Positions 1 through 64,000 of a stretch of 64,000 bases of DNA are shown piece after piece. The DNA comes from an uncultured Opitutales bacterium (lineage in GTDB: Bacteria > Verrucomicrobiota > Verrucomicrobiia > Opitutales > Intestinicryptomonadaceae). Made by a program: the position numbers and the translations under genes. The stretch covers positions 1 through 64,000 of the forward strand of contig CALXLK010000008.1 in the NCBI GenBank assembly GCA_944389175.1, given 5' to 3'. The notes below the pieces were generated by a model. The model made no database searches and was not told the origin of the DNA. It was given only the letters and a program-made list of their open reading frames with translations. Numbering within the stretch: position 1 is the first letter of the stretch; the number at the start of each line of letters is the position of its first letter.

Positions 1-108
1 CTTTGAAAATTACAGATTGAGGGTCTTGGTTCTATGCGGCGTCTTTCATTAAAATCCACTCTCTTTGGTGTTGACCCTGAAAATGGGCTTGTTGCGCGAA
101 ATTTTAAA

Positions 109-193
109 CGGAGAGAGAGGGATTCGAACCCCCGGAGCCTTGCAGCTCAACGGTTTTCAAGACCGCCGCAATCGACCACTCTGCCATCTCTCC
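109..193 (-). tRNA. tRNA-Ser (anticodon TGA)
   Basis: Read on the minus strand, a 7-bp acceptor stem (GGAGAGA with TCTCTCC) closes a cloverleaf with a long variable arm, as expected for a class II tRNA. The anticodon loop reads CTTGAAAAC, which places TGA at the anticodon and so decodes UCA-type serine codons. The discriminator base is G, the usual serine identity base. CCA is not encoded. Confidence 0.95.
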
Positions 194-397
194 TTATCTT
201 ATCGCGCCTTTCAAGCACATGATGCTCCTCTTGGCAAGCTATTTTTCTCCCCCCTAAAATTTTCCCCTTTATTTTTTATTCCAGCCTCCGATACATCTGC
301 TGGCACCCGCATACATGCGCGCGCCCCTAAATCGCATCAACTCCACCAACCACCCATACAACACATACTATATTAACAATCAATAAGGAGAATTATT

Positions 398-982
398 ATG
401 GCAGTTGGCACTAGATACCCCACTTTGGCTTTTCACACAGGCGGCGCAGGGCAGGCCGTCGACGGCATACCACCGCAGCCCTTCGAGACTTTCTGTTACG
501 ATTCGGCCCTCCAAGAGGCAAAAATTGAAAACTTTAACATAGTCCCGTATACGTCGGTCCTACCAAAAGAACTATTCGGCAGAATCCTCCCCGTCGACAA
601 AGTTTGCAAGTACTTTAAACACGGCGCCGTCCTCGAAGTCATTATTGCAGGCAACGGCGCCAGAAGCACCGAACACAGAGCCATAGCAACGGGCGTCGGC
701 ATTTGCTGGGGCAAAAATTCTAAAGGAGAACTAATCGGCGGTTGGGCTGCAGAGTACATCGAATATTTCGATACTTGGATCGATCCGGATATCGCAAGGG
801 CCCACACGGAAATGTGGCTGAATAAATCCCTCAACCACGAACTCGATATCCGCGGCGTTAAAAAACACAGCGATTTCCAGATATACAACAACTTTATCAA
901 TATCGAACAACCTTTCGGTTATTGCCTGACAGCGCTGGGCTTCCTCAATTTCGAGTACGCCGATCCAGTCGATGTAAAGTAA
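398..982 (+). CDS. aaxB: Pyruvoyl-dependent arginine decarboxylase (AaxB-like)
   Basis: 194 residues. It converts arginine to agmatine and CO2, consuming a proton. Enzymes of the PvlArgDC family are made as a proenzyme that cleaves itself between Thr and Ser to give a beta chain and an alpha chain capped by pyruvoyl. The sequence shows the cleavage context [10 protein letters not shown] with Thr52-Ser53 and Asn47, the same positions I recall for chlamydial AaxB and archaeal PvlArg[13 protein letters not shown] stretch near residue 115 probably carries the conserved active-site glutamate. A strong ribosome site (AAGGAG) lies 7-8 bases before the ATG. The antiporter gene starts 9 bp downstream, so the two form an arginine-in, agmatine-out acid-resistance pair. 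No AaxA-type porin is present in the window. Confidence 0.9.
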
Positions 983-991
983 GGAGGTCCT

Positions 992-2467
992 ATGTCGAAT
1001 TCTGACGGTTCCGCTTCTGCAGACAACTCAAAAAAGCTCGGCACGTTCGGGCTCGCAGCCATTGTCATTAGCTCGATGGTCGGCGGCGGCATTTACAGCC
1101 TGCCGCAGAATATGGCCGCCGGCGCGGGAGTCGGCGCCGTCATTATTTCTTGGATCATCACAGGCTTTGGCATTTATTTTATCGCCAATACCTTTAGAAT
1201 ATTGTCGGCGGCAAGGCCGGACCTTACCGCCGGCATATACATGTACAGCAAGGCCGGCTTCGGCAACTATGCGGGCTTTACAATCGCATGGGGGTATTGG
1301 CTGTGCCAAATATTTGGCAACGTCGGTTACGCCGTCATCACTATGGACGCTCTCGATTATTTCTTCCCGGGATACTTCACCGGCGGCAATAATATCGAAT
1401 CCATAATCGGCGGCTCGATTCTGATATGGACATTTAATTTTATTGTCCTATCCGGCGTAAAACAGGCCTCCTTCCTAAACGTAATTGGAACAATTGGAAA
1501 ACTCGTCCCGCTGTTTATTTTCATAATCGTCATGGTCGTGGTCTTTAACTGGGATAAGTTTACATTCGACTTTTGGGGCCATCTAAATGCAAGCGGCGAG
1601 CATAATCTCGGATCGCTTTCCACCCAGATTAAAAGCACCATGCTTGTGACTCTTTGGGCTTTTATCGGCATTGAGGGCGCAGTTGTGCTCTCGGGCAGGG
1701 CAAAGTCTCAGGAGAGCGTCGGCAGGGCTACAATTTTGGGCTTCGTCGGCGGTTTGGTGATATTCATGCTTCTGTCTATCCTCCCGTACGGATTTATGCC
1801 GCAGGATAAAATCGCATCGGTTGCAAATCCCTCGACGGCGGGTATTCTGGAGGAAGTCATAGGCCCGTGGGGAAGTTTCATAATGAATATCGGCCTTGTA
1901 ATTTCGGTATTGGCCAGCTGGTTGGCGTGGACGATGATTACCGCCGAAATGCCTTACGCGGCCGCAATCGACGGCGCATTCCCGAAAATATTTGCCCGCG
2001 AAAATTCTAAAGGGTCGGCTTCGGTCTCCCTGTGGGTGACTAGCATACTCATGCAGCTTGCCATGCTGCTTGTATATTTCTCGAACAATGCGTGGAATAC
2101 TATGCTTGATATTACGGGCGTAATGGTCTTGCCCCCCTATCTTGCAAGCACCGCATATCTGTGGAGGATTAGCGCCGATGAAACTCTAAAAGACAAGGCT
2201 CCAAATCTTAGAATATCGAGAAACACCGCACTAATATCGGGCATAATGGGCTCCATCTATGCTGTATGGCTCATATACGCTGCAGGACTGGATTATCTTA
2301 TCGTCTCCATTGTGTTCCTCTCTCTGGGCATACCGGTTTATATATGGGCCAGAAAAGAAAGGGGGCTGTCTCTTTTTACTAAGCGCGAAGCCGTTGCGGC
2401 CGTTATCTTAGCACTCGTTGCCGTTGTTGCCATAATTCTTGTGGCCTCCGGTAAAATGAGCTTATAG
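992..2467 (+). CDS. aaxC: Arginine/agmatine antiporter, APC superfamily (AaxC/ArcD-like)
   Basis: 491 residues with about 12 hydrophobic membrane segments and no signal peptide. The N-terminal segment SSMVGGGIYSLPQNMA is the substrate-binding unwound helix 1 motif of basic amino acid/polyamine antiporters and closely resembles chlamydial AaxC and ArcD-type exchangers. Its ribosome site AAGGAGG overlaps the stop codon of the upstream decarboxylase, so the genes are cotranscribed and probably translationally coupled. The likely role is exchange of external arginine for internal agmatine. From sequence alone an arginine/ornithine antiporter is possible, but the neighbouring decarboxylase makes agmatine the better guess. 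An intrinsic terminator follows. Confidence 0.85.
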   Translation: MSNSDGSASADNSKKLGTFGLAAIVISSMVGGGIYSLPQNMAAGAGVGAVIISWIITGFGIYFIANTFRILSAARPDLTAGIYMYSKAGFGNYAGFTIAWGYWLCQIFGNVGYAVITMDALDYFFPGYFTGGNNIESIIGGSILIWTFNFIVLSGVKQASFLNVIGTIGKLVPLFIFIIVMVVVFNWDKFTFDFWGHLNASGEHNLGSLSTQIKSTMLVTLWAFIGIEGAVVLSGRAKSQESVGRATILGFVGGLVIFMLLSILPYGFMPQDKIASVANPSTAGILEEVIGPWGSFIMNIGLVISVLASWLAWTMITAEMPYAAAIDGAFPKIFARENSKGSASVSLWVTSILMQLAMLLVYFSNNAWNTMLDITGVMVLPPYLASTAYLWRISADETLKDKAPNLRISRNTALISGIMGSIYAVWLIYAAGLDYLIVSIVFLSLGIPVYIWARKERGLSLFTKREAVAAVILALVAVVAIILVASGKMSL

Positions 2468-2516
2468 GCGACTTTCCTAAACGAATCCTAAAAACTTCTT
2501 ATTTTGCTTCCTGCAT

Positions 2517-2550
2517 CTCGCCCTTTATGGGCGGGATTTTTTTATTTTTT
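2517..2550 (+). terminator. Intrinsic terminator after aaxBC
   Basis: A CGCCC/GGGCG stem, extended by two weaker pairs, with a TTTAT loop is followed by a long T-rich run. It ends the decarboxylase-antiporter unit before secA. Confidence 0.8.
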
Positions 2551-2706
2551 CAAAAAAAAATTTTTTTTGTGCTGGAAAAACCATGTTTATTGTCAAAAAT
2601 AAATGAAAGTTTAATTAATTCGAACATGCGCAAGAACTATCGGCTGGGTCTGTCCACTGAGGATGCGTTCGCCGGGGCTTGTAGCGCACCTTCAATTTTC
2701 ACGACG

Positions 2707-5469
2707 ATGAGCCTTTTTACCTTAATTTTCGGCGGGGCGGAAAATAAAAAGTTTCTCCGTACCGCGCGCGATGCGATAGTAAAAATAAACGACCTCGAGC
2801 TTGAGTTTCAGAGCCTCGACGAAAGCGCACTCCCGCAAAAAATTGCGGATTTGAAGCAGGCCATAGCCTCGGGAGCAAATCCCGATGATATTATGCCCCG
2901 GGCTTTCGCACTGGTCAAGAATGCGGCAAGGCGACTCTTGGGCAGGGAGATTGAAGTGTGCGGCTTGCCCGTCAAATGGGATATGGTGCATTTCGACGTT
3001 CAGCTTATCGCAGGCATAGCCCTTTGGAAAAACATGGTGGCGGAAGTTTCCACCGGAGAGGGCAAAACGCTAATTGCGACACTTCCTGCCGTAATGAATG
3101 CCCTTTACGGCAAAGGCTGCCACATCGCCACTGTAAACGAATACCTGGCGCGCCGCGACAGCCAGTGGATGGGCGCGCTCTACAATATGCTCGGTCTTTC
3201 GTGCAGCTGCGTCTATTCCCAACAATCGCCGTCGGAAAAGAAAAAGGCGTATCTGGCCGACATCACTTACGGTACGTCGAGCGAGTTCGGCTTCGATTTC
3301 CTCCGCGACAATTCAATGACTTCCTCAATCGACGAAAAGGTTCAGCGCGGTTTCTTTTATGCACTCGTCGACGAGGCGGACTCCATTCTCATAGACGAGG
3401 CCCGCACTCCTTTGATAATTTCCGGAGAGGACGACGACGGTGATTCCGACCCGTTTACGCCCGTGATTGCCCCTATCGAAAGTATCGTAAAGGCTCAAAA
3501 CAAGCTCTGTTCCGATCTCATGGCCGAATTCAAAAAGGCGCTTCTAAACGGGGCGCCTTCGGAAAGCGACTGGCAAAAGCTCTACCAGGTATATTCCGGC
3601 GCTCCGCGCAACAAGGCTCTCGTGCAGTGTTTGCAAAATTCCGAAGTCCGCGCGCGCCTCGAGGCTCTAAAGAAACAGTATTGCGCCGACTGCAATAAGA
3701 TAGAGGCGCACCGGCTCAAGTCGGAATTGTACTACGTGGTAAGTGAGCTTTCAAAATCGGCGTCTTTTACGGAAAAGGGGCAGGATTTCCTCGCGCGCTT
3801 CCACAATTCTTTTACAATTTCAAACGTCGACGACCAGATTGCCAAGGTTAGGGAAAGCCGAATGCCCGAGCAGGATAAACTCGCCGAGATAGCGCGTCTG
3901 CGCGCCGATTTTGCCGAAAGCTCGCTGAAGGTTTTCGCCTTGAATACCCTGTTGCAGGCCTACGCCCTCTACGATAAAAACGTGGACTACCTGGTAAAAA
4001 ACGGGAAGGTCGAGATTATCGACCAAAATACCGGGCGCGTCTTGGAGGGGCGGCGTTGGGAGAACGGCCTTCACCAGGCCGTCGAGGCAAAGGAGCGCGT
4101 GGGCATCGAGAGTGAAAACACAACTTACGCGACCATCGGCCTGCAAAATTTCTTCAAGCTTTATCCAAATCTCGCCGGCATGACTGCAACCGCCATGACC
4201 CAAGCCGACGAATTTCGGGAAATATACGGCATGAAGGCCGTGAAAATTCCGACGAATAAACCCTGCATTAGGGAGGAGCTGCCCGACCTCATCTATCTGA
4301 CAAGGCGCGAAAAATACAACGCCATTGAGCGCCAGATACGCATTGCAAACGCCAAAGGCCAGCCCGTTCTCGCGGTCACCCCGTCGGTCGAGGAATCCGA
4401 GGTGCTCTCGAGAATGTTGAAAATGCGCGGAATCAAACACTCCAAACTAAACGCCGTCAACGACGAGCAGGAGGCGCGCATAATAGCCCTTGCCGGGCAG
4501 CGCGGCGCGGTGACAATATCGACGAACATGGCCGGTCGCGGAACGGACATAAAGCTGGGCGAGGGCGTTGAAGAGCTGGGCGGGCTGCTTGTAATAGGCA
4601 CGGAGCACAATCCGTGCAAGCGTGTCGACCGCCAGCTTGTAGGCCGAAGCGCCAGGCAGGGAGACCGTGGACAGAGCCGCTTCATCGTTTCCATGGAGGA
4701 TTCCCTCTTTAGGCTTTACGCCGACACATCGCGGCTAAAAAAATCGATGGCAAAAAAACACATAGACGGTGTGGCTTTTGAGCATCCCGCCTTTAAATCC
4801 ATAATCGACGCGGCCCAGGAGAAGGCTGAAGGGTACAACTTTGAGGCCAGAAAAGACCTCTTAAAACTCGATTTGCCCATGAACCAGCACCGCAAAATTG
4901 TTTACGCCATGCGTGACGAGATTTTGTCGACTGACGATCCTCTGCGGCTCATATCGCAGACTCTTCGCAAGGATTTTACCGAACTTGTCAGAAAGAATCT
5001 CGGCTATGGCCCAATAGATTCGGAGGCCGCCCAGACGGCCGACTTCTACGCGGCAATATCGCCTATTTTCGGCTTTAAGGCCCCGTCGGGCATTATGGGC
5101 TCAAGCACGGCGGAAGAGGCGCTTGATAAGCTGTGCGGCATGGCCGACGAGGCACTCGGCAATCCGGCGTTTACCGACCGGCGTTTTTGCCGATCTTTGA
5201 TGTTGTATTTTATCGACAAGGCCTTTCGCGACCACCTCAGCAGGCTCGACTACCTCAGGGAGGCCATATACCTGCGCTCCTACGGGCAGCGCGATCCTTT
5301 CCAGGAGTTCGCTTTTGAGGCCTACAATTCCTTCGCCGAATTTAACAATTCCTACAACAGGGGATTGGCCACTGCTGTATTTTCGGCAATAGGCGCATCT
5401 GACGGGGGTTCTTCGACGCCCACAGTATCTATTTCCACGCCGAAAGTAAGGCGCAGGCAGGGAAGATAA
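2707..5469 (+). CDS. secA: Preprotein translocase ATPase SecA
   Basis: 920 residues from the ATG of MSLFTLIFGG. This start was chosen because it matches the family N-terminus, although the frame stays open 60 codons further up, through the preceding terminator. SecA drives Sec-dependent protein export at the inner membrane. Visible motifs are Walker A STGEGKT near residue 115, the DEADSILIDEARTPLIISG block, TNMAGRGTDIKLG, and the C-terminal helicase motif QLVGRSARQGD. There are insertions around residues 240-380 relative to E. coli. The C-terminus ends in a basic tail (KVRRRQGR) and lacks the cysteine/histidine zinc-binding motif through which many SecA proteins contact SecB. The partner genes yajC and secDF lie at 47.7-50.7 kb. 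Confidence 0.96.
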   Translation: MSLFTLIFGGAENKKFLRTARDAIVKINDLELEFQSLDESALPQKIADLKQAIASGANPDDIMPRAFALVKNAARRLLGREIEVCGLPVKWDMVHFDVQLIAGIALWKNMVAEVSTGEGKTLIATLPAVMNALYGKGCHIATVNEYLARRDSQWMGALYNMLGLSCSCVYSQQSPSEKKKAYLADITYGTSSEFGFDFLRDNSMTSSIDEKVQRGFFYALVDEADSILIDEARTPLIISGEDDDGDSDPFTPVIAPIESIVKAQNKLCSDLMAEFKKALLNGAPSESDWQKLYQVYSGAPRNKALVQCLQNSEVRARLEALKKQYCADCNKIEAHRLKSELYYVVSELSKSASFTEKGQDFLARFHNSFTISNVDDQIAKVRESRMPEQDKLAEIARLRADFAESSLKVFALNTLLQAYALYDKNVDYLVKNGKVEIIDQNTGRVLEGRRWENGLHQAVEAKERVGIESENTTYATIGLQNFFKLYPNLAGMTATAMTQADEFREIYGMKAVKIPTNKPCIREELPDLIYLTRREKYNAIERQIRIANAKGQPVLAVTPSVEESEVLSRMLKMRGIKHSKLNAVNDEQEARIIALAGQRGAVTISTNMAGRGTDIKLGEGVEELGGLLVIGTEHNPCKRVDRQLVGRSARQGDRGQSRFIVSMEDSLFRLYADTSRLKKSMAKKHIDGVAFEHPAFKSIIDAAQEKAEGYNFEARKDLLKLDLPMNQHRKIVYAMRDEILSTDDPLRLISQTLRKDFTELVRKNLGYGPIDSEAAQTADFYAAISPIFGFKAPSGIMGSSTAEEALDKLCGMADEALGNPAFTDRRFCRSLMLYFIDKAFRDHLSRLDYLREAIYLRSYGQRDPFQEFAFEAYNSFAEFNNSYNRGLATAVFSAIGASDGGSSTPTVSISTPKVRRRQGR

Positions 5470-5501
5470 TCTTTAACAATAAACTAAATGGTAATTGCAA
5501 G

Positions 5502-6995
5502 ATGATATCGGAATTGGTAACGGGAGAACACGTTTTGCTGGTGGGCTCGCTCATGCTAATATTTAGCATATTTGTCGGGCGCGCCGGCCACAAATTCGGG
5601 CTGCCGTCGCTGTTGTTGTTTATAGCGGCGGGCATGATGATGGGCGTCGACGGGCTGGGTATCCGTTTCGACAACCACTCGGCGACGCAGTTTGTCGGGA
5701 TTCTGGCCCTGTGCATAATTTTGTTTACGGGCGGTCTCGACACAAAGCTCGAGTCGATAATTCCGGTATGGAAGGCGGGCGTTGTTTTGGCGACAGTCGG
5801 GGTGGCCCTCACGGCGCTTTTTACGGGCACTTTTATATTTTTTGCTGCGAAGCTTTCGTCCATAAATTTTTCCTTTGCCGAAAGCCTCCTGCTTGCCTCG
5901 ATAATGTCTTCTACGGATTCGGCCTCGGTATTTGCCCTGTTGCGTTCAAAGCACCTGGCGCTAAAGGAAAATTTGAAGCCGCTGTTGGAGCTTGAAAGCG
6001 GCAGCAACGATCCGATGGCCTATATGCTGGCAATGGCCATCATAGCGTATATGAATACGGGAAGCGTCTCGGGGGGCGCGGCAGGGGCCTTTGTCGTTCA
6101 GATTCTTGTGGGCGCGGCGGTCGGCGTCGGAATAGGGAAGCTCGTCGTGCTAATAGCAAACAAAGTGAGGCTTGAAAACCAATCCATATATTCGGTCTTG
6201 GTCGTCGGGTTCGTATTCTTTATTTATTCGCTTTCCGACACTCTCCGGGGCAACGGATACTTGTCTGTATATTTGGCGGGGCTTACCATCGGAAACTCCA
6301 AGATGATATTTCGCAGAAGCATAACGAATTTTTTCGAGGATTTTGCGTGGCTGTGGCAGATTGTAATGTTTGTGCTGCTGGGCCTGCTTGTAAATCCCCA
6401 TGAGCTTTTGGGTGTCGCCGCGCTCGGCTCCGCCGTGGGCGTTTTTATGATTATATTCGGGCGCCCGCTAAGCGTGGTATTGTGCTTGGCCCCATTTAGG
6501 CGCTTTTCGAAAAATGCGATAAAATACGTCTCGTGGATAGGCCTGCGCGGCGCAGTCCCGATAATATTTGCAACATATCTTTTCACGGAAGGCGTGGAAA
6601 GCGCCCAGACGATGTTTAACATAGTCTTTTTTATAACCATATTGTCTCTGGTGGTGCAGGGCATGACTGTCGGCAAAATGGCGCGCGTGTTTTCAGTTGC
6701 GGACGATTCTCTGGAGGAGGTCAATTCTTTCGGCGTGGAGATTCCCGACGAAATCCGCTCGGCAATGGTAGAGATCTTAGTCGACGATTCCCTCCTCAAC
6801 GGCGGCGACACTCTATCAAAATTTCCAATGCCTGAAAACACTCTCGTTATGATGGTGCGCCGCGGAGACTCTTTCTTCGTCCCGAGGGGGGAGAGCAAAA
6901 TACGTCCTGGAGACAAGCTCCTTGTGATATCCGATAATACCGACGCTGTATCTGCGGCACTCGACGAAAAGCATATACGCTATTACAAGCTGTAA
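5502..6995 (+). CDS. nhaP2: K+/H+ antiporter, CPA1 family (CvrA/NhaP2-like)
   Basis: 497 residues. The first roughly 390 form about 12 membrane segments of the Na+(K+)/H+ exchanger fold. The ion-binding helix reads ELESGSNDPMAYML, where SNDP replaces the ND/DD pair of Na+-selective relatives, as in CvrA/NhaP2 proteins that exchange potassium. The C-terminal part (residues about 415-497, with PENTLVMMVRRGDSFFVPRG and RPGDKLLVISD) is an RCK-C/TrkA-C ligand-binding domain. The gene starts 32 bp after secA and may be cotranscribed with it. The likely job is potassium and pH homeostasis. Ion specificity is inferred from family resemblance only. Confidence 0.85.
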   Translation: MISELVTGEHVLLVGSLMLIFSIFVGRAGHKFGLPSLLLFIAAGMMMGVDGLGIRFDNHSATQFVGILALCIILFTGGLDTKLESIIPVWKAGVVLATVGVALTALFTGTFIFFAAKLSSINFSFAESLLLASIMSSTDSASVFALLRSKHLALKENLKPLLELESGSNDPMAYMLAMAIIAYMNTGSVSGGAAGAFVVQILVGAAVGVGIGKLVVLIANKVRLENQSIYSVLVVGFVFFIYSLSDTLRGNGYLSVYLAGLTIGNSKMIFRRSITNFFEDFAWLWQIVMFVLLGLLVNPHELLGVAALGSAVGVFMIIFGRPLSVVLCLAPFRRFSKNAIKYVSWIGLRGAVPIIFATYLFTEGVESAQTMFNIVFFITILSLVVQGMTVGKMARVFSVADDSLEEVNSFGVEIPDEIRSAMVEILVDDSLLNGGDTLSKFPMPENTLVMMVRRGDSFFVPRGESKIRPGDKLLVISDNTDAVSAALDEKHIRYYKL

Positions 6996-7188
6996 CCGCA
7001 ACTAAGCCCAAGACCGCCGCATCCTCCGCCGAGGGGCGCATTCGGCTTTGAGGAGAGCCTCGCGCGGCCAAGAAAGCAGGCGCTAAAATATTCTGTCTGC
7101 GCGGCGGCTTCGCGGACCTCCGCGTATATAAATTTTTCAATTAAGGGGAACTCGGGTTTATTTTTTGCCCTTATAATTAAAAAAAAGC

Positions 7189-7217
7189 TTGATTAGGCGG
7201 CGCGAAAGTTGCATAAA
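7189..7217 (+). promoter_or_regulatory. Putative sigma70 promoter of tRNA-Pro
   Basis: TTGATT and CATAAA are separated by 17 bp, and the -10 box ends 16 bp before the first tRNA base. This matches a housekeeping promoter with start near 7224. Confidence 0.55.
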
Positions 7218-7233
7218 AGTGCGCGTATTTACA

Positions 7234-7306
7234 CGGGCCATAGCGCAGTTGGTAGCGCGTTCGCATGGGGTGCGAAAGGTCGTGAGTTCGAACCTCACTG
7301 GCCCGA
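7234..7306 (+). tRNA. tRNA-Pro (anticodon GGG)
   Basis: A perfect cloverleaf. The acceptor CGGGCCA pairs with TGGCCCG, giving the C1-G72 pair typical of tRNA-Pro. The anticodon stem TTCGC/GCGAA encloses the loop ATGGGGT, so the anticodon is GGG. The T arm is GTGAG-TTCGAAC-CTCAC and the discriminator is A. CCA is not encoded. Confidence 0.96.
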
Positions 7307-7330
7307 TTTATTTCGACATCGGAAAATAAA

Positions 7331-7366
7331 AGAGCCTCGAGAAAACACTCGGGGCTCTTTTTTCAT
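7331..7366. terminator. Terminator between tRNA-Pro and the amino-sugar locus
   Basis: An 11-bp stem (AGAGCCTCGAG with CTCGGGGCTCT, one T-G pair) with an AAAACA loop, flanked by A-rich and T-rich runs. It can terminate the tRNA on the plus strand and the oxidoreductase on the minus strand. Confidence 0.85.
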
Positions 7367-7381
7367 TTCTTCCGGTTTCTC

Positions 7382-8455
7382 TTAAAGATAGACGGTCTTG
7401 CCCTCGCGCGCAGATTTGTCGGCGGCGAGCGCTATCGCCAGGCTGTTGACGGCGTCGGCAATGTGGTCGGATAGATCGGTATCGTCGACTATTGCATTGT
7501 ACAGGTATTCCTGCTCGAGCCTGCAGAGCTCGTTATGGTCGGGCTCGCCGGAATTGTCGAGCCACTGGTCGGGCTTGGCAAACGAACCGTCGGGGTTTGT
7601 CTGCGAGCTGTGCACGCGTATTTTCTCGGTCTTTGTGTGCGAGTTTACGGTGTCCGATTCGGTGTCGGAATGCGCGTATTCGGCGCATATGCTCGCGCAA
7701 CCCTTCGGGCCTATGACATCCTTTATGAAAAAGGCGTTCGTGGAAATCATCGGACCCCATCCGGCTTCGTACCAACCTACGGAACCGTCGTCAAAACGGA
7801 TCTGAAGCTGGCCATAGTTCGACTTGTCGGCGGCAATTTCGTCGCTTAGACGCGCGTATATTGCGCTTACCGACACTGGCTTTGCGCGCGTCATCTGGCA
7901 CATAACGTCTATGTAGTGCACTCCGCAGTCAACTATCGGGCTGAGACTTGCAAGCAGATTTTTGTGTATTCTCCAGGCCTCGCCGTGCGATTGCTGGTTG
8001 AGGTTCATTCGCATTACCAGCGGCTTGCCGAGAGTCCGCGCCACTTCGACAAACTTCTTCCAAGACGGGTGGTGGCGAAGTATATAGCCAACTACCAGCT
8101 TCTTGTTCGCTTTTTTTGCCGCCTCCGCCACAGCCTTCGCCTCTTCGACAGTCTGGGCTATCGGCTTTTCCAAAAACACATGGCAGCCTTTTTCAAAGGC
8201 CTTTATCGCGTAGGGGGCGTGGGTTTCGGTATATGTGCATATGCATACCACATCGGGGTTTGAGGCATCCAAAGCCGCGTAATAGTCCGTGTACACCGGG
8301 CAGGAGGCTCCTATCGATTTTACAAAGGCCTCTGCCTTTGCCGCCGAACGCGCCACAACGCCCACAAGTTCGTATCCGGGCATATTTTCATACGCCATGC
8401 CGTGCGAACCTCCCATATGACCGCACCCAACCAACAACACTTTTAACTTTTTCAT
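7382..8455 (-). CDS. Gfo/Idh/MocA family oxidoreductase
   Basis: 357 residues. The N-terminal Rossmann fold begins KVLLVGCGHMGGSHG, an NAD(P)-binding glycine motif. FLEKPIAQTVEEA, around residue 95-105, is the EKP signature in which lysine acts in catalysis. The C-terminal half is the beta-sheet substrate domain of the family. The start was set at the ATG directly after the nagB stop (5 bp away) because it fits the family N-terminus. An in-frame start 8 codons up would overlap nagB. Being downstream of nagB in the same unit suggests a sugar or amino-sugar substrate. The exact substrate cannot be read from sequence. Confidence 0.88.
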   Translation of the reverse strand: MKKLKVLLVGCGHMGGSHGMAYENMPGYELVGVVARSAAKAEAFVKSIGASCPVYTDYYAALDASNPDVVCICTYTETHAPYAIKAFEKGCHVFLEKPIAQTVEEAKAVAEAAKKANKKLVVGYILRHHPSWKKFVEVARTLGKPLVMRMNLNQQSHGEAWRIHKNLLASLSPIVDCGVHYIDVMCQMTRAKPVSVSAIYARLSDEIAADKSNYGQLQIRFDDGSVGWYEAGWGPMISTNAFFIKDVIGPKGCASICAEYAHSDTESDTVNSHTKTEKIRVHSSQTNPDGSFAKPDQWLDNSGEPDHNELCRLEQEYLYNAIVDDTDLSDHIADAVNSLAIALAADKSAREGKTVYL

Positions 8456-8460
8456 ACTCT

Positions 8461-9249
8461 TTAAAGCCACCTGTTCCATTCCGGTTTTCTATCGTAAACC
8501 CACTTGTAGTAGTCTGAAAGCTTCAAGTTCGCCGCCGCCGGTTCGTCTATTAGAAATTTTACATGGCGGTGCATTTGCAGGATGCTTGCGGGCGTGAACG
8601 CCGATACGGGGCCCTCTATGCTGGCGGCAACGGCGTTTGCTTTGTCCTTGCCGAAGGCAAGCATTAGTATGTTTGCCGCGTCCATAACCGTGCCTATGCC
8701 CATTGTTATGACGTGCTGGGGGACTTTGGACTCGTCGTTGCCGAAGAAGCGCGCGTTGCTTTGAATTGTTTCCCGCGTTAGCGTCTTGATGCGCGTGCGC
8801 GAGGCAAACGAACTCGTCGGCTCGTTAAATCCTATGTGGCCGTCGGTGCCGATGCCAAGTATTTGAAGGTCTATGCCGCCGGATTCGCGTATCTTGCGCT
8901 CGTAATAGTTGCAGAAGGTCATGACATTGTCGGTCATGCCGTCGGGTATGTTGACGTTCCGGGGATCGATGTTAATCTTGCTAAAGAGATTTTCAAACAT
9001 GAAATAGTGGTACGACTGCGGATCTTCCGGCTTCAACCCCAGGTACTCGTCGAGGTTAAACGTCGTGACCTTTGAAAAGTCGAGACCGTCATTTTTGTGC
9101 ATTTGCACAAGCCTGTTGTAGAGGTGCAGGGGCGTGCTGCCCGTTGCAAGCCCCAATACGCAATCGGGCTTTCTGGTTATCACGTCGGCTATGTAGCGCG
9201 CAGCCTTATCGGAGGCCGATTTTGCGTCTTGCGATATTATTACTTCCAT
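8461..9249 (-). CDS. nagB: Glucosamine-6-phosphate deaminase NagB
   Basis: 262 residues, close to the 266 of the E. coli enzyme. It converts glucosamine-6-phosphate to fructose-6-phosphate and ammonia, the entry of amino sugars into glycolysis. Motifs seen are GLATGSTPLHLY (phosphate binding, residue 33 on), FNLDEY with Asp67 as the proton-transfer base, and GIGTDGHIGFNEP with Asp136 and His138 of the catalytic relay. An AGGA ribosome site precedes the ATG. The oxidoreductase follows at 5 bp. The PIG-L deacetylase gene lies 361 bp upstream on the same strand. No nagA or NagC-type regulator is in the window. Confidence 0.95.
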   Translation of the reverse strand: MEVIISQDAKSASDKAARYIADVITRKPDCVLGLATGSTPLHLYNRLVQMHKNDGLDFSKVTTFNLDEYLGLKPEDPQSYHYFMFENLFSKINIDPRNVNIPDGMTDNVMTFCNYYERKIRESGGIDLQILGIGTDGHIGFNEPTSSFASRTRIKTLTRETIQSNARFFGNDESKVPQHVITMGIGTVMDAANILMLAFGKDKANAVAASIEGPVSAFTPASILQMHRHVKFLIDEPAAANLKLSDYYKWVYDRKPEWNRWL

Positions 9250-9610
9250 TTCTTATTCCTGCCATTAGTTAGTTAACTCAGGGTGAAACTCCGAGCTTAA
9301 TTCCGCCCCTCCTTTTGTCAACGGTTTTTTGAGGCTGCTACAGCGGCAGAAGTTCTGAAATCGGGTCAGATTCCACGTATTCGTTTCGGACAAGCCCGTC
9401 GCCGCTTGGCGGTGCCTTTGAAAGACAGTTCCGAAAACAGTAATTAAAAATAACGCAGATATACCAATCGCCACTTTGCCCGTTGACCCCGAAAGGGGCG
9501 GGGCTCTCTCGGCATGCCCCATTCAAGGAAATCTTACCCTGTTAGAGCAAAGCTCGCTCATTCTGCGCAAAAGGCGCGGCGTTTGTATTGCAGCGGATTG
9601 TCCACGCCCA
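9250..9610. other. Gene-free interval upstream of nagB
   Basis: 361 bp between the PIG-L gene and nagB. A TTGACA on the minus strand (9316-9321) could be a -35 box for nagB, but no convincing -10 box lies at the right distance. Open frames here (up to 85 codons) have no recognisable motif and no ribosome site. Confidence 0.5.
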
Positions 9611-10468
9611 TTAGGCGTGCAATGCTTCATCTGCCCGGTCGGTTATTTTTAGAAATTTCGAAGTGTATATTTGCTCCCACTTGCCTTCTCTAAAGCGCAC
9701 TGCGTTGTAGAGTGTGGCAAAATCAAAGCGCGGGGCGGCCGCGCCCTGTCCGCCGACAAGTTCCGCTCCGCGGCGGACGCTGTCCGACATCCATGCCGGC
9801 AGGCGCAAATGGTAGTCGTTTCGTTCAACCTCTTTTGTATGCAGCGAAAGAGCCTTCATTTGAGCGGCAATGTATCTTGGCGATGCTTCAACCATTAAAT
9901 TGCCCTCTTTTAATCCTCCCCAATATTCGGTTTGAAATACAACTCCCCCGTACCGGGCGCGCTCGGCGGCATCGGCAACCAGGCGCGCCGTCCCTATGTG
10001 CGTGGCATTCCAGTCGTTAAAATTCGGCGCGAATATGGCATCGGGATTTTCCCGTTTAATCAGGCGGGATAGTTCCTCGACGTATTCATTCCACCTCGAT
10101 CCGGCGTTTTCCCTATTTGGCAGCCTCACATTTTCAAACCCGCATATTTTTAGATCCCAGTTAAGGTACTTGCACGCCGACTGCAATTCGGCCTTGCGCT
10201 CCTGTTGCCTGGCCTTGTTTGAGCCGAGGGTGACGGCCACGTCGGTTATCTTCGCCCCGCATTCGGCCATCAGGCGCAGCGGCAAGAGCCCTATTATACA
10301 TTCGTCGTCGGGGTGGGGGGCAAAAACAAGTACATTCAGCGGCGACGTCTTTTGCGTCTGTGGGCACTTTAACATTTCAAACACCCCGGGTTGGTCTCCA
10401 GGGGCTATTTGTGAACCCTCGGCAAACGTTTCGGCGATTCTCTCGACGTAGTCCAAATAATTTTTCAT
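9611..10468 (-). CDS. PIG-L/LmbE family deacetylase
   Basis: 285 residues. The zinc-binding signature APHPDDECIIG (residues 50-60) defines the PIG-L/LmbE family of N-acetyl-sugar deacetylases. A second metal or active-site histidine probably sits in NATHIGTAR near residue 155. The family removes acetyl groups from GlcNAc-containing substrates. Lying next to nagB on the same strand, it could release free amino groups before deamination. In many Bacteroidetes NagB and a PIG-L domain form one fused protein, which supports the functional link. The substrate is inferred. There is no signal peptide, so it should act in the cytoplasm. Confidence 0.85.
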   Translation of the reverse strand: MKNYLDYVERIAETFAEGSQIAPGDQPGVFEMLKCPQTQKTSPLNVLVFAPHPDDECIIGLLPLRLMAECGAKITDVAVTLGSNKARQQERKAELQSACKYLNWDLKICGFENVRLPNRENAGSRWNEYVEELSRLIKRENPDAIFAPNFNDWNATHIGTARLVADAAERARYGGVVFQTEYWGGLKEGNLMVEASPRYIAAQMKALSLHTKEVERNDYHLRLPAWMSDSVRRGAELVGGQGAAAPRFDFATLYNAVRFREGKWEQIYTSKFLKITDRADEALHA

Positions 10469-10825
10469 CTCTTAACCTTATACTATGAAAATGCACTTCA
10501 GCGCCGAATTGTAAAATGCAATCCCAAATGATCGCGCATTTGCCCCATTCTTGTTGCCGGTGCTTTTGTCCTAAATGTTTCGCGCAGTATTTGGCAATCC
10601 AACCTGCACCATTATCCCTGTACGCTTGCATACTTTGCGCAAGATGTCGAGACAAAACCGGACTATATCGTCCTTATTCAACGCGCGCACCGAGAGTTTT
10701 AACGCGATAAATGCAACTCTTATTTCCCCTCATCTATTCGCTTTCGGCCCACAGCGCGGCTTGCTCGAGCCTATGCGACATGGGCGCTTTTGCGCCCACA
10801 CATGCTAAAAATCAACCAAGCAACG
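10469..10825. other. Gene-free interval
   Basis: 357 bp between two minus-strand genes. Short frames are present on both strands, but none has a ribosome site or recognisable product. No tRNA or clear terminator was seen. Confidence 0.5.
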
Positions 10826-12421
10826 CTAAAAAACAAGCAGATTGCTTATCGTTTCGGATTTTAGGCTTTCATCAATGCCCGATACTTCAATATCGAGGGC
10901 TATTGACACGCGCTTCTTCGCATCCAGGCTCGATGCTTTTTTTGCAAGATTTCTTAGATTCTCGGCCTCGTCTTTATTGCCGCTTTCGGCTCCTTTTAGA
11001 GATATTTTTACCTCCAGCGTAAACGCGTTTGAAAGAGATTGCCGGGCGATAAAGTCCTTTGCGGCATCATACTGGGCAAGCTTTGTGTAGTTGTCTATTA
11101 TTAAGGATGCTCCCTTTGATTTTTCGTCGAATTTTTCGTCGGCTTTTTTCGTGAGCAGCATGGCTATGTTTCGGTTTTGGGGAAGCGTCATTTTAGCGAG
11201 ATTGGCAAGCAAGTCGGATCCGTTCCTCGCGTCTATTGGTACGTCCGCATACCCGACGAATTCATCGAGGCACTCCAAGCTCGATACGTCGAGCTTAGAC
11301 ACTGCCGATATGAAATTTTTTGAGTCTTTGCCCTCGTACGCCGCCGCTGCCACTTTGCATAGGGCCCTGTTTCTTTTTGCCTTGTCCTTTATTTGCGAGC
11401 AAATGCCTATGGCTGCCGTGCGGTTGCCTTTTTTTGCCATGTTGCAAACGAGTTCGAAGGTAAGGGCGTCGCGCTTGCCCACATCGGCTATCTTTGATAT
11501 CACCGAAAGGGTTGCCGGGTATTTGTCGGTGCTGCCCAATGTGGCCGCGAGCGCGGGGAATACCTCGTCGAGGGCTCCTTGCCCCTTTATTTTTGCTATG
11601 GTATCCAGCGCGAGCGCATTGTCGCCTATGTTTGCCGCGGCGGCCGCGAGCATAGAATACGACTTTTCCCTAAGAGATACTATGCTTATCGTCGAGGCTC
11701 TCTTTATGGCGGATTCCAAAATCTTTGCAAATTCTCCCGAGTGCGCCGCGTCTATTTCTTCGGAAATTTTTAACAACTGTTGCGCCTTGTCGAGGTCCGT
11801 AAAGCGCGAGGCCTTTAGCGCATCCTTTAGCATTTCTTTGTAGGCCGATTGCGAATGCGCCGTTTTTTTTGACTTTGATTCCGACACTTTTTGCGCCTGG
11901 GGGACACCGGGCGCCTTGGGGACCGAATCTGTCACCACGGGCAGGCTCTTCAATATGCCATTTTTTACTTCCGCGCTAATGTCTGGGGTCTTCAATAGAC
12001 TTTCGGCAAAAGCCTTCAGCGCTTCGTCGGGATTTTTCGAGAGCGAGGCCACCAGGAACGTCCGCCTGAGAGGCTCCATTTGTTTTCCCTGTGCCGCTTT
12101 TAACGCGGGGATTACCTTCGCGTCCACTTCTTCCACCCTAAACGGGCCCAACGATATCGACCTGTCGGAAACCAATTTTAAGGCTATGTCGCTTTCAGGG
12201 TATTTCTGGGGTATGGAGTTAAGAAGATTGCTTACGTCGGTGAACCCCGAAAGGGCCTTGTCGATGTCGAATTTGAGCAGATCGTCCTTGGCTTGGAGCG
12301 CCATTAGGGCGGCTTTAACGTATTCGGCATTGGCCGATTTATCGGGTGAGTCGGAGGCTTTTGTGCACGAAACAAATACTGCGGCAAAGCCCGCGATGGC
12401 GGCAAGTAGTGTCTTTTTCAT
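10826..12421 (-). CDS. Hypothetical alpha-helical lipoprotein
   Basis: 531 residues, not recognised. The start was set at MKKTLLAAIAGF because it opens a typical lipoprotein signal: a short basic N-terminus, a hydrophobic core, then FVSC with Cys19 as the probable lipidation site. The -3 residue is Phe, slightly off consensus. The rest is rich in Ala, Lys, Leu and Ser, with many predicted amphipathic helices, and recalls TPR or HEAT-like helical repeats. No repeat unit could be fixed by eye. It lies 19 bp after yugP at the end of a thyA-folA-yugP run, so it is probably cotranscribed. A role at the cell envelope is inferred from the signal only. Confidence 0.75.
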   Translation of the reverse strand: MKKTLLAAIAGFAAVFVSCTKASDSPDKSANAEYVKAALMALQAKDDLLKFDIDKALSGFTDVSNLLNSIPQKYPESDIALKLVSDRSISLGPFRVEEVDAKVIPALKAAQGKQMEPLRRTFLVASLSKNPDEALKAFAESLLKTPDISAEVKNGILKSLPVVTDSVPKAPGVPQAQKVSESKSKKTAHSQSAYKEMLKDALKASRFTDLDKAQQLLKISEEIDAAHSGEFAKILESAIKRASTISIVSLREKSYSMLAAAAANIGDNALALDTIAKIKGQGALDEVFPALAATLGSTDKYPATLSVISKIADVGKRDALTFELVCNMAKKGNRTAAIGICSQIKDKAKRNRALCKVAAAAYEGKDSKNFISAVSKLDVSSLECLDEFVGYADVPIDARNGSDLLANLAKMTLPQNRNIAMLLTKKADEKFDEKSKGASLIIDNYTKLAQYDAAKDFIARQSLSNAFTLEVKISLKGAESGNKDEAENLRNLAKKASSLDAKKRVSIALDIEVSGIDESLKSETISNLLVF

Positions 12422-12440
12422 ATCTTTAATCGGCGTTGTT

Positions 12441-13115
12441 TTAGCGTCTGTCGTTGTTTGCCATTGCAAGAAGGTACAGCAGCCACCCAAGCGACGATAC
12501 AAACGCTGCGACGTACGTAAACGCGGCGGCTCCCAGCATTTCCGATACGCCTTTCTCTTCCGAGGGCTCTATTATGCCCAGCCCGGCCAAATATTTTTTT
12601 GCCCTTCGCGAGGCGTCGAATTCCACCGGGAGCGTCACCAGTTGAAATACCGTAAGCACCAGATATATCGCTATTGCCACATATATCGTGGTTATGCTGT
12701 GAAAGAGGAAGAAGCCTCCGAGCATCACAAACGGAAGAAGCTGGCTGGCAAAGTTTGTTATCGGCACAAGCCCCATGCGCAAGTTTAGCGGGGCATACTG
12801 CTGCTTGTGTTGCACCGCGTGCCCGGCCTCGTGCGCGGCTACCCCTATGGCCGCAAGGCTCGTGCCCCTATAGTTTTCGACGCTTAGGGCGAGCTCCTTG
12901 GTCGAGGGATTGTAGTGGTCTGTCAGCCGGCCCGGGATTTGTATAATCCTGACATCGTTTATGCCCGCGGCTCTGAGCACGGCTTCGGCGGCGTCGCGCC
13001 CAGTCAGCCCGTTGCGGCTGGCTTTTTCCGAGTAGGTTTGATACGCCGAGGACACCCTCATCTGCGCGTACATGCCCACAATTAAAGGAACTATTATAAG
13101 TACTAGAAACTCCAT
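12441..13115 (-). CDS. YugP-type neutral zinc metallopeptidase
   Basis: 224 residues. A membrane helix at the N-terminus is followed by a soluble part with HEAGH (residues 95-99), the zinc-binding HExxH motif, and two or three further membrane segments (about residues 120-160 and 200-218). This layout matches the Zn_peptidase_2/YugP family, whose substrates are poorly known. The gene starts 3 bp after folA, which indicates an operon. A housekeeping role in membrane protein turnover is a guess. Confidence 0.88.
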   Translation of the reverse strand: MEFLVLIIVPLIVGMYAQMRVSSAYQTYSEKASRNGLTGRDAAEAVLRAAGINDVRIIQIPGRLTDHYNPSTKELALSVENYRGTSLAAIGVAAHEAGHAVQHKQQYAPLNLRMGLVPITNFASQLLPFVMLGGFFLFHSITTIYVAIAIYLVLTVFQLVTLPVEFDASRRAKKYLAGLGIIEPSEEKGVSEMLGAAAFTYVAAFVSSLGWLLYLLAMANNDRR

Positions 13116-13118
13116 AGA

Positions 13119-13613
13119 CTATTTCGACACTCCCAAGCCGCTTTTGTTCCTCGATACGTATTTTACCACGTTGAATAACTTTCGGCGTTTTAGGGTCTTT
13201 GTTTTTTTGAATAGATGGTTTATTTTTGGGAAAAAAACATCGCCGCGCGGCGAGAATTTCACCCGGGTAAGGATCAGTTCATCGCAGATGGGCAGGGCCG
13301 CGCGGTATAGCGCCGCGCCGCCGCAAATCCATAATGTGCGGTCGTCGCCTTTGTAGGCCTTCAGGCATTTCTCCAGGCTGCAGAAGGCCCTTGCATTGAC
13401 TATTCCCGACGGGTTCGACGTTATTACGGCATTTTCCCTTCCCGGCAACGGCTTCTCCCCGAGGCTTTGCCACGTCTTGCGCCCCATGACGACCACATGG
13501 CCAGTCGTCGTTTTCTTAAAGTGCTTAAAGTCCTCGGATATGTGCCACGGTATGTTTAGCCCGTTCCCGATTACCCCGTTTAGCGCTACGGCTGCTATGG
13601 CCTTTATTTTCAT
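13119..13613 (-). CDS. folA: Dihydrofolate reductase
   Basis: 164 residues, a normal length. It reduces dihydrofolate to tetrahydrofolate with NADPH. Motifs seen are AVALNGVIGNGLNIPWHISEDFK (substrate-side loop, with Trp and an acidic residue in place for catalysis), VVMGRKTWQSL (NADPH binding) and GGAALYRAAL. It lies 7 bp after thyA, the enzyme that produces its substrate dihydrofolate, so the pair recycles folate during dTMP synthesis. Confidence 0.94.
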   Translation of the reverse strand: MKIKAIAAVALNGVIGNGLNIPWHISEDFKHFKKTTTGHVVVMGRKTWQSLGEKPLPGRENAVITSNPSGIVNARAFCSLEKCLKAYKGDDRTLWICGGAALYRAALPICDELILTRVKFSPRGDVFFPKINHLFKKTKTLKRRKLFNVVKYVSRNKSGLGVSK

Positions 13614-13620
13614 GTCTTCC

Positions 13621-14418
13621 TTAAACGGCTATGGGCGCCTTAATTGCGGGATATGGGTCGTATCCGTCTATCTTGAAATCCTCGAATACGAAATCTTCGA
13701 GATTTTTGCGGTCGGGGTTTAATACGAGCTTGGGCAGGGGTCTGGGGTGCCTTGAAAGCTGGAGGTCGACTTGCTCGAGATGGTTTAGGTATATGTGCAA
13801 GTCGCCAAAGGTGTGGATAAACTCTCCCGGCTTGTATCCGCACACTTGAGCGACCATCATAGTGAGCATGGCGTAGGAGGCTATGTTGAAGGGAACGCCC
13901 AGGAACAAGTCGGCGCTGCGCTGGTATAGCTGGCAGCTAAGCTCGCCGTCGGCCGATACGTAGAATTGAAACATGGCGTGGCAGGGCGGCAGCGCCATCT
14001 TGTCGAGCTCTCCGGGATTCCACGCGCATACTATGTGCCTGCGCCCAAACGGATCTTTCCTGAGGCCTTCAACGATGTTTTTTATCTGATTTACGCTTCG
14101 GCCGTCGCTCGTGCGCCAGTCGGTCCACTGCGCCCCGTATATGCGCCCCAGATCCCCGTTTTCGTCGGCCCATTCGTCCCATATTGTGACTTTGTTATCG
14201 TGCAGATACTTTACGTTTGTATCCCCCTTTATAAACCACAGAAGCTCGTGTATTATCGAGCGGGTGTGGAGCTTTTTCGTAGTCAACAGCGGAAAAGAAT
14301 CTCTAAGGTCGAAGCGCGCCTGCGCTCCGAATACGCCAAGCGTTCCCACTCCGGTGCGGTCCGAGCGCTTCTTGCCCTTTTGCAAAACCAGCCTCAACAG
14401 ATCAAGATATTCTTTCAT
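13621..14418 (-). CDS. thyA: Thymidylate synthase ThyA
   Basis: 265 residues from the start MKEYLDLL, which matches E. coli ThyA (264 residues). A 44-codon upstream extension of the frame has no family similarity and was discarded. It methylates dUMP to dTMP using methylene-tetrahydrofolate. The active-site Cys is in [12 protein letters not shown]. Other landmarks are [44 protein letters not shown] and the C-terminal IKAPIAV, which closes over the active site. It heads a minus-strand operon thyA-folA-yugP-lipoprotein and is divergent from the mutarotase gene. Confidence 0.96.
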
Positions 14419-14539
14419 TTGATCCGATGATGCCGAACTTTGCCGTAAATGCAACACTTTACTGTTTCCTTTGAAAATAGTTTCTCGAATCGAGAAAAAA
14501 AACTTAAAAACAGTTGAAAAAGAACGGGGGTTTGCTTGA

Positions 14540-15457
14540 ATGTCGGGCATGGAATCAATCGAAGTCGGCAGCGTGAAACTTTACACTATTACAGTTGGGG
14601 CGTCTACGTACATAGTATGTTCGCGGGGGGCGCGCCTGCTCAACTGGTTTTTGTCGATGGCCGACGGCTCGAGCCGCGACGTCATATACATGCCGCCCAA
14701 TATCGACGTGGCCTCGGCCGACATGGCCTCCTTGCATTGCGGAATGCCCGTGCTCTTTCCCTTTGCCGGCGCCTCGTTTGTCGACGGCAAAGAAGGCTTT
14801 TGGAAAACGCCCGAGGGGAAAGTGTTGCCCATTAGAAAACACGGCTACGCCATGGGCGCCGATTTTCAGATTGAAGAGGTAAGCCCATCTTCGCTTAAAG
14901 CCGTCTATATCCCGACTCCCGAGGCCCGGGCGGCGTATCCGTATTCTTACGAATTTAGCATCGTTTACAGATTTAGCGAACTATTTTTCTCTTGCGAGCT
15001 CACCCTGAAAAACAACGACAAGACGCCTATACCGTGGGGCGCCGGGCTTCATCCGTACTTTAACCTGCCTTGGCGCGGCCTCAGCCGGCGCGACTACCGC
15101 TTGGTCTGCGACGCAAAAAAAGCCTACCACATAAAAAGCGACGGTTCGCTCGTCCCTGCGGATCTGCATAAAAACTCTTTCGGCGACGACGACATGCAAA
15201 ACAGAATCCTGACCAAGTTTTCCTCAAGCTTGGTCAAGTTCGGCCCGAAAAACGGAGAGGAAGACGTGACCGTCAAGATAGGCTTCGGCGACTCTTCAAA
15301 CATCGCCGCCACGTTCGTTACGTGGTCGGAAAGCCCAGAAGCGCCGTATTATTGCGTCGAGCCGTGGATGAACATGCCAAATTGCGCGTCTAAGCCCGTC
15401 CATTTTGTCGATCCGGGAAAGATCGGGTCTTTTATTGTGGAAATTTCGCTATTGTAA
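14540..15457 (+). CDS. Aldose 1-epimerase (galactose mutarotase-like)
   Basis: 305 residues of the beta-sandwich mutarotase fold. It interconverts alpha and beta anomers of hexoses. The catalytic pair is visible: His in [12 protein letters not shown] and Glu in [12 protein letters not shown]. An upstream GGGGG can serve as ribosome site for the ATG. The EPW-x-MPN form resembles both aldose 1-epimerases and hexose-6-phosphate mutarotases (YeaD), so whether the sugar is free or phosphorylated is uncertain. It is transcribed divergently from thyA and converges on glgC through a shared terminator. Confidence 0.85.
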
Positions 15458-15653
15458 GGCGCCAGGCTCTTTCGCGCTATCTCTAAATCTTAAATACGCC
15501 GCAGCGGCATCGCTATTCGGCGCGCCCGAGTAAGATAAAATTACCCCGCAGACCGGTAGGCAGTGCCTTTGCGCCGCAGCGGCGCACTTCCTATCCACGC
15601 GGTTTCACGGCGCGCATTCGCGTCGCTGCGCCCCTTTTCATTGGGGCTATTGC

Positions 15654-15688
15654 AAAAAAAAACGCCCGAAAGAACGGGCGTTTTTTTT
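15654..15688. terminator. Bidirectional terminator between mutarotase and glgC
   Basis: An 8-bp stem AACGCCCG/CGGGCGTT with an AAAGAA loop is flanked by A7 on the left and T8 on the right, so it works for both converging genes. A separate 7-bp hairpin at 15570-15586 (TGCGCCG/CGGCGCA) lacks a T run. Confidence 0.9.
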
Positions 15689-15702
15689 GCGCGCAGGCGC
15701 TT

Positions 15703-16965
15703 TTATACGACGGTGTTTGGGGGGATGTTTGCGTCCTTCGTTACGATGAGGACATTGTCGCGCACGTAAAGGCCTTCGACGGCGTCCCACCTGTCGGGTT
15801 TGCCGTCGGGCGATAGAACGCAGTTGTCTCCGATGTAGGCGTTTTTATCGACAATTGCATTTCTTATCCTGCAATTTTTCCCAACGCCTATTTTCGTTCC
15901 GTTTTCGTGTCCAAACGGGTATTCGTCGGCGCCCATCATTATTACATTTTCAAGGTTGGAGCCCTGTCCTATGATGGAGCGGACGCCTATGACGCACCTC
16001 TTTAGCACGGCATCCTCTATTATGACGCCGTCTGATATGTTGCAATGGTCCACCGAGCAGTGGCATATCTTTGCGCCCGGGAGAAAGCGGCTGTGCGTGT
16101 AGACGCTCATGTTTGGCTTGTAGAAGTCAAACGGCGGAACTTCGTCGGTTGTCGCCAGGTTGGCCTCGAAGAATGCGCCTACGGTGCCAATGTCTTCCCA
16201 GTAGCCGTCGAATATGAAAGCGCAGAGCTTCTTGCGGTTTAAGAATCCCGGTATGACCTCCTTGCCGAAGTCCATTTCATTGCCAGACATGGCCTCTTCG
16301 AGTATCCTCTGCGAGAATACGTATATGCCCATCGAGGCCAGGCAGTACTCATCGTTCGGGTTCTTTAGCCCGCTTTTGAGCTTGTCGCCGATTAGAAGCG
16401 AATCTATTACCGCGGGATCTTTCGGCTTTTCGACAAATTCGGTTATGTTGAGGTTTTCGTCCACCCTCATTATTCCGAGGCTGGGCGCCTCCCTCTTTGG
16501 CATGGGCTTGGCCGCTATTGTTATGTCGGCGCCGCTTTTTTTATGGGCCTCTATCAATGTGCGAAAATCCATCTGGTAGAGTTGGTCGCCGGAGAGTATC
16601 AAAAAGTAGGAGTCTTTGCCGTGGCGCCTGAAATGGTGCATGTTCTTGCGGACGGCATCGGCCGTGCCCTGGTACCAGTCGCCGCCGGAGTCGGTCTGCT
16701 CGGCCGCGAGTATGTCGACAAAACCGCGGCTAAAATTGTCGAACTTATACGTCTGCTGAATGTGCTTGTGCAATGAGGCGGTGTTGAATTGCGATAAAAG
16801 GTATATTTCGTCGCACCCGGAATTTATGCAGTTGCTAATCGGAATGTCGACTAGCCTGTATTTGCCTGCAAGCGGCACTGCGGGTTTGCACCTGTACTTT
16901 GTAAGCGGATACAATCTCGTACCGCGGCCTCCGCCCATTATTATGCTTATTACGTTCTTTAGCAT
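15703..16965 (-). CDS. glgC: Glucose-1-phosphate adenylyltransferase
   Basis: 420 residues. It makes ADP-glucose from glucose-1-phosphate and ATP, the committed step to bacterial glycogen. The nucleotide-binding N-terminus reads MGGGRGTRLYPLTKYRCKPA, followed by GKYRLVDIPISNCINSG, QGTADAVRKN and FVEKPKDP. The C-terminal third is a left-handed beta-helix. The CKPAVPLAGKYRLVDIPISN and NTASLHKHI blocks look more like plant and cyanobacterial AGPases than like E. coli GlgC. An AAGGAAG ribosome site precedes the ATG. Other glg genes are not in the window. Allosteric effectors cannot be read, though plant-type enzymes respond to 3-phosphoglycerate and phosphate. Confidence 0.93.
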   Translation of the reverse strand: MLKNVISIIMGGGRGTRLYPLTKYRCKPAVPLAGKYRLVDIPISNCINSGCDEIYLLSQFNTASLHKHIQQTYKFDNFSRGFVDILAAEQTDSGGDWYQGTADAVRKNMHHFRRHGKDSYFLILSGDQLYQMDFRTLIEAHKKSGADITIAAKPMPKREAPSLGIMRVDENLNITEFVEKPKDPAVIDSLLIGDKLKSGLKNPNDEYCLASMGIYVFSQRILEEAMSGNEMDFGKEVIPGFLNRKKLCAFIFDGYWEDIGTVGAFFEANLATTDEVPPFDFYKPNMSVYTHSRFLPGAKICHCSVDHCNISDGVIIEDAVLKRCVIGVRSIIGQGSNLENVIMMGADEYPFGHENGTKIGVGKNCRIRNAIVDKNAYIGDNCVLSPDGKPDRWDAVEGLYVRDNVLIVTKDANIPPNTVV

Positions 16966-17459
16966 TGTCTTCCTTTTATTTCGGCGCCTATTATGCGCCT
17001 ATTTCCATTCTTCATTATTGGTAAAAAATCAAAATAATCCAGCTTTATTTTTAATACGGTCGGGCTTTTTTCGCGTCTGCCGCCCTCGTCCGTTGCGGCA
17101 ACTTTAGAACTGCCTTTCCCCCCCCTTTGACGGGAGCTTTTGCAGGCTGCGCCGAAACCTTGACAAGGCTTTTTAACGGCGTTGTCCATTTTCGCGCCGA
17201 TTGTAATCGCCATTTGTTAGCAGAGCATTAGCCGCAAGATAAAAAGTTGTAAAAAAACGGCGGCCTCCGAACGTCTTGCAGTTTCCCCATTGCGCAAGGT
17301 ACCTTTATATGGCCTTTGCCCCCACACATTGTGCGCGTTTCGTCGCGGGCGTTTATACCCGCCCCCAAATATCGCCGCGCTTCCCAGGTAAAAATCATGG
17401 AAAAACAAATGCTTGCCTTTATTCTTGAGCGGTGGATAATGGGCGGCCGTATTGTTTTT
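16966..17459. other. Divergent intergenic region glgC/tyrS
   Basis: 494 bp that should hold both promoters. A C8 tract sits at 17118-17125. A minus-strand frame (16959-17213) abuts glgC but has no motif. No T-box, riboswitch or tRNA was recognised. Confidence 0.5.
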
Positions 17460-18644
17460 ATGAACCAGATAGATCTTTTTGCACAAAATTCCGAAGTGTT
17501 TATCGGAGCCGATGATTTGAAGGAAAAGCTCTCGCGCGGCCAAAAGCTCAGGGTTAAGCTGGGCGTCGACCCCACAAGGCCCGACCTCACCTTCGGACAC
17601 ATGGTGGTTTTTAACAAGCTTCGCCAATTCCAGGACTTGGGGCACCAGGCGGTGCTTATCATAGGCGACTATACCGCCTGCATAGGAGACCCTAGCGGGC
17701 GCAGTAAACTCCGCCCGGTTCTCACCAGGGAGCAGGTCCTTCAAAACTCCGAGACATACCTCGACCAGGCCTTCAAGATATTGGACAAGTCAAAGACCGA
17801 GGTCCGCTTCAACAGCGAGTGGTTTTCGAAGATGTCCTTTGGCGACACCCTCGATCTGGCGCGCAAGATGACTGTCTCAAGAATGCTCGAGCGCGACGAT
17901 TTTGCCAAGCGCTACGCCGCAAAGACACCCATATCGATAGTCGAATTCCTCTATCCGCTCGTCCAGGGGTACGACTCCATAATGGTAAAAAGCGACGTCG
18001 AGCTCGGCGGAACGGACCAGCTTTTCAACAATCTGGTTGGCCGCGACCTTCAGAAAGACGCCGGTTTTGAATTCGGGCAGGCGGTCATTACCATGCCGTT
18101 GCTCGTCGGCCTCGACGGCGTGAAAAAAATGTCCAAAAGCTACGATAATTACATAGCCTTTAACGACAATCCCAAGGACATGTTCGGCAAGATAATGTCG
18201 GTAAGCGACGAGACAATGTGGAAGTACTACCAGTTCCTCATGCTCTATTCCCCCGAACAGATAGCGGCCCTAAAAAACGAGCACCCGATGGCCTGCAAAA
18301 AGGCACTCGCGCTGAAAATGGTGTCGCGCTTCTACGGCGACGATGTCGGCGCTTCGGAATTGGAAAATTTTGAAAAGGTTTTTTCAAAGAACGAAATTCC
18401 CGAGCAAATGCCCGAGTTTAACTGGAGCGAGCTTTCCCAGGCCGACGAGGACTCTATCGTCAACGTAATGGCAGCCACGAATCTTTTCCCGAGCAAGAAG
18501 GAGGTTCGCCGGATGATAGAGCAGGGCGCCGTTAAGATGGACTCCCAAAAGATAACCGACGTATTTGCGCGGATATCGCGCAAGCCCGGGCAAAGCGCCG
18601 TATTGCAGTCGGGCAAGCGCACATTCTTTAAAATCGTCTTTTAA
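17460..18644 (+). CDS. tyrS: Tyrosyl-tRNA synthetase
   Basis: 394 residues from MNQIDLFAQN. It charges tRNA-Tyr with tyrosine. The class I signatures are DPTRPDLTFGHM (HIGH-like, residues 38-48) and KKMSKS (near residue 221-226). GGTDQLFNNLVGRDLQK is the tRNA/ATP-binding core. An S4-like RNA-binding domain (FPSKKEVRRMIEQGAVKMD) ends the protein. It belongs to the longer TyrRS type with the DPTRPDLT block. The ribosome site is weak. An in-frame ATG 7 codons up is an alternative start. Confidence 0.93.
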   Translation: MNQIDLFAQNSEVFIGADDLKEKLSRGQKLRVKLGVDPTRPDLTFGHMVVFNKLRQFQDLGHQAVLIIGDYTACIGDPSGRSKLRPVLTREQVLQNSETYLDQAFKILDKSKTEVRFNSEWFSKMSFGDTLDLARKMTVSRMLERDDFAKRYAAKTPISIVEFLYPLVQGYDSIMVKSDVELGGTDQLFNNLVGRDLQKDAGFEFGQAVITMPLLVGLDGVKKMSKSYDNYIAFNDNPKDMFGKIMSVSDETMWKYYQFLMLYSPEQIAALKNEHPMACKKALALKMVSRFYGDDVGASELENFEKVFSKNEIPEQMPEFNWSELSQADEDSIVNVMAATNLFPSKKEVRRMIEQGAVKMDSQKITDVFARISRKPGQSAVLQSGKRTFFKIVF

Positions 18645-18689
18645 CGCGGTTTGTCGGCGCCCGATTATAAAAGCGGGCGCGATTTGTCT

Positions 18690-20060
18690 ATGGACGACTG
18701 GCATGTAAAAATTTTAGGCACCGCAAACATAGCGCAACTTATGGTGCGCTACTGCGTGCCCACTATGTTGGCAACTTCAATACAGGCCTGCTACAACATA
18801 GTCGACCGCATATTTGTCGGCAGGGTTTGCGGCGAGGACGCCCTTGCGGCCGTCACTGTATGCTTTTCGCCCCAGCTGCTCTTCTTGGCCATATCCATGA
18901 TGATAGGCCAGGGCAGCGCGGCCCTGCTTTCAATTAAGCTCGGTCAAAAGGATTACGACGGGGCTTCGCGCGTCTTTTCCCAGGCGGCTTTGCTGTTTGT
19001 GCTCTTTTACATCGGAGCGCTCTGCATATTGATGCCTTTCATGCGCGAGATTCTCGAATTTTTCGGCGCGACCCCGAAGATTGTCGACGACGCCCAGGCC
19101 TACTACACGATAATCGTTTTCGGCCTCATTTTCGAAAAAATATCCTTTGGAATAAACAATCTAATCAGGGCGGAGGGGCGCCCGGCCTACGCGATGTCGA
19201 CAATGTTTGTAGGCGCCCTCTCAAACATAATTTTGGACTACGTTTTTATGTGCGTATTCGACATGGGAGTCCGCGGAGCCGCCTACGCGACCGTCGCGGC
19301 CCAGGCGCTCGGGTCTGTTTGGGTGATGCTCTTTTACGCGGGCGGGCGCAGTTGCCTAACATTTAGGCTATCCGACGTCAAGTTTCATAGGGACATAATC
19401 GGCGCGGTTTGCTCGGCCGGATCGCCTTCGCTTATCATGCAGCTGCTTGCGGGTTTGGGCGTTTCGCTATATGTAAAACAGGCCTGCGAGTTTGGTTCCG
19501 AGAGCACCATAGCAATTGTGGGCGTCGACTTCGCGTCGACTACCATAATGTTTATGCCGGTAGTGGGGCTTTCCATGGGCGTGCAGCCGATAATCGGATA
19601 CAACTGGGGGGCGAGAAACCCGGAGCGAGTGGTAAAGACATTCTACTATGCGCTCGCGGCGGCTACGGCGTTTTGCACGCTTGCTTTTGTGTTGGCCCAG
19701 CTGTACGCCGAGGTTATATTCATGCTTTTCTTCGGAGAAACTTCGAGCCTTATAACCGAGGGTGCGCGAATAATGCGCATACTCGTCTGCTGCACGCCGT
19801 TTATCGGGGCGAATATAGTTGCATCGGGCTTCTTCCAGTCGACAAAGCGGCCGGCCTATTCGGTGGCCGTAACATTCATCAGGCAGGCGTTGTTTTTGAT
19901 ACCGCTACTTTATCTGCTGCCCATATACTTCGGCCTTGACGGCCTGTGGGCGAGTTTCCCATTATCCGACTTCATGGCCTTTCTGGTGACGCTGGTCTTT
20001 ATTTTGTTGAAAATTACGCCCGCCCGGGTAGAAGCGGATATAAGATCGCTAAAAACATAG
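18690..20060 (+). CDS. MATE family multidrug/toxin efflux transporter
   Basis: 456 residues with 12 predicted membrane helices in two pseudo-repeats. The N-terminus LGTANIAQLMVRYCVPTMLA and the following NIVDRIFVG are diagnostic for MepA/DinF-type MATE proteins, which export cationic compounds by Na+ or H+ antiport. The ATG at MDDWHVK was preferred over a TTG 13 codons upstream, which would lie 7 bp after tyrS. The next gene starts 9 bp downstream, so a small operon is likely. The substrate is unknown. Confidence 0.88.
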   Translation: MDDWHVKILGTANIAQLMVRYCVPTMLATSIQACYNIVDRIFVGRVCGEDALAAVTVCFSPQLLFLAISMMIGQGSAALLSIKLGQKDYDGASRVFSQAALLFVLFYIGALCILMPFMREILEFFGATPKIVDDAQAYYTIIVFGLIFEKISFGINNLIRAEGRPAYAMSTMFVGALSNIILDYVFMCVFDMGVRGAAYATVAAQALGSVWVMLFYAGGRSCLTFRLSDVKFHRDIIGAVCSAGSPSLIMQLLAGLGVSLYVKQACEFGSESTIAIVGVDFASTTIMFMPVVGLSMGVQPIIGYNWGARNPERVVKTFYYALAAATAFCTLAFVLAQLYAEVIFMLFFGETSSLITEGARIMRILVCCTPFIGANIVASGFFQSTKRPAYSVAVTFIRQALFLIPLLYLLPIYFGLDGLWASFPLSDFMAFLVTLVFILLKITPARVEADIRSLKT

Positions 20061-20069
20061 TTGCAAACG

Positions 20070-20816
20070 ATGCCAAACCGACAGACAGTATACAGCGTAG
20101 TGTGCATGAAATGGGGGAAAAAGTATTCTCCGGAGTACGTGAATAAGCTCTACAACATGTGCAGGCGCAACATAAGCTTAAAGTTCAACTTCATCTGCTT
20201 TACCGACGATCCCTCCGGCATAAAAGAGGGCGTCGAGATTAAGCCGCTGCCCAAAATGAAGCTCGAGGCCGGGCCCGAGCGGGGCTGGCTGAAGCTTTCG
20301 ATGTTTTCGCCCGACGTCGACATCCCTCCGGGGCGGTGCCTGTTTATTGATTTGGATACCGTCATCGTCGACAATATAGACGACTACTTTAAGGTCGATG
20401 GGGATCTCGTCCTGGTAAAGCACAGGAATCCGTCGGCCACCCAGGGCGAGGGCATGACGAGCGTCTTCCGCTTCGAGGTCGGCGCGCACCCTCAAATATA
20501 CGAGAACTTTATGCGCAACAGCGCCTCCATAAAGAGACAGTATAGGCACGAACAGGCCTACGTGTGCGGTTTTTCAAAGGCCCACAATTTCCTGTCGTTT
20601 TTCCCCGAGCAGTGGAATCCGAGCTTTAAGCATAACTGCATGCGCTTTTTCCTGCTGGGCCTCTTTCTCGAGCCCAAGATACCAAGCGGGGCAAAGATGA
20701 TAATTTTCCACGGCAATCCAACTCCGGACATGGCTCTAAAGGGAAAAATAAAGGGGATAAAAAAACTCTTTAGGTTCGTAAAACCCCCAAAATGGCTCGC
20801 GGAATATTGGCGGTAA
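20070..20816 (+). CDS. Small glycosyltransferase-like protein
   Basis: 248 residues, no close family recognised. The N-terminal half alternates beta strands and helices like a GT-A fold. It contains GRCLFIDLDTVIVDNID (near residue 88-103), where DLD resembles the metal/nucleotide-sugar DxD motif of GT8-type transferases, and FICFTDDPSGIK near residue 45. The C-terminus is basic (KGKIKGIKKLFRFVKPPKW), which could bind membrane phospholipid. It follows the MATE gene by 9 bp. A role in cell-surface glycan assembly is inferred. It may instead belong to an uncharacterised family. Confidence 0.7.
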   Translation: MPNRQTVYSVVCMKWGKKYSPEYVNKLYNMCRRNISLKFNFICFTDDPSGIKEGVEIKPLPKMKLEAGPERGWLKLSMFSPDVDIPPGRCLFIDLDTVIVDNIDDYFKVDGDLVLVKHRNPSATQGEGMTSVFRFEVGAHPQIYENFMRNSASIKRQYRHEQAYVCGFSKAHNFLSFFPEQWNPSFKHNCMRFFLLGLFLEPKIPSGAKMIIFHGNPTPDMALKGKIKGIKKLFRFVKPPKWLAEYWR

Positions 20817-20834
20817 ATTTTTTTAAAATTTTTA

Positions 20835-20865
20835 TTGACAAGTCGAACATGCTGCTCGAGCATGT
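20835..20865 (+). promoter_or_regulatory. Putative trp promoter with operator-like dyad
   Basis: A consensus -35 box TTGACA (20835-20840) is followed at 17 bp by a weak -10 (GAGCAT, 20858-20863). A perfect dyad ACATGCT-GCTCG-AGCATGT (20847-20865) covers the spacer and the -10, where a repressor would block polymerase. The dyad does not match the E. coli TrpR operator as I know it. Confidence 0.55.
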
Positions 20866-20909
20866 GCCCGATCGAGTTGGAGAAGTTCTCGATAAAATAA
20901 AATATCTGA

Positions 20910-20942
20910 ATGAAAAATTGGTGGCGCAGTCTATGGTCGTGA
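20910..20942 (+). CDS. trpL: trp operon leader peptide
   Basis: A 10-codon frame encoding MKNWWRSLWS followed by TGA. Three of ten codons are TGG, two in tandem, far above chance for tryptophan. An in-frame TGA lies directly before the ATG, so the start is fixed. The peptide is probably not functional itself. Its translation senses charged tRNA-Trp and chooses between the two RNA folds that follow. The weak point is the lack of a good ribosome site at normal distance: a purine-rich GGAGAAG lies about 25 bases upstream. It stands 68 bp before trpE. Confidence 0.85.
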   Translation: MKNWWRSLWS

Positions 20943-20998
20943 GAGTTTAAAAGATTTTTTAAACTTTGGCGGCCATTTGTCTGGTCGCCTTTTTTTTT
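20933..20998 (+). terminator. trp attenuator (terminator plus antiterminator)
   Basis: The terminator is an 8-bp stem, 20968-20975 with 20982-20989 (GGCGGCCA with TGGTCGCC, one G-T pair), followed by nine T (20990-20998). The competing fold pairs 20933-20940 (last Trp codon to the stop codon) with 20969-20976, 8 contiguous pairs including two G-U, which destroys the terminator. A ribosome stalled at the tandem Trp codons leaves 20933-20940 mostly free and favours read-through. A ribosome at the stop codon covers it and favours termination. An A/T hairpin (20945-20964) lies between them. Confidence 0.85.
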
Positions 20999-21010
20999 GA
21001 CCTAAACAAA

Positions 21011-22513
21011 ATGACACCAAATAAAGAACAATTCAAAAGTCTCGCCGCCCAGGCGAACGTAATACCGGTATATTCTCAGGTTTTGGCAGACATGGAAACG
21101 CCGGTTTCCGTGTTTTCAAAACTTGAAAGTCGCTTTGACGACTGCTTCATGCTTGAAAGCGCCGAGAACGTCGACAACTGGGGGCGGTACTCGTTCTTGG
21201 GCTGCAATCCCAAAGCGGTATTTACGCTAAACGACAAACATTCGGTGCTGAAGTTTGCCGACGGGCGGGAAATAAAGTCGACGTCGACTGAAGGCCTCGA
21301 CCAAATAGCGCCGCTGCGCCAGTATTTGGCAAGCAGAAAGCCCGCGAGAATGCCGGAGCTTCCGTCTTTTGTCGGCGGCGCCGTGGGCTACTTCGGCTAC
21401 GAGTGCGTAAACATGTTCGAACGCCTTCCCGAGCCGAAGGGTCCGCGCACGTGGGACGATGCGCGCTTTGCGCTCTACGACGATGTCATCATTTTCGACA
21501 ACCTGCGCCACACGGCAAAAATAGCCGCATGTGTGCATATCGACGAATACGAGAATTTGGACGAGGCGTACGCCGCCGGAGAGCGGCGCGTGGCAAATCT
21601 GACGGCGCTATTTAGGGCCGAACGCCCCGAGAGAAAGGTTCAACCCTGCCAGATTGAGCTTAAGTCTAACATGACAAGCCAGGAGTTTTGCGCCATGGTT
21701 GAGAAGGCCAGGCAATACATAATAGAGGGCGAGGCCATTCAGATTGTCCCTTCCCAGAAGTTTTCCACCGACGCAAAGATAGACGCCATAGCCGCTTACA
21801 GGGCTTTGCGCCTAATTAATCCTTCGCCGTACATGTTTTTCATAAAGGGCGCGGGCAGATACTTGGTGGGCTCGTCTCCCGAAACGCTCATACGCTTTAA
21901 GGATGGCACCGCCAGGGTAAGGCCCATAGCCGGCACGCGGCGCCGCGGAAAGGACCTTACCGAAGACATGAAACTGGCCGACGAATTGCTTTCAAACGAG
22001 AAGGAACGCGCGGAGCATTTGATGCTTGTTGACCTCGGAAGAAACGATTTGTCGCGCTTCTGCAAGACGTCGACGGTTATGGTGCGCGAATTTATGAAAA
22101 TTGAAAGGTATTCGCACGTCATGCACCTTGTTTCCGACATAGGCGGAATAGTGCGCGAGGGCATCGACGCCTTCGACGCACTCAAGGCAGCCTTCCCCGC
22201 GGGGACACTCTCCGGCGCCCCAAAAATCAGGGCGATGGAGATAATAAACGAGCTTGAACCCGAACGCAGGGGGCCCTACGGCGGTGCGACGGGATACATA
22301 GACTACTCCGGCAACATGGACTTGGCAATTACAATCCGCACCTTGCAGATAGCCGGCGGAAAGACGTCGGTTCAGGCTGGGGCGGGCATCGTATACGATT
22401 CAGTCCCGGCCTTCGAGTACGAGGAGACCCGAATGAAGTCGCGCGCGGTGGCCAAAGCCATAGAGACCGCGCAAAATTTGGAGGACGCCGACGTGGGCGG
22501 ACTTGTCAGATAA
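21011..22513 (+). CDS. trpE: Anthranilate synthase component I
   Basis: 500 residues from the ATG of MTPNKEQF. The frame is open 15 codons earlier, but that stretch overlaps the attenuator. It makes anthranilate from chorismate with ammonia supplied by TrpG. Chorismate-binding motifs are INPSPYMFF, SSPETLIR, RPIAGTRRRG, AGTLSGAPKIRAMEI and the C-terminal YGGATGYIDYSGNMD. The feedback site is kept in the form MLES followed by Ser ten residues on, so tryptophan inhibition is likely. It is first of seven genes in one operon and is controlled by the upstream attenuator. A ribosome site is not obvious. Confidence 0.95.
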   Translation: MTPNKEQFKSLAAQANVIPVYSQVLADMETPVSVFSKLESRFDDCFMLESAENVDNWGRYSFLGCNPKAVFTLNDKHSVLKFADGREIKSTSTEGLDQIAPLRQYLASRKPARMPELPSFVGGAVGYFGYECVNMFERLPEPKGPRTWDDARFALYDDVIIFDNLRHTAKIAACVHIDEYENLDEAYAAGERRVANLTALFRAERPERKVQPCQIELKSNMTSQEFCAMVEKARQYIIEGEAIQIVPSQKFSTDAKIDAIAAYRALRLINPSPYMFFIKGAGRYLVGSSPETLIRFKDGTARVRPIAGTRRRGKDLTEDMKLADELLSNEKERAEHLMLVDLGRNDLSRFCKTSTVMVREFMKIERYSHVMHLVSDIGGIVREGIDAFDALKAAFPAGTLSGAPKIRAMEIINELEPERRGPYGGATGYIDYSGNMDLAITIRTLQIAGGKTSVQAGAGIVYDSVPAFEYEETRMKSRAVAKAIETAQNLEDADVGGLVR

Positions 22514-22524
22514 GGAGGATTCAT

Positions 22525-23103
22525 ATGGTACTTTTGATAGACAACTACGATTCTTTTACGTTTAACCTGCTCGACTACGCCGCGGCTCTGGGAGCCGACG
22601 TAAAGGTTGTCCGCAACGACGAGCTCACAGCGGACGAGATGTTCGCCCTAAAACCGGGGGCGGTCATAATTTCGCCCGGGCCCAGCAATCCGCAGCACGC
22701 GGGTGTGTGCGTCGAGTTTATCCGCAAATACGCGGGGAAAGTTCCCATGTTCGGGGTGTGTCTGGGAATGCAGTCGATGGGATATGCCTTCGGCGGCGAC
22801 ATAGTCTCGGCAAAGCGCATAATGCACGGTAAAATCAGCAAAATTAGGCACACTGGCAAGGGCGTTTTCGAGGGAATGCCGGAGAACCTGTCGATGGTTC
22901 GCTACCACTCGCTGGCGGTGAGCGCCGACACTATGCCGGAGTGCCTCGAGATAACCGCCGTCGCCGAGGACGGCGAAGTAATGGGGTTGCGCCATAAGAA
23001 ATTCGACATCGAGGGCGTCCAGTTCCACCCGGAGTCGGTCTTAAGTTACGGCGGAAAGCGCCTCATCGAAAATTTCCTGCGCCTCAGCGGAGAGATAAAA
23101 TGA
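22525..23103 (+). CDS. trpG: Anthranilate synthase component II (glutamine amidotransferase)
   Basis: 192 residues of a class I glutamine amidotransferase. It releases ammonia from glutamine for TrpE. The triad is visible: Cys in MFGVCLGMQ and His-Glu in VQFHPESVLS. The N-terminus LLIDNYDSFTFNL is typical of TrpG/PabA. An AAGGAGG ribosome site stands before the ATG. It is a separate protein, not fused to TrpE or TrpD. As in many bacteria, it could also serve p-aminobenzoate synthesis, since no pabA/pabB gene is in the window. It overlaps trpD by 4 bp. Confidence 0.94.
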   Translation: MVLLIDNYDSFTFNLLDYAAALGADVKVVRNDELTADEMFALKPGAVIISPGPSNPQHAGVCVEFIRKYAGKVPMFGVCLGMQSMGYAFGGDIVSAKRIMHGKISKIRHTGKGVFEGMPENLSMVRYHSLAVSADTMPECLEITAVAEDGEVMGLRHKKFDIEGVQFHPESVLSYGGKRLIENFLRLSGEIK

Positions 23104-24122
23104 AAAACACTCTAAAGGCATTGTCAGTCCTGGTAAACGAGCGCCGCAATCTCACCCTAAAGGAGTCGAGCGACGTGTTCGACGAAATTATGGACGGGCG
23201 GGTTTGCAACGAAATATTGGCGGCCTTTCTTTCCGCGCTCAAGTACAAGGGGGAATGCGTCGACGAGGTGGTCGGTGCGGCCACCGCCATGCGCGCGCGG
23301 GCGACTTTCATAAGCTCCGGGGAATCGTCCCCGATAGACACCTGCGGCACGGGCGGAGACGGCTTGAATACCTTCAACATATCGACCACGGCCGCATTTA
23401 TCACGGCCGGCGCAGGCGTCAGCGTGGCAAAGCACGGCAACAGGGGCGCCTCGGCAAAGAGCGGCTCGGCCGACGTGCTCGCCAGGCTCGGGTTTAACTT
23501 GGACGCCGACACGGCATTGATGGAGCACTGCCTGCAGGAAAACGGCATAGCGTTTCTTTTTGCGCCGAAGATGCATCCTGCAATGCGCTATGCGGCCCCG
23601 GTCAGGAAAATGCTGGGCTTTAGGACAATATTCAACCTGCTCGGGCCGCTCGTCAATCCGGCGGGGGTTCTTTCGCAGATAATAGGCGTCTTCGACGCCT
23701 CTTACACGGAGCTGCTGGCCTACAGCCTCAAATGCCTGGGATCGCGCAGGGTCATGATAGTCCACTCGGCCGACGGCATGGACGAGATTTCGCCGTGCGC
23801 GCTCACGAGGATAAGCGAGCTTAAAAACGGCAGCATATGCACCCACGAGTTTAATCCCGGCCAGTATCTCGACAGGATAGGCAGCTTCGGCGAATTGCGC
23901 GGAGACGACGCCGCATACAACGCGGAAGTCACCATGCGCATCCTTGACAACAAAGACCACAGCGCCGCGACAGACGCGTGCCTGCTAAACGCCGCGGCCG
24001 GCATATACGTGGCCGGAAAGGCGGACGATTTTCAGACGGCCTTAAAAATGGCCAGAGAATCCCTCTCAAGCGGCGCGGCCAAAGAAAAGCTGGTAAAGCT
24101 CATAGAATTTTCAAAGAAATAG
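23100..24122 (+). CDS. trpD: Anthranilate phosphoribosyltransferase
   Basis: 340 residues, full length. It transfers phosphoribose from PRPP to anthranilate. The PRPP/Mg site CGTGGDGLNTFNIST and the KHGNRGASAKSGSADVLARLG block are intact, as is the anthranilate-side FLFAPKMHPAM. ATGA overlap with trpG indicates translational coupling. Three bases separate it from trpC. Confidence 0.95.
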   Translation: MKNTLKALSVLVNERRNLTLKESSDVFDEIMDGRVCNEILAAFLSALKYKGECVDEVVGAATAMRARATFISSGESSPIDTCGTGGDGLNTFNISTTAAFITAGAGVSVAKHGNRGASAKSGSADVLARLGFNLDADTALMEHCLQENGIAFLFAPKMHPAMRYAAPVRKMLGFRTIFNLLGPLVNPAGVLSQIIGVFDASYTELLAYSLKCLGSRRVMIVHSADGMDEISPCALTRISELKNGSICTHEFNPGQYLDRIGSFGELRGDDAAYNAEVTMRILDNKDHSAATDACLLNAAAGIYVAGKADDFQTALKMARESLSSGAAKEKLVKLIEFSKK

Positions 24123-24125
24123 CGT

Positions 24126-24923
24126 ATGCAAACAAATTCAATATTGGACGAAATTTGCCGGCGCAAACGCATCGACTTGGATGCTGAGAAGGATTTGCTA
24201 GGTTTCGACGAGATATATCGAAGGGCCTTGGAATCTCCCGCGCGCGCGTCGTTTAAGGCGGCTCTCTCCAAGCGGGGAATGGTTCCAAATGTCATTGCCG
24301 AGCTCAAAAAGGCATCGCCGTCGCGCGGCCTGATTCGCCCGGAATTCGATGTGGCATCTTTGGCTAGGGGGCTTGAGGGTGCCGGGGCGTCGGCTTTGTC
24401 GGTGCTTACGGAGACCCACTACTTCCTGGGGGGCGACAAAAACTTGGAGATAGCCGCACAAACAGTTAAAATACCGCTTCTTTGCAAAGATTTTATATTT
24501 GACGAATACCAGATATGCAAGGCCAGGCTGTTGGGGGCGTCGGCGGTGCTGCTTATAGTTAGGATGCTGGAGGCTTCGTCGCTGGAAAGGCTAATGGCCT
24601 TTGCAAGGGGGCTGGGCCTCGACGTGCTTTGCGAGACCCACAACGAGTCGGAGATCGCCGCCGCATGCGACGCAGGCGCCGACATAATCGGCGTTAATTG
24701 CCGCAATCTCGCCTCTTTTGAAACCGATTTCGGCATTGTGGAGCGCCAGCTTTCCAAGGTGCCAAGCGGCGCCGTGAAAGTGGCCGAAAGCGCAATCGAG
24801 GATGCCCGTATGTTGCTACGGGCAAAAAATGCGGGGGCCGACGCGGCGCTAATAGGCACGGCGCTCATGTCAAAGGCAGATCCTGCCAAGGCTCTCTCGG
24901 AGATGATTTCGCATGGGCGTTAA
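24126..24923 (+). CDS. trpC: Indole-3-glycerol phosphate synthase
   Basis: 265 residues of a TIM barrel. It closes the indole ring of CdRP to indole-3-glycerol phosphate. The motifs are VIAELKKASPSRGLIR (catalytic Lys and phosphate site), LLCKDFIFDEYQI with the second catalytic Lys, GADIIGVNCRNL and VAESAIE. It is monofunctional. The phosphoribosylanthranilate isomerase is the next gene and overlaps it by 11 bp. Confidence 0.95.
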   Translation: MQTNSILDEICRRKRIDLDAEKDLLGFDEIYRRALESPARASFKAALSKRGMVPNVIAELKKASPSRGLIRPEFDVASLARGLEGAGASALSVLTETHYFLGGDKNLEIAAQTVKIPLLCKDFIFDEYQICKARLLGASAVLLIVRMLEASSLERLMAFARGLGLDVLCETHNESEIAAACDAGADIIGVNCRNLASFETDFGIVERQLSKVPSGAVKVAESAIEDARMLLRAKNAGADAALIGTALMSKADPAKALSEMISHGR

Positions 24924-25539
24924 AATAAAAATTTGCGGGCTAAAGAGCGTTGCAGACGCGGAAGTGGCGGCCGCCTGCGGGGCCGACTTTGCGGGGGTTG
25001 TATTCCACGAAAAAAGCCCGCGCAAAGTTTCGGTTGAAACGGCGCGCCGAATCGCCATGGCATCCCGCGCCGCCTCGGCAAAGCCGATAAAGCTTGTCGG
25101 CGTATTTACCCGGGGGGATTATTCGTTTATAAGGCAGACTATGTGCGAGGCCGATTTGGATATAGCGCAGCTTCATTTTGACGCCTCCGACGATCTAGTC
25201 GAGCGCCTTATGAAAGACTGGCGGGTGTGGCGCGCGTTTTGGCTTTCATGCGAGGCCGACGTCGAGGCCGCGCTCTCTTCAAAAGCCGACGCCGTGCTGC
25301 TCGATTCCCGGAATTCGATTTTGCCCGGAGGAACCGGCGAGCTTTCAAACTGGGAATTGGCCGCGGAAGTTGCCCGCAAACGCAAGGTCGTCCTTGCGGG
25401 GGGGATTTCCGCCGAGAACGCCTTAGAGGCGGTATCGGCGGTTAGGCCCTGGGCTATCGATGCAAACAGCGGCGTGGAAGTAGCACCGGGCCAAAAGGAT
25501 CCTTTGAAAATTCGCAAACTTTTATCTCTTAAATTATGA
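24913..25539 (+). CDS. trpF: Phosphoribosylanthranilate isomerase
   Basis: 208 residues of a TIM barrel carrying out the Amadori rearrangement of PRA to CdRP. The general base Cys8 is in KIKICGLKS and the general acid Asp131 in [26 protein letters not shown] and [14 protein letters not shown] form the phosphate pocket. The usual QLHG is QLHF here. It overlaps trpC by 11 bp and trpB by 4 bp. Confidence 0.93.
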
Positions 25540-26741
25540 AAGAATACATAGACACAAAACACGGAAAATTCGGGCAATACGGCGGGCAGTACGTCGCCGA
25601 GACGCTCATGAGCGCCCTTAAAGACCTCGAAGCCGAGTTTAACAAGGCGCTAAAAGACGAGTCCTTCCAGCGGGAATATCTTCAGTTGCTCAAGGATTAC
25701 GTCGGGCGTCCGACCCCGCTTTACTATGCGGAACGCCTCAGCAAATATTGCGGCGGGGCGCGCATTTATCTAAAGCGCGAAGATCTAAACCACACCGGCG
25801 CCCATAAAATAAACAACGCCCTCGGACAGGCTCTACTTGCGCGCAGAATGGGCAAACGGCGCCTGATAGCCGAGACTGGCGCGGGCATGCACGGCGTGGC
25901 AACGGCCACGGCGGCCGCCCTCCTGGGGCTTGAGTGCGACATATTTATGGGCGCCGAGGACATCAGGCGCCAGGCTCAGAACGTATCGCGCATACAGATG
26001 CTCGGCGGCAAGATGGTCAAGGTGAGTCTCGACGATGTAGAAGCCACGCTCAAGGACGCCATGAACGAGGCTCTGCGCAACTGGGTCGCCACGGTGGAGG
26101 ACACTTTCTACGTCATAGGCACGGCGGCCGGCCCGCACCCGTATCCGCTGATGGTCAAGGAATTTCAGTCGATAATAGGCAGGGAGGCCAAAAGGCAGTT
26201 TATGGAGGCAAACGGAGGTGCGCTGCCCAAACAGGTCATAGCATGCGTCGGCGGAGGCAGCAATTCCATAGGCACATTTGCGCCCTTCATAGGCGACGAT
26301 AGCGTGGCTCTCTACGGGGCGGAGGCCGCAGGAGCGGGGATTGAAACCGGCAGGCATTCGGCCAGCCTCAACGGCGGCTCGGTTGGCGTTCTCCACGGAA
26401 ATAAGACGTACCTTTTGCAGGACGAAAACGGGCAGATACTAAACACGTATTCGGTATCTGCGGGGCTCGACTATCCAGGGGTCGGCCCGGAACACGCCTA
26501 TCTGCACGACACCGGCAGGGCAAAATACGTGCCGATAACAGACGCCGAGGCGGTGGACGCCTTTGAAAAACTCTGCCGCTACGAGGGCATTATTCCGGCG
26601 TTGGAATCCTCGCACGCGCTGGCTCTGGCGATTAAAAATGCGCGCGATATGTCGAAAGAGGACAGCATTATCGTAACGCTCTCGGGGCGCGGCGACAAGG
26701 ATATGCAGTCGGTTTTGGAATATTTGGAGGCAAATAAGTAG
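25536..26741 (+). CDS. trpB: Tryptophan synthase beta chain
   Basis: 401 residues, PLP enzyme. It condenses indole with serine to tryptophan. Lys91 in [11 protein letters not shown] holds PLP. Glu113 in [14 protein letters not shown] is the catalytic acid/base, and VGGGSNSIG binds the PLP phosphate. The residue after GAG is Met118, where most TrpB proteins I know have Gln. The length and the GRGDKD C-terminal motif fit the standard TrpB1 type that pairs with TrpA. Overlap with trpF and direct abutment with trpA support complex assembly. Confidence 0.95.
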
Positions 26742-27542
26742 ATGAAAAATCTTTTCGCAAAATTAAAGGAAGAAAAACGAGCCGGTCTGGTTATTTTCCT
26801 GACCTGCGGCGACCCGTCAATGGAGTTTACGGAAAAGCTCGTGGAGCGCGTCTGCAAGGCGGGCGCGGACGTCGTGGAGCTCGGCGTGCCGTTCTCGGAT
26901 CCCATGGCCGACGGCAAGACGATTCAAATGTCGAGCGCGCGCGCCATCAAGGCGGGGGCGACTTTTGCAAAAGTCTTGGATTTGGTCGCGCGCCTCAGGG
27001 CAAAGGGGATAGACAAAAAATTCGTCCTCTTTTCGTATTTTAATCCGATATTCCACTACGGGACTGCCCGCGCCGCCAAACAGAGCAAGGAGGCGGGCGT
27101 CGATGCGTGGCTGGTAGTCGATGTGCCGATGGAGGAAGGCGACGAGATTCGCCAATACACAACCCCCCTGGGCATAGACTTCGTGCCGTTGGCAGCCCCC
27201 ACATCTTCGCCCGAACGCATACGCGAAATTTCCGAGCACGGCAGCGGTATGCTATACTATGTGTCGGTCGCCGGCGTGACGGGAGCGCGTACGAAACTTC
27301 CCGATGGCTTTCAGAGCCGCATGCAGGCCGTATGCAAAGCCTCTAAGCTCCCCGTCGGCGTGGGCTTTGGCATATCGACACCCCAGATGGCCTCGGCCGT
27401 GGCGTCCGTCGCCGACGCGGTCATAGTGGGCAGCAAGTTTATAGACACCGTTTATAAAACTTACGTGGAAAAAGGAGAAGATGCCGCTCTGGAGGCCGCA
27501 GAAAATTTTGTGCGCCCACTGGCGGCGGCGCTTAAAAAGTAG
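26742..27542 (+). CDS. trpA: Tryptophan synthase alpha chain
   Basis: 266 residues of a TIM barrel. It cleaves indole-3-glycerol phosphate and channels indole to TrpB. Catalytic Glu46 and Asp57 lie in VVELGVPFSDPMADG. The following residue is Lys59 where Pro is common (ADGPTIQ). FSYFNPIFHYG, SVAGVTGAR and VGVGFGIST are the loop and phosphate motifs. It begins immediately after the trpB stop codon and ends the operon before a strong terminator. Confidence 0.94.
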   Translation: MKNLFAKLKEEKRAGLVIFLTCGDPSMEFTEKLVERVCKAGADVVELGVPFSDPMADGKTIQMSSARAIKAGATFAKVLDLVARLRAKGIDKKFVLFSYFNPIFHYGTARAAKQSKEAGVDAWLVVDVPMEEGDEIRQYTTPLGIDFVPLAAPTSSPERIREISEHGSGMLYYVSVAGVTGARTKLPDGFQSRMQAVCKASKLPVGVGFGISTPQMASAVASVADAVIVGSKFIDTVYKTYVEKGEDAALEAAENFVRPLAAALKK

Positions 27543-27568
27543 TCTCTTAACAATCCGCGTTTTCCCGA

Positions 27569-27600
27569 CCCTCCGCCCATGGGTGGAGGGATTTTTTTTA
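27569..27600 (+). terminator. Intrinsic terminator of the trp operon
   Basis: CCCTCCGCC pairs with GGTGGAGGG around a tight loop, followed by a run of eight T starting at 27592. Confidence 0.9.
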
Positions 27601-28066
27601 TTCTTTTTTTGAGGGAATCTTGTGTTGGAGACTTTCTAAGGGCGGATTTTTTTGTTTTTGTCTGCCGGCGTCGGCGGCCTGCTTTTTTGGGAAAAGGGAT
27701 TTTGAGTGCCGCGTCGAAGCCATTCTTTTTTTTTGGGGGGGGAAAAGGGCATTGCCCGATAGTATCGGCGGGTGGCTACCTCGAATTTCATGAATGTCTT
27801 TAGTTCTTTTAGGGGCTTGCAATCATCGGGAAAGATGCGCAAGTAAGAATGAATGTCTCCCTCTTTTTTTTTGGGGGGAGGACGGGTTTGCAATTTACTT
27901 TGGAAAACTATTTTTTTTGCGCCATTTTTGCGGCGTTTTTTCTTTATGGAGAGTGGCGCGGGGGAAGGAGGGGACAAAATGGCGTTTCGACGGGATTTTA
28001 TCGGTCATCTCGTTTTAAATTTGATTTATTTTTTTTGCCTGCTAGTCTGTGCGGCAAGTTTAAAAA
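27601..28066. other. Gene-free region with T9-G tracts
   Basis: 466 bp of strongly strand-biased sequence without a credible gene. It holds T9G8 at 27726-27742 and T9G6 at 27864-27878 on the same strand, plus further T7-T8 runs. Open frames across it change identity with each tract and have no ribosome site. The promoter of the acyltransferase fusion should lie near its right end. Confidence 0.6.
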
Positions 28067-29947
28067 ATGAGGTTTTTAATTGCAGTTTTGGGGTGGTCGT
28101 TTGCAAAGATGCCCGAAGTTCTTTTGCGCGGTATATGTTGCTTTGTGGCGCGCTTTATAGATATCGTCCTCAATTCGAGAATGCGCGTGGGGTATTCCAA
28201 CCTCTCGCATTGCTTCCCGGAGCTTTCGGAGAGCCAAATACGCAAGATTGGGCTCGAGTCCGCGCGCAGAATGGTGGAAATGGCGCTCTTTGTGTTGGCG
28301 AGCCCCCACATTAGCTTGGAGAAATTAAGGCGGCGGATTAAGGTTGACGGGTATGTGCTTTCGGAGCTTTCAAAGACGCTGGAAAATCCGAGCCCGGTGA
28401 TACTGGTCATTCCGCATTTTTGCATGATGGAGTCTATAACGCTCCTGCCGGCACTTGTGGACGAAAAACTCCCGGAGGTCGGCGTCTTTTACCGACCGTT
28501 CGACAACGCGGCGATAGAAGATTGGGTTTTGAAGTCCCGCCAGCGCTGCAAGATACACCTATTATCGAGGAAAAAGAGCACGAGAGTGGCGGTTGACTTT
28601 CTAAGAAACAACGGCTGCGTGGCCATGCTATTCGACCAGAATGCCGGCTTGAGCGGCTCTTTGGGCCTATTCTTCGACAGGCTCGCCTACACGACAGAAT
28701 TGCCGAGGATTTTAGCCCAGCACGAAAAGGCAAGGGTCGCCTGCATATACGCCAAGCGCACCGGTTTTTGGCGGGCGCAGATATGCGGCAACTGGCTGGA
28801 GTACAGCAGTTACGACGATATGTCGGCGGCGATGAATATGTGGCTTGAAAACCTTTTAAAGACCGATTCCGGGCTGCGCTGCGACTGGCTGTGGCTACAC
28901 CGCCGCTGGGCGCGCGGATATTATTTTGGCATGCCCAAATTCCGCGCAGGAGAGCTTGAAAAGTGCCTCGAGGCTTCCGGCGGCAGCTTTAAGCGCGTCT
29001 GCAGAATCTTAATTACCCTCCCGGCCTCCCTCAGGGAAACTTTTGCGGCTATCCCGATGATTAAACAGCTAAGGAATAGCCGCTCCGACGCTAAAGTTAC
29101 CGCCGTTTGCCAGGATAAGTTTTTTGGCGTGCTGTCGGCGTTCGATTTCGCAGACGAGCTTTTGAGCGCACCGAATGTCGACTCTCCGCTCAAGCGCATT
29201 GGCTTTTTTGCGAGCTTGCGCCCGCACTATTTCGACTTGCACGCCGTGTTGGAAAACAGCATGTGGGCCGATATCGAATCTGTGGCGGCGGGTTCGTCGG
29301 AGAGGGTCGCAATACAGTTTCCGTCGCGCAGGCGCCATTTTATAAAAAAAGTTTACAAGGCCGATTTCGCCTCCGATGCCGAAAGCCTCGCCAGCGTTTA
29401 CGAGGGCTTTTTCAGAAAATTTGGGCTGACCGGAGAGCTAGACTTTTCCCCCATTGGCCCCCGCCGCGAACGTCCGTCAAAGACGCGCATTGCCATTCTT
29501 TGCGGCGGCTCCGGGGAGCACGCAATGAGCCCTCAAAAATGGGGAGAGCTAATCAAGCTGCTCGACAGGAGTCTCGACGAGGCCGTATTCGAGGTCTACG
29601 GCGACGAGCCCGACGCGCGCGCGGCCTACGCAATAACCGCGCAGGCCGAATACGCCGAAATTAAAAACTACGCGGCGAAGCTCGGCGATGCCGAAATAAT
29701 CAGGCGCATAGGCGCCTGCACCGTGGCAATAGGCACAGACTGCCGCCTAACCCACATTGCAAACGCGCTCGGAGTGCCTGTGGTGGCGGTCTACGGGCCG
29801 ACGAATCCCATTCGCAACGGCCTTGTCTACGAGGCTCCCCGGGCGGTGGTAAGGCCCAGAAATTCTCCGCCGCAGGGCGGGGTATTGGTGGAGCTTGTCG
29901 ATGTCGGCGACGTGGCAAGCGAGGCGTTAAAATTTATCAAGGAGTAA
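28067..29947 (+). CDS. LpxL-type acyltransferase fused to GT9 glycosyltransferase
   Basis: 626 residues, two enzymes in one chain. Residues about 1-285 resemble lipid A late acyltransferases (LpxL/HtrB). There is an N-terminal hydrophobic helix, then [10 protein letters not shown] with the H-x4-E catalytic motif at His117 and Glu122, then LFDQNAG and a C-terminal [11 protein letters not shown]. Residues about 305-626 resemble ADP-heptose:LPS heptosyltransferases (GT9): [10 protein letters not shown] near the start, ILCGGSG around 460, and [14 protein letters not shown] near 555-570 followed by VYGPTNP. Both activities belong to lipid A/core assembly at the cytoplasmic face of the inner membrane. 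Each half looks intact. The acyl and sugar substrates are not predictable. purT follows at 4 bp. Confidence 0.85.
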
Positions 29948-29951
29948 TATC

Positions 29952-31139
29952 ATGACTAATATCGGAACAGTTTTTAAACCCAATGCCACAAAGGCCATGC
30001 TCTTGGGAAGCGGAGAGCTTGGCAAGGAGGTCGTCATTGAGCTCAAGCGCCTGGGCGTGGAAGTCGTGGCGGTTGACAAGTATGCGAATGCGCCGGCCAT
30101 GCAGGTCGCAGACCGCAGCTATGTCATATCAATGCTCGACGCCTCAAAGCTGGAGGAGATTATTCTGAAGGAGAAGCCCACCTACATTATTCCCGAGGTC
30201 GAGGCCATTGCCACGGGAAAGCTCTTAGAGATGCAGAAGCGCGGCTTTAACGTGGTTCCGACAGCCGAGGCGGTAAACTTTACCATGAACCGCGAGGGAA
30301 TAAGAACGCTCGCGGCCGAAAAACTCGGCCTTAAAACGTCGACGTACGCCTTCGCTTCAAATTTCGACGAATTTAAGGAGGGGGTGCAGAAGATTGGAAT
30401 CCCCTGCGTGGTAAAGCCCGTAATGAGTTCGTCGGGACACGGCCAGAGCCTGATAAAGAGACCCGAAGACATGCAAAAGGCCTGGGAGTATTCCCAGACT
30501 GGCGGTCGCGCCGGAGGCGGAAAGGTCATCATAGAGGGGTTTGTAGATTTCGACTACGAGATTACCCTTTTGACGGTGCGCCACAGCGGCGGTACGTCTT
30601 TCTGCCAGCCCATCGGGCACGAGCAGGTCGACGGCGATTACCGCAGGAGCTGGCAGCCCCAGCCCATGAGCGAGGCCGCCCTGCAAAAGGCCAAGGAGTA
30701 CGCAAAGAAAATTACCGACGCCCTCGGCGGATACGGCATTTTTGGCGTTGAAATGTTTGTCAAAGGAGACGACGTTTTGTTTAGCGAAGTCTCTCCGAGG
30801 CCCCACGATACGGGAATGGTGACCATGATTTCCCAGAATTTGTCGGAATTTGCCCTTCACGCGCGGGCCATACTTGGCATACCCATTCCCGAGATTCAGC
30901 TATACTCGCCCGCGGCGAGCCGCGCGGTGGTTGTCGAGGGCGACTGCGACGAGCTGATGTATGCAAACATAGACAAAGTCCTCTCGAGGCCAAAGACGGA
31001 TATGAGAATATTCGGCAAACCCGAGGTTCGCGGGCACAGGCGCATGGCCGTTTTGCTTGCAAAGGCCCCGACAATCGAAGCCGCCGACGCATTGACGGCC
31101 GAAATGTTGGCAGACTTAAAAATAGAAAAAATAAAATAG
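29952..31139 (+). CDS. purT: Formate-dependent phosphoribosylglycinamide formyltransferase PurT
   Basis: 395 residues of the ATP-grasp superfamily, similar in length to E. coli PurT (392). It makes formyl-GAR from GAR, formate and ATP, bypassing folate-dependent PurN. The N-terminus [20 protein letters not shown] binds [16 protein letters not shown] is the ATP loop, and [18 protein letters not shown] with [15 protein letters not shown] are PurT hallmarks. An AAGGAG ribosome site spans the stop of the upstream gene. Cotranscription with a lipid A enzyme has no clear functional meaning. Confidence 0.95.
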
Positions 31140-31166
31140 TCGGCCCTTGATGTTTGCCGTGAGTTT

Positions 31167-31209
31167 GAGCCCCGGAGCTGCCGCGCGCGCGCCGGGCTCG
31201 TTTTTTTTT
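31167..31209 (+). terminator. Intrinsic terminator after purT
   Basis: GAGCCC pairs with GGGCTC, extended by GG/CC past a bulged C, with a CG-rich loop and nine T after the stem. Confidence 0.85.
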
Positions 31210-31374
31210 GCAATTGAATCCGCGGGGGAGGCGCGCGGCAAGTCGTTGCCTTTGCAACGCGCGCGTTTACTTGTAGTTGTTTTTTGGCTTATTCGCGTGC
31301 TATTTTTCTTTAGACGCGCTCGACTCCTTCGCGGTTTTGCGCTTTTAAGCGCTATAATTTTTGCAATTTGTCCC

Positions 31375-31481
31375 CGCTTAAAAAATACTTAAGATTCAAG
31401 GGTCGCCGATTTACTTTCGCGTTAAAAAAGTCTTAAGACTCAAGATTTTCCTTGGCGTTAAATAAAACTTAAGGGTCAAAG
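31375..31481. repeat. Three imperfect direct repeats around CTTAAG
   Basis: Copies at about 31375-31400, 31418-31444 and 31455-31481 share the pattern GCGTTAAA, a few A-rich bases, CTTAAG, two bases, TCAA. The CTTAAG cores are at 31388, 31432 and 31468, so the spacing is 44 and 36 bp. They sit in a gene-free gap between the purT terminator and the rpmG terminator. Nothing else is seen in 31210-31548. Confidence 0.7.
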
Positions 31482-31548
31482 TGAATATTCAAAGGCGCAT
31501 TGTCTTTTACAGATTCTGATGGCCGAGAAACAGCCATTGCATGCATAC

Positions 31549-31583
31549 AAAAAGCCCCGTACTATTTTCGTACGGGGCTTTTT
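31549..31583. terminator. Strong bidirectional terminator by rpmG
   Basis: A perfect 14-bp stem AAAAAGCCCCGTAC/GTACGGGGCTTTTT with a TATTTTC loop. It ends rpmG on the minus strand and would also stop any plus-strand read-through. Confidence 0.92.
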
Positions 31584-31615
31584 GCGCATATGATGCGCAC
31601 GTAAGGAAATGAAGG

Positions 31616-31786
31616 CTATTTCTTGATTTCCCTGTGGAGAGTCCTGCGCTTGAGCGAAGGATTGTACTTCATCTTCTCTACTTTTTCGGCCTGCTTTTTA
31701 AAATTGCGCGTCGTCATGTAGCGCGAGGGCGATTTGCCCTCTTTGCGGGCTTCCGTGCATTCGATTATAACTATTTCTCTTGGCAT
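31616..31786 (-). CDS. rpmG: Ribosomal protein bL33
   Basis: 56 residues of the large ribosomal subunit protein L33. The sequence runs MPREIVIIECTEARKEG, then SRYMTTRNFKK, and ends YNPSLKRRTLHREIKK. The ECTEA start and the KYNP-x-LKR-x-TLH-x-E end are family signatures. Only one cysteine is present, so this is the zinc-free type. AAGGAAA lies at proper distance before the ATG. It is a single-gene unit with its own promoter and terminator. Confidence 0.93.
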   Translation of the reverse strand: MPREIVIIECTEARKEGKSPSRYMTTRNFKKQAEKVEKMKYNPSLKRRTLHREIKK

Positions 31787-31815
31787 TTTGTTTCCTTTTT
31801 AAAAGTTTAAAGCGC

Positions 31816-31845
31816 GTATAATGCCATATTTTGGCCAAACTTCAA
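31816..31845 (-). promoter_or_regulatory. Putative rpmG promoter
   Basis: On the minus strand TTGAAG and TTATAC are 18 bp apart, with the -10 about 30 bp before the rpmG ATG. The spacer contains the palindrome TTGGCCAA. Confidence 0.45.
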
Positions 31846-31869
31846 CATTTTTTTTAAGCGTTGTCACGA

Positions 31870-32727
31870 TTAGAGGGGAATCTGCTGTGTCAGAACAGAT
31901 TCTGCCATCTGGTAGTCGCCGACTTTGGTTGCCGGACCGCTCATTGTTATAGAGAAGTCCGGGGCTATCTTTATGGAGAGGTCTCCGCCGGGCATGTGCA
32001 CGGTTATGTCGCCGTCGCAGAGGCCGAGCTTGTAGGCCACCGACGCGGCGGCGCTAGAGCTGCTGCCCGAGGCCAGCGTGTATCCGGCCCCGCGCTCCCA
32101 TATTTGGATATTTATGTTGTTTCGGTCAACGACCTGCAGGAACTGGACGTTCGTGCGGTTGGGGAAGCGCGATGTCATGTTTTCCAAAACCGGGCCCACT
32201 TTGTGGGCCAACTCCGAAGATATCTTGTCCATAGGCACCACGCAGTGGGGGTTTCCGACGGTTGCGCAGCAGTAGCGGTACGTCACGCCGTCTATTTCCA
32301 CCTCTTCGTTTATAACTTCGCGCTTCGGGCCGACCACCGGTATTTTCTCGGAGTCAAAGCTGACTTTTCCCATTTCAACGGTGATAAAATCGCCGCCCTT
32401 TGAGACTACGCAGCTTACCACGCCGCCGAGAGTGTCCACGGTAAATGGAACGTCAAGCTTTACGCGATTCGTGTCGAAAAGGTACTTTGAAAATATCCTA
32501 AGGCCGTTGCCGCTCTTCTCGGCCTCGCTCGCGTCGGGATTTAGAATCCTGAGCTTGAAATCGGCCTTCGGGCTTTTTTCGGGGCCGTAAAGAATTCCGT
32601 CGGAGCCGAGGCCGAAATTCCTGTGGCAGATTTTAACTACGTCGAGCCCCTCGGGACACGTCGGGGAATCGACGGGATCGAGCACGAGATAGTCGTTGCC
32701 CAGTGCGTGGTATTTTGTAAATTTCAT
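31870..32727 (-). CDS. dapF: DapF-like epimerase with Ser/Ser active site
   Basis: 285 residues. The overall pattern is that of diaminopimelate epimerase: FTKYHALGNDYLVLD at the start, NPDASEAEKSGNGLRIF, VGNPHCVV, and ERGAGYTLASGSSSSAAA. DapF racemises with two cysteines, one in the CGNG motif and one in the ACGTGACA motif. Here both are serine, Ser72 and Ser220. The surrounding scaffold (Asn, Asp, ERGAG, GNPHC) is kept, so the protein is unlikely to be random decay. Homologues with SGNG motifs are, as I recall, annotated as DapF in other phyla, so this may be a distinct clade. It could be an epimerase with altered chemistry, another isomerase, or an inactive paralogue. The start is the second candidate, which matches the family. 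No lysine or peptidoglycan gene is adjacent. Confidence 0.75.
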   Translation of the reverse strand: MKFTKYHALGNDYLVLDPVDSPTCPEGLDVVKICHRNFGLGSDGILYGPEKSPKADFKLRILNPDASEAEKSGNGLRIFSKYLFDTNRVKLDVPFTVDTLGGVVSCVVSKGGDFITVEMGKVSFDSEKIPVVGPKREVINEEVEIDGVTYRYCCATVGNPHCVVPMDKISSELAHKVGPVLENMTSRFPNRTNVQFLQVVDRNNINIQIWERGAGYTLASGSSSSAAASVAYKLGLCDGDITVHMPGGDLSIKIAPDFSITMSGPATKVGDYQMAESVLTQQIPL

Positions 32728-32866
32728 AATTGCCGTTATTCTCAAATTTTTCGCGGGTCTTTTTCAAGCTTTTTATGGGCTTGCGCCAGTTTTATTTTTG
32801 ACATTTGCCGCAAAAAAATGGAGAAAGTGGGGATTGTTTTTAAGCATAGCCGGAGCCCTTGAATTC

Positions 32867-32895
32867 TTGACAGGGCCCCGGCGCCTGCTTTGAAT
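32867..32895 (+). promoter_or_regulatory. Putative bio operon promoter
   Basis: TTGACA and TTGAAT are separated by a GC-rich 17-bp spacer with an imperfect dyad (CAGG...CCTG), ending 17 bp before the bioB ATG. A second TTGACA lies at 32798. No BirA-type operator was recognised. Confidence 0.5.
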
Positions 32896-32912
32896 TTACA
32901 AAAAGGAAATTT

Positions 32913-33854
32913 ATGGACAACTACGCTTTTGACGGCCGCCGACCCACGTACAGCCAGCTTCTGGATTTGGTCGAAAAAACGCCGCTTGAACAGCTTTGCA
33001 AAATCGCAAACGCGCTTCGCGAAAAATATCTGGGCAACTTTGTCGACACCTGCGCCATAATGAACGCACGCTCCGGCAGGTGCTCGGAGGACTGCAAGTG
33101 GTGCGCGCAGTCGGCGCACAACCCTACGGGCTGCAAGGTGTATGCGGCTGTCTCGCCCGACGAGGCCCTCGAGTTTGCAAAAAAGGCAAAGCAGTGCCGC
33201 GTGCGCAGATTTTCGCTCGTGACAAGCGGCCGCAAACTCTCCGACGAAGACACCCAAAAAATGGCGGAGGCCTTCAGAAAGATGTCGGAACTGGGCGGCT
33301 TGGGCCTGTGCGGCTCGTTCGGCCTTCTCACCAAGCAGCAGTTTCAAATACTCTACCAGGCGGGTATGAGGCGCTTTCACTGCAACCTCGAGACGGCTCC
33401 ATCGTTCTTTCCAAAACTTTGCTCCACGCACACAATAGACGATAAAATAGCATCAATTAAAGCCGCAAAAGAGGTGGGAATGAGCGTATGCAGCGGCGGA
33501 ATAATCGGCATGGGGGAATCCCTCGAACAGCGCGTGGAGCTGGCATGCACGCTGGCAGATCTCGAGGTAGACTCCATTCCCCTAAACATTCTCCAGCCCA
33601 TAAAAAATACGCCGCTTCAGGATATGCGGCCCCTCTCAAAGGACGAAATATTGCAGGCGGTGGCGCTGTTTAAGATTGCAAACCCGCGAGCCCATCTGCG
33701 CTTTGCCGGCGGGCGCTCGTGGCTTAGGGGCTTTCAAGACGTCGCCCTAAGGTCGGGGGCAAGCGGGTTCATTACGGGCGATATGTTGACAACCCACGGC
33801 TCGGCGGTGGCTGAAGATTTTAAAATGCTTGAAAGCCTCGGCTATGAATTCTAA
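32913..33854 (+). CDS. bioB: Biotin synthase
   Basis: 313 residues, radical SAM enzyme. It inserts sulfur into dethiobiotin. The 4Fe-4S/SAM motif is CSEDCKWC (Cys57, Cys61, Cys64). Further family residues are in GLCGSFGLL, HCNLETAPSFF and IPLNILQPIKNTPL. The sulfur-donor cluster ligand region ends with FAGGRSWL. AAGGAA precedes the ATG. It heads a run of biotin genes and overlaps bioA by 11 bp. Confidence 0.96.
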   Translation: MDNYAFDGRRPTYSQLLDLVEKTPLEQLCKIANALREKYLGNFVDTCAIMNARSGRCSEDCKWCAQSAHNPTGCKVYAAVSPDEALEFAKKAKQCRVRRFSLVTSGRKLSDEDTQKMAEAFRKMSELGGLGLCGSFGLLTKQQFQILYQAGMRRFHCNLETAPSFFPKLCSTHTIDDKIASIKAAKEVGMSVCSGGIIGMGESLEQRVELACTLADLEVDSIPLNILQPIKNTPLQDMRPLSKDEILQAVALFKIANPRAHLRFAGGRSWLRGFQDVALRSGASGFITGDMLTTHGSAVAEDFKMLESLGYEF

Positions 33855-35130
33855 CCAGATACTTTCTTACGACAGGGAGCACGTTTGGCATCCGTACGCT
33901 TCGATGAGGAATCCCTCGGCCGTATACGAAGTAACCGGCGCGCGCGGCGTGCGCATAAGCCTGGAGGGGTACGGGGAGGTAATAGAGGGCATGTCGTCAT
34001 GGTGGGCCGTGGCTTACGGATATAACAATCCGGCCATAAACGCGGCAATAGAGGGGCAAATGCGCAAATTCTCCCACGTGATGTTTGGCGGGCTGACCCA
34101 CGAGCCGGCGGTGCGCCTTGCAAAGAGGCTTGTCGATATGACGCCAAGCAGGCTGCAAAAGGTCTTTTTTTGCGACTCGGGATCGGTTTCGGTCGAGGTT
34201 GCGATGAAAATGGCCCTGCAATACTGGCGCGCGCGCGGCGTTTCAAACAAAAATAAATTCGCCACCATAAGGGGCGGATACCACGGCGATACGTGGAATG
34301 CGATGTCGGTGTGCGACCCCGTCAACGGGATGCACACTATTTTTTCGGGAGCGTTGGCAGTCCACTATTTTGCCGACAGGCCAAAATGCAAGTTCGGGCA
34401 GCCTTTCGATGCGTCGGATTTCGATTCTATGGGCGATATACTGGAGCGCTTCGGTTCGGAGATTGCAGCCGTTATTCTCGAGCCCGTGGTGCAGGGGGCG
34501 GGGGGCATGTACTTCTACCACCCAGACTACCTGCGAATGCTTCGCAGCGCTTGCGACAAGCACGGCATATTGCTTATTTTCGACGAGATCGCCACGGGCT
34601 TTGGGCGCGCCGGCATGACATTTGCCTGCCAGTACGCCCAAGTGGAACCCGACATTATGTGCCTTGGCAAGGCTCTGACGGGCGGGTATATGAGCTTTGC
34701 TGCAACCTTGGCCTCGGACGCCGTCGCGGATACGATTTCGGACGGCGGGGTCGGCCTTTTTATGCACGGGCCTACGTTTATGGCAAACCCTCTTGCGTGC
34801 GCGGCGGCCAATGCCGCATTGGACTGCTTTGAAAGTTTCGACGTCCCCGCGCGCACGCGGCGCATAGGCGAAATTTTGGCCGATAAGCTCGGACCATTGG
34901 CCGGTTTGCCTACGGTAGCCGACGTTCGCGCCCTAGGCGCGATCGGGGTTGTAGAAATGAAGGAGCCCGTCGACTGCGCGCTCGTCCAGCGGCTGCTTCT
35001 TAAGCATGGCCTTTGGCTGCGCCCGTTCGGTAGGCTCATCTATACCATGCCCGAATTCGTCATTTCCGACGAAGACTTGCTTTGTCTTTGTTCCGCAATG
35101 GTCGCCGCCGTGGAGGAAATTTCAAAATGA
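33844..35130 (+). CDS. bioA: Adenosylmethionine-8-amino-7-oxononanoate aminotransferase
   Basis: 428 residues of a class III PLP aminotransferase. It forms DAPA from KAPA with SAM as amino donor. The N-terminus HVWHPYASM, GMSSWWAVAYGYNNPAIN, FCDSGSVSVEVAMKMA and GGYHGDTWNAMSV are BioA signatures. LIFDEIATGFGR supplies the PLP Asp, and Lys276 in CLGKALTGGYM is the PLP lysine. The ATG of MNSNQILSYD was chosen, 11 bp inside bioB. It overlaps bioF by 4 bp. Confidence 0.95.
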   Translation: MNSNQILSYDREHVWHPYASMRNPSAVYEVTGARGVRISLEGYGEVIEGMSSWWAVAYGYNNPAINAAIEGQMRKFSHVMFGGLTHEPAVRLAKRLVDMTPSRLQKVFFCDSGSVSVEVAMKMALQYWRARGVSNKNKFATIRGGYHGDTWNAMSVCDPVNGMHTIFSGALAVHYFADRPKCKFGQPFDASDFDSMGDILERFGSEIAAVILEPVVQGAGGMYFYHPDYLRMLRSACDKHGILLIFDEIATGFGRAGMTFACQYAQVEPDIMCLGKALTGGYMSFAATLASDAVADTISDGGVGLFMHGPTFMANPLACAAANAALDCFESFDVPARTRRIGEILADKLGPLAGLPTVADVRALGAIGVVEMKEPVDCALVQRLLLKHGLWLRPFGRLIYTMPEFVISDEDLLCLCSAMVAAVEEISK

Positions 35131-36311
35131 AAACGTTTGAACAGGAGCTTGCCGAAATAGCCGAATCCGGCCTGTACAGGCGCCTTTGCCCTTCGATTAG
35201 CCGCGGAGAGCGCATATTTGACATAGACCGCGGCAAAGATCTCTACAATTTCGCCACAAACGACTATTTGGGAATATCAGGCGACGTCGAATTCCAGGAG
35301 GAGTTTTTCTCCGCGCTTTCCAGTAGGTTCGGCGGGGAATTTCTTATGTCGGCCCTTTCTTCGCGCCTGCTAGGCGGAGACAATCCGGCCTTTGGCGCCC
35401 TCGAAAACTATTTTCAAGACTTATACAGCAGCGTTGTATGCCCCAAAAGCGCGCTCCTTTTTAACGGCGGCTACCACGCAAATACAGGCGTGCTCCCGGC
35501 ATTAGCCTCATCTTGCGATGCAATCTTTTGCGACAAGCTCGCCCATGCGAGCATCATAGACGCCCTGAAGCTAAGCCGCGCGAAATTTTTCCGCTTTGCC
35601 CACAACGACTGCGCCCACTTGGGGCGTCTGCTGGCCGAGAACCGCGCGAAGTTCGAGAGGGCGTTTATAGTAACCGAGAGCGTATTTAGCATGGACGGCG
35701 ATTTTGCCGATTTGCCCGGCCTAATAGAATTGAAGAAGAAATACCAGTGCATGCTCTACGTCGACGAGGCACATTCGTTTGGCCTATTCGGAGAGCGCGG
35801 CCTGGGGTGGTGCGCGGAGACCGCGGCAGCCGCGGACGTCGACATAATAATGTGCACTCTCGGCAAGGCCGCGGCTTCTTTCGGCGCGGTCGTTTTTACC
35901 ACACCGGATCTGCGCGAAATTCTGATAAACAAGGCGAGGACGTTTATATTCACCACGGCAATGCCCCCGCTGTGCGCGCTGTGGACGAGATTTATTTTTG
36001 AAAAAATAGAGCGCATGGACGACCGCCGAAAGCACCTGCGCCAAATATCGCAATTCTTCCGACAAGAGCTTCGGCCGCTAAATACGCTGGGAGCCTCGCA
36101 AATTGTCCCGATTATCATCGGAGACGAGTCAAAGACTATCGCCGTCTCCGGGAAAATGCTTGAAAAGGGGTGGTGGCCGAGCGCGGTGAGGTATCCAACG
36201 GTCCCGAAAAATTCGGCGAGGCTCAGGCTCTCTCTGAACGCGAAGATGCAAAAATCCGATCTTGAAATATTCGCGTCGGAACTTAAGAATACGCTCAAAC
36301 ATGAAATTTAA
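35127..36311 (+). CDS. bioF: 8-amino-7-oxononanoate synthase
   Basis: 394 residues of an alpha-oxoamine synthase. It joins pimeloyl-ACP or -CoA with alanine to KAPA. NFATNDYLGISG opens the fold. ALLFNGGYHANTGVLPAL, DKLAHASIIDAL, YVDEAHSFGLFGERG and the PLP lysine Lys247 in CTLGKAAASFG are in place. The start is the ATG of the ATGA overlap with bioA. A relaxed relative (2-amino-3-ketobutyrate ligase) is excluded by the operon context. Confidence 0.92.
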   Translation: MKTFEQELAEIAESGLYRRLCPSISRGERIFDIDRGKDLYNFATNDYLGISGDVEFQEEFFSALSSRFGGEFLMSALSSRLLGGDNPAFGALENYFQDLYSSVVCPKSALLFNGGYHANTGVLPALASSCDAIFCDKLAHASIIDALKLSRAKFFRFAHNDCAHLGRLLAENRAKFERAFIVTESVFSMDGDFADLPGLIELKKKYQCMLYVDEAHSFGLFGERGLGWCAETAAAADVDIIMCTLGKAAASFGAVVFTTPDLREILINKARTFIFTTAMPPLCALWTRFIFEKIERMDDRRKHLRQISQFFRQELRPLNTLGASQIVPIIIGDESKTIAVSGKMLEKGWWPSAVRYPTVPKNSARLRLSLNAKMQKSDLEIFASELKNTLKHEI

Positions 36312-37674
36312 ATGGCTAAAAAAATCGCCGTCTAAGAGCGCGGTGGCGTTTTTCGGGGGATTTGCCTGCGATGAACGCCTCCTGTCGGCATGCCAGCTTC
36401 CGGGAATCGACGTGTGCATCTTGTACGACTATCGCAGCTTCGACATGCCGGTGGATTTTTCCGGGTATGAAAACGTCTACGTAGTCGGCTGGTCCTTCGG
36501 GGTGAAAGTCGCCGACGCGCTCTGCGCCGGGATGAAGAACGTAAAGTTGCGCACGGCCCTTTGCGGCACGGCGACTCCCATCGACGATAAATGCGGGATA
36601 CCGGCCAAAATTTTCGATTTGACTCTCCGCTCGTTCGACGAGCGGGCCTGTGAAAAATTTCTGCAGCGCGTGTGCGGGGCGGAGGCCGAAAATGCGGTTC
36701 TGATGTGCCGCCGAAGCGCCGTCGAGCTAAAAAACGAACTCACTTCCCTTGCCGATTTCTGCGCGAAAAATCCGCGCCAACTATCTAAGTGGGACTACGC
36801 CTTCGCCTGCCAGGACGACAAGATATTTTCGCCGGCGGCGCTTTCTTCGGCTTTCGAGAATGTTTGTCTTTGGACTGGCGCCCATCTGAATCCGCGCCTA
36901 TTTTCCTACGCCCTTTCCATTCCCCAGACGGGCGGGCGTTTTGCGGGCGCCTTTAAAAAGGCGGCTTCCAACTATGCAAAACATTCTGTCGTGCAGAAGA
37001 ACGTGGCTTTGTTTCTGCGCGAAAAACTCTCCTGCGAATTTCCCAACCGCAGATTTAAATGCGCGTTCGAATTCGGCTGCGGCACCGGGTTTTTATCGGC
37101 CCAGATAAAAAAATATATGGCCTGCGAGAGTTTCGTGCTCAACGACCTGAGCCTCGAGATGTGCCAAGGCGCGGCCGCCAGTCTTGGCGGCAGGTACAAT
37201 GCAGGGCCGATTTCTGAAATAGCGCTGGATTGTTCGCCCGATATAATATTGTCGGCCTCGTGCCTGCAATGGCTTGACGATAAGCCTGCGGTTTTTAAGA
37301 AGCTTTACAAGGCGGCCTCGCCGGGCGCGGTTTTGGCTGTGGGGTCTTTCGGCCCGGAAAATTTTGCGGAGTTTTCAAAATTCGGGCATTCGCCGATAAG
37401 CTACGATACTTTCGACGAGTTTTGCGCCCAGATTTCGGGGGCGGGCTTTAAAGTTGTATTCAGCCAGAACGACGTCTTCAGATTTCTGTTTAAAACCCCG
37501 CGCGATGTTCTCAGGCACGTTCGCGACACCGGCGTAAACGGCGCGAGCGCCGAGTTTTGGACGCCGCAGAGGCTGCGCGCCTTTGAAAAGGCCTATGTTC
37601 GGATGTATTCCGACTGCGGCGGTGTTCACCTGACGTACAACCCAATGTGCGCAATAGCAATTAAGGAGAAATGA
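36301..37674 (+). CDS. bioC: BioG-BioC fusion: pimeloyl-ACP methyl esterase plus malonyl-ACP methyltransferase
   Basis: 457 residues, two enzymes that open and close synthesis of the pimeloyl moiety. Residues about 1-205 match the BioG/DUF452 family: FFGGFACDERLL at the start, nucleophile Ser in VVGWSFGVKVA, and a late His in WTGAHLNPRL. Residues about 220-457 match BioC: SAM motif I FEFGCGTGFLSAQIKKYM, VLNDLSLEMC, ILSASCLQWLDD and the C-terminal LTYNPMCAI. BioC methylates malonyl-ACP so that it can be elongated. BioG removes the methyl ester at the end. The start is the ATG inside the bioF end (11 bp overlap). bioD follows after 1 bp. Confidence 0.9.
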   Translation: MKFKWLKKSPSKSAVAFFGGFACDERLLSACQLPGIDVCILYDYRSFDMPVDFSGYENVYVVGWSFGVKVADALCAGMKNVKLRTALCGTATPIDDKCGIPAKIFDLTLRSFDERACEKFLQRVCGAEAENAVLMCRRSAVELKNELTSLADFCAKNPRQLSKWDYAFACQDDKIFSPAALSSAFENVCLWTGAHLNPRLFSYALSIPQTGGRFAGAFKKAASNYAKHSVVQKNVALFLREKLSCEFPNRRFKCAFEFGCGTGFLSAQIKKYMACESFVLNDLSLEMCQGAAASLGGRYNAGPISEIALDCSPDIILSASCLQWLDDKPAVFKKLYKAASPGAVLAVGSFGPENFAEFSKFGHSPISYDTFDEFCAQISGAGFKVVFSQNDVFRFLFKTPRDVLRHVRDTGVNGASAEFWTPQRLRAFEKAYVRMYSDCGGVHLTYNPMCAIAIKEK

Positions 37675-37675
37675 T

Positions 37676-38311
37676 ATGGTTTATTTTGTAAGCGGAACTG
37701 ATACCGATGTGGGCAAGAGCGTCGCAACGGGATTTTTGGCCAAGAGGTTCGCGCAGTCGGGCGCGAAAGTGATTACGCAGAAACTGGCGCAGACGGGCTG
37801 CCAGGGCATTTCAATAGACATAATTACGCACAGGAAGATCATGGGAATCGATCTCCTCCCCGAAGACCGCACGGGCGTGACGTGCGCCGATGTGTTTGAC
37901 TTTCCCGCTTCGCCCCATCTGGCCGCAAAAATGCAAAACGCAAGCATAGACATACCCGCCATAGCCAGGCGAACCGAGGTCTTGGCCCAGCATTACGACG
38001 TAGTGCTCACGGAGGGCGTCGGCGGTCTTATGGTTCCCCTAAAGGACGATTTTTTGGTCATCGATTACATAAGCAAGTATTCCCTTGGCACATTTTTGGT
38101 GGTTTCCTCCAAGCTGGGAAGCCTAAACCATGCGCTGCTTTGCATAGAGGCGTGTTTGCGCAGAAACATATCCATAGCCGGCATAGTCTACAACACGTTC
38201 GCCAAGGCTCCCAAGGAAATCGAGGAATCCACCGCCGAATACATAAAGGGGTATCTTTCAAGGTACTCGCCGCACACGCAGTTTATAACAATGGGAAGGG
38301 TGGAGTTTTAA
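37676..38311 (+). CDS. bioD: Dethiobiotin synthetase
   Basis: 211 residues. It carboxylates DAPA and closes the ureido ring with ATP. The P-loop is GTDTDVGKSVATG (residues 7-19). The catalytic Lys is in ITQKLAQTG and EGVGGLMVPL is the Mg/DAPA loop. The usual threonine after the P-loop lysine is serine, which is functionally conservative. It completes bioBAF(GC)D and abuts the HAD phosphatase gene without a gap. Confidence 0.94.
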   Translation: MVYFVSGTDTDVGKSVATGFLAKRFAQSGAKVITQKLAQTGCQGISIDIITHRKIMGIDLLPEDRTGVTCADVFDFPASPHLAAKMQNASIDIPAIARRTEVLAQHYDVVLTEGVGGLMVPLKDDFLVIDYISKYSLGTFLVVSSKLGSLNHALLCIEACLRRNISIAGIVYNTFAKAPKEIEESTAEYIKGYLSRYSPHTQFITMGRVEF

Positions 38312-38989
38312 ATGGCCCCCTCGAAATTTAAAGGCGCGCTTTTTGATCTCGACGGCACTCTCGCCGACAATTATTCGGCGATACACCTGTGCACGTGCGA
38401 GGTATTCAAGCGCCACGGAATACCTGCGCCGACGCGCCAAAGAATAGTGTCGACTGTGGGCGGGTCAATACTGATAACGATGAAGCGCCTTTTGGCGGGG
38501 ACTCAATTTGCCGATAAGTATGAACAGGTGGCCTCGGAATATCTCGACATATACGACAATTTCGTATTCTGCGACTTGCGCGCGATGCCGTATTCCGGCG
38601 AAATACTCAAGGCGCTGAAGGCCGCGGGGATTAGGTTAGGCTGCTTTACCAACAAACAGGAGGAGGCCGCCGAGAAGGTGCTTGAGCGGCTCGGGTTGAG
38701 GGAGCACCTTGACTGCGTCGTCGCAACAACTTTACATTCGCCGCGCAAACCCGACCCCCGATACACGCAGATGGCGCTGAGGGCTCTGGGGGTGGAGGCT
38801 TCCGACGCCGTTTGCATAGGGGATTCCCCCTTCGACTACAAGGCGGCAGATTCCTGTTGCGTGGCGTGCGCGCTCGTTTCTACGGGAGGCGATTCGCGCG
38901 AGAGCCTCGTGGAAAACTGCCCGCGCGCAATCGGCGTTTACGATGATCTGCGCGCATTGGCAAAGGGAGTTTTTTCGGTCGAAATATAA
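38312..38989 (+). CDS. HAD superfamily hydrolase, phosphoglycolate phosphatase-like
   Basis: 225 residues. HAD motif I is ALFDLDGTLADN (nucleophile Asp12, acid Asp14). Motif II lies in GCFTNKQ and motif III/IV in RKPDPRY and CIGDSPFDYKAA. A helical cap between residues 20 and 90 places it in the Gph/PGMB subfamily. It begins immediately after the bioD stop and overlaps recD2 by one base. In this position it may repair or recycle a phosphorylated by-product, such as phosphoglycolate from DNA repair, but the substrate is a guess. Confidence 0.85.
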   Translation: MAPSKFKGALFDLDGTLADNYSAIHLCTCEVFKRHGIPAPTRQRIVSTVGGSILITMKRLLAGTQFADKYEQVASEYLDIYDNFVFCDLRAMPYSGEILKALKAAGIRLGCFTNKQEEAAEKVLERLGLREHLDCVVATTLHSPRKPDPRYTQMALRALGVEASDAVCIGDSPFDYKAADSCCVACALVSTGGDSRESLVENCPRAIGVYDDLRALAKGVFSVEI

Positions 38990-41166
38990 TGGCAGATGGC
39001 GGCAAAGTAAAAATATCGGGCGTCGTGGAGAGAATTGTCTTCTTCAACGAGGAGAATTTCTATTGCGTGGCCCAGATGCGCACCGCCGGCGAACCGAAAG
39101 CACAAAATATAACAATAACCGGCATAATGCCGTCGCTGCAGTGCGGCGAGACCATAGAGGCCGAGGGAGAGTGGGTGCGCCATTCATCCTTCGGCGACCA
39201 GTTCAAGGTCAAGTCTTTTCAATCGAGGCTTCCCTCTGGCGTCTACGGCATAGAAAAATTTTTGGGATCCGGCCTGATAGACGGCATAGGCCCGACGTAC
39301 GCCAAGCGCATAGTGGAGGCTTTCGGTGAAAAGACGCTGGAAGTCATAGATACCGACAGCGCCCGACTCTTGCAGGTGCGCGGCATTGGCAGGGAACGCC
39401 TTGCCCGCATACGGACTTCTTGGGAGGAGCAGAAGGGGTTGCGCGATATCGTCATAGCGCTGCGCGTTTACGGGATAGGAATGTCGCACTGCGTGCGCAT
39501 CATGAAGCGCTTCGGCGCCGACGCGCCCAGAATAGTCCGCCAAGATCCGTACAAGCTCGCGCGCGAAATAGACGGCATAGGCTTTAAGACAGCCGACATG
39601 ATAGCCCTAAACAGCGGATTTTCAAACGAGTCCAGGGAGCGCGTTTGCGCGGGCGTGCTGTACGCGCTGTCGGAGTGCGAGGAGGAGGGGGCGACTTGCG
39701 CGCTGGTCGGAGAACTCGTCGCGAGGGCCTCGTCGCTGCTTGAAGTCGATGCGGCAAAGTGCGCCGAGGCGGTCTCCGACTTGGCCAAGGAAGGTCTTAT
39801 AAAATATGTCGGGGAGGCCATCGTCCAGCGCGACGCGCTCGACTACGCCGAGCGCAGAATTGCAAACAATTTAAAGAGAATCGCGGTTGCGCCGTCGGCT
39901 CTGCCGCCCATAAAAGTCGACATTGCAGTCGATTGGGCGGTCAAGCGGGCGGGGTTTGAGTTCGCCCAGGAGCAGCGCGACGCCGTCGCCCAGGCACTCA
40001 GAAGCAAAATATGCGTCATTACCGGCGGCCCCGGCACCGGCAAGACGACCATTCTGCGCGCCCTTTGCGATATCCTGAAGGCAAAAAAAATCACTCCCGT
40101 GCTGGCGGCGCCTACCGGCAAGGCGGCCCAACGCATGGCCGAGAGCACCGGCTCCGAGGCAAAGACAATTCACAGGCTGCTCGGCTACGAGGACGGCAAA
40201 TTCGTTTACAACGAATACAAGAGCATTCCCGCAAAATTTGTGATAGTCGACGAGTCGTCGATGCTCGACACCAGGCTTGCCGCGTCGGTAATAGCCGCGG
40301 TTCCGAGTTCGGCGCACATGCTGTTCGTCGGCGATATCGACCAGTTGCCGAGCGTCGGGCCGGGCAATGTGCTGCGCGACATTATAGACAGCAACCGCTT
40401 CCCTGTCGTGCGGTTGAAGCGCATCTTCAGGCAGGGCAGCCGCAGCCAAATTGTTTCGGTGGCCCACGCCGTTCTCGACGGCGATTCGACCATGGCGGGC
40501 GTATCGTGCGCCAAGCTCGACTATGTAAATCCAGCGGACGATCTCGTCTTTATCCCCGCCGACACCCCGGAGGAGTGCATAGGCACTTGCGCGCGCCTTT
40601 TAAAGGAAAAAATCCCCCTGTGGTTTGGAATGGATTCCATATCTGACGTTCAAGTGCTTGCGCCCATGCACAAGGGGACCGCGGGCATAGCCAGCCTGAA
40701 CTTGTCGCTTAAGCAGCAGCTGAATGCAAATACCCAGCACCTCGTTTACGGAGGCACCACTTTTTCAGTCGGCGACAAGATTATGCAGACGCGCAACAAC
40801 TACGATCTTGACATTTTCAACGGCGACATGGGCAGGGTCACGGCGATTGCAAGCGACAAAGCTTCCCTGTTGGCAGTTTTTGACTCGCGCAAGATAGCAC
40901 TTTCAAAGTCGGATCTGGCCGATTTCCAGCAGGCCTACGCCATAAGCATCCACAAGTCGCAAGGCAGCGAATTCCCGATTGTCGTCATACCGCTTATGCG
41001 CCAACACTTTGTCATGCTTCAGCGCAACCTCTTGTACACGGCCATAACGCGTGGGCGCAAAAAAGTTTACGTAGTGGGCAACCAGAGCGCGTGGGCCGCG
41101 GCGGTGAAAAATTCGCGCAGCGCCGAACGCAGGACGTATTTAATTCCGAGACTTTTGTCTGTATGA
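38989..41166 (+). CDS. recD2: RecD-like DNA helicase (RecD2)
   Basis: 725 residues of the SF1B helicase family. The N-terminal region carries an OB-like part and helix-hairpin-helix DNA-binding motifs (IDGIGPTYAKRI, LQVRGIGRERLARI, YGIGMSHCVRIM). Walker A GGPGTGKTTIL is near residue 344-352 and Walker B is in VIVDESSMLD. GDIDQLPSVGPG and the terminal AYAISIHKSQGSEFP and YTAITRGRKKVY complete the helicase core. The long N-terminus without RecBC in the window points to the RecD2 class, a 5'-3' helicase linked to repair and replication-fork rescue. It overlaps the HAD gene by 1 bp and psd by 4 bp. Confidence 0.93.
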   Translation: MADGGKVKISGVVERIVFFNEENFYCVAQMRTAGEPKAQNITITGIMPSLQCGETIEAEGEWVRHSSFGDQFKVKSFQSRLPSGVYGIEKFLGSGLIDGIGPTYAKRIVEAFGEKTLEVIDTDSARLLQVRGIGRERLARIRTSWEEQKGLRDIVIALRVYGIGMSHCVRIMKRFGADAPRIVRQDPYKLAREIDGIGFKTADMIALNSGFSNESRERVCAGVLYALSECEEEGATCALVGELVARASSLLEVDAAKCAEAVSDLAKEGLIKYVGEAIVQRDALDYAERRIANNLKRIAVAPSALPPIKVDIAVDWAVKRAGFEFAQEQRDAVAQALRSKICVITGGPGTGKTTILRALCDILKAKKITPVLAAPTGKAAQRMAESTGSEAKTIHRLLGYEDGKFVYNEYKSIPAKFVIVDESSMLDTRLAASVIAAVPSSAHMLFVGDIDQLPSVGPGNVLRDIIDSNRFPVVRLKRIFRQGSRSQIVSVAHAVLDGDSTMAGVSCAKLDYVNPADDLVFIPADTPEECIGTCARLLKEKIPLWFGMDSISDVQVLAPMHKGTAGIASLNLSLKQQLNANTQHLVYGGTTFSVGDKIMQTRNNYDLDIFNGDMGRVTAIASDKASLLAVFDSRKIALSKSDLADFQQAYAISIHKSQGSEFPIVVIPLMRQHFVMLQRNLLYTAITRGRKKVYVVGNQSAWAAAVKNSRSAERRTYLIPRLLSV

Positions 41167-42053
41167 GCATAAAATTATACAACCTTATAACACGGGAAGA
41201 GATTTTCGAGCGCGTGCCCGCCGAGGCGTTCATGCGCTTTTTGTACGGCAATCCGGCGGGATCTCTGGCGCTTTGGGCGCTCTTTAAGAGGGCGCTGTTT
41301 TCAAAGATTTGCGGAGCGTGGGCGTCGTCTCCGTCCAGCAGGAGGGCGATAGCGGCATTTATTGAAAAAAACGGCATAGACATCTCGGACGTCCCGCAAA
41401 GCTCGTTCAAGAATTTTAACGAGTTTTTTACCAGGGCCCTAAAGCCCGGCGCGCGCGCCCCGCAGGAGCCTCTAAACGAAAACGCAATTTCCTTCCCGAG
41501 CGACGGGAGGCATCTGCTCGTGCGCGACGTGCGCTCGTGCGACGTTTTTTACGCCAAGGGCTCAAAATTTAACATATCCGCCTTCCTGGGCGACAAGTCT
41601 TTGGCGGAGACGTTCGACGGGGCCGATATGCTTATCTCGAGGCTTGCGCCGGTCGACTACCACCGCTTCCATTTCCCGATGTCGGGCGAAATAGCCGCGC
41701 GCAAATCAATAGCAGGAGACCTCTATTCTGTCAGCCCCATAGCCCTCGCGGGGCGGCTGTCCATACTTTGGCAGAACAAGCGCGTCTTAAACATGGTTCA
41801 GACGCCGAAATTCGGCTTCTACGCCTTCGTTGAAATCGGCGCCACGAACGTCGGTGGGATTGTCAATACCAGAAGGGTAGGCGATTTCGTCGCCCGCGGC
41901 GACGAGGCGGGATATTTTAACTTCGGCGGCTCGTGCATAATAACCATTTTGCCAAAAAGAAAAATAATTTGGGACCAGAGCCTTGAAAAAATGAGCTCAT
42001 CGGGCATTGAGTGCTACGCCAAGGCGGGCATGAAGGCTGGCGAGTTTGCATAG
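41163..42053 (+). CDS. psd: Phosphatidylserine decarboxylase
   Basis: 296 residues from the ATG of the ATGA overlap with recD2. It converts phosphatidylserine to phosphatidylethanolamine at the membrane. Psd is a self-cleaving pyruvoyl enzyme. The cleavage site here is FGGSC (Ser257), of the GGS type, instead of the LGST of E. coli. The catalytic histidine motif is APVDYHRFHFPMSG. FKNFNEFFTRALKPGAR is the N-terminal family block. The overall form, without an N-terminal membrane helix, resembles the chlamydial/clostridial Psd type. No pssA is in the window. Confidence 0.92.
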   Translation: MSIKLYNLITREEIFERVPAEAFMRFLYGNPAGSLALWALFKRALFSKICGAWASSPSSRRAIAAFIEKNGIDISDVPQSSFKNFNEFFTRALKPGARAPQEPLNENAISFPSDGRHLLVRDVRSCDVFYAKGSKFNISAFLGDKSLAETFDGADMLISRLAPVDYHRFHFPMSGEIAARKSIAGDLYSVSPIALAGRLSILWQNKRVLNMVQTPKFGFYAFVEIGATNVGGIVNTRRVGDFVARGDEAGYFNFGGSCIITILPKRKIIWDQSLEKMSSSGIECYAKAGMKAGEFA

Positions 42054-42268
42054 GGGAGAGCCATCGAACCGACCGGCGCAACATGGAGAATCCGCCGTTT
42101 TTTGTCAGCTTTGGCGAGTCTTGTTTTTTTGCGTTTTTTTTTGGTCGGCGAGGCGGCAAAACGTGCGGTCACGGCCGCGCGCATCAAAAGCGGTTCCCAT
42201 TTATGTTTGCCAGGCGCAAAATTTTGTGCAAACTGATCTTAGATTTAAAAATTTAATAAGGAAGATAG

Positions 42269-43126
42269 ATGAGGAAAACATTTACAATAGCCCTCTGCTA
42301 CGATTTTGACGGCACTCTTTCCCCGGCGAACATTCAGGAGTACGCCTTCATACCCCAGCTTCAGAAACAGCCCAAGGTTTTCTGGAACGAGACGTGCAAG
42401 CTGGCAAAAAAGCAGGACGCCGACGAAATTTTAGCCTACATGTATTTGATGTGCAACCAGGCTAAAAAGCTCGACATAAAAATCAGGCGCGACGATTTCC
42501 TCAGATTCGGCAAGAAAGTAAAGTTTTACAGCGGTTTGACTTCCCCCAACGGCAAGGATTGGTTTTCGACGATAAATTCCTACGGAGAGTCGCTCGGGGC
42601 GACCGTGCGCCACTACGTGATTTCATCGGGCATAAAGGAGATGATAGAGGGCACGTCAATAGCGTCGAATTTTCACAAGATATACGCCTCCAGCTTTATG
42701 TACGACATATACGGAGTTGCCATGTGGCCGGCGCAGGCGGTAAATTACACAACTAAAATGAACTATCTCTTTAGAATTAACAAGGGCATTTTCAACCTGC
42801 AGAAGTCAATAAACAACTACATGCCCGAAAAGCAGCGGCCCGTGCCTTTTAGCAGAATGATTTACTTTGGCGACGGGCTTACGGATATTCCGGCCATGAA
42901 GCTTGTAAAGACCCAGGGCGGCTATTCCATAGCAGTGCATAACGGTTCGGCGACAAACCGCAAGATTTCCGAAAAATTGCTAAATGAAAACCGCGTCGAT
43001 TTTACCGCAAAGGCCGATTACCGCCAGAATTCGGAACTCACTGCCCAGGTAAAGCGCGTAATAGACAAAATAGCAGCCGAGTATTACTTGGAACAAAAAG
43101 AGCAGGGGCAACTGCGCCGCAAATAG
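42269..43126 (+). CDS. HAD family phosphatase, uncharacterised
   Basis: 285 residues. Motif I CYDFDGTLSP (Asp12, Asp14) and motif IV IYFGDGLTDIPAM identify a HAD hydrolase. YVISSGIKEMIEG is motif II. A large insertion after motif I, including KQDADEILAYMY, and a C-terminal tail of charged helices separate it from phosphoserine phosphatase, though that is the nearest well-known relative. It stands alone with a possible AAGGAAG ribosome site before the ATG. The substrate is unknown. Confidence 0.82.
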   Translation: MRKTFTIALCYDFDGTLSPANIQEYAFIPQLQKQPKVFWNETCKLAKKQDADEILAYMYLMCNQAKKLDIKIRRDDFLRFGKKVKFYSGLTSPNGKDWFSTINSYGESLGATVRHYVISSGIKEMIEGTSIASNFHKIYASSFMYDIYGVAMWPAQAVNYTTKMNYLFRINKGIFNLQKSINNYMPEKQRPVPFSRMIYFGDGLTDIPAMKLVKTQGGYSIAVHNGSATNRKISEKLLNENRVDFTAKADYRQNSELTAQVKRVIDKIAAEYYLEQKEQGQLRRK

Positions 43127-43302
43127 AGCGCTTGTTATTCTCCCGCAAAACACCGCATCATCCCGGACAATTTTTTGAGGGGGAAAAAGCGTTTGCAAAT
43201 TTTTCGGCGGCGTTGCGGCGGCGCCGAAGGCCTACTTAGGTAGGCTATTGTTAGATATTTTCGTTGACAGGCGTTTTTCTCTTCCCAGTATCCGTCGACA
43301 CT

Positions 43303-44370
43303 ATGAAGAGATTAATAGCACTTGTCTTAACGTCGTTTTTTACCGTCTGCGCATGCGCGGAAAACATTTCGGTCGACCCGCTGGTGGGCTTTTACAAGGG
43401 GAAGCTTGAATGCGCAAAATACGGCTATCCGCTAAAGGGCGACAATACCGTCTACGCCGAAGTTTTTAGGGGGCCGCAAGGCTACAGGGTAAAGTTTCAG
43501 CCCGCCATTTTCGCCAGGGCTGAAACGTACGGCATGGCCGACAATCTCAAGGCCTCCGGCGGAAAAATACTGCTCTCGAAAGTCGGCGGCGGCGAAAAGT
43601 TCAAGGATTTCCAGGGGTCGATTACCCCGGAAGAAATAGATGTAAAGCTAGCCTACATGGGGTCGGAGGCGCGCATGAAGCTCGAAAGGATAAATGTGGA
43701 ATCGCCGACGATGGGTCTAAAGGCTCCCGAAGGGGCCCTCGTGCTCTTTGACGGCAAGGATTTAAGCAACTTTTGGGGCGTGTGCGGCGGAAAGAAAATA
43801 AAGCCGAATTGGACGGTCAACCCCGACGCCTCAATGACTATTGCGCAGGAAAAAAATTCGAAGGGGAAGAAATTGCGCTACGTCGACTTGGAGTCGAAAC
43901 AGACATTCGGCAAACTTGTAATGCACCTGGAATTCAAGTTTCCCTGCCAGTATGAAAAGCTCAGACAAGCGCGCAGCAACAGCGGCGTAATTTTCGGTGG
44001 GCTCTACGAACTTCAGATTTTGGATTCCTTTGGCGCCGAGGGCGCGTGGGACGAATGCGGTTCCGTCTACAGACAGGTTCCTCCAATGGTAAATGCATGC
44101 ATTGAACCGGGGAAATGGCAGACCTACGACATAGAATTTACCCCGGCCGTTTACGACGGCAAAAAACTTGTCAGCCTTCCGAAAGTCTCGGCATGGATAA
44201 ACGGCATTCAGGTTCAAAAAGATACACCTTTTAAGTATCCTACGCACATGCAGCCAGTCCAGGGCGCAAAATTCGACCAGTCAAAACACGCAGAAAAAGT
44301 CTTTATAAAGCTTCAAGACCACACCGATCCGATTTCTTTTAGAAATATCTGGGTGAAGCCTCTGAAGTAG
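43303..44370 (+). CDS. Secreted DUF1080 (3-keto-disaccharide hydrolase-like) protein
   Basis: 355 residues. The N-terminus MKRLIALVLTSFFTVCACA is a signal peptide with probable cleavage before ENISVD. Residues about 30-140 form an unassigned domain. From LVLFDGKDLSNFWG (about residue 146) the chain follows the DUF1080 pattern, a concanavalin-like fold: LEFKFP, ARSNSGVIFGGLYELQILDSFG, ECGSVYRQVPP, and GKWQTYDIEFTP. This domain is very common in Verrucomicrobiota and Planctomycetota, and characterised members hydrolyse 3-keto-glycosides. The sugar substrate is unknown. A PEP-CTERM gene follows about 100 bp downstream. Confidence 0.85.
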   Translation: MKRLIALVLTSFFTVCACAENISVDPLVGFYKGKLECAKYGYPLKGDNTVYAEVFRGPQGYRVKFQPAIFARAETYGMADNLKASGGKILLSKVGGGEKFKDFQGSITPEEIDVKLAYMGSEARMKLERINVESPTMGLKAPEGALVLFDGKDLSNFWGVCGGKKIKPNWTVNPDASMTIAQEKNSKGKKLRYVDLESKQTFGKLVMHLEFKFPCQYEKLRQARSNSGVIFGGLYELQILDSFGAEGAWDECGSVYRQVPPMVNACIEPGKWQTYDIEFTPAVYDGKKLVSLPKVSAWINGIQVQKDTPFKYPTHMQPVQGAKFDQSKHAEKVFIKLQDHTDPISFRNIWVKPLK

Positions 44371-44471
44371 TATGGCGTAGTGCTCAATTGAAGTTTTTTT
44401 GTTTTTTTTGCCTTTTTTTTGTAAAACTGCTTGACTTGTGGCAGCCCATCTTTAATTTTCATTGTGAACCT

Positions 44472-45758
44472 ATGAAGTTGCCTATGAATAATAAATCTGT
44501 TTTTTATAACCGCGGATGCCCCTTCGGTATCAAAGGCGCCGTTGCATTTTCGGCGTTTTTGGCTGCAACCGCGATAGCGTATGGTCAAAATCTTTGGCCG
44601 CGTACACTCACAGAAAGCGTTACGGGAGTAATGGAAAGGGTCGACTACACTATAGCCGCGCCCGATTTGGTGCTCACCCACAAATACGACGCCGCCAGGC
44701 ACTATAACGCGACGATAAATCTCAACGGGTATTCGGCGACATTCCTGGCTGATGTCCATACGTCGAGTCCGTCAACTGATTTCTTCGGCTTTGCCGGAGC
44801 TACATTTAAAGGGACAGGTCCTGATAATGTTCTCGACATAGGCATTGTTGAGGGATCTGACCCCATATGGATACTTGAATCCGGATTTACCGTTGACAAT
44901 GCCACGGTGAACATGGATTTAGGTACGGGTTCCAAATATCACCACGGCACTTTCACCGTAAACGTGGTTAACAACGGCGTGTTAAACTGGACGAACGCCA
45001 CCCCGGCTGTAGGGAAGAGCCTGATTTTGACAATAGGCAACGGTGCGGGCGACAACGCGCATGCAAGTATTTCGTATGCTGAGCAGGCATGGAATAACGC
45101 TTCCAATAAGATTACCGTTAACGGAGGCTCGTTTAATTTCAATGTCAAGAGCGGGCGCATGCAGTTTGCTGAGATGACGGTCAATTCCCTCTCGGCAGAT
45201 TCCTACATCGATTCGGGTTTGGGCATAAATAAAGACGGCGTTTTGGAGATAGCCAAGGATGTAGACCACAAGATAATAATGGGCGCCAATTTGGTGTTCT
45301 ACGACAACGCTACATACAGAAGCTACATAAGCGACGTAGTCGTATTAAAGACCGGGTATGCCAGAATAGAAATAGCCGCATCTGCAAAGTCTATGAACAT
45401 GGATTTGCACGCCGACCATACTTTTAGTATGGTTCAGGTTAATGGGACTCACGCCCAAATGAACTTGAACTTGAATGGCAGCGTGCTGACGTTCGAGTCG
45501 TTGGATTTTACCAAGCTGGACATAGTTATCGAAGATTTCGAGAACGGTTTGTTCCGCTGGAAAGATGGAACGGGATATGACGCTTCAAAAATATCGGCTA
45601 CGTGGAACGGCCAGATTCTCGACGATATAGAGGCCGTTCTAAATGAAAAAGACGGGTACACGTACCTGTTTTCTGCGACAGTGCCAGAGCCCGCCGAGGT
45701 GGCGGCCGTATTTGCGGCGCTGGCGCTGGCATTTGCGCTGTATCGCAGGCGCAAGTAG
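44472..45758 (+). CDS. PEP-CTERM sorted surface protein
   Basis: 428 residues, with a beta-rich body of Asn/Thr/Gly-containing strands like a beta-helix or autotransporter passenger. The C-terminus reads VPEPAEVAAVFAALALAFAL then YRRRK, the classic PEP-CTERM tripartite signal (PEP motif, membrane helix, basic tail) recognised by an exosortase. The N-terminus has a signal-like hydrophobic stretch, AVAFSAFLAATAIAYGQ, with cleavage probable after AYG. The start is uncertain: ATGs at 44472 and 44484 both fit. Its function is unknown, but export and surface attachment or EPS association are expected. No exosortase gene is in the window. Confidence 0.82.
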   Translation: MKLPMNNKSVFYNRGCPFGIKGAVAFSAFLAATAIAYGQNLWPRTLTESVTGVMERVDYTIAAPDLVLTHKYDAARHYNATINLNGYSATFLADVHTSSPSTDFFGFAGATFKGTGPDNVLDIGIVEGSDPIWILESGFTVDNATVNMDLGTGSKYHHGTFTVNVVNNGVLNWTNATPAVGKSLILTIGNGAGDNAHASISYAEQAWNNASNKITVNGGSFNFNVKSGRMQFAEMTVNSLSADSYIDSGLGINKDGVLEIAKDVDHKIIMGANLVFYDNATYRSYISDVVVLKTGYARIEIAASAKSMNMDLHADHTFSMVQVNGTHAQMNLNLNGSVLTFESLDFTKLDIVIEDFENGLFRWKDGTGYDASKISATWNGQILDDIEAVLNEKDGYTYLFSATVPEPAEVAAVFAALALAFALYRRRK

Positions 45759-45780
45759 TTGCGGCGGTATCAGTAGCTTC

Positions 45781-45822
45781 AAGACAAAAAAAACCGGGAA
45801 AAATCCCGGCTTTTTTGTCTTT
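45781..45822. terminator. Bidirectional terminator between PEP-CTERM gene and gpmI
   Basis: CCGGGA/TCCCGG around an AAAA loop, extended outward by A-runs facing T-runs (AAGACAAAAAA with TTTTTTGTCTT). It serves both convergent genes. Confidence 0.88.
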
Positions 45823-45873
45823 TACAAGCTTAGGTAAGTGGCGAATATTGATTCTTCGCCTAAGCGACGTAGG

Positions 45874-47451
45874 CTAGCTTACAATCAGCGATTTGCCAGT
45901 CATCTCCTGCGGAACCTTTAGGCCCATAAGCTGCAGGATAGTCGGGGCTATGTCTCCGAGATTTCCGCCTTCCTGGCGCAGCTTTAGGCCTTCTAGCCCC
46001 TTGCCGTAGATTACTACCTCCACCGGGTTCATGGTGTGGCGCGTGTGCGGAGAGTTCGTTTTCGGATCGAACATCTGGTCGCTATTGCCGTGGTCGGCCG
46101 TTATCACCATGGCGGCGCCGGTCTTGTCGGCGGCCTCGGCAATTTCTTTGACACCGCGGTCCACGGCCTCGATGGCCTTGATAGCCGCAGGCAGGTTGCC
46201 CGTGTGCCCGACCATGTCGCCGTTTGCAAAGTTTACGACAATGAGAGCATACTTGTTTTCCTCAACGGCGTGCGCCACGGCGTCGGCAACTCCGGGCTCG
46301 CTCATCTCGGGCTTCTGGTCGTAGGTTTGAACGTCCCGGGGCGAGTCTATTAGTATGCGGTCTTCGCCGGGGAAGGGTTCGTCGCGCCCGTCGTTGAAGA
46401 AAAACGTCACGTGGGCGTACTTTTCCGTCTCCGCGCAGCGCAACTGGGCAAGACCCAATGAGCTTATATAGCTGCCCAATATGTTTACCATCTTCGGCGG
46501 TTTTGGGAAGAGAATATTCGGGCAAAGCCCCTCTTTGTATTCGGTCATTGTGGCAAAGAATACCTTGGGGTGTATCTTGCGCGCAAAACCCTCGAAGTTG
46601 TCCTCGACGAATGCGGCAGTCATTTCGCGCGGGCGGTCGCTGCGGAAATTAAAGAATATTACGGCGTCGCCGTCGCAGACTCTCCCGATGGGCTTGCCGT
46701 CCTTTTCAATCCAAGTAGGCGGTATGAATTCGTCGCCTTTCATGTTGTCTTGCGCGGGGTGGGCGTAGTAGTTGGTAAAGGCGTCTTCGGGCTTTGAAAC
46801 GGCGCATACCGTGCCGGCGCCGACCAGGCAGTCATACGCCTTTTCGACTCTGTCCCAGCGCTTGTCTCTGTCCATGGCCCAGTATCTGCCAATCACCGAG
46901 GCGACGCACCCGGTGCCGTACTCGGCCATCTTTTCCTCGACTTGTTTTATAAAGCCCAGCCCGCTTTCCGAAGGGGTGTCGCGCCCGTCGGTGAAGGCGT
47001 GCAGGTAGACCTTTTTGTAGCCTTTTTTGCCGCAGATTTCAAACAGCCAGTACAGATGCCTGAGCATCGAGTGCACGCCGGCGTCGGAACAGAGGCCGAA
47101 CAAGTGCAGGGCGCCGCCCTTGTCCATAGTCTGAAAAACTTTCTTTAGCACCGGGCTTTCAAGTATGGCGCCGCTCTTAAAGCCCTTGTCAATCCTGACT
47201 ATTTCCTGGTCGACAACCCTGCCGGCGCCTATGTTTTGGTGGCCGACTTCGCTGTTGCCCATTATGCCATCGGGCAGGCCAACTGCAAGTCCGCAGGCCG
47301 AGATCTCGGTGCGCGGATACTTGGCCGAGAGGCTTTTGCAAAACGGCGCGTTGGCCAGTTTTATGGCGTTGTATTTGTCGAGAGAGCTGTCGTGGTTTTC
47401 GCCCCAGCCGTCTCTTATAACTAATATTACAGGTCTTCTAACTCCGTTCAT
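45874..47451 (-). CDS. gpmI: 2,3-bisphosphoglycerate-independent phosphoglycerate mutase
   Basis: 525 residues of the alkaline-phosphatase superfamily. It interconverts 3- and 2-phosphoglycerate in glycolysis. Asp14 in [10 protein letters not shown] and Ser67 in [15 protein letters not shown] are the metal ligand and phosphoserine nucleophile. [35 protein letters not shown] and the end [13 protein letters not shown] are all family landmarks. The length is normal. It is divergent from yajC, and no strong ribosome site is seen. Confidence 0.95.
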
Positions 47452-47697
47452 AACTATTTATAAAAATTTAGAGCAGTATTATTTCAACGCGCGCACATTT
47501 CAACCTTTATTTTACCGGCCGCCAATTTTGGCGACAATCCTCCCCGTGACGATGGCACAGACCCTTGTTACGGCTTTTGTCCCGGCGCGGAAAATCTCAG
47601 TTATCCAGGGGCGGAAAATCTAAGGGCTGCTATTTTTTTCTTGCAAGGGGCGCGACGTGCAAGTTTAATATTCGGCTTATTGAACATTTTGTTGAAT

Positions 47698-48033
47698 ATG
47701 GAAAACATTATATCTCTAATTGCACAGGAATCCGCGCCGGCTCCCCAGGGTGGCGGCGTCTCGATGTTGTTGTTCATCGTGATTATGTTCGCGGCGATGT
47801 ATTTCTTGATGATCGCCCCGCAGCGCAAGCGCCAAAAACAGCACCAGGCTATGGTGAAGGCATTGCAGTCGGGCGATAAGGTCGTTACAATCGGCGGAAT
47901 TATCGGTACTATTACAAACGTTAAGGAAAAGACTTTTATATTGAAGCTTTGCGACAACACAAAGGTTGAATTTCTAAAGTCGGCAATCAGCGAAAAGCTC
48001 TCCGACGAGGAAAAGAGCGCAGAGAACAAATAG
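47698..48033 (+). CDS. yajC: Sec translocon accessory protein YajC
   Basis: 111 residues. One membrane helix (residues about 20-40, MLLFIVIMFAAMYFLMI) is followed by APQRKRQKQHQAMVKALQSGDKVVTIGGI, the YajC signature. The acidic-basic tail is cytoplasmic. The start was set at MENIISLIA. An upstream 19-codon extension is unlike the family. YajC joins SecDF in a complex that aids SecYEG. It lies 71 bp before secDF with a terminator-like hairpin between them. Confidence 0.93.
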   Translation: MENIISLIAQESAPAPQGGGVSMLLFIVIMFAAMYFLMIAPQRKRQKQHQAMVKALQSGDKVVTIGGIIGTITNVKEKTFILKLCDNTKVEFLKSAISEKLSDEEKSAENK

Positions 48034-48047
48034 TCTTTATAAAAGCG

Positions 48048-48075
48048 CGCCGTACATTAACGCACGGCGTTTTTT
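48048..48075 (+). terminator. Terminator-like hairpin between yajC and secDF
   Basis: CGCCGT pairs with ACGGCG across a 10-base loop and is followed by six T. It may reduce read-through so that YajC exceeds SecDF. Confidence 0.65.
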
Positions 48076-48104
48076 GCTATTTAATACAACTTAAAGGACG
48101 CTAA

Positions 48105-50711
48105 ATGTTAAAACCTGCAATCAATTCAAATTCGGGGATATTGTGGAAATTCGTGCTGACGGCTTTGGTTTTGGCCTGGGCGGCGTTTTCCATGTTTCCG
48201 GTAACCGATACGCCGTTTGAAAAGTACATTCTCACTCGCGCGACGGCCAACCAGGCCGAGTTTACGCAAAAAATTCTTCCGGCGGCCGAGGCGCGCGTGG
48301 ACAAGGCAAACTACAAGAATAATCCTGACAAGTCGCCGACGCTCTACATAGCTTTGAGAGACTACGCCAACGCCAACGATATCGACCTTTCCAAGTATTT
48401 TCCGGACATAAGGGTATCAGATATAAAGATTCTCAAAAAGCGCAACGACATCCTCCTTAAGGAGCTTTACCGCCAGAGCAAGGGCGCGCTTAAGAAAGGT
48501 CTAGACTTGCAGGGCGGCGTATCGTTCACGCTGCAGATCGACGACAAGAATCTCGCAGGCGACGAGTATTCGCGCAAGGGACAGCTCGAGGACGTGCTCA
48601 CGGTTATGAATAACCGCATAAACGGCTTGGGCGTCACGGAGCCTACAATCCGCATAATGGGAAGCAATTCTGTCGAAGTTCAGATGCCAGGCGTCTCTCT
48701 AAAGGACAATCCAGAGTCTATTGAGGAGCTTTCGCGTCCGGCAAAGCTCGAGTTCCGCAAGGTGCACAGGAGCCTGCGTCCCTCATCGGCAAAGCCGCCG
48801 CTCTCAGAGATCCCCATGGGGTACGAGGTAATGATGATGGAAAGCGAAAGGGGAAACCAGGTCGTTCAGGTTCCCTATTACGTCAAGATCCGCCCCGAGG
48901 CTTCGGGAGAAATCATAAAGAGGGCGTACCCGGCAATGGAGGATTCAAACCGCTTTACCGTGTGCATGGAGTTTACCCCGGAGGGCTCCAAAGTCTTTGA
49001 GAGAATCACGCGCACGATTCTCGATGAGGACAGACAGACCGGGACGAAGCAGCCCCTTGCAATAGTGCTCGACGGCCGCCTCATGAGCGCTCCGAACATC
49101 GTAAGCGTAATTAGCGACAGGGGGTCTATCACCGGTAATTTCACGCGGCGCGAAGCGGTGGAGCTTGCCAATGCGCTCAATAACCCGCTTTCTGTCGGAT
49201 TGAAGCGCACATCGCTTAGCGAGGTAGGGCCATCCCTGGCTGATTCCGCCAAGCAGAGCTCTTTCCTGGCGGCGGGAATAGGCACATTCTTGACCGTCGC
49301 TTTCATGATTTTAGTTTACAAATTTATGGGGGTAATCGCCGTTATTTCGGTTTTTGCAAACATATTTATGATAGTGGGCGTGCTGGCGAGCTTCGGCGCG
49401 ACGATGACGCTGCCGGGCATTGCGGCTTTGGTGCTCACCCTGGGCATGGCGGTCGACTCCAATATTCTGGTATTTGAGCGAATGAGGGAGGAATCTCTGT
49501 TGGGCAAGAGCCTGTGGACGTCGCTTATGGCAGGCTACGAAAAGGCGTTCTCGGCAATAGTTGACGCCAACATAACAACCCTTATCTCGGCATTGATATT
49601 GTGGAAGTTTGGCACGGGTCCCGTGAAAGGCTTTGGCGTGACTCTTGCAATAGGCATATTTACGACGCTTTTCTGCTGCTTGGTATTTAGCCGCGCAATA
49701 CTCGAGTTCGGAGTAAAGTACAACATAATAAGAACGTCGCTTAAAAAAGGCATGCTAAGCGGCTGCAATTTCGACTTCTTCAAGTATGTCAGAGCTTCGT
49801 TTATAATATCGTGGACGATAGTTCTTTTGGGCGTTGCCGTTCTTTTCTACCGCGGCGACAAGACCCTTAGCATCGACTTCACCGGCGGCGATATTGTAAC
49901 AATAGCTTTCAATCCCGACAAAAAAATTCCGATCGAAAAGGTGTTGGCTTTGAGCACTTCGACAGGCGAGGGCAGTCTCGGCGAGGTGCAGGCCTCGTAC
50001 CAGGTTGATATCTCTTCCAAAGACGAACACCTGGTGCTGCAGGTCGAGAGCGAAAAGGGGCAGAAGGCTTTCGATATTCTGAATAAGAAGTATCCCGAGG
50101 CGCAGCTTAAGCTCGTTGGGCAGACGAGCGTCGGCGGTTCGGTCAGCAGCGACATAACAAGGGATGCATTTATATCCATAGCCCTCTCCCTGCTTGCAAT
50201 ATTGGTGTACGTGGCCTTCAGATTCGAATTTAGCTACGGCATAGGAGCTCTGGTTGCAACCTTCCACGACGTCGTCATGTGTATAGGCTTGTACGTAATA
50301 CTGGGCTTGTTTGGCGTCGGCAGCGGACAGTTCTCCGCGCCGATGGTCGCGGCGGTTCTGATGGTAATGGGATACACCATCAACGACAAGATCGTCGTAT
50401 TCGACCGAATAAGAGAAGAGCTTACGCTTAAGCCGAATCTTTCGTTGAAGGAAATAGTCAACCTCTCAATCAACGTCACGCTTTCCCGAACGCTGCTTAC
50501 AAGCGTCAGCACGTTCCTGGCCGCGGGCGCCTTGTTCCTATTTGGCACCGGCATAATTGTGGACTTCTCGCTGATGTTCCTGGCAGGTATAGTAGTGGGC
50601 ACATTCTCCTCGATATTTATCGCCAGCCCCGTATTCTACTGGTGGAATAAGGGCAGCCGCGAAAAGGTCGAAAAAAGCTCCGAGACATTGCAGGAGCGCA
50701 GTTGGGAATAA
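48105..50711 (+). CDS. secDF: Protein translocase subunit SecDF (fused)
   Basis: 868 residues combining SecD (about 1-545) and SecF (about 560-868) in one RND-type protein, which uses proton flow to pull exported protein through. GLDLQGGVSFTLQID marks the first periplasmic domain. GMAVDSNILVFERMREE holds the conserved Asp of the SecD membrane core. SIDFTGGDIV opens SecF, and GYTINDKIVVFDRIREEL is the SecF core motif with its Asp. About 12 membrane helices are evident. The SecD periplasmic part is moderately long. A terminator follows. Confidence 0.95.
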   Translation: MLKPAINSNSGILWKFVLTALVLAWAAFSMFPVTDTPFEKYILTRATANQAEFTQKILPAAEARVDKANYKNNPDKSPTLYIALRDYANANDIDLSKYFPDIRVSDIKILKKRNDILLKELYRQSKGALKKGLDLQGGVSFTLQIDDKNLAGDEYSRKGQLEDVLTVMNNRINGLGVTEPTIRIMGSNSVEVQMPGVSLKDNPESIEELSRPAKLEFRKVHRSLRPSSAKPPLSEIPMGYEVMMMESERGNQVVQVPYYVKIRPEASGEIIKRAYPAMEDSNRFTVCMEFTPEGSKVFERITRTILDEDRQTGTKQPLAIVLDGRLMSAPNIVSVISDRGSITGNFTRREAVELANALNNPLSVGLKRTSLSEVGPSLADSAKQSSFLAAGIGTFLTVAFMILVYKFMGVIAVISVFANIFMIVGVLASFGATMTLPGIAALVLTLGMAVDSNILVFERMREESLLGKSLWTSLMAGYEKAFSAIVDANITTLISALILWKFGTGPVKGFGVTLAIGIFTTLFCCLVFSRAILEFGVKYNIIRTSLKKGMLSGCNFDFFKYVRASFIISWTIVLLGVAVLFYRGDKTLSIDFTGGDIVTIAFNPDKKIPIEKVLALSTSTGEGSLGEVQASYQVDISSKDEHLVLQVESEKGQKAFDILNKKYPEAQLKLVGQTSVGGSVSSDITRDAFISIALSLLAILVYVAFRFEFSYGIGALVATFHDVVMCIGLYVILGLFGVGSGQFSAPMVAAVLMVMGYTINDKIVVFDRIREELTLKPNLSLKEIVNLSINVTLSRTLLTSVSTFLAAGALFLFGTGIIVDFSLMFLAGIVVGTFSSIFIASPVFYWWNKGSREKVEKSSETLQERSWE

Positions 50712-50732
50712 AAAACTCATAGAATTGCACAG

Positions 50733-50764
50733 AAAGACCTCCGTGATTGGGGGTCTTTTTTTTT
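50733..50764 (+). terminator. Intrinsic terminator after secDF
   Basis: AAAGACCTCC pairs with GGGGGTCTTT (one T-G) around a GTGATT loop and runs into nine or more T. Confidence 0.9.
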
Positions 50765-50883
50765 GCCGCAAAAAAAACGTATTTGCAATTGCCGCGCCGC
50801 AAAAACGCGCAACGCAGTATTAATTATGCGCCGCATCATGCGCGAGTAATCTTTGTTTTTGCAGCCATAGGGCAAAATTGAAA

Positions 50884-50912
50884 TCTGCGCCGAAAAAATT
50901 TTTCGGCGCAGA
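50884..50912. repeat. Perfect 14-bp inverted repeat
   Basis: TCTGCGCCGAAAAA and its exact complement flank a single A. The hairpin lies between the secDF terminator and the recJ promoter and has no T run behind it. The rest of the 250-bp gap shows only the recJ promoter region. Confidence 0.75.
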
Positions 50913-50974
50913 CGGCGCATTTGCGTAATTTTCTTCTCGCCAGTGGCACATGCGCGCAAAATTTTATAAAAAAC

Positions 50975-51008
50975 TTGACCGAATTGCACCTTGTGTTTTA
51001 CAAGGTGT
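50975..51008 (+). promoter_or_regulatory. Putative recJ promoter with overlapping dyad
   Basis: TTGACC and TACAAG are 18 bp apart. The perfect dyad CACCTTGT-GTTTT-ACAAGGTG (50987-51007) covers the -10 box and also the AAGGTG that would be the ribosome site, 4 bp before the ATG. It could be a repressor operator or, if transcribed, a hairpin hiding the ribosome site. Confidence 0.55.
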
Positions 51009-51011
51009 CCT

Positions 51012-52742
51012 ATGCAATGGGTTTTTTCCGAGTATGACAAGAAGTTGGCGGCCGATTTGGGCGCGTATTTGGGCGTATCGCCGCTGTTGGGCGCGTTGGT
51101 GCTCGAGCGCGGCTATACAGATCCGCTAAAGGCAAAAATGTTTCTTAGGCCAAAACTTGCAAATCTGGAAGACCCGTTTAGCGTCAAGAATTTGCGCGAG
51201 GCGGTATTGAGGATAATAGAGGCTATAGACAAGCATCAAAACATCCTCGTATTCGGCGACTACGACGTCGATGGAATAACAAGTACCACGCTGTTGGTAA
51301 GCATCTTGCGTTGTTTCGGAGTTCAGCCGAGCTACTTTGTTCCGCGCAGGATGGAGGAGGGCTACGGGTTGAGCAAATCCGCCCTCGAGAGGGCCCTTTC
51401 TCCCCAGCGCCCCGATTTGTTGATAGCCTTGGATTGCGGCACCAATGCCGTTGAGGCAATCAATTACATAACAAACAAAGATATCGATTTAATAATTGTA
51501 GACCACCACCAGGCAAAAGAGGCCGTTTCAGGGACGGGAAAGCATATTTTGATAAACCCGCACGTATTCGACATAGAAGGCGCGCCGTGGCGAAATATGT
51601 GCACGGTGGGGCTCGTCTTTAAGCTTGCCCACGGCATAATAAAGGAAATGCGCCACCGAAACAACGAGGTCGCATGGAACATAAACCTTAAAGATTATCT
51701 CGACCTCGTCGCTATGGGCACCGTCGCCGACCTCGTGCCTTTGTGCGACGAAAACCGCATATTGGCCAGATACGGAATAAAACGTCTAAAGACGACTCGT
51801 CGCACGGGTATTCAAGCGCTCGTGCAGGCCAGCGGAATATCGCTTGGCGAAGACATAACCCCGATAGATATTTCCTTTAAACTCGGTCCGCGCATAAACG
51901 CAAGCGGGCGCTTGGCCGACGCGTCTTTGCCTCTGGACATGCTCCTAGGCGACGATTTCACGACGTGCTACCGCGCCGCTTGCGAGTTAAACGATATCAA
52001 CAAGGAGCGCCAAGACATAGAGCGCGGCGTCTTGGAAGACGCCATAAGGCAGGTAAAGCAGTATAATCTGGACAAGTTCCCATGCATTATCGTCTTTGAT
52101 CCGTCGTGGCACCCGGGAGTGGTGGGCATTATTGCCGGAAAGTTAAGCAGGGAGTACCACAAGCCGGTGATTGTTTTTGGCGAGATTGACAACGGCTTTA
52201 CCAAGGGATCCGGGCGCAGTGTTGCGGGGGTTGATATGGTTGAATGCCTGCAGTCGTGCACCGATTTGCTCGGCAGCTGGGGCGGGCATCCGATGGCGGT
52301 GGGAGTCTCCGTCAAGGAGGGCAAAGTCGACGAGTTCAGGGAGCGCCTGGCTGAGACCATAACAAAAAAATACGGCCCCGATTTTGATTTTTCGCCCAAG
52401 GTAAATATAAACCTGACCCTTGATTCAGGCGACGTCGGGCTGGAGCTTCTCGACGAGCTCGAGCTTCTATATCCTTTTGGCGAGGGCAATAAAGAGCCTG
52501 TGTTTGCCCTAAAAAATATAAAGCTTTTCAAGGAGCCAGAGCCTTTTGGCGGCGGCCAGAATTTCCGCTTCCAGATTCCGCTTGCAAACGGCAGTTGGAT
52601 AAACGCAGTGGCATGGCGCTTCGGCGACAATGTTCCTCCGGTAAATAAGCCGCTGGATTTCGCAATTAAGCTTGGCTGGAACAGATGGAATAGGAGAAAG
52701 ACTCCGCAGGCCACTCTTATCGATTGGCGCCTTAGCAAATAG
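51012..52742 (+). CDS. recJ: Single-strand-specific 5'-3' exonuclease RecJ
   Basis: 576 residues from MQWVFSEYDKK. RecJ degrades single-stranded DNA in recombination and mismatch repair. DHH motifs are present: FGDYDVDGITSTTLL (motif I), LIALDCGTNA, IVDHHQAK (DHH), and MGTVADLVPL. The DHHA1 domain has GRSVAGVDM and WGGHPMAVGVSV. The OB domain ends the protein. The length is normal. An upstream in-frame start 7 codons earlier would lie inside the hairpin and is less likely. Confidence 0.94.
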   Translation: MQWVFSEYDKKLAADLGAYLGVSPLLGALVLERGYTDPLKAKMFLRPKLANLEDPFSVKNLREAVLRIIEAIDKHQNILVFGDYDVDGITSTTLLVSILRCFGVQPSYFVPRRMEEGYGLSKSALERALSPQRPDLLIALDCGTNAVEAINYITNKDIDLIIVDHHQAKEAVSGTGKHILINPHVFDIEGAPWRNMCTVGLVFKLAHGIIKEMRHRNNEVAWNINLKDYLDLVAMGTVADLVPLCDENRILARYGIKRLKTTRRTGIQALVQASGISLGEDITPIDISFKLGPRINASGRLADASLPLDMLLGDDFTTCYRAACELNDINKERQDIERGVLEDAIRQVKQYNLDKFPCIIVFDPSWHPGVVGIIAGKLSREYHKPVIVFGEIDNGFTKGSGRSVAGVDMVECLQSCTDLLGSWGGHPMAVGVSVKEGKVDEFRERLAETITKKYGPDFDFSPKVNINLTLDSGDVGLELLDELELLYPFGEGNKEPVFALKNIKLFKEPEPFGGGQNFRFQIPLANGSWINAVAWRFGDNVPPVNKPLDFAIKLGWNRWNRRKTPQATLIDWRLSK

Positions 52743-53152
52743 CCTTTTCCACTAAATAGAGGCAGCAATCGGCGCGGAATATGTCAAAGTCGCTTCTTTT
52801 TTGCGAAATCACGCTCCCACTTGTAAGACGTGCATCTTATTAGATGTGTATTTGTTCGGTCTCCAGTAGGATTTTGTCGCTGTCGGCGCGGCATTATTTT
52901 GAGCCCGGCATATCTTTCATCGGGGGAAAAAGATAAAAAGTGCTTATCCGTGCGGGGGGGTGGGCATGCTGTTATCGTAGGGTATTATTCTGGATGAAGG
53001 GTTGTAGCAGTGTGCCTGGATTTATCTTTTATGCGGCGAAATTCCGCGCAAATAGTTGGAGTGCCTTTTTATGGTTTTTGTGCCTTGCAATCGGCCTGCG
53101 GGGCTCTTTATAGTTGACTTTAGCGGGGCTAATTTTATCAAATTCTTAAGAC
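52743..53152. other. Gene-free interval recJ/ugd
   Basis: 410 bp without a credible frame or RNA gene. No recJ terminator was found. A TTGACT (53114) with TCAAAT 18 bp on could start ugd transcription only about 10 bp before its ATG, giving an almost leaderless mRNA. Confidence 0.45.
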
Positions 53153-54478
53153 ATGAATATAGCAATAGTTGGTACCGGTTATGTGGGGCTTGTTTCGGGG
53201 GCTTGCTTTGCCGAAATGGGAGTTAACGTATTTTGCATAGATATTGACGAAAAGAAAATACAGCGCCTCAAAAACGGCGATATTCCGATTTACGAGCCGA
53301 ATCTCGACACGCTCGTGCGCGAAAACATAGAAAACCAGAGGCTTCATTTTACGAGCGATTTAAGCGCTATTTTAGACAAGGTCGAAATCGTGTTTACGGC
53401 GGTCGGAACGCCTCCCGACGAGGACGGCAGCGCCGACCTTTCCTACGTATTGAACGTCGCCCGTACGATAGGCAAAAACATGAAAAAATACGTGCTCGTA
53501 GTGACAAAAAGCACGGTTCCCGTGGGCACAGCCGAGAAGGTCAGGGCGGTAATAAACCAAGAATTGCAAAAACGCGGCGTAAGCGTGGAATTCGACGTGG
53601 CCTCCAACCCCGAATTTCTAAAGGAAGGCTCGGCCATTGAAGATTTCTCGAAGCCCGACCGCATAATAATAGGCGTCGACAGCCCGAGGGCAAAAAAGCT
53701 TATGACATCCCTTTACAAGCCCATTCTGCTGAACAATTTTAGAGCCATCTTTATGGACATAGCCTCTGCGGAAATGGCAAAATACGCCGCAAACGCCATG
53801 CTTGCAACGCGCATTTCCTTCATGAACGACATCGCAAACCTCTGCGAAAGGCTCGGCGCCAATATCGACATGGTGCGCGAGGGCATAGGCTCGGATTCGC
53901 GCATAGGCTCAAAATTCTTGCGGGCCGGCTGCGGCTACGGCGGATCGTGCTTCCCCAAGGACGTAAAGGCATTTCTTAAAACCGCGAAAGACTCGGGCTA
54001 CGAGCTGAGGGTTCTCGACGCTGTCGAGCGCGTAAACGAAGCCCAAAAACACATCTTATTTAAAAAGTTCACCGATATATTCGGCGCCGACGTAAAGGGC
54101 ATGAAAGTCGCCGTGTGGGGGCTGTCGTTTAAGCCCGGCACCGACGATATGCGCGAGGCGACCTCGCTTGTGCTTATCGACGAGCTCCTCAAGGCAGGCT
54201 GCGATATTACCGCCTGCGACCCAGCCGCGGTGCCCGAGTGCAAGCGCAGAATCGGCGCCGACACTATTAAATACGCAAAAGATATTTACCAGTGTTCGGC
54301 GGGCGCGCGCGTAATATTTCACGTTACTGAATGGAAAGAGTTTAGATTGCCAAATTGGGCGAAAATAAAATCCCTAATGGCAGGCGATCCCGTGCTAATA
54401 GACGGCCGCAACGTCTTCGTGGACGCGGATCTATGCGGCATAAGATACGAGCGAATAGGCTGCAATTCCCAAAAATAG
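53153..54478 (+). CDS. ugd: UDP-glucose 6-dehydrogenase
   Basis: 441 residues. It oxidises UDP-glucose twice to UDP-glucuronate with NAD+, a precursor for surface polysaccharide. The N-terminal Rossmann motif is AIVGTGYVGLVSGACFAE. STVPVGTAEKV and NPEFLKEGSAI are family blocks. The catalytic Cys is in GCGYGGSCFPKDVKAF. WGLSFKPGTDDMREA starts the UDP-binding domain. The length and motifs match the bacterial TuaD/Ugd type. No ribosome site is obvious. It is a single-gene unit. Confidence 0.93.
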   Translation: MNIAIVGTGYVGLVSGACFAEMGVNVFCIDIDEKKIQRLKNGDIPIYEPNLDTLVRENIENQRLHFTSDLSAILDKVEIVFTAVGTPPDEDGSADLSYVLNVARTIGKNMKKYVLVVTKSTVPVGTAEKVRAVINQELQKRGVSVEFDVASNPEFLKEGSAIEDFSKPDRIIIGVDSPRAKKLMTSLYKPILLNNFRAIFMDIASAEMAKYAANAMLATRISFMNDIANLCERLGANIDMVREGIGSDSRIGSKFLRAGCGYGGSCFPKDVKAFLKTAKDSGYELRVLDAVERVNEAQKHILFKKFTDIFGADVKGMKVAVWGLSFKPGTDDMREATSLVLIDELLKAGCDITACDPAAVPECKRRIGADTIKYAKDIYQCSAGARVIFHVTEWKEFRLPNWAKIKSLMAGDPVLIDGRNVFVDADLCGIRYERIGCNSQK

Positions 54479-54900
54479 CAGCCCTTTGAGACCGCCTTGG
54501 CCTGCGTCTGCATCGTTTGCACCGAGGTATTTATTTCTCCCATAAGCGCGGCATTTTATGCGGCAGTTATTAGCGCACCGCAGCATTTACTCGAGAGGCA
54601 TTGGCAGGCTTTAGGCTTCGAAAATGTAGAAGGCGCCCAATACAAAGCGTGCCGGATATGCGCTATTTTGCTTTTGCAACTTTTTATGCAGAGCCTCCAA
54701 AGCGGATATTTTTATTGCGCGCCCGCCCCGCCGCGCGTGGCGCGGAGGCTTCTTTTGTGCGTTATTTGCTTTTGAAGCCGACGCGGTTTTCATGTGTACT
54801 TTCTTATCGCACATGCAATAAGTACGCAAAAAAAAACATAAATTATTTCGCATCTTTTTTAAGCGGTCTTTTATGAACAAAAATATTTCATAAAAAGCGA
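54479..54900. other. Gene-free interval after ugd
   Basis: About 420 bp. Short basic or cysteine-rich frames exist on both strands (54497-54775 plus, 54611-54880 minus), but neither shows a ribosome site, motif or operon context. Confidence 0.5.
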
Positions 54901-54932
54901 AAAAAAAGCGACCGGCAAACCTGGCGCTTTTT
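54901..54932. terminator. Bidirectional terminator for the beta-helix gene
   Basis: AAAAAGCG pairs with CGCTTTTT, extended by CC/GG past a bulge. Long A and T runs lie on either side, so it can end the minus-strand glycosidase and plus-strand read-through from ugd. Confidence 0.75.
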
Positions 54933-54977
54933 GCTTTTTTTGTCGTTATTTAGAAAGGCAGGTTGCAGTGGAATTTG

Positions 54978-57350
54978 CTACTTCTGCTTTACTATCTTGT
55001 TTCCGCGCACCGCGAGAGAGCCCGGTTCGTTTGTGATGACGCCTATTTTATCCGGATTTATAAGGGGGCTATCTATGTAGGTGTTGTCCTCTATGAGGAT
55101 GTTTTTCGAGTTCATTACGAAGAATCCGCCCCTGTAGTCGCGCTTTGCTTTTCTCGGAAGCGTGTTGATTATTTCATTGCCGACAAAGGAGACGTTTTTT
55201 GCCGACGATATTACCGCCAACGCCCCGTACGCGTTTTTAAATACGTTGTTTTCAAAGCGCACGTTTTTTATTATGGGCTCATCAAGCATCACTTCCGACG
55301 GATCGTTGCGCGCGTAGGCGCCTATGTAAATTTCGCGCTCTATGCCGAAATTTGTGTTTCCCCTTATATTGCAAGAATCGAAAACATTGTTGCGGATCAG
55401 CACGTTGTCGACGCCGTAACCCTCGCACCAGAGCGTCATGGTATAGCCCGTCTCAAGTTTTATTGCGCCCATCTCGTTCCCGTAGAAATAGCAGTTTTCA
55501 ATCGTGACGTCTCTTGCCAGGATAAGCACGCCGCGGGCGCGGTTATTGTGGAACTTGCAGTTGCGGAATATAACGTTGCGTGTGCCGTATTTCGTGTTGA
55601 GGGCTATGTACCCTTCGGTCTTCAACGGCGGCAGCGGCTTGTCGAATACGACTTCGGGCACCTTATCTTTTTCGCCGTTTAACTTGTGGGCGACAACTTT
55701 GCCGACATAGCCTGTTTTAGTGTAGTCGCTGTTGAGCAGTTCTATCTCTTCGCCAACCTCGAATATATAGCTGTTGCGGTTTGAAAGGGGCTTTATTGAT
55801 TTGTCGGAACGGCGGCTTGCAAACATTGTGTTGTCGTGGACGTTTACGCAGTCGTCGGAGCCAAAGCCGAAATCGCAATTTTCAATCTTTATGAAGCCCG
55901 AGGAGCGCGCCATTATAAAGTGGTCGGCCGTGGCGCTTATAACGCGCTTATTGTCGCCTTTGGGCACGGTTATGTTGACTGTGTCAAGCCACAGATATTT
56001 TGTCGTTCCCGTAACCACAATGGCTTGTCCGCAACACGAGTATATGTTGACATTTTTTAGCGTTGTATGCTCCGAGGAGTCTATAGCCATGCAGCCCTGG
56101 TGGTAGTATGCGTGCTGGAACCTGTAGTATTTACACTCGAATTGGCGCGCCTTCCTCTCGAGCATTGTCATCCTAACCGTGTTGCCCGAGAGCCATTGCA
56201 GTTTCAACTTATAGCCGGGTCTCCCCGTGCCCATATTAAACATATTCGAGTTAGCCGACTCAAGCCCGATTCTTTTATTCTTTATATCGTAGGGGACGAA
56301 TCCGCCTGTGTAAAAATCTTTGACGGGGTAGTCTTCATAGTCCAAAAATTTTATGTCGGCGTACGAATTCGGGCCGTCAAACTTAGTGCCCATTACTTGC
56401 ACAACCTCGGCAAGCGGCATCTTTTGCCAATTCCAGTCGATATTTAGATTCACTATCTTCAGGCGCTTGCAATTTGAAATCTGCATGTTCCTTTCATTGC
56501 TCTTGAGAAATAGGAATGTGGCTCCGTTGCATTCAATCTCCAGGTTGTTCAAGCCCTCGAAGTTAATGCTCTTGTTTGTGGTGAAATTGTAAATTCCGTT
56601 GTCTATTACAAGCTTGCCCGCGCCGACTTTTTTGCAGTGCTCCAAGGCTTTTGTAAGGGCTTTAAAATTGTCCGGCGAGGCTTGGCTAAGGCCAAAGTCT
56701 GCGGCTTTTACAACGGGTCGCCCGTCCGTTTCCGGCGCCATAACCGTGAACTCTTTTGAACCCGTGACTTCGGGCAGGGGCGACTTTATCGTGTCGTAAT
56801 CGGCCGTTATCCCGACAAATTTTTGAGCCGTGCCCTCGCGCAGGCTAAAGTTCGAAAGTTGCGCCGATACGCCGCCAAAGGCCCTGAGTATCAATCTGCA
56901 ATACGCGTCGCTTCCGGTGTTAAAGCCGTATCTTATCTTGCGCGGATCTTTTGACGATTCCAACAAGCAGCGGCGAAGTTGCTTATGGTTGGTGTGGGGC
57001 TTGTCGCCGCCGGTGACAAACAATCCAAGATAGCTGTCTATGTTTGGGGTGTGGGTCGTCTTATAGGTGAATTCAAGTATGTAATCGGTATTTGGCTTGA
57101 AAAATTTTGGCCCTATTATAAAGATGTCGCGCCCTTTGCCCTTTTTTGACACGTCGGCGGGCTCTATTGTCAGATACTTCTTGTCCGAGGATACAGCGCC
57201 TTTAAGCCCGGCGAGCTCCTTCGAGCCGAAGCCGTATATGGCGGAGGATTGGTGCGAATTCTGCGCCATAGATTTCGTTTGAGCCTCGCACAAAACAAAC
57301 GCCGCAATACATGCAAAAACGCCTATCGACAGTCCTATTTTCCCCAACAT
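54978..57350 (-). CDS. Secreted right-handed beta-helix protein, GH110-like
   Basis: 790 residues. The signal peptide MLGKIGLSIGVFACIAAFVL leads the chain. Residues about 30-190 may be a beta-sandwich carbohydrate-binding part (GFGSKELAGL, FFKPNTDYILEFTYK). From about residue 240 a parallel beta-helix follows, with repeated N-x-x-I/F-x-N-x-x-F turns, for example VIFRNCKFHNNRARGVLI and VLIRNNVFDSCNI. CDFGFGSDDCVNVHDN near the middle resembles the acidic active-site region of GH110 alpha-1,3-galactosidases. Assignment to GH110 is by resemblance only; a pectate-lyase-like enzyme is the alternative. A DeoR regulator gene lies 32 bp upstream on the same strand, so expression is probably sugar-controlled. 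Confidence 0.72.
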   Translation of the reverse strand: MLGKIGLSIGVFACIAAFVLCEAQTKSMAQNSHQSSAIYGFGSKELAGLKGAVSSDKKYLTIEPADVSKKGKGRDIFIIGPKFFKPNTDYILEFTYKTTHTPNIDSYLGLFVTGGDKPHTNHKQLRRCLLESSKDPRKIRYGFNTGSDAYCRLILRAFGGVSAQLSNFSLREGTAQKFVGITADYDTIKSPLPEVTGSKEFTVMAPETDGRPVVKAADFGLSQASPDNFKALTKALEHCKKVGAGKLVIDNGIYNFTTNKSINFEGLNNLEIECNGATFLFLKSNERNMQISNCKRLKIVNLNIDWNWQKMPLAEVVQVMGTKFDGPNSYADIKFLDYEDYPVKDFYTGGFVPYDIKNKRIGLESANSNMFNMGTGRPGYKLKLQWLSGNTVRMTMLERKARQFECKYYRFQHAYYHQGCMAIDSSEHTTLKNVNIYSCCGQAIVVTGTTKYLWLDTVNITVPKGDNKRVISATADHFIMARSSGFIKIENCDFGFGSDDCVNVHDNTMFASRRSDKSIKPLSNRNSYIFEVGEEIELLNSDYTKTGYVGKVVAHKLNGEKDKVPEVVFDKPLPPLKTEGYIALNTKYGTRNVIFRNCKFHNNRARGVLILARDVTIENCYFYGNEMGAIKLETGYTMTLWCEGYGVDNVLIRNNVFDSCNIRGNTNFGIEREIYIGAYARNDPSEVMLDEPIIKNVRFENNVFKNAYGALAVISSAKNVSFVGNEIINTLPRKAKRDYRGGFFVMNSKNILIEDNTYIDSPLINPDKIGVITNEPGSLAVRGNKIVKQK

Positions 57351-57382
57351 ATATTCCGCCTTTCGTGTAGTTTTTACTTTTA

Positions 57383-58135
57383 TTAGTCGACTGCTATTCC
57401 GGCTGCAGTGAGCTTTTCCAAAAAGGCCCGGTCTGCGCCGGAGTCGGTAATGACCCTGTCTATGACGTCGATCCCCGCAAAGAAACGGGTGCTTCGAACC
57501 CCCAGTTTTGACGCGTCGCAAAGCAGGATTCTTTCGTTGCACAACGGCAGCACGTTTTCCTTGAATTCGGCTTGGATTTCGGCAACTTCGCTTGCCCCGC
57601 GCTCAATATCAACGCCGTTGCACGAGAAGAACGCCTTGTCGACGGAGAATTTCTTTATCATAGACCACGTCGAGGCTCCGGCATAGCTGTGGCTGAAACG
57701 GTCAAGTTTGCCGCCTGTTGCAATCAAATTTATCTTCGGCTTTTCCATTATCGGGCCGATGCAGTCGTGTGCGTTGGTTATCACGGTCAGCGGCATGTCG
57801 GGCAGGGCTTCGGCGAGAGCCAACACTGTGGAGCTGGCGTCGAAAAAGATTGTCTGCCCCTCCTTTATGTATTTGAGCGCCTTCTGCGCTATTTCGCGCT
57901 TTTGCGCGCGGTTTGCCTGCAGGCGTTCAAGCATTGGCTGGGCGGTGTCGCGCCTTTCTATTCTGAGCGCCCCGCCGTGGGTGCGTATGAGTTTGTTTTC
58001 GGCGTCGAGATACTCCAAGTCTCTGCGTATTGTTTCGTCGGTTACGTCGAAATGTTTTGCCAGCTCAATCGTGCGCAGGCTCGGTTGCGTCTCGAGCATG
58101 CTCAGGATTACGCGTTGTCTTTGTCTTGCCAACAT
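57383..58135 (-). CDS. DeoR family transcriptional regulator
   Basis: 250 residues. The N-terminal winged helix reads RQRVILSMLETQPSLRTIELAKHF then VTDETIRRDLEYLD, the DeoR recognition helix, and THGGAL marks the end of the DNA-binding domain. The C-terminal DeoRC sensor domain (IFFDASSTVLALAEAL, TVITNAH, ATGGKLDR) binds a phosphorylated sugar in known members. The ATG of MLARQRQR was preferred to one 12 codons up. It sits just before the beta-helix glycosidase gene and probably regulates it and itself. The effector is unknown. Confidence 0.9.
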   Translation of the reverse strand: MLARQRQRVILSMLETQPSLRTIELAKHFDVTDETIRRDLEYLDAENKLIRTHGGALRIERRDTAQPMLERLQANRAQKREIAQKALKYIKEGQTIFFDASSTVLALAEALPDMPLTVITNAHDCIGPIMEKPKINLIATGGKLDRFSHSYAGASTWSMIKKFSVDKAFFSCNGVDIERGASEVAEIQAEFKENVLPLCNERILLCDASKLGVRSTRFFAGIDVIDRVITDSGADRAFLEKLTAAGIAVD

Positions 58136-58204
58136 TGTTATTTCCTTGTTTGTGTGGTTGGGCGCGTGCACCTGCCAACGTCAACTTGACTCGCCATCCG
58201 ATTC

Positions 58205-58226
58205 GCCGGCAGCCGCGGCTGCCGGC
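58205..58226. repeat. Perfect 22-bp GC-rich palindrome
   Basis: GCCGGCAGCCG followed directly by its complement CGGCTGCCGGC, with another short hairpin (CGGCC-TTC-GGCCG) just to its right. It lies about 70 bp upstream of the deoR-type gene, in the 377-bp divergent region with gdhA. Confidence 0.7.
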
Positions 58227-58402
58227 CTTCGGCCGACATCTCTTTGCAGTTGCACAGCCTTGGCCTCCATTTTCTTTTTTGAAAACCAATTTATTTAATA
58301 GTTAACATCCCAGGACTGACTCGTCAAGCCGAGACTTCTTATGCATATAATTCTTTTTTTTGAAAAAAAACGACAAATTTGATGTTTTTTTGCATAAAAA
58401 TG

Positions 58403-58422
58403 TACAAAATTGTAGTTTTGTA
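58403..58422. repeat. AT-rich inverted repeat upstream of gdhA
   Basis: TACAAAA-TTGTAG-TTTTGTA, 7-bp arms. It lies about 20 bp before a possible -35 (TTGACG, 58443) of gdhA and could be a regulator site. Confidence 0.45.
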
Positions 58423-58446
58423 AAAAATGTGGTTAAAACGGCTTGA

Positions 58447-59856
<1,410 letters not shown>

Positions 59857-59886
59857 TGCTTTTTTGAAAAGTTAGGTTAAAAGACT

Positions 59887-59914
59887 AAGCCGCTATTTTT
59901 AGCGGCTTTTTTTT
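59887..59914 (+). terminator. Intrinsic terminator after gdhA
   Basis: AAGCCGCTA and TAGCGGCTT around a TTTT loop, followed by T8. Confidence 0.93.
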
Positions 59915-60034
59915 GTTTATTTACCTTTCTCCGTCCGTCGAAATTTGTGTATAGAAACACAAATAACGGGCGTTTTAGAGGCGTGCCATTTTTTTTTGGT
60001 GAAAAGCCCCGCTTTTTTATCGGGTATAGGCATC

Positions 60035-60073
60035 GGGGAATTTTTACAATGACTCTCTGCCGAAAAATTCCCC
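60035..60073. repeat. 11-bp inverted repeat in gene-free region
   Basis: GGGGAATTTTT (60035-60045) and AAAAATTCCCC (60063-60073) flank 17 bases. The 330-bp region between the gdhA terminator and tRNA-Arg otherwise shows no gene. Confidence 0.65.
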
Positions 60074-60244
60074 TTATGCGAAAACACAAAAGCTTTTCAT
60101 ACATTTTGCCTGCGGGCTAAAAGAGGAAAATATCCCAAAGGCAATGTTTGTTTTCAGGCCGCAAATAGGAAGAGACAAAACGCCGCGCAAAAGAATCAAA
60201 ATTTTGGACGCGTGGAAAAGAAAAAAACGCAGACAAAAAAGCGG

Positions 60245-60321
60245 TGGCGCGCCTGGAGAGAGTCGAACTCCCAACCCTTTGATCCGTAGTCAAATGCTCT
60301 ATCCAATTGAGCTACAGGCGC
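60245..60321 (-). tRNA. tRNA-Arg (anticodon ACG)
   Basis: On the minus strand the acceptor GCGCCTG pairs with CAGGCGC. The anticodon stem TTTGA/TCAAA encloses CTACGGA, giving ACG. The discriminator is G and the CCA end is encoded, unlike the two other tRNA genes here. A34 would need TadA editing to inosine. Confidence 0.95.
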
Positions 60322-60617
60322 AACACCGCTTGATTTAATAAGAGAATTATCTTGTCTCTTTCGCCTTTAAAATCAAGCTTTTTTTTAGTTTTTTTTCAAA
60401 CCTAACCTGCCGAATTGTACTCTGCTACATATCTAACAGCGCCGCGGCAAAATAGAAAAAAACGAAATCGGCGTTTTTTTATAACGCGCTTATGAAAATT
60501 GCATTGGCATCCCGAGCTTCAATGTTGTTCATGTAGGGGGAAAACTTCGCCCGACAATTTAGTCAATATACCATTTTATTTAATTGATTTATTCAAAAGA
60601 GGCGTTAGTGTTCCGGC
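60322..60617. other. Intergenic region tRNA-Arg/manA
   Basis: 296 bp, AT-rich, that should carry the divergent promoters. No strong sigma70 boxes or structured RNA were recognised. Confidence 0.4.
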
Positions 60618-61550
60618 ATGAATTTCATCAGATTTAAAACGTTTTATCTCGAGAAAATTTGGGGCGGCCCCGAATTTGCTTCTCTACTTAATCGCGGGCT
60701 CGACAAGAGAGGTTCAATCGGCGAGAGTTGGGAGATATCGGATAGGCCCGGCATGGAGTCGGTGGCAATAGGCGGGCGCTTTGACAATCTCGACATTTCG
60801 GAAATTCTAAAGACGCACACCGAGTATTTGATGGGTTACAAGTATCGGGGGCGGTTCCCCGTCCTTGTAAAATGGATATACGCATCTTCGCCGCTAAGCA
60901 TCCAAGTTCACCCCAATGAAGCCTCCGCCAAGATATTAGGCGCCGAGCAGAAAAGCGAGAACTGGTTTGTGGCCGCCGCAAAACCGGCAGCGGAGCTGGT
61001 TGCCGGCTTCAAAGAATCGGTAAAGGCCCTTACTGCGGAGGAAATGCAATCGAAGTGGATGAATGAGAATCTGCGCAGAATAAATGTGGCGGCGGGGGAT
61101 TCCGTATTCATACCGGGAGGATGCGTCCACGCCATAGGTGGGGGAATTCTCATACTCGAAATTCAGGAAAATTCCGACACGACGTACCGCCTCTACGATT
61201 GGGACAGAAAGGGGCCCGACGGGAAACCCAGAGCCCTCCACATAAAAGAGTCCGCCATTTGCGCCGACGTTTCCATCAGGCCCCAAATTGTCAAAACGGG
61301 AAAGTCTGATTCCGACAAAATAATATGCCAGTCCCAAAAATTTGACATAGAATTTATGAGCTTAAAAAAAGGCCAAAAGCTAAAAATTAGAAGCGGACGG
61401 GCAAAGATTATAAGCGTAGTCGGGGGGCGCATGGCCGACGGAACGGGCAACGAGATCCTCTTTTCGGAAAACGTCCTCGTCCCGGCGGTAATAGATGACG
61501 ATTTTACCGCCCTCGAGGATTCTCAAATTCTATTAACAAAAATTAAATAA
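60618..61550 (+). CDS. manA: Mannose-6-phosphate isomerase, class I
   Basis: 310 residues of the short cupin type found in Firmicutes and PVC bacteria. It converts mannose-6-phosphate to fructose-6-phosphate. The zinc ligands are recognisable: LSIQVHPNEASAK (Gln and His), a Glu in EKSEN-like context, and IPGGCVHAIGGG (His). GESWEISDRPGMES and YDWDRKGPDGKPRALH are family blocks. It is followed after 4 bp by a ROK kinase and then a beta-mannosidase, so it serves mannoside breakdown. Confidence 0.92.
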   Translation: MNFIRFKTFYLEKIWGGPEFASLLNRGLDKRGSIGESWEISDRPGMESVAIGGRFDNLDISEILKTHTEYLMGYKYRGRFPVLVKWIYASSPLSIQVHPNEASAKILGAEQKSENWFVAAAKPAAELVAGFKESVKALTAEEMQSKWMNENLRRINVAAGDSVFIPGGCVHAIGGGILILEIQENSDTTYRLYDWDRKGPDGKPRALHIKESAICADVSIRPQIVKTGKSDSDKIICQSQKFDIEFMSLKKGQKLKIRSGRAKIISVVGGRMADGTGNEILFSENVLVPAVIDDDFTALEDSQILLTKIK

Positions 61551-61554
61551 AATT

Positions 61555-62670
61555 ATGTGCGTTGATTATTCAAGCGAGAGCAGGGTCGTTTTCACACTCG
61601 ATGCGGGCGGCACCAATTACGTATTTGCTGCGATGGTGGGAGGAAGGAAGGTGGGCCGTTGCGTAAGGCTCGATCCCGAGCCTTTAGACCTTCAGAAGAG
61701 CATATCCAACATAAAAGGCGGGTTTAATATGCTTCTTAAAGAGACGGGATTGAGGCCCTGCGCTATAAGCTTCGCCTTCCCGGGGCCTGCCGACTACGAG
61801 AACGGGGTCATATATAATATTGGAAACATTCCCGCCTTTTCCGGAGGAGTGCCCCTTGCGGGCATTCTCGAGCACGAATTTGGCGTGCCGGTATTCATTA
61901 ACAACGACGGCGACCTCTTCACCTATGGCGAGGCCGTCGCCGGGGCGCTGCCGCGCATAAACAATATAATGCAATCAAACGGCAATCCGAAGCGCTATAA
62001 GAACCTCTTCGGGATAACGCTTGGCACGGGTCTTGGCGGGGGTTTTGTCGTCGACGGCAAGCTGTACACAGGCGACAATTCAAACGCCGCGGAAATTTGG
62101 CTTATGACAGACCGCCGCAATCTCGACGGCTTTGCCGAGGAGCAGGCGTGCGCGAGAGCCGTCCAAAAAAACTACGCCATGTTGGCAAATATTTCAGACT
62201 ACAGAAAATATTCGCCCAAAGACATAGAGGATATCGCCTTGGGGAAGATCGAGGGCGACGCCGCGGCGGCAAAAGAGGCGTACAGGCTCATGGGTGAGTC
62301 TCTCGGAGATGTCCTTTGTGAAATTTCGCGCATAGTAGATTGCCCGATTGTCATCGGAGGTGGGCTTTCGTACGGATATCCACTCTTTATCGATGCCATC
62401 GTCGACTTCATGAATTCAAAGATCAGAAATGCCGACGGCAGGGAGTTCCCTAGGCTCGTGCAGAAAGTCTACAATCTTGAAGACGCCCGCCAGGCCAGCG
62501 ATTTCGCCTCGGGCGGCGTAAAAGATATTCAAATCCCGGGGACCGATAAAAAAATTGCGTCGGTTTGCCAGAAGCGAATTGGCATTTGCATTTCAGAATT
62601 GGGCGCAAGCAATGCCGTTTCCATAGGGGCGTATGCGCTGGCTCTTTCGCGCATAGACGGAGAAAAATAA
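61555..62670 (+). CDS. ROK family sugar kinase
   Basis: 371 residues. ROK signatures are TLDAGGTNYVFAAM (ATP phosphate 1), AFPGPADYENGVI, VFINNDGDLFTYGEA with the catalytic Asp, GITLGTGLGGGFVVDG and PIVIGGGLSYG. The CxCGxxGCxE zinc motif of many ROK kinases is missing. The end LGASNAVSIGAYALAL is the usual ROK C-terminus. Position between manA and a beta-mannosidase gene suggests that it phosphorylates mannose to feed ManA. Glucokinase or fructokinase activity cannot be excluded. Confidence 0.88.
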   Translation: MCVDYSSESRVVFTLDAGGTNYVFAAMVGGRKVGRCVRLDPEPLDLQKSISNIKGGFNMLLKETGLRPCAISFAFPGPADYENGVIYNIGNIPAFSGGVPLAGILEHEFGVPVFINNDGDLFTYGEAVAGALPRINNIMQSNGNPKRYKNLFGITLGTGLGGGFVVDGKLYTGDNSNAAEIWLMTDRRNLDGFAEEQACARAVQKNYAMLANISDYRKYSPKDIEDIALGKIEGDAAAAKEAYRLMGESLGDVLCEISRIVDCPIVIGGGLSYGYPLFIDAIVDFMNSKIRNADGREFPRLVQKVYNLEDARQASDFASGGVKDIQIPGTDKKIASVCQKRIGICISELGASNAVSIGAYALALSRIDGEK

Positions 62671-62683
62671 AAAAGGGAAGATA

Positions 62684-64000
62684 ATGAAGAGAATATTATT
62701 GTTGATAATTGCGTCCGTGTTGATGGGCGCGTGCGTTTCAAGCGAGGGCGGCGCGCCGGAGGTAAAGCCCGGAGAGCGCATAGCTTTGAATTGGAAGGTC
62801 GGCTGGGCGGCTTCGGCCGAGGCGCCGTGCGGAGAGTTTGTGGATGCCAGCATACCCGGTTCCGTCCAGCTCGACATCGCCAAGGCAAAAAATTACCCGG
62901 ACTACAAATTCGGCACAAACGCCGACAAATTCCGCTGGATGGAGGATATGTTCTATACCTACAAGACCGTATTCGAAAAGCCTTCAGCAAAGGCCGGCTC
63001 GCGCTTTGTTTTAAACGGCAAAGGAATAGACTACGACTACAAAATACTGGTAAACAAAAAGCAAGTCTACGCCCATGAGGGCATATTTAAGGGCTTTCAG
63101 GTCGATATTACAGACTTTCTCGTACCAGGAAAAAATACAATAGAGATAAAAATTAACCCCGTTCCGAAGGCGTATCCCGAGAAGAAGTTCGGGTTCCACA
63201 GTTACCGCACGAACGCCAACCGCGTCGCAAAACCGCCGGTTAGCTACGGTTGGGACTGGTGCCCGCGCTTGATACCGCTAGGTGTATGGCAGGATCTTGA
63301 TCTCGAAGTGCGACACCCCAGCAGTTTGACCTACTCGGCGCTTACATACGCGCTTTCTGGCGATCTGAAAAATGCCAGCCTCTGCGTTGATGTCGAGGGA
63401 TTCAACCTAAAGGGTTGCAAGTATAGGTGGCGCCTCACCGACGAATCGGGCGCTATCGCGGCATCGGGTTCGGGCGCTCTGGAGGGCGATTCTTCTAAAA
63501 TACCCGCGGGGGATTTTGCCAATCCCAAGCTTTGGTGGACCCACGACCACGGCGGCCAATATCTTTATACTTGGCGCTTTGAGCTCCTCGACGCAGATGG
63601 AAAAATTTTGCAGGCGTCAACCCAAAAGGTCGGCTTCAGGAGAATCAGGCTGGTTATGAACGAGACAGCGTGGCGCAAAAAATTCCCGCATCTGACACTG
63701 GTGAACCAATGCGCCGAGACACCCATGCAGATAGAGCTAAACGGGAGAAATATTTTTGCCAGGGGGTCGAATTGGGTAAATCCCGAAGTTTTCTTTTCGT
63801 CGATAACTGACGGGCGGTACGAAGAGCTTATAAAATTGGCGCGCGATGCGCATTTTAACATATTTAGAGTCTGGGGCGGGGCGATTGTAAACAAGGAGAG
63901 CTTCTTCGACTTGTGCGACCGATACGGAATACTTGTCTGGCAGGAGTTCCCCCTTGCCTGCAATAATTATCCGGACGATTCCCATTATGTAAATGTTCTA
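62684..64000 (+). CDS. Beta-mannosidase, GH2 family, lipoprotein (partial)
   Basis: The first 439 codons are present and the gene continues past the window. The N-terminus MKRILLLIIASVLMGAC is a lipoprotein signal (lipobox LMGAC, Cys17). Residues about 30-220 are the sugar-binding domain of GH2 with IPGSVQLDI and FVLNGKGIDYDYKI. VSYGWDWCPRLIPLGVW is diagnostic for beta-mannosidases, and GSNWVNPEVFFSSI with FNIFRVWGGAIVNKESFFD opens the catalytic barrel. The acid/base and nucleophile glutamates should lie beyond the window. AAAAGGGAAG is a good ribosome site, 13 bp after the kinase gene. It probably acts in the periplasm on mannosides whose product is handled by the kinase and ManA. Confidence 0.92.
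   Translation, partial: MKRILLLIIASVLMGACVSSEGGAPEVKPGERIALNWKVGWAASAEAPCGEFVDASIPGSVQLDIAKAKNYPDYKFGTNADKFRWMEDMFYTYKTVFEKPSAKAGSRFVLNGKGIDYDYKILVNKKQVYAHEGIFKGFQVDITDFLVPGKNTIEIKINPVPKAYPEKKFGFHSYRTNANRVAKPPVSYGWDWCPRLIPLGVWQDLDLEVRHPSSLTYSALTYALSGDLKNASLCVDVEGFNLKGCKYRWRLTDESGAIAASGSGALEGDSSKIPAGDFANPKLWWTHDHGGQYLYTWRFELLDADGKILQASTQKVGFRRIRLVMNETAWRKKFPHLTLVNQCAETPMQIELNGRNIFARGSNWVNPEVFFSSITDGRYEELIKLARDAHFNIFRVWGGAIVNKESFFDLCDRYGILVWQEFPLACNNYPDDSHYVNVL

Follow-up and report, generated by a model that had tools for sequence, protein, structure and literature searches.

In Escherichia coli, the trp operon is preceded by trpL, a leader of the Yanofsky type in which a short peptide with tandem Trp codons lies before trpE, and in which a mutually exclusive antiterminator and terminator share a common arm. 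Vitreschak and colleagues are said to have predicted, in 2004, attenuators in a few further phyla. According to a 2010 survey, leader-peptide systems had been known only in Proteobacteria and Actinobacteria before its own addition of Firmicutes (PMC2965389). The His leaders of hisS and hisZ in Bacilli (PMC2965389) extend leader-peptide attenuation beyond the former two phyla, possibly by an independent origin; compared to the leader described here, they carry His codons, precede hisS and hisZ, and belong to Firmicutes. The ilvB leader of Corynebacterium (ilvB-II motif, PMC10272879) also places a uORF-controlled terminator and antiterminator before a biosynthetic operon, but it uses branched-chain amino acid codons, differs in sequence and structure, and is found in Actinobacteria. 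A literature search, with most subscription journals outside its coverage, found no description of trp leader-peptide attenuation in Verrucomicrobiota. Most likely, the principle of the present leader is that of the classical leader-peptide attenuator, here in a phylum for which that search gave no earlier case, and with an unusual predicted fold.

The window, a stretch of 64,000 nucleotides that was analysed as a whole, belongs to an uncultured Opitutales bacterium with a genome of 2.29 Mb in 32 contigs (93% complete). Its TrpE is 61% identical to that of an uncultured Verrucomicrobiota bacterium (CASDUP010000054.1, the only named record among the close relatives), which supports a placement in the PVC group. 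The trp genes are arranged in the order trpE-G-D-C-F-B-A, as assigned by NCBIfam matches, and are headed by a leader that is very probably a ribosome-mediated transcription attenuator of trpEGDCFBA. A 251-aa ORF at 20061-20816, directly upstream of the trp promoter, has no NCBIfam match. The features of the locus are as follows.

20835-20840, + strand: probable -35 element (TTGACA) of the trp promoter; no clear -10 element
20910-20942, + strand: leader peptide ORF MKNWWRSLWS, 10 codons, stop TGA; RTG start, in-frame WW and stop kept in 15/15 leaders
20919-20924, + strand: control codons TGG TGG (codons 4 and 5)
20920-20929, + strand: arm A (GGTGGC-CAG), partner of the terminator 3' arm without a ribosome in the minimum-energy folds of the window leader and relatives
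20933-20940, + strand: arm B, the antiterminator 5' arm, which overlaps the leader stop codon (folds and covariation)
20934-20936, + strand: third TGG (codon 9), inside arm B and probably incidental
20942-20967, + strand: inner A+T-rich stem (20942-20952 with 20957-20967) that lengthens the antiterminator hairpin and covaries
20969-20976, + strand: arm C, common to antiterminator (B:C) and terminator (C:D) (folds and covariation)
20981-20989, + strand: arm D, the terminator 3' arm, with arm A as alternative partner (folds and alignment)
20968-20998, + strand: intrinsic terminator, with C:D hairpin 20968-20989 and T9 tract 20990-20998 (terminator scan; pairing kept)
21011-22513, + strand: trpE, first operon gene, start ATG at 21011
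22525-27542, + strand: trpG, trpD, trpC, trpF, trpB and trpA

Direct reading of 20910-20942 gives the codons ATG AAA AAT TGG TGG CGC AGT CTA TGG TCG TGA, which is the ten-codon leader with Trp codons put forward in the original prediction. The intrinsic terminator and the alternative 8-bp pairing proposed along with it are both present. The terminator, with the letters GGCGGCC-loop-GGTCGCC followed by T9, lies between the leader and the first structural gene and is the sole plus-strand terminator-like site within 20000-21500, while the pairing of 20933-20940 with 20969-20976 belongs to the minimum-energy fold. Compared to shuffled sequences, the folds are much more stable, with z-scores of -8.2 for 20910-20998 and -6.1 for 20872-20998. 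On both strands of the window, a short tandem-Trp ORF with a terminator no more than 100 nt further on occurs as one free-standing case; the only other match (50640) is formed by the final part, at the 3' side, of a long ORF, and the pattern was found 0 times in 60 Markov replicas of the window.

TrpE loci were gathered from 88 relatives, and a covariance model of the leader was searched against 373 genomes of the order. The alignment comprises 15 leaders of 14 genomes, namely 14 leaders from 13 genomes of the genus plus L011 from a sister genus; the relatives belong without exception to a single family, and probably the majority of them, if not every one, are metagenome bins. Invariant or near-invariant are the RTG start, the TGG TGG pair, GGTCG in arm B, GGCG[G/A]CC in arm C, GG[T/C]CGC in arm D and the T tract. 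The leader peptides, of 10-13 codons compared to 14 in E. coli trpL, include MKNWWRSLWS in the window, MNNWWYSPRSLRV, MRNWWHSPKVA, MQKWWHSLRS and MFNFWWQNIRS. Clustered codons for the pathway product thus sit in a short leader ORF before trp genes, Trp codons 4 and 5 being present in 15/15 leaders; the codons downstream of the pair are variable, and the stop codon lies at or just past arm B in every leader. The original prediction had counted three Trp codons in the leader. The tandem pair stands, whereas codon 9 is private to the window genome, where the conserved GGTCG is read within TGG TCG; being unconserved and inside arm B, it was rejected as a control codon. Arm B would be hidden under a ribosome that waits at codon 9, so that this codon cannot promote antitermination. 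Some further covariance matches were set aside: C10:39705-39750 of the own genome (E 0.006) resembles a terminator but has no leader, other own-genome matches besides 20910-20997 are weaker or on the reverse strand, and a match in G332 (E 0.002) is a G+C-rich stem without a WW leader.

The antiterminator and the terminator are mutually exclusive through the common arm C. The original prediction had staked itself on conservation of the Trp codons and of both competing stems upstream of trpE in relatives; all 15 leaders conserve both, and the stems covary. Across B:C and the inner stem, 96.7% of the cells in the 15-leader alignment are paired, and double changes occur at 6 pairs compared to 2.0 +/- 1.1 in shuffles, with lower values in every slid register; the aligned rows are related, and these counts are not independent events. 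Within the inner stem, both sides changed in 4/8 counted pairs. An outer B:C pair switched from A-U to U-A in the window, and another in L011. The changed C-side base of L011 falls within the loop of the terminator, whose pairing therefore does not account for the change in this leader; that of the window forms one extra closing pair in its own terminator fold, which makes L011 the cleaner case of covariation. The C:D pairing is standard in 90/90 cells of 15/15 leaders, including one G-C to A-U double change (L066).

The ribosome usually covers 15 nt beyond the first base of its P site. When the A site holds the second Trp codon, this footprint reaches leader nt 25 (nt 28 in L011). Arm B has the first base of its GGTCG core at nt 26-27 in 14 leaders and at nt 29 in L011, so that 0-1 nt would separate the stalled ribosome from the antiterminator arm. 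In 15/15 leaders, 10-11 nt lie between the Trp pair and arm B; L011 has its Trp codons displaced by 3 nt, and arm B has moved along with them (28 versus 29). In all 15 leaders, arm B is free with a ribosome on the control codons and covered with a ribosome at the stop codon, where P(C:D) = 1.00. With a ribosome on either Trp codon and the D arm not yet made, P(B:C) = 1.00. For a ribosome stalled on the second Trp codon, the full-length equilibrium fold gives P(C:D) of 0.05-1.00 and often favours the terminator, so that antitermination needs B:C to form first during transcription. Lengthening the modelled footprint by one base left the picture unchanged, apart from a larger share of terminator when the second Trp codon is occupied. 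The modelled geometry argues strongly that the leader reads the position of the ribosome.

We propose that RNA polymerase would start upstream of 20910 and that a ribosome would translate the leader. When Trp-tRNA is scarce, the ribosome would wait at one of the two control codons (20919-20924), and its leading edge would stop at or before the nucleotide that adjoins arm B; the free arm B would pair with arm C and enclose the A+T-rich inner stem, no terminator would form, and trpE would be transcribed. A ribosome at the stop codon would cover arm B and leave arms C and D to form the terminator. Translation, Trp response and termination are what we infer from the observed anatomy, conservation, covariation and geometry. 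We regard the element as a real, functionally constrained Trp attenuator.

The fold of the untranslated leader differs from that of E. coli trpL. Without a ribosome, 12 leaders together with L066 and L067 adopt one nested fold, with A:D outside and B:C inside, and P(C:D) is 0.00-0.01 in 15/15 leaders. In these computed folds the partner of the Trp codons is the terminator 3' arm, whereas E. coli trpL folds into its terminator; the same folding procedure also yields the terminator for two leaders of the sister genus g2 and two of the family f30, and L110 is mixed. The six inner A:D pairs are standard in 15/15 leaders and the CAG:CUG pairs in 14, 11 and 15 of 15, the middle pair being lost in 4 leaders under the chosen register. 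The last base of codon 6 is C, which can pair with G, in 14/15 leaders though the residue is H, F, R, Y or S, and the serine codon AGT (codon 7, 20928-20930) is used in 13/15 leaders compared to 1% of trpE serine codons. Both biases support selection of the A:D pairing, and the conservation of AGT could reflect RNA pairing or other reasons, e.g. slow decoding. The A:D helix partly follows from the Trp codons themselves, and no clean double change was found in it among the 15 leaders.

We lean, by a little, towards a default-ON attenuator, in which only a ribosome that finishes the leader peptide would switch the operon off, the unit being retained (twice in one genome) when the operon shrinks to trpB and trpA. 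An untranslated leader would form B:C and A:D and allow read-through, and termination would need completed leader translation. In E. coli, by contrast, a shut-down of leader translation leads to superattenuation (PMC1183508).

The alternative is a classical four-region trp attenuator, a design known from enterobacteria, with a 1:2 protector hairpin that makes the untranslated leader terminate (default OFF). A trp leader of a different kind, with a strong hairpin and a default terminator, does occur in the same family in g2; in addition, arm B pairs weakly with the upstream leader before arm C is made (P 0.05-0.85 in most sequences), so that a modest protector effect is possible. However, no strong classical 1:2 protector hairpin was found in the computed leader folds, the leader up to arm B reaching only -2.3 to -6.7 kcal/mol compared to -16.5 kcal/mol in E. 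coli, and the near absence of C:D from the whole leader without a ribosome argues in the same direction. We therefore regard default OFF as unlikely. The classical ribosome-position switch of the original prediction is supported, with the refinements that a strong protector hairpin is absent from the computed folds and that the predicted default fold is opposite to that of E. coli.

Alternatively, the conserved RNA might be a riboswitch or the site of a Trp-responsive protein, with an incidental leader ORF. The loop TTTTGTCT and the arms are indeed conserved at the nucleotide level, and no Shine-Dalgarno motif was found before the leader start, which had initially been named as the main doubt about the attenuator. 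This doubt is weak and was rejected as a serious objection: although the 16S end of the host genome carries CACCTCCTTT, an SD-like motif precedes only 13/26 gene starts of the window, and trpE, trpC and trpB are without one. In C. glutamicum, a leader peptide is reported to form even though a ribosome binding site is missing (Morbach et al. 2000, cited in PMC10272879). Against an incidental ORF, the RTG start, the in-frame TGG TGG and the stop are kept while adjoining codons vary, the spacing of the Trp pair and arm B fits the ribosome footprint, and arm B of L011 shifts with the codons. Rfam T-box and riboswitch models gave no match to the leader, nor did the Rfam Trp_leader covariance model, even at E up to 10; low-threshold Rfam matches were all far under the gathering scores. 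TrpR (PF01371) was not found in the host genome at its 93% completeness. Altogether, a riboswitch or protein site is highly improbable, and the leader is better read as an attenuator that follows ribosome position. A TTGAC -35-like element lies 46-84 nt 5' of the leader start in 15/15 leaders, so transcription probably begins upstream of the leader, and not downstream of 20942, a start that the original prediction had held to be fatal to it. Just 3' of the -35 element, at 20847-20865, lies an imperfect 19-bp palindrome, ACATGCTGCTCGAGCATGT; it was not adopted as a TrpR operator, as it was unseen on inspection upstream of other leaders and no TrpR was found.

Among the 14 genomes of the genus, the leader is present in 13/13 that have trp genes. 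The other genome, G010, lacks trpE, trpB and the leader; this single contig of 2.3 Mb has no match to trpE, trpB, hisG or LeuA_dimer, and would seem to be auxotrophic for a broad set of amino acids. In G009, which gave no match to trpE, the leader (L067:2803-2889) precedes trpB-trpA, and G003, also without a trpE match, has two leaders on different contigs (L065:2974-3064 and L066:2978-3064) before trpB and trpA separately. Retention of the leader in these two genomes suggests indole use or a reduced pathway. That the element is an ordinary constitutive terminator or insulator before trpE with chance Trp codons is barely credible, for although a strong terminator is present, the competing stem covaries, the tandem Trp codons are invariant in 15 leaders, and the leader outlasts the loss of trpE and precedes both trpB and trpA in G003. 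No His leaders were found upstream of hisG in the 13 genus genomes.

Other Trp leaders occur in the class. In the sister genus g2 (G014 and G016), trpB comes first and trpE after it, with an unrelated WW leader (MNTSVCASFSWWRLSCRKTDGIHAR) and a terminator. Past its Trp codons this leader forms a strong hairpin, and its computed default fold is the terminator (L033 reverse complement, about 938-1090; L034), and leader and arrangement look like a separate acquisition. In genus g102 of family f30, MQFSTGQPFFSTTRYYGNGYWWRVPMSGRGNPDVQ or a near variant and a long terminator hairpin lie before trpE in the 5 genomes examined (L101-L105). The g102 leader is conserved, has 35 codons with FF, YY and WW, and could respond to several of the aromatic amino acids. 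W-rich leader candidates are present in other f30 genomes, and an f14 genome (L073) has one candidate leader. A mechanical scan of a limited sample of other loci from the order and class gave no convincing WW leader directly before trpE. With at least two more unrelated Trp leaders in the class, repeated invention of such leaders within it is suggested.

The persistence of the leader before trpB and trpA after the loss of trpE represents a regulatory unit that outlives most of its operon. The predicted default-ON logic would reverse the textbook superattenuation, and the interest of this leader would rise if that logic is true.
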